Notes under the pieces: generated by a model
Databases searched by the model: none
Told to the model about the DNA's origin: nothing
What the model saw: the letters and a program-made list of their open reading frames with translations, nothing else
In this document: one piece after another, positions 1-13,096 of the stretch
Position numbering within the stretch: the stretch's first letter is position 1
Layout: each line of letters begins with the position of its first letter
Translations under genes and position numbers: made by a program
From: a bacterium
GTDB lineage: Bacteria > Hydrothermota > UBA3072 > B12-G15
Direction of reading: 5' to 3'
NCBI GenBank assembly: GCA_003646055.1
Contig: QNDZ01000028.1
Location: 1 to 13,096, forward strand
DNA: 13,096 bases

Positions 1-1
1 C

Positions 2-442
2 AACCAGTTTGACTTTCTTGCAAAGGAGTACTATGGAACCCTTCCAGGTATAAAGGCACTTTTTTATCTTGCCAATATGGACTTTCAATCAGGCCAGATT
101 GACAAGGCAATGGAGAGGTTTACAACCCTTACAAAACTTACAAAGGATAAATTTATAAGGCCGTCTTCCTATGAAGGGCTTGCCCAGTGTTATGAGCAGA
201 AAGGAGATATGAACTCGGCGATTGAAAACTACCAGAAGGCAGAAGAACTCTTTGAATACAACGCCTTCCGTGCAGAGGTACTTTTGAACATAGCCAGGAT
301 ATACGAGACCCAGAGAAAGTTCTCTGATGCTGAAAAGGTTTATAAAAAGGTGTTGAGTATTGTGAAAACCCCTAGTTTGAAAACTGAAGCACTACAGAGA
401 TTGAAGATGCTTCAGGGGTTAAGACAGGTGCTCGGTGGATGA
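2..442 (+). CDS. TPR-repeat protein, C-terminal part (5' truncated)
   Basis: The reading frame is open from base 2, before the first ATG at 77, so the gene begins left of the window; 146 C-terminal residues are visible. They form consecutive helix-turn-helix units of the tetratricopeptide type: an A-x-F-Y-L-A-N helix followed by G-Q-I-D-K-A, then G-L-A-x-C-Y with G-D-M-N-S-A-I, then N-I-A-R-I-Y with F-S-D-A-E-K-V-Y. The spacing of about 34-40 residues, with small residues at the packing positions, is typical of TPRs. Such domains serve as protein-interaction scaffolds; no catalytic motif is visible, and the missing N-terminus (possible signal peptide or membrane anchor) prevents a more exact call. 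The stop codon overlaps the next ATG in an ATGA arrangement, so the gene is probably co-translated with the M24-like gene. A YfgM/YbgF-like envelope role is possible but is inference only. Confidence 0.85.
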   Translation, partial: NQFDFLAKEYYGTLPGIKALFYLANMDFQSGQIDKAMERFTTLTKLTKDKFIRPSSYEGLAQCYEQKGDMNSAIENYQKAEELFEYNAFRAEVLLNIARIYETQRKFSDAEKVYKKVLSIVKTPSLKTEALQRLKMLQGLRQVLGG

Positions 443-1461
443 TTGACCTTCTGAAGAAAATCATTGAAAAGTATGAACTTGATGCCCTTGTAATTGAAGA
501 CCAGTATGATGTGCTTGAAGCACTTTCAGTGAATAAGCCATACAATTTTCTTGAGATTTCACCACTCCTTATTATCACAAGGGATAAACTATTCCTTATA
601 GGAGATATTTATACCATTGAAGAATTCAAAAAGTACAGTGTGGAGAAAATACCCGTTGAAAACATTGAATATCTGAATGCAGGTATGAGTACTTTTAAAG
701 AGATGGTCAGACTATTGAAGAGGTTGAGGGTTCACAGAGCAGGTGTTTTTATTCCCATGGAAATTCCCGGGATTGAGACGATTGTTGTGAAGGATGTTTT
801 CAGGGACAGCTTTTCAATACCAGACCCGGAAAGTTTGAAAAACATAAAGAAGGCGATTCAAATAGGGAAGAGGATTTTGAAGGGATTGCCAGAGGCGATA
901 AAAAACTCTGATGATGAAATTGGACTGAGGAATTTGATTGATAGAATGATTTATGATAAAGGAGGCAAGAAGCGTGGATATCCAACAAGGGTAATATCCG
1001 GTAAGAGAACATTCAACCCTTCATCAGTAACTGACAATCATCCGATAAAATCTCCCCTGATTGTTGATTTTGGGGTACTTGTTGGTAACAGGGGTGCTGG
1101 ATTCACAAGAACCTACACCTTTGACAATGGTAAGATTGCAGAGGTTTATAATCAACTTGTTGAAATAAGGGACAGGATACTTGAGTTTATCAGACCTGGA
1201 AGGGTGGGCTCTGCTGTGTATAAAAGATACAGAAAACTTCTCTCAGAAGTGGGGCTTGATAAATATGCCTTCGGACCTATTTCAAGGCCAATCCTTCCAG
1301 GTAGAAAGGGAATTTACATATCACCAGATAGCACGGATGTCCTTGTTCCAGGTATGGTTTTTCATATTGATGTTGGTATCTATATACCTGGTAAGTTTGG
1401 TGTTCGCATACAGGACCCTGTGATAATTGAAGAAAGAGCAATAAACCTGGTGGGTGAGTAG
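439..1461 (+). CDS. M24 (aminopeptidase P / creatinase fold) family protein, probably catalytically inactive
   Basis: The 340-residue protein has the two-part layout of prolidase/aminopeptidase P proteins: an N-terminal creatinase-like domain (about 1-125) and a pita-bread domain (about 130-335). The fold markers are clear: V-D-F-G at 209-212, F-T-R-T at 222-225, V-P-G-M-V-F at 303-308 and G-V-R-I-Q-D at 321-326. Active M24 enzymes bind two metals through Asp, Asp, His, Glu and Glu. Here only the first Asp (D210) remains. The second Asp position (just before the T-R-T motif) reads G221, the H-G-x-G segment is replaced by F-G-P-I around 278-281, the Glu of the E-P-G motif is D311 and the last Glu (R-I-E-D) is Q325. 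I infer a binding or scaffold protein rather than a peptidase. The ATG at 439 overlaps the preceding stop, and the upstream Shine-Dalgarno match is weak, which fits translational coupling. The family call is firm; loss of activity is inference from aligned motifs. Confidence 0.87.
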   Translation: MIDLLKKIIEKYELDALVIEDQYDVLEALSVNKPYNFLEISPLLIITRDKLFLIGDIYTIEEFKKYSVEKIPVENIEYLNAGMSTFKEMVRLLKRLRVHRAGVFIPMEIPGIETIVVKDVFRDSFSIPDPESLKNIKKAIQIGKRILKGLPEAIKNSDDEIGLRNLIDRMIYDKGGKKRGYPTRVISGKRTFNPSSVTDNHPIKSPLIVDFGVLVGNRGAGFTRTYTFDNGKIAEVYNQLVEIRDRILEFIRPGRVGSAVYKRYRKLLSEVGLDKYAFGPISRPILPGRKGIYISPDSTDVLVPGMVFHIDVGIYIPGKFGVRIQDPVIIEERAINLVGE

Positions 1462-2876
1462 TGATAATCCCGATTGCTTCAGAGACCTACATCAGGAGAT
1501 TTCCCCTGGTCACCACTGTAATAATAGCACTGAACTTCCTCATATTCTTTATAACATATCCTGTAATGACCAGACAGCAAAAGGAATACAGCAGGGTTCA
1601 ATACAAACTATGGAAACTTGAATACACAATTTACATAAGGAATATGGACAGTTTTCCTGAAATAGCAGAGGAGGGTGTTGAACCTGCTATTTTTGCTGAC
1701 AGCATCCATGCAAAGATAGCAAGTGGTGAAGTTCCACTCTCCGATGAAGAGTATGACTACTGGGAGGAATTGAATAATAAACTTGAAGAGATTAAGAGTA
1801 ATCTCCTTGTAAGGAAGTTTGGTTTTATCCCGGATAGATTCAGTTTTTTGACCCTTATAACATCGTTATTTTTGCACGGTGGATGGTTACATCTTCTTGG
1901 GAATATGTGGTTCCTCTGGCTTGTTGGAGTCAACATTGAGGATAGATGGGGTAGGTTATTCTTCCTGGGTTTCTATATTGTTTCAGGGATTGTTGCCTCA
2001 CTCTTCCATGCAATGATGAACTACTCTGATATTCCACTCATAGGTGCATCTGGTGCCATAGCAGGTCTCATGGGAGCCTTCACCATTAGATTCTTTAACC
2101 ACAGGATTAAACTCCTCGTATTTCTCTTCCCCATGGTTTTCACATTCAGTGTGTATGCTGGTGTTATGTTCCCGTTCTGGTTCCTTGAACAGCTTATGTA
2201 TGCTGTATATATAAACCACTCTGGTGTTGCTTTCTGGGCACATGTTGCTGGATTTGCCTTTGGTGCGGTTGCAGTTGTTGTTATGAAGGCCACAGGTTTT
2301 GAGAGCAGGGTACTTGAAAAGAGGGTGGATGAAACACTGGATATTGTGGACAGGGACTTCAGGGAAGCGTTTGATTCCATAGAGAGTGGAGACATTGACG
2401 GTGCAATAGAAAAACTGTTAAAATTCCTTGATGAACATCCTGACCATTACGACGCAAATATGGAACTTGCCAATCTATATATGAAGAAGGGTAATCCTGC
2501 ACTTGCAGCCAAATATTACAGGCACATACTAAATTCCATTGTGAAAGAAGGGGAGCATATACCAATTATCCAGTTTTACAATGACTACATAAGGGAGAAT
2601 AAACTGGACAGATATCTTTTACCTGGAGAATTTTACAGAATAGCGGATGCATATAAAAAGAACAATGATGGGCATGGAGAGATTGCAGTGCTTCTTCAGG
2701 CATATAAATTTTACAGAGAAGGAAATGATGCACCCATAATACTCCTCAGGCTTATAAAGTCGTTAAGAGAGAATAACATGATTGATAAGGCTAAAAAGGT
2801 TTATGAGGAACTTGTAAGAAGATTTCCCAGATATACAGAACAGGGGAAGATGTATCTTGAAGGAGGTGATTACTGA
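1461..2876 (+). CDS. Rhomboid intramembrane serine protease with C-terminal TPR domain
   Basis: This 471-residue membrane protein cleaves transmembrane segments if active. TM1 is at about 15-35. The rhomboid core follows from about 128, with H139 and H144 and the oxyanion N148 in H-G-G-W-L-H-L-L-G-N, the nucleophile S197 in G-A-S-G (195-198), and the dyad partner H261 in W-A-H-V-A-G-F. All catalytic residues are therefore present. Two departures from a minimal rhomboid stand out: a charged, probably helical insert of about 80 residues between TM1 and TM2 (about 37-118), and a soluble tail of about 190 residues after the last TM (about 280-471) built of TPR-like repeats (I-E-S-G-D-I-D-G-A-I, M-E-L-A-N-L-Y-M-K-K-G-N-P-A-L-A-A, then I-D-K-A-K-K-V-Y-E-E). 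The start is GTG at 1461, sharing one base with the preceding TAG; a G-rich stretch upstream serves as a weak ribosome site. The tail may recruit substrates or partners (inference). Confidence 0.92.
   Translation: MIIPIASETYIRRFPLVTTVIIALNFLIFFITYPVMTRQQKEYSRVQYKLWKLEYTIYIRNMDSFPEIAEEGVEPAIFADSIHAKIASGEVPLSDEEYDYWEELNNKLEEIKSNLLVRKFGFIPDRFSFLTLITSLFLHGGWLHLLGNMWFLWLVGVNIEDRWGRLFFLGFYIVSGIVASLFHAMMNYSDIPLIGASGAIAGLMGAFTIRFFNHRIKLLVFLFPMVFTFSVYAGVMFPFWFLEQLMYAVYINHSGVAFWAHVAGFAFGAVAVVVMKATGFESRVLEKRVDETLDIVDRDFREAFDSIESGDIDGAIEKLLKFLDEHPDHYDANMELANLYMKKGNPALAAKYYRHILNSIVKEGEHIPIIQFYNDYIRENKLDRYLLPGEFYRIADAYKKNNDGHGEIAVLLQAYKFYREGNDAPIILLRLIKSLRENNMIDKAKKVYEELVRRFPRYTEQGKMYLEGGDY
2861..2870 (+). 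promoter_or_regulatory. Strong Shine-Dalgarno site of the HD-domain gene
   Basis: The sequence AGGAGGTGAT is a near full-length match to the 16S rRNA 3' end and ends 5 bases before the ATG at 2876. It lies inside the end of the rhomboid gene, so the HD gene can load ribosomes independently as well as through coupling. It is the strongest ribosome-binding site seen in this gene train. Confidence 0.85.
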
Positions 2877-3421
2877 TGGAGTATGGAGAGGCTCTTGAAC
2901 TTATGAAGAAACATGTTAAGACAAAAAACCTTGTCAAACACTGCATAGCAGTTTCAGGTTGTATGGGTAAACTTGCAGAACATTTTGGTGAGGATATTGA
3001 AAAGTGGAAAATTACAGGTCTTCTTCACGACCTTGATTATGAGGTGACAAAGGATGACCCGGCAAGGCATGGGCTTGAGACCGTGAAGATACTTGAGGGG
3101 ATGGGTTTTGAGAGGGATATTCTTGATGCAATAAAGGCGCATCCAGGGCACAAGCCTGCTGAAACAAAAATGGAAATATCCCTCTACGCTGCTGACCCCC
3201 TCTCGGGTTTAATAGTGGCTTCAGCACTGATGCATCCATCAAAGTCTCTCAAAGGGATTGATGTGCCTTTTATAATGAGGAGATTTAAAGAAAAGAGGTT
3301 TGCTGCTGGTGCAAATCGGGAACAGATAAGGGAATGTGAGAAACTGGGGATTTCTCTGGAAAAATTTATTGAACTATGCCTTGAAGGGATGAGGGAGGTG
3401 AGTGATGACCTCGGTCTATAA
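2876..3421 (+). CDS. HD-domain metal-dependent hydrolase (HDIG-type)
   Basis: This is a 181-residue soluble protein of the HD superfamily, whose members hydrolyse phosphate esters, often of nucleotides. The metal-binding set is visible in order: H22 (V-K-H-C), H51-D52 in L-L-H-D-L-D-Y, H65-G66, H89 in K-A-H-P-G-H, and D107 in Y-A-A-D-P-L-S-G. The A-A-D-P-L-S-G-L-I segment and the length of about 180 residues match the common stand-alone HDIG-type proteins annotated only as 'HD domain protein'. No GYP motif, RelA/SpoT synthetase or tRNA-binding extension is present, so the substrate cannot be read from the sequence. TGATG overlap with the rhomboid stop and a 17-base overlap with the next gene place it inside the operon. 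Catalytic competence is likely; the physiological role is unknown. Confidence 0.9.
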   Translation: MEYGEALELMKKHVKTKNLVKHCIAVSGCMGKLAEHFGEDIEKWKITGLLHDLDYEVTKDDPARHGLETVKILEGMGFERDILDAIKAHPGHKPAETKMEISLYAADPLSGLIVASALMHPSKSLKGIDVPFIMRRFKEKRFAAGANREQIRECEKLGISLEKFIELCLEGMREVSDDLGL

Positions 3422-3728
3422 TCTACTGATACTCTTTGCCACTTTCAATCCAGTAAAGAAGGAGGATAAATTTTTTGCAAAGGACAAGGCTCTCCATGTG
3501 ATACATTCAGCAGCAATTGTGGGACTTTCCTATCATGTTTACCACTGCCAGTTGAAAAATCCTGATAATGGAGCAAGGGTGTTCTCCATTTCTCTTTCTG
3601 CGGTTGCTGGCATAGGGAAAGAGATATATGATGGGGTGAGTAAAAGGGGCACTCCAAGCTGGAAAGACCTGATTGCTGATGGAGTGGGAATTCTACTGGG
3701 TGTTCTTCTCTTTACCGGAGGCGGTTAG
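3405..3728 (+). CDS. YfiM/DUF2279-like small putative membrane protein
   Basis: The product is 107 residues. It carries the pattern I associate with the YfiM/DUF2279 family: D-K-x-x-H at 27-31, G-K-E-x-x-D at 71-76, S-W-K-D-L at 85-89 followed by A-D-G-V-G. The function of that family is not known. Two or three short hydrophobic stretches (about 3-14, 33-47, 91-104) suggest membrane association; unlike the E. coli lipoprotein YfiM there is no lipobox Cys near the start. I chose ATG 3405 over the in-frame GTG at 3402 because the GGAGG at 3394-3398 is 6 bases from the ATG but only 3 from the GTG. The gene begins inside the HD gene and its TAG stop shares its last base with the next GTG start. 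The family assignment comes from recalled motifs and is moderately sure. Confidence 0.75.
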   Translation: MTSVYNLLILFATFNPVKKEDKFFAKDKALHVIHSAAIVGLSYHVYHCQLKNPDNGARVFSISLSAVAGIGKEIYDGVSKRGTPSWKDLIADGVGILLGVLLFTGGG

Positions 3729-4678
3729 TGGCAAAGGTCTTTATTACATACCCATTCTCTGAGGACTGGATTAAGGAACTCCTTGAAAAACATGATTGTG
3801 AAGTCTATCCAGAAACTTCTCCTCCCACTGTTAATGAGATCAAAAAGAGGATAAAGGACAAAGATGCTATTCTATGTCTGTTGAGAGACCCGATAAACAG
3901 GGAAGTGATTGATGAAGCATCCGCTCTGAAAGTTATTTCAAACTACGCAGTGGGATATGACAACATAGATGTTGAATATGCCAGTTCAAAGGGAATTGTT
4001 GTTACAAATACACCGGATATATTGACAAATGCCACTGCTGAACTTGCCCTATCACTGGTTTTTGCACTTATAAGAAGGATTGTTGAGGCTGATAGATTCA
4101 CAAGGGAGGGAAGATTTGAAGGGTGGTTACCTGAATTGTTTCTTGGAATGGAACTTTCTGGTTCTACAGTTGGGGTTGTTGGAGCGGGGAGAATAGGTTC
4201 CTCATTTGCTGAGAAGGTGATGAAACTTGGTGCCAGTGTACTTTATTTTTCAAGGAAAAGGAAAGAGCATCTTGAGAAACTTGGTGCAAGAAAGGTGGAA
4301 CTTGAAGAACTCCTCAAAAAATCTGATATAATATCCCTCCATCTCCCCCTCACCAGTGAAACCCACCATATTATTGGTGAAAAGGAGTTTCAGATGATGG
4401 GAAAGGATACATTCCTTGTGAATACAGGGAGGGGTGCTCTAATAGACGAGATTGCCCTTGCAGAGGCACTTGCCAGTGGAAGAATTGCAGGAGCAGCACT
4501 TGATGTGTATGAGTATGAACCAGGAATAACAACCTCATTATTAAAGATGGATAATGTTGTTTTAACTCCTCACATAGGCAGTGCAACTTATAGGGCAAGG
4601 AAGGGAATGGCTGAGATTGCTGTCAAAAATATTATCCTTACACTGGAGGGTAAAGAGCCACTTTACAGGGTAAAATGA
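3728..4678 (+). CDS. D-isomer-specific 2-hydroxyacid dehydrogenase (glyoxylate/hydroxypyruvate reductase-like)
   Basis: This 316-residue protein has the full family architecture: split catalytic domain (1-100 and 285-316) around a Rossmann domain. The nucleotide loop is G152-A-G154-R-I-G157. Catalytic residues are R235 in V-N-T-G-R-G, E264 in Y-E-P, and H282 in P-H-I-G-S-A. The substrate loop N-Y-A-V-G-Y-D-N-I-D (72-81) and V-T-N-T-P-D-I-L-T (92-100) resemble archaeal/thermophile glyoxylate reductases (GyaR). After the second strand the protein has Y-F-S-R-K-R rather than an Asp, which favours NADP(H) over NAD(H) (inference). It is too short for the ACT-containing form of 3-phosphoglycerate dehydrogenase, though a serine-pathway role is not excluded. 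The GTG start at 3728 has a GGAGG about 7 bases upstream and shares a base with the preceding TAG. Class is certain; the exact substrate is not. Confidence 0.93.
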   Translation: MAKVFITYPFSEDWIKELLEKHDCEVYPETSPPTVNEIKKRIKDKDAILCLLRDPINREVIDEASALKVISNYAVGYDNIDVEYASSKGIVVTNTPDILTNATAELALSLVFALIRRIVEADRFTREGRFEGWLPELFLGMELSGSTVGVVGAGRIGSSFAEKVMKLGASVLYFSRKRKEHLEKLGARKVELEELLKKSDIISLHLPLTSETHHIIGEKEFQMMGKDTFLVNTGRGALIDEIALAEALASGRIAGAALDVYEYEPGITTSLLKMDNVVLTPHIGSATYRARKGMAEIAVKNIILTLEGKEPLYRVK

Positions 4679-6435
4679 AGATTCCTGATTATCTTCCTGA
4701 AAATCCCGGTGTTTATCTCTTTCTGGATAAAGAAGGCAAGCCAATTTACATTGGGAAGGCAAAAAATTTGAAGAAGAGGATAAAACAGTATTTCAGAAAG
4801 GATGCAGGCTTAAAGGGTTCAACAATTATTAGAAAAGCAGTGGAGGTGAAGTATATTATAACAGATTCAGAGATTGAGGCACTCCTTCTTGAAGATACAC
4901 TGATAAAGAAACATAAACCAAGATACAACATCAATCTCAAAGACGATAAAAAATACCCATACATTAAGGTAAGCACGGAGGAAGAGTTCCCCCGTGTTTT
5001 CCTTACAAGGAAGATTGTTCAGGGTAAAGGGGTGTACTTTGGCCCTTATACAAGTGCAAAATCTGTCAAGAGGACGTTAAGACTTCTGCAAAAACTCTTT
5101 CCATTAAGAACATGCAGGTATAAAAAACTTCCTGATAAGGAGTGTCTGGATTATCATATTGGAAGGTGTCCTGCTCCATGCACAGGGAGAATCAGCAGAG
5201 AAAAATACAATGAAAATGTTCAGAAGGTTATATCATTTCTCCAGGGCAGGACTGAGGAACTTGAGGAGGAACTGGAAAGGGAGATGTGGAGGGCATCAGA
5301 GGGACAGGAATTTGAGAGGGCTGCAGTTTTAAGGGACAGGTTGTTTGCCTTACGAAATCTGAAGCGTTCCCAGAATGTTATCTTCCCTGATAAGAGGAAT
5401 CTTGACATTATAAACATTGCAGGTGATAGAGGGTTGTGGATTATTGCTGTTCTTCAGATAAGGATGGGCAGGATGTTTGGTAAGGAAACATTCGCCATAA
5501 ATGACCCCCTGCAGGAAGGACCAGAATCAGTCCTTGAATACTTCCTCATAAGGTATTACAGGGATCTGGATTTCACTCCACCTGTTATTTGTATTCCAGA
5601 GGAATTTAAAGGCATGGAGAAGGTTGAAAAGGCCCTTGGAGTAACTGTCAAAAAACCTGTAAGGGGTAAGGAAAAGCGCCTTCTTCTTATGGCAAAGAAG
5701 AATGCTAGCGTGGAACTTGAGGGATACAGACTTAAAGTGAAGAGGAGCATACCCGGTTCAGTGCTTGAACTCCAGAGGCATCTGAAACTAAAAAATCCAC
5801 CAAAAAGGATTGAGGGGTTTGATATTTCAAATATATCAGGCAGGGATGCAGTGGGTTCATGTGTTGTTTTTGTTAATGGGAAACCCCTGAAAGGTGAGTA
5901 CAGGCGGTTTAAGATAAAGTCAATTAAAGGCATAGATGATTACAGGATGATGGGGGAGGTGATTTCAAGGAGAATTTTGAGGATACTGAAAGAAGGAAAG
6001 ACTCCCCCCGACCTCATACTGGTGGATGGTGGAAAGGGGCAGTTGAAAGTTGCAATGAATGTTATTGAAAGCCTTGGCCTTGAGGGTTACAATGTTCTTG
6101 CCATTGCAAAGAGGTTTGAGACCCTTTATATGCCAGATGGTTCTGTTTTACAACTTCCTCCTGATTCTCCCGCCATTCACCTATTGAAGCATGTAAGGGA
6201 TGAGGCACATAGATTTGCTATTGGATATCATAGAAAATTGAGAAGGAAGAAGGTTAAATATTCAGTGCTTGATACCATTCCAGGAATTGGTGAGAAGAAA
6301 AAGAGAAATCTGATACTCTTTTTCGGTTCAGAGAAGAAGATTGAGGGTGCCTCAATCTACGACCTTATGAAGGTCAGGGGAATAGGTCCGGTTCTTGCCA
6401 GAATAATTTATGAAAAATTTCACAAAGTCTATTGA
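4675..6435 (+). CDS. uvrC: UvrABC system protein C (excinuclease subunit UvrC)
   Basis: UvrC makes the dual incisions in bacterial nucleotide excision repair after UvrB loads at damage. All domains are present in 586 residues. The GIY-YIG nuclease (about 8-85) has Y14, Y25-I-G27, R35 and the metal ligand E73 in A-L-L-L-E. A four-cysteine set (C147, C157, C165, C169) matches the spacing of the reported UvrC iron-sulfur ligands. The UVR/UvrB-binding motif lies at about 195-230, the RNase H-like nuclease has D383 (F-D-I-S), D421 or D422, D451 in L-V-D-G-G-K-G-Q and H512 in V-R-D-E-A-H, and tandem helix-hairpin-helices (P-G-I-G at about 536-539 and R-G-I-G at about 568-571) close the protein. Length is normal for the family. 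The ATG overlaps the dehydrogenase stop as ATGA, with a short AGGG ribosome site. No uvrA or uvrB lies nearby in the window. Confidence 0.98.
   Translation: MKIPDYLPENPGVYLFLDKEGKPIYIGKAKNLKKRIKQYFRKDAGLKGSTIIRKAVEVKYIITDSEIEALLLEDTLIKKHKPRYNINLKDDKKYPYIKVSTEEEFPRVFLTRKIVQGKGVYFGPYTSAKSVKRTLRLLQKLFPLRTCRYKKLPDKECLDYHIGRCPAPCTGRISREKYNENVQKVISFLQGRTEELEEELEREMWRASEGQEFERAAVLRDRLFALRNLKRSQNVIFPDKRNLDIINIAGDRGLWIIAVLQIRMGRMFGKETFAINDPLQEGPESVLEYFLIRYYRDLDFTPPVICIPEEFKGMEKVEKALGVTVKKPVRGKEKRLLLMAKKNASVELEGYRLKVKRSIPGSVLELQRHLKLKNPPKRIEGFDISNISGRDAVGSCVVFVNGKPLKGEYRRFKIKSIKGIDDYRMMGEVISRRILRILKEGKTPPDLILVDGGKGQLKVAMNVIESLGLEGYNVLAIAKRFETLYMPDGSVLQLPPDSPAIHLLKHVRDEAHRFAIGYHRKLRRKKVKYSVLDTIPGIGEKKKRNLILFFGSEKKIEGASIYDLMKVRGIGPVLARIIYEKFHKVY
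6408..6425. promoter_or_regulatory. Possible Rex operator (imperfect palindrome)
   Basis: TTATGAAAAATTTCACAA is an 18-base near-palindrome: TTaTGAA, a 4-base spacer, TTCACAA, with one mismatched pair. Known Rex sites have TTGTGAA- or TTGTTAA-type half-sites in the same 18-20 base layout. It lies in the last codons of uvrC, ending 6 bases before the candidate -35 of the operon that contains rex. The position supports autoregulation, but a site upstream of the -35 is less usual for a repressor, and it falls in coding sequence, so chance is a real alternative. Confidence 0.3.
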
Positions 6436-6459
6436 ATTATTTTGAGTTTTTCTTATAAT
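6432..6459 (+). promoter_or_regulatory. Candidate sigma70-type promoter of the thioesterase-ferritin-rex operon
   Basis: A TTGAAT -35 (6432-6437) and a perfect TATAAT -10 (6454-6459) are separated by 16 bases. They begin at the uvrC stop codon, in the only gap between uvrC and the next gene. Transcription would start about 7 bases after the -10, that is at or next to the ATG at 6466, giving little or no leader. The hexamers are good; use as a promoter is inferred. Confidence 0.55.
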
Positions 6460-6465
6460 ATTTTC

Positions 6466-6870
6466 ATGGAATTTGTGAATGAAAACAAGTGCCTGCTTTG
6501 TGGCCTTGAAAACCCTGTTGGATTGAAATTGAGGATTGATTACAGGGATGGAAAATCAAGGACGGTTTTTTCATACCAGGAGTATTTCCAGGGATACACA
6601 GGGGTCGTCCATGGTGGTATGGTGGGAGCAGTCCTTGACGAGATGTGTGTTTATGCAGCAGCCTCGCTTGGATACGTGACTGTGACAGGAGAATTGACCG
6701 TTAGATATAAAAAGCCTGTAAAAGTTGAAACTGAGTATATTGCAGAGGGATATGTGGAAGAGGTGAAAGGGAAACTGGTACTGGCTGGTGCAAGGCTTGT
6801 TGATGGTGAGGGTGAGATTTATGCATATGCAAAGGCAAAACTTGTAATTGTAAAAAAGGGGGCATTATGA
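6466..6870 (+). CDS. PaaI-like hotdog-fold thioesterase
   Basis: This 134-residue protein belongs to the hotdog superfamily that hydrolyses acyl-CoA thioesters. The family signature C-x-x-C-G-x-x-N-P-x-G-L is at residues 9-20, followed by the V-H-G-G-M-V motif (H49-G-G51) and D58-E59 on the long helix, then the T-G-E-L-T-V-R-Y-K-K-P-V strand pair (about 74-85). The paired Cys near the start recur in this subgroup and might bind metal, but that is inference. An in-frame TTG at 6442 would add 8 residues; I prefer ATG 6466 because the conserved signature starts just after it and the best -10 lies between the two. Neither start has a Shine-Dalgarno sequence. The stop overlaps the ferritin-like ATG (ATGA). 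The natural acyl-CoA substrate cannot be deduced. Confidence 0.88.
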   Translation: MEFVNENKCLLCGLENPVGLKLRIDYRDGKSRTVFSYQEYFQGYTGVVHGGMVGAVLDEMCVYAAASLGYVTVTGELTVRYKKPVKVETEYIAEGYVEEVKGKLVLAGARLVDGEGEIYAYAKAKLVIVKKGAL

Positions 6871-7373
6871 AGCATGTTCTTGAACTCTTAAAGTCTGCCT
6901 TAAAGGCTGAAAAAGATGCGTTGTATAAATATTTGAAGTTTGCAAGGGATACAAAGAATATAAGCGGTAAGGATATGTTCATCAGGCTTGCCATGGATGA
7001 GTATGATCATGCAGAGATTATACAGAAGGAACTTGACCATTATGGTGAGTGCGGAGAAACCGTGAAGACAGAAATTGGTTCATCAGACATAGAAAAGTTG
7101 ATACCCCATATTGCTTCATCACTGATAAAGGGAAGGGGTGATACTGGATTGAGTGACCTTGATGCACTCCGCGTTGCACTTGACCTTGAGAATGATGCCA
7201 TTAAGACCTACAGAGAGATTTATGAAAAGGCAGAGGACCTCAACATCAAGGAGATGGCAAAGAGACTTCTGGAAATGGAAGAGGCGCATGCTGAACTTAT
7301 TCAGGCGGAGATTGACAATATTAAGAGGACAGGCTTCTGGTTTGATTTTGGAGAGATAAGCCTTGAAAAATAA
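6867..7373 (+). CDS. Rubrerythrin/ferritin-like diiron protein
   Basis: This is a 168-residue four-helix-bundle protein with the duplicated metal-binding pattern of rubrerythrins: E15 in helix 1, E45-x-x-H48 in helix 2, E108 in helix 3 and E138-x-x-H141 in helix 4. All diiron ligands are thus present. The C-terminal rubredoxin domain of classical rubrerythrin is absent, and the chain ends in the T-G-F-W-F-D-F motif often seen in the short, rubredoxin-less members. Such proteins reduce peroxide or handle iron; electrons would have to come from a separate partner. A purine-rich AAAAAAGGGGG precedes the ATG, and the start overlaps the thioesterase stop. Co-transcription with rex suggests a role in redox or oxidative-stress response (inference). 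Confidence 0.9.
   Translation: MKHVLELLKSALKAEKDALYKYLKFARDTKNISGKDMFIRLAMDEYDHAEIIQKELDHYGECGETVKTEIGSSDIEKLIPHIASSLIKGRGDTGLSDLDALRVALDLENDAIKTYREIYEKAEDLNIKEMAKRLLEMEEAHAELIQAEIDNIKRTGFWFDFGEISLEK
7350..7355 (+). promoter_or_regulatory. Shine-Dalgarno site that sets the TTG start of rex
   Basis: GGAGAG lies 7 bases before the TTG at 7363, and no in-frame ATG exists near the conserved N-terminus, so TTG is the probable start. The site is inside the ferritin-like gene, which overlaps rex by 11 bases. Confidence 0.7.
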
Positions 7374-7995
7374 ACTTCCACCACCAACAGTAAAAAGGCT
7401 TTCACTTTACTTAAGGGCTTTTGAAGGCCTGGACCATAGAGGGGTTACCCATATCTCATCAAAGGGTCTCTCTGAAATCCTTGAAATTCCTGATACCCAG
7501 ATAAGGAAGGGTTTAAGTTTTATAGGTAAAACTGGTAGAAGGGGTAAGGGATACCCTGTAAGGGATTTAATACAACGTATAAGGGAGATACTTGGCTTGA
7601 AATCCTATATCCCTATAATCCTTGTTGGTGTGGGTAATCTTGGGACTGCTCTTCTTGCCTCAAAACTCATGAAACAGAGAGGGTTCAGGATTGTTGGTGC
7701 ATTTGATGTGGATGTGAGTAAAATAGGTAAGAAATTCTGTGATGTGAGGATACAGGATGATTCAAAGATTCCAGAGTTTGTAAAGGAATATGGTATAAAA
7801 CTTGCTATACTCACCACCCCTGGAGAGGCAGCACAGCATACTGCAGAAATCCTTGTGTCAGCCGGGATTTCAGGTATCCTTAACTTCACTCCAGAAAACC
7901 TGAGTGTTCCTCCATATGTGAAGGTCCATAATGTCGATTTTACAATAGAGATGGAGTTTTTGAATTACCTTGTTAATTCAGAAGATTTGGAATAA
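7363..7995 (+). CDS. rex: Redox-sensing transcriptional repressor Rex
   Basis: Rex senses the NADH/NAD+ ratio and represses fermentative, hydrogenase or respiratory genes when NADH is low. The 210-residue chain has both domains. The winged helix (about 5-80) carries P-x-x-T-V-K-R-L-S-L-Y-L-R, the recognition segment D-T-Q-I-R-K-G-L-S-F-I-G (44-55) and G-R-R-G-K-G-Y-P-V (58-66). The NAD(H) Rossmann fold starts with G89-V-G91-N-L-G94 and has A-F-D-V-D (113-117), where D115 would contact the ribose. The C-terminal domain-swapped helix N-V-D-F-T-I-E-M-E-F-L-N-Y is intact. Family members usually have Asp in the recognition segment (R-K-D-L) where this protein has Gly50, which may shift operator specificity. 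Translation starts at TTG. It is the last gene of its operon, with only 34 bases before the convergent gene. Confidence 0.96.
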   Translation: MKNKLPPPTVKRLSLYLRAFEGLDHRGVTHISSKGLSEILEIPDTQIRKGLSFIGKTGRRGKGYPVRDLIQRIREILGLKSYIPIILVGVGNLGTALLASKLMKQRGFRIVGAFDVDVSKIGKKFCDVRIQDDSKIPEFVKEYGIKLAILTTPGEAAQHTAEILVSAGISGILNFTPENLSVPPYVKVHNVDFTIEMEFLNYLVNSEDLE

Positions 7996-8029
7996 GAAAA
8001 CCCTCTGTGTCGAACCGTAGTTTATTTTT

Positions 8030-8593
8030 CTACCTGTAAATTAGGTGGAGTGTTCTTATCCTTATACCAGGTTTTTCAAGTTCACACACAGGTTGAGCAG
8101 GAATTCCCGGCCTGTCAGCAAAATAAAAGAATTCCACTGAAACACTCTGGTTTCTCCTCAATGCAGGAATGAAGAATTTTAGTTTTTGTCCCTTTTCAGT
8201 TTTTATAATCTCAATTTTTTCTATTGTGGTTTTCACGGGTTCCTTGACAATGACGGGCTTGCCTGTGATAAATCCATTAATCAGGCATTCAACCGGGATA
8301 TCAGAGAGGTCTGCATAACCTGTATTTTTAATTATCACATTACCATGGTAAAGCCACCACTGTTTCCTGTTATATTTAACAACCCTGCTTCCCTCAAAAC
8401 ATCCTGATACATTATTGTGGGATACATAAATTGATACATCCTGAACTTCAGCCCTTTCTCGCTTCAGTTTTATAAGAAAGAATCCATATGATACCAATCC
8501 ACCTATGATTGCAGATAGAAGAGGAATCAGGACAAATTTTGTAAGGGTTTTTCTCCAGTCAAAATGATTTTTATTTTTCTTTTTCCCAAACAA
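8030..8593 (-). CDS. Uncharacterised single-TM protein coupled to cstA
   Basis: I do not recognise a family. The 187-residue product starts with a very basic segment (K4-K-K6, K8, R14-K15), then one hydrophobic span (about 18-41), a second basic patch (K42 to R47) and a region of about 140 residues rich in alternating hydrophobic residues. The segment around 85-105 (N-V-I-I-K-N-T-G-Y-A-D-L) resembles beta-sandwich/CARDB-like strands, so an immunoglobulin-like fold is plausible. Two basic flanks make topology uncertain; three Cys (65, 103, 170) could matter if the domain is outside. The start is TTG at 8593, 7 bases after GGAGGG (8601-8606), inside the end of cstA with a 23-base overlap. It may be an accessory subunit of the transporter; that rests only on position. 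Confidence 0.8.
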   Translation of the reverse strand: MFGKKKNKNHFDWRKTLTKFVLIPLLSAIIGGLVSYGFFLIKLKRERAEVQDVSIYVSHNNVSGCFEGSRVVKYNRKQWWLYHGNVIIKNTGYADLSDIPVECLINGFITGKPVIVKEPVKTTIEKIEIIKTEKGQKLKFFIPALRRNQSVSVEFFYFADRPGIPAQPVCELEKPGIRIRTLHLIYR

Positions 8594-10283
8594 GGTTGTT
8601 CCCTCCTTTTAAAACAATTATGCCCTCAATAATCAGCCAGAGTTCCAGAAGGAAAACAGCGATACCAATGCCGAAAAGAAGGTGGTTGTGCTTCAAGAAA
8701 AAGTTTATTATGTTCTTAATCATTGCATATCCTGTCATGGTAATCATAAAAACCATGGGTATTCCAGAGATAAGAAGATTTTTTTTATGCTTTTTCAAAT
8801 AAACCGTGATTATCAGGAGTGCAAGCCCAGCAAGCAACTGGTTCACTGTGCCGAAAAGTGGCCAGAGTATCATTGCCCCCTTTCCTCCTTTTTGAGAAAA
8901 CGCTAGAAGCGCTGCTGTTAAAACTGCAATAAATGTGGTGAAGTATCTGTTTTTAACCCATTCCCATTTTGCTCCTGAGAGAAACTCAGTTATAACGTAT
9001 CTCTGTACCCTTGTGGCAGTATCAAGGGTTGTTCCTGCAAATGAGACAATGAATACACCCATTATGGTTGCAGCAACTATATGTGGAATTCTTAATGCCT
9101 CCATTAGATTTGCTGAACCAGTTATAAATGCAGTGAGTTTTGCACCAAGCCCTGACGAACCAAGATAACTGGAGTAATGGGTCTGCCAGGCCTGGAACCC
9201 ACGAAGGATTTCTCCTGATTTGGTAATGTATTTTATACCGATGCCAGCTGATACTGAGATAAGGACGAGTATTGCAAGGAAACTCTCAAACAGCATCCCA
9301 CCATAACCAACAAAAAGTGAGTCTGATTCCTTTAATATCTGTTTTGAGGATGTTCCAGAACTGACCAGACTGTGAAAACCTGAGATTGCTCCACATGCAA
9401 CAATAACAAATATGAACGGAAGTATGGGGGGTGCATCAGCAGGGGGTGTGTTTATTCCAGGTGCAACAATCTGGGGGTGTGCAAAAAGGACACCAAGAAA
9501 CAAAAGGGACATGGCAATGATTAACTGGAATGCATTTATGTAGTCCCTTGGCTGGAGCAGAACCCATACAGGAAGTGTGGATGCAAAAAAGACATAAATA
9601 AGCAAGATTAGAACCCATATCTCAACAGAACCAACATGCCCCAGAGAGGGTATTTTGATAGGAAAGTGTGCACCCACAATAATGGTTATGTACATAAAAA
9701 TAATTGCAATAATGCTAAGAAGAGTAACATTCATTTTTCTTCTATATACAAGAACACCCACTCCAATTGCAATGGGTATCTGGAACCAGACAGGGAAGAC
9801 AGATTCTGGATAAAGGTTGAAGAGGACACCCATTATCATTGCAAATATTGCTATCACAATCCAGAGTTCAAAAAAGATAATTAGAAAAAAAAGAACCCTT
9901 GCCCTCTGATTGATAATGGAAGAGGTGAGTTCACCAATGGAGACACCTCCGTTTCGTAATGAAACAATTAGGGAACCAAAATCGTGAACCGCACCCATAA
10001 AGATTGACCCAAAAACAAGCCATAATAGGGCTGGTATCCATCCCCATATGATTGCTATTGCCGGACCAACAATGGGACCAAGGCCAGCAATAGAAGTAAA
10101 ATGGTGGCCGAATATTATCTCCTTCCGTGTTGGAACATAGTCAATACCATCCTCTTGTTCAACAGCAGGTGTTTTATTGGTATTATCAAGTTTAAAGAGT
10201 TTCTTTGCGATAAATTTTCCATAGGTGTTATATGCAATTATATAAAGAAAAAATGTAAAAATTGCCAGAAATATGCTGTTCAT
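8571..10283 (-). CDS. cstA: CstA-family carbon starvation transporter (short form)
   Basis: CstA proteins are multi-pass inner-membrane carriers; characterised enterobacterial members take up pyruvate (BtsT, CstA) and are linked to peptide use. This 570-residue chain has some 15 or more hydrophobic spans and the family signatures: F-G-H-H-F-T-S-I-A-G (58-67) with G-P-I-V-G-P, G-A-V-H-D-F-G-S-L (97-105), Q-P-R-D-Y-I-N (244-250), S-G-F-H-S-L-V-S-S-G-T-S-S-K-Q (301-315) and F-A-G-T-T-L-D-T-A-T-R-V-Q-R (415-428). E. coli members are about 700 residues; this is the shorter form common in anaerobes and Gram-positives. I start at ATG 10283 because AAGGAGG is 4 bases upstream; an in-frame ATG 48 bases earlier would precede the promoter. 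The substrate is not readable. It is divergent from a GAF/HD-GYP gene rather than next to a BtsSR-type two-component system. Confidence 0.95.
   Translation of the reverse strand: MNSIFLAIFTFFLYIIAYNTYGKFIAKKLFKLDNTNKTPAVEQEDGIDYVPTRKEIIFGHHFTSIAGLGPIVGPAIAIIWGWIPALLWLVFGSIFMGAVHDFGSLIVSLRNGGVSIGELTSSIINQRARVLFFLIIFFELWIVIAIFAMIMGVLFNLYPESVFPVWFQIPIAIGVGVLVYRRKMNVTLLSIIAIIFMYITIIVGAHFPIKIPSLGHVGSVEIWVLILLIYVFFASTLPVWVLLQPRDYINAFQLIIAMSLLFLGVLFAHPQIVAPGINTPPADAPPILPFIFVIVACGAISGFHSLVSSGTSSKQILKESDSLFVGYGGMLFESFLAILVLISVSAGIGIKYITKSGEILRGFQAWQTHYSSYLGSSGLGAKLTAFITGSANLMEALRIPHIVAATIMGVFIVSFAGTTLDTATRVQRYVITEFLSGAKWEWVKNRYFTTFIAVLTAALLAFSQKGGKGAMILWPLFGTVNQLLAGLALLIITVYLKKHKKNLLISGIPMVFMITMTGYAMIKNIINFFLKHNHLLFGIGIAVFLLELWLIIEGIIVLKGGNNLVWEKEK
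8601..8610 (-). promoter_or_regulatory. Shine-Dalgarno site fixing a TTG start
   Basis: On the minus strand the sequence reads AAAAGGAGGG, placed 7 bases before the TTG at 8593-8591. It lies within the last codons of cstA. The lack of any close in-frame ATG and the strength of this site support the TTG start and translational coupling to cstA. Confidence 0.75.
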
Positions 10284-10287
10284 ATAA

Positions 10288-10294
10288 CCTCCTT
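10288..10294 (-). promoter_or_regulatory. Shine-Dalgarno site of cstA
   Basis: The minus strand reads AAGGAGG followed by TTAT and then ATG. The match is strong with slightly short spacing (4 bases, or less if the pairing extends into GGTTAT). It decides the cstA start at 10283 against the in-frame ATG at 10331. Confidence 0.85.
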
Positions 10295-10302
10295 TTTTCA
10301 AT

Positions 10303-10331
10303 GATGTATCAGAAAATAAAAATTTTGTCAA
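10303..10331 (-). promoter_or_regulatory. Candidate cstA promoter (TTGACA, extended -10)
   Basis: On the minus strand a perfect TTGACA -35 (10331-10326) is followed after 17 bases by TACATC (10308-10303), preceded by TG plus one base, giving an extended -10 of the form TGnTACATC. The hexamer itself is weak (3/6) but the extension compensates. Transcription would start near 10296, just ahead of the AAGGAGG site, leaving a leader of about 15 bases. Confidence 0.55.
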
Positions 10332-12235
10332 TGAATTTTTTGCTTGACATAATAAAATTTTTCACCTATGGTTTGTATGTGAGAAAGAGTATAGAGATTT
10401 TAAAAGAGGAATTAAAGCAGGAAAACCTCCGGGTCAAAGACGCTTTTATCTTTCACTCTCTTTTACCGCCTCTTTATGAAAAAGAGGTGATGCAAATATT
10501 TCATAAATCCCCAGATGGAATAAACTGGCATGATGGTATATGTGTGGTTAAGAAGGATGGAAAGGGCATTATTTTCAAGGTTGAAGAAGAGTCAAAACCA
10601 CACTTCAAGAACTGGATTGAGGTTGCAAGGCCTTTTGTGTTCACCCTAATTGAAATTTCTGCATACAACTACATAAACAATGAAATCATGGCGTTGATAA
10701 ATGAAATAGCAGAAACAGATAGAATAGAGGATATCTATGACCACATTACAGTGAGGATTGCTCGTATATTAAAGGCAGACCTTGCTGTTTTCACCCTTTA
10801 TGACTCTGCAAATAATATGGTTTATGCAGTTGGTCCTGGATATAACCTGACACCTGAACAGGTGAACATATTCAGGTTCAAACTTGAAGGGAATAGCATT
10901 GCACGTGTTGCAATGGAGAACAGGAAGAGTTATTTTACCAATGATGCATTCAACGACCCATACATAAAGAAGAAATTTGTAAAATACTTCAATGTTAAAC
11001 ATGTGATATGTAGCCCCATTTTTGTGTTTGGAAGCCCCTTTGGATTCATCTACATTGCAAGACATCCTGAAAAAGAGCCCTTCATGGATGAAGAGGTGGA
11101 ACTCCTTGATTATATTAATTCCCATATTTCATTACTTCTCAGATTCTTGAAGAGTCTTGATGGATTCAGGAAGCGTTCTGAGGCGTTGGTTAATCTGGAT
11201 AAGGCTGGTAGATTGATTGTAGCAGAAATGGACATTGGTAGAGTTTTTGACCTGATCGTAAGTGTTGCAACAGAATTATTCAATGCTGATGCCTGTTCAC
11301 TGATGCTTCAACAGGAGAACGAAAAGATTTTTCGTATAGTCTCGGCATCCGGTCTCTCAGAAAAGTACAGGGCCTCCCATTACCTTACACTTGAGGAGGT
11401 TCTCAGGGTTAAGGATGAACATTATAAAGGTAAGCCAATATTTATAAAGAATTTTTCTGACGTTATAGAGAGGGATCGGGATTTGATAGGTAGGGAGGGT
11501 ATAGTTTCAGTACTTTCTGTTCCCATACTTGTTGATGAGGAAATTTATGGAATTCTGAATCTTTACTCAAAGAAAGAAGTAAGATACGATGAGGAGAGTT
11601 TTGACATACTGGAGGCCTTTGCACTTGAGGTTTCAATTGCAATAAAGAATGCAGAACTTTATGAAAAGGCAGTCAGGACAACATCAAGTATTATAAAGGT
11701 TCTTTCTGAACTGGAATCACAGAAGGATTCATACACAATGAACCATTCAGAAAATGTTGCCAGGCTTGCTGTAAGGATAGGAATAAAGATGGGACTATCT
11801 GAGGATGAAATTGATGCCCTCTACAAGGCAGGCCTCCTTCATGACATAGGAAAGGTGATTGTTGAAAAACAGATACTCAGGAAACCCGGGCCACTTGGAG
11901 AAGAGGAGAGGAAGGAGATGGAGGAGCACCCGGTAATTGGTGCACGTATAATTTCACATATTAAGGGATTGGAAAAGGCATCTGAAATTGTTTTACACCA
12001 TCATGAGAGATACGATGGCAAAGGATACCCTTACAGGCTTAAAGGGGAAGAGATTCCCCTCTGTGCAAGGATATTAACTGTTGCAGACTCAATAGAGGCA
12101 ATGATGTCAGAAAGACCATACAGACCCTCCATGAGTTTAGAGCAGATTATAGAAGAATTAAAAAGGGAGAAGGGGAAGCAATTTGACCCGAAGGTCGTTG
12201 ATGTAGCAATTAATCTTCTTTTGGCAGGGAATTGA
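10331..12235 (+). CDS. Tandem-GAF HD-GYP protein (putative c-di-GMP phosphodiesterase)
   Basis: HD-GYP domains hydrolyse the second messenger c-di-GMP. In the 634-residue form from ATG 10331, an unrecognised N-terminal region (1-120) is followed by two GAF ligand-binding domains (about 127-270 and 300-440) and the HD-GYP domain (about 450-630). Metal and signature residues are present: H472 in T-M-N-H-S-E, H504-D505 in L-L-H-D-I-G-K, H533, H557-H558 in L-H-H-H-E-R-Y, D562-G-K-G-Y-P567 and D586. Position 468 is Tyr, where trinuclear members have an acidic ligand, so a binuclear centre is expected. No clear TM segment is seen; residues 1-16 are hydrophobic and may be an amphipathic helix. Start is uncertain: ATG 10331 and GTG 10379 both lack a Shine-Dalgarno site, and the candidate promoter favours GTG 10379 (618 residues). 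The GAF ligands are unknown. Confidence 0.92.
   Translation: MNFLLDIIKFFTYGLYVRKSIEILKEELKQENLRVKDAFIFHSLLPPLYEKEVMQIFHKSPDGINWHDGICVVKKDGKGIIFKVEEESKPHFKNWIEVARPFVFTLIEISAYNYINNEIMALINEIAETDRIEDIYDHITVRIARILKADLAVFTLYDSANNMVYAVGPGYNLTPEQVNIFRFKLEGNSIARVAMENRKSYFTNDAFNDPYIKKKFVKYFNVKHVICSPIFVFGSPFGFIYIARHPEKEPFMDEEVELLDYINSHISLLLRFLKSLDGFRKRSEALVNLDKAGRLIVAEMDIGRVFDLIVSVATELFNADACSLMLQQENEKIFRIVSASGLSEKYRASHYLTLEEVLRVKDEHYKGKPIFIKNFSDVIERDRDLIGREGIVSVLSVPILVDEEIYGILNLYSKKEVRYDEESFDILEAFALEVSIAIKNAELYEKAVRTTSSIIKVLSELESQKDSYTMNHSENVARLAVRIGIKMGLSEDEIDALYKAGLLHDIGKVIVEKQILRKPGPLGEEERKEMEEHPVIGARIISHIKGLEKASEIVLHHHERYDGKGYPYRLKGEEIPLCARILTVADSIEAMMSERPYRPSMSLEQIIEELKREKGKQFDPKVVDVAINLLLAGN
10344..10372 (+). 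promoter_or_regulatory. Candidate promoter of the GAF/HD-GYP gene
   Basis: A perfect TTGACA -35 (10344-10349) and TATGGT -10 (10367-10372, 4/6) are spaced by 17 bases. Predicted transcription start is about 10379, which is an in-frame GTG of the GAF/HD-GYP gene. The site would lie inside the reading frame if translation starts at ATG 10331, so promoter and that start exclude each other. Confidence 0.45.
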
Positions 12236-12253
12236 TATTCCCATGTGGAAAAG

Positions 12254-12262
12254 GTGTGGATA
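12254..12262 (-). promoter_or_regulatory. DnaA box (perfect consensus, minus orientation)
   Basis: TGTGGATAA is the exact reverse complement of the classic DnaA box TTATCCACA. It is one of two perfect copies in the spacer, and I found no other perfect copy in the window. Confidence 0.65.
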
Positions 12263-12314
12263 AATCGGAATAACCCTACAACAACCTCAAAATCAATGTA
12301 ATAAGCGTAAACCA

Positions 12315-12323
12315 TTATCCACA
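12315..12323 (+). promoter_or_regulatory. DnaA box (perfect consensus, plus orientation)
   Basis: TTATCCACA matches the DnaA consensus in all nine positions. It faces the copy at 12254-12262 across 52 bases. Flanking bases do not extend the inverted match, which argues for two protein-binding sites rather than a hairpin. Confidence 0.65.
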
Positions 12324-12345
12324 AACATATTAAAAATCAACAGGC

Positions 12346-13096
12346 TTATTCTACTCTGTTTGAAAGGGTTGAATTGAATATATTTAATCTATTTATTTTT
12401 AAATGATTATGTTGAGCAGTTAAAGTTTCCTCATAGAGGTTCTTCCATGTCTTTATGGTCTTTTTTATATGAAAGTTGTTTATTATTGTCTCTCTTGCAT
12501 GCATTTTTATTTCTCCTGCTTTGTCCTTGTGGGTTAACAGGTATTTTATTTTGTCATATACTTCCTCTGGTGAATTTTTATTAAGAAGTAGTCCGTTTAC
12601 ACCATCAATCACCACATCCCTTATCCCGCCAACATTGCTCACAACAGGTATAAGACCAGATGCCATAGCTTCAAGTAATGAATATGGGAGGCCTTCAAAT
12701 TCACTTACAAGGATAAAAATCCCAAAGTTCTTGAGAAGGTAATTATCAACGGAAATGAATCCAGTGAATTTAACCCTGTTTGTGAGTCCAAGTTTTTTTG
12801 TTAGTAGTTCAAGTTTATTTCTATCCCTGCCTTCGCCAACAATGGTGAGATGCAATCCAGGGAATTCTTTGGCAAGCAGTGAAAAACCTCTGATTAAGAT
12901 ATCAGTTCGTTTTTGCTTCATCTCAAGTCTGGATATGGTGAGTAGATTATTCAGATTTAATCCAGGGAATTTGTTCTGCATCTCCACACCGTTGTTTATA
13001 TAACCCTGATAAAAATCACCAATCAGTGTGCTGTTCATTTTAAGAACTGTTCTGGAACATGCAATATTGATTGATAATGGTGCTGTGAATCTTTCA
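12346..13096 (-). CDS. Glycosyltransferase family 4 (GT1-type), C-terminal part, 5' truncated
   Basis: The frame stays open from the internal ATG at 13038 to the right edge of the window, reading through an A-C-S-R-T-V-L-K segment, so the N-terminal acceptor domain lies outside. The visible 249 or so residues are the nucleotide-sugar-binding half of a GT-B enzyme: L-L-T-I-S-R-L opening strand, then H-L-T-I-V-G-E-G, V-K-F-T-G-F and the donor-binding E-F-E-G-L-P-Y-S-L-L-E-A-M-A-S-G-L-I-P, followed by G-G-I-R-D-V-V and V-N-G-L-L. GT4 enzymes build polysaccharides and glycolipids at the inner face of the membrane. A polar tail of about 25 residues follows the domain. Base composition is somewhat more AT-rich than the left-hand genes and CGA appears for Arg, as often seen in surface-polysaccharide loci. 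Sugar and acceptor are unknown. Confidence 0.92.
   Translation of the reverse strand, partial: ERFTAPLSINIACSRTVLKMNSTLIGDFYQGYINNGVEMQNKFPGLNLNNLLTISRLEMKQKRTDILIRGFSLLAKEFPGLHLTIVGEGRDRNKLELLTKKLGLTNRVKFTGFISVDNYLLKNFGIFILVSEFEGLPYSLLEAMASGLIPVVSNVGGIRDVVIDGVNGLLLNKNSPEEVYDKIKYLLTHKDKAGEIKMHARETIINNFHIKKTIKTWKNLYEETLTAQHNHLKINRLNIFNSTLSNRVE

Follow-up and report, generated by a model that had tools for sequence, protein, structure and literature searches.

A recurrent predicted DnaA-box element in WOR-3-type bacteria: a candidate DnaA-binding site outside the origin

INTRODUCTION

DnaA recognizes short 9-mers in other bacteria, and two such boxes that face each other in the short spacer between two convergent genes raise the question of what they are doing there: whether they mark an origin of replication, hold DnaA away from one, control a neighbouring gene, or are simply there by chance. 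The window considered here (the whole 13,096-nt stretch of DNA that was analysed) is contig C28 of a 1.87-Mb draft genome that is 80.6 % complete. Among named sequences, the closest relative is JAGGTX010000121.1, from candidate division WOR-3 (the Caldifarciminota of the NCBI taxonomy), whose matching locus is the same as contig C9 of G001, a genome of the same genus. In the excerpts available of PMC4585315 and PMC13220808, off-origin control sites for DnaA are described mainly from Escherichia coli and Bacillus subtilis. Literature searches on the WOR-3 oriC and on DnaA in Stahlbacteria returned no paper, and searches on extra-oriC DnaA boxes gave no report of this element among the matches listed.

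THE ELEMENT IN THE WINDOW

The first-pass annotation had described two exact, facing DnaA boxes in a convergent spacer, and both are indeed there, as the only two exact copies of TTATCCACA in the window (Table 1), although the left one occupies 12255-12263 on the minus strand rather than 12254-12262. A third box lies 2 bp beyond it, the copy previously scored as 7/9, which in fact matches TTATCCACA at 8/9 positions; in alignment A3 the f2 elements have an exact TTTTCCACA or TTATCCACA box at the place of this outer box, whereas their inner box has degenerated, e.g. to TTATCAACA in G005. Read on the forward strand from left to right, the three boxes are TGTGGAAAA, TGTGGATAA and TTATCCACA, and all of them fall within the 110-bp spacer (12236-12345) that separates the two genes. 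As a possible RNA stem-loop, the spacer is unremarkable (z = -1.17).

Table 1. Predicted features of the element and its flanks (positions within the window)
Feature	Position	Strand	Remark
Gene for a GAF-GAF-HD (HD-GYP-like) protein	10262..12235	+	Ends directly left of the element
Outer box of tandem pair, predicted DnaA box, TTTTCCACA variant	12244..12252	-	Identical in G001
Inner box, exact predicted DnaA box TTATCCACA	12255..12263	-	2-bp gap to outer box, i.e. 11-bp phase
Spacer between facing boxes, 51 bp	12264..12314	.	34/51 bases the same in G001
IHF-consensus-like stretch AATCAATGTAATA, 1 mismatch to WATCAANNNNTTR	12291..12303	+	Weak, possibly chance
Right-hand box, exact predicted DnaA box TTATCCACA, oriented towards the tandem pair	12315..12323	+	Unchanged in 7/7 rows of A3, an invariance partly selected, as the search behind the f2 rows required boxes
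Gene for a group-1 glycosyltransferase, converging	12346..13095	-	Right of the element; cut by the window end

Near the middle of the spacer is a stretch that resembles the IHF consensus, taken here as it is quoted in the accessible part of PMC4585315. Among the seven f1 and f2 sites, the match is exact in three (G002, twice, and G005), has one mismatch in the window's own genome, G001 and G003, and has two in G004. Depending on the site, it is equalled in 0.3-69 % of shuffles (7 % for the window's own site) and surpasses 95 % of them in only 3/7 sites, such that the motif is a hint only.

As for the left flank, cstA (8666-10128) is mostly missing from the otherwise collinear G001 locus (L030/L011), where both gene ends remain, which reflects either a deletion there or an assembly fault. 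In G003, the TPR-M24-rhomboid block seen at the left of the window is inverted and ~5 kb away from the element, an arrangement that may be due to chance.

BOX FREQUENCY AND CONSERVATION

With one mismatch allowed, the window contains 12 box matches against 5.2 expected, a count reached in 1 of 200 shuffles. The genome as a whole has 50 exact boxes in 1.87 Mb (22 for the pattern written backwards), or about one per 37 kb, and is thus richer in them than the one per ~130 kb assumed in the first-pass annotation. Simple arithmetic from the 50 boxes predicts, genome-wide, ~0.09 pairs within 70 bp in any orientation and ~0.02 facing pairs. After the pair in the spacer, the two boxes that come nearest to each other are on contig C9 of the same genome, 228 bp apart and inside an open coding-like frame. 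This pair and a match on C140, which falls within the dprA gene, were both rejected as second copies, leaving the genome with one copy of the element.

In G001, 27 of the 27 box bases are identical, as against 62 of the 83 other bases of the spacer (Fisher p = 0.0017), and this conservation is stronger evidence against chance than are the statistics of box spacing. Loss of the boxes from relatives that keep the flanking genes, or an abundance of similar pairs, had been named beforehand as signs against a functional site; what was found instead is boxes conserved in G001 and pairs that are rare, mostly one per genome.

RECURRENCE ACROSS THE PHYLUM

A strict scan for exact facing pairs 40-65 bp apart identified them in 30 of 147 genomes of the phylum, compared to 1/147 for the reversed pattern that served as control. 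Setting aside G110 (a 66-bp ribosomal L20-like coding copy) as well as G130 and G133 (other pairs) leaves 27 genomes, distributed over families f1 (2/2), f2 (1/6), f11 (19/23), f19 (4/4) and f33 (1/4). A looser scan, accepting TTATCCACA or TTTTCCACA on either side with 41-71 bp between them, matched 40/147 genomes (control, 1); it recovered an 81-bp version in four of the six genomes of f2, which belongs to the same order as f1, with two occurrences in G002, and further matches came from G009 (a loose one, at 64 bp), f28, f34 and others. The pairs spaced at 66 bp in five f11 genomes (G098 and G107-G110) were rejected, as the pair at L082 is coding sequence for ribosomal protein L20; L082 was the one checked, and the verdict on the remaining four follows from their similar sequence. 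These exact, facing and apparently intra-coding pairs are at L082, L091, L093 and L094 (G098, G107, G109 and G110, respectively), and also in G108.

A sequence model built from the seven f1/f2 sites (site GC, 0.20-0.36) found two sites in tandem in G006, a genome absent from model building (E 1.6e-10 and 1.6e-6), bringing f2 to 5/6 genomes with the 81-bp version; G007 and G008 had no clear site. The model's best match is the element, weakly, in G016 of f11 (E 3.9e-4) and G035 of f19 (E 0.013), and the f33 element was matched at E 1.5e-6 in a search of locus sequences, but scores like that of G016 also arise where no element is known (G029, E 8.2e-4; G017, beside dnaA, E 2.1e-4). Much of the cross-family signal resides in the boxes and the distance between them. 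The element is mostly single-copy, with two copies in G002 and in G006; in the latter, the two stand in tandem between nth and the gene for an LTD protein.

Counts of boxes and neighbours in f11, f19 and f33 are based on the 22 of 24 sites contained in alignment A2 (G098:C132 and G107 were left out). Because the facing boxes of A2 were selected for, their invariance is given no weight as evidence, and most rows of A3 were likewise selected by box. Starting from the single box, the f1 layout reads box, 51 bp, box, 2 bp, box, and the f2 layout reads box, ~52 bp, degraded box, 2 bp, box, so that arrangement and spacing are alike in the two families (A3). In f11 and f33, a box is followed by 57-59 bp, a second box, mostly a weak box after 2-3 bp, and then an exact box; this extra exact box, which was no requirement of the scan, sits at a fixed 12-bp gap in 18/18 sites examined (20 are known). 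In three of the four f19 sites, the extra exact box is on the opposite side, with an 11-bp gap. In general terms, the element consists of a single box, 51-59 bp of AT-rich DNA, and two or three tandem boxes opposite, in ~11-bp phase and pointing at the first, f19 differing in the side of its extra box. At L178, L179, L182 and L267, the f2 elements have more boxes ~70-300 bp away.

A CANDIDATE SITE FOR DNAA CONTROL OUTSIDE ORIC

The reading that we favour, at a probability of roughly 0.48, is that of a dedicated DnaA-binding element outside oriC, which would titrate DnaA or change its nucleotide state in the manner of datA, DARS or the B. subtilis clusters. It is favoured because the boxes are conserved, the element recurs, a third box appeared that the search had not asked for, the flanking genes differ, and, in G004, the element is located away from the skew switch. 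Counting against it are the failure to find dnaA above the family cut-off in the incomplete G000 (the window's own genome) and G001, the 5' position of the element outside f1, the constant neighbours in f11 and f33, the two copies in G002 and G006, the weakness of the IHF-like motif, the comparable model scores in G029 and G017, and the want of a clear site in G007 and G008.

DnaA binding, looping and an effect on initiation are all matters that we infer. DnaA would load on the tandem boxes and oligomerize there; the spacer would bend or loop, perhaps with the help of an HU/IHF-type protein, allowing the tandem-bound DnaA to contact the facing box and there to be held or changed. Limited in copy number and away from oriC, the element, once duplicated by the fork, would withdraw DnaA from the free pool or change its ATP/ADP state, and would in this way limit or time initiation.

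The same working principle underlies datA, DARS and the B. subtilis clusters. According to the part of PMC4585315 that was available, boxes 2 and 3 of E. coli datA, its IHF site and their spacing all matter. Both datA and the present element are non-coding, lie outside oriC and contain DnaA boxes. In datA the boxes number five and the IHF site is proven, whereas here there are three boxes and a possible resemblance to such a site, in a different phylum. Measured against datA's fixed spacing of boxes around an IHF site, f1 and f2 agree in spacing, while the IHF-like match is exact in three of seven sites and weak by shuffles. DARS1 and DARS2 of E. coli, also outside oriC and non-coding, have a core of three DnaA boxes in that excerpt (PMC4585315), the same number as here, the comparison being one of box number rather than of orientation or spacing base by base. 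DARS2 differs in needing Fis and IHF. In B. subtilis, as reported in the portion of PMC13220808 at hand, there are six DnaA-box clusters outside oriC, and deleting all six leads to early initiation; most carrier genomes here have, in contrast, one clear element with one facing layout. A box group outside oriC is what is seen in G004, and for the window's own genome this holds by analogy only.

A bolder and unlikely proposal is that WOR-3-type bacteria possess an old, mostly single-copy DnaA element of fixed layout (facing box, bendable AT-rich spacer, tandem boxes) in varied neighbourhoods, which switches nucleotide state as datA or DARS does. If this were true, off-origin DnaA switches would not be peculiar to enteric bacteria. 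The generality of off-origin DnaA control could be probed with an element that sequence alone reveals in several families of an uncultivated phylum, and this one offers a definite 80-bp DNA for assay.

NEIGHBOURING GENES AND TRANSCRIPTIONAL CONTROL

The strongest competitor, though still rather unlikely, is that DnaA looping over the facing boxes turns a neighbouring promoter down or up, the target differing by family. In families other than f1 the element does occupy a 5' region, the position expected of a promoter element. In f2 it is upstream of the LTD protein, the YceD/plsX operon or rplM: the order nth, element, LTD gene is found in G003, G005 and G006, with element and LTD gene in G004, and G002 has nth, element and plsX operon plus a second copy before rplM. 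In f11 and f33 it precedes a MoxR-type ATPase gene, and rpiB, a metallo-hydrolase gene, the element and MoxR follow one another in 18/18 loci examined; in f19, gyrA, the element and a gene for a 328-aa protein lacking a Pfam match do so in 4/4 loci. Yet no single gene is common to all families beside the element, and in f1 (the window's own genome and G001) both neighbours are convergent and end at it. The LTD gene was rejected as a fixed target, as homologues in G002, G008, G000 and G001 stand without such a pair alongside. Since a like layout accompanies different genes in different families, action in trans is favoured over the control of a single gene. A local effect on a promoter nevertheless keeps some probability, all the more given the constancy of neighbours within f11 and f33.

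THE ORIGIN QUESTION

It is improbable that the element is oriC or a second origin, with its AT-rich spacer as the unwinding element. Like an oriC, it joins exact facing boxes, a box cluster, to AT-rich DNA, and it is mostly present once per genome; in G002-C3, G003 and G004 most of the genes point away from it, gyrA adjoins it in f19, and in G002 the raw GC-skew minimum falls at the element, ~8 kb from dnaA, where the genes part. It differs in strand composition, judged in G004 and G003 from the skew of four-fold sites after correction for gene direction. On G004 contig C17, where the element is mid-contig, corrected skew is +0.14 to +0.205 over 1-100 kb on the left (the 20-40 kb piece having too few minus-strand genes), +0.055 in the 11 kb adjoining the element, and +0.105 to +0.22 over 111-231 kb on the right, i.e. 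of one sign on both sides. On contig C43 of the same genome, it is -0.16 over 80-100 kb and +0.135 over 100-120 kb, changing sign across dnaA/dnaN, the raw cumulative minimum of the 80-135 kb stretch is at 106 kb, at dnaA, and the interval between dnaN and dnaA contains exact boxes (105753 and 105823). With no switch at the element and a sharp one at dnaA/dnaN, a main origin at the element was rejected for G004.

Other genomes lean the same way or are ambiguous. In G003, at 20-kb resolution, the sign of the skew also changes at the piece containing dnaA (-0.09 before, +0.19 after). In G002, corrected skew is noisy and changes sign nearer dnaA. In G108 and G109, whose single contigs are contigs joined by 100-N runs, so that long-range skew was abandoned for local values, all pieces near the element have one sign except for -0.02 to its right in G108, and there is no clear local switch at the element; G016 is uninformative, its element being 3 kb from a contig end. 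In the window, where the contig ends and a switch had to be judged in relatives, the plus strand to the left of the boxes is rich in G, the opposite of what an origin there would give, although gene direction explains much of this. A full dnaA above the family cut-off was not found in G000 and G001, both incomplete, and is present in 36 of the 40 genomes searched, those two included; a search for the DnaA domain-IV motif matched one of three loci tried. The doubt about an origin voiced in the first-pass annotation thus holds in the relative G004. A skew switch elsewhere, with boxes at dnaA, which the same annotation had listed as telling against its reading, is also what G004 has. Overall, the interpretation given in that annotation is upheld in part, a titrating or regulatory site staying the most probable of the readings that it offered.

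REMAINING EXPLANATIONS

Slightly less probable again is a roadblock, in which DnaA bound between convergent genes would halt transcriptional read-through. The f1 layout is convergent, and a case from E. coli, where the excerpt seen of PMC10950094 reports that DnaA binding near the asnC terminator hinders transcription, counts in its favour; in the other families seen, though, the element is outside convergent gene pairs. Very improbable is a target or relic of a mobile element, i.e. a Y1 (IS200-like) transposase that recognizes DnaA-box-like ends. The window's own genome does encode a 351-aa Y1 frame with a weak match to the DnaA C-terminus, there are two copies of the element in G002 and G006, and a 69-bp TTTTCCACA repeat occurs in four copies in G049, but the DnaA-like match is just 19 bits and Pfam reports none, the position of the element is constant in the 18/18 f11/f33 loci, and the own genome has one copy. 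That the boxes arose by chance in an AT-rich spacer is scarcely credible despite the 50 exact boxes of the genome, the conservation in G001 and the recurrence across the phylum having already made it unlikely.

The Y1 transposase with the DnaA-like C-terminus is encoded at L269:400-1452, and similar partial matches occur in other genomes. The 69-bp repeat of G049, which runs from TGTGGAAAA to TTTTCCACA, is present with the same sequence four times, at L174 (contig C25) and on contigs C59, C96 and C123, twice at contig starts, and is likely a mobile or repeated element.
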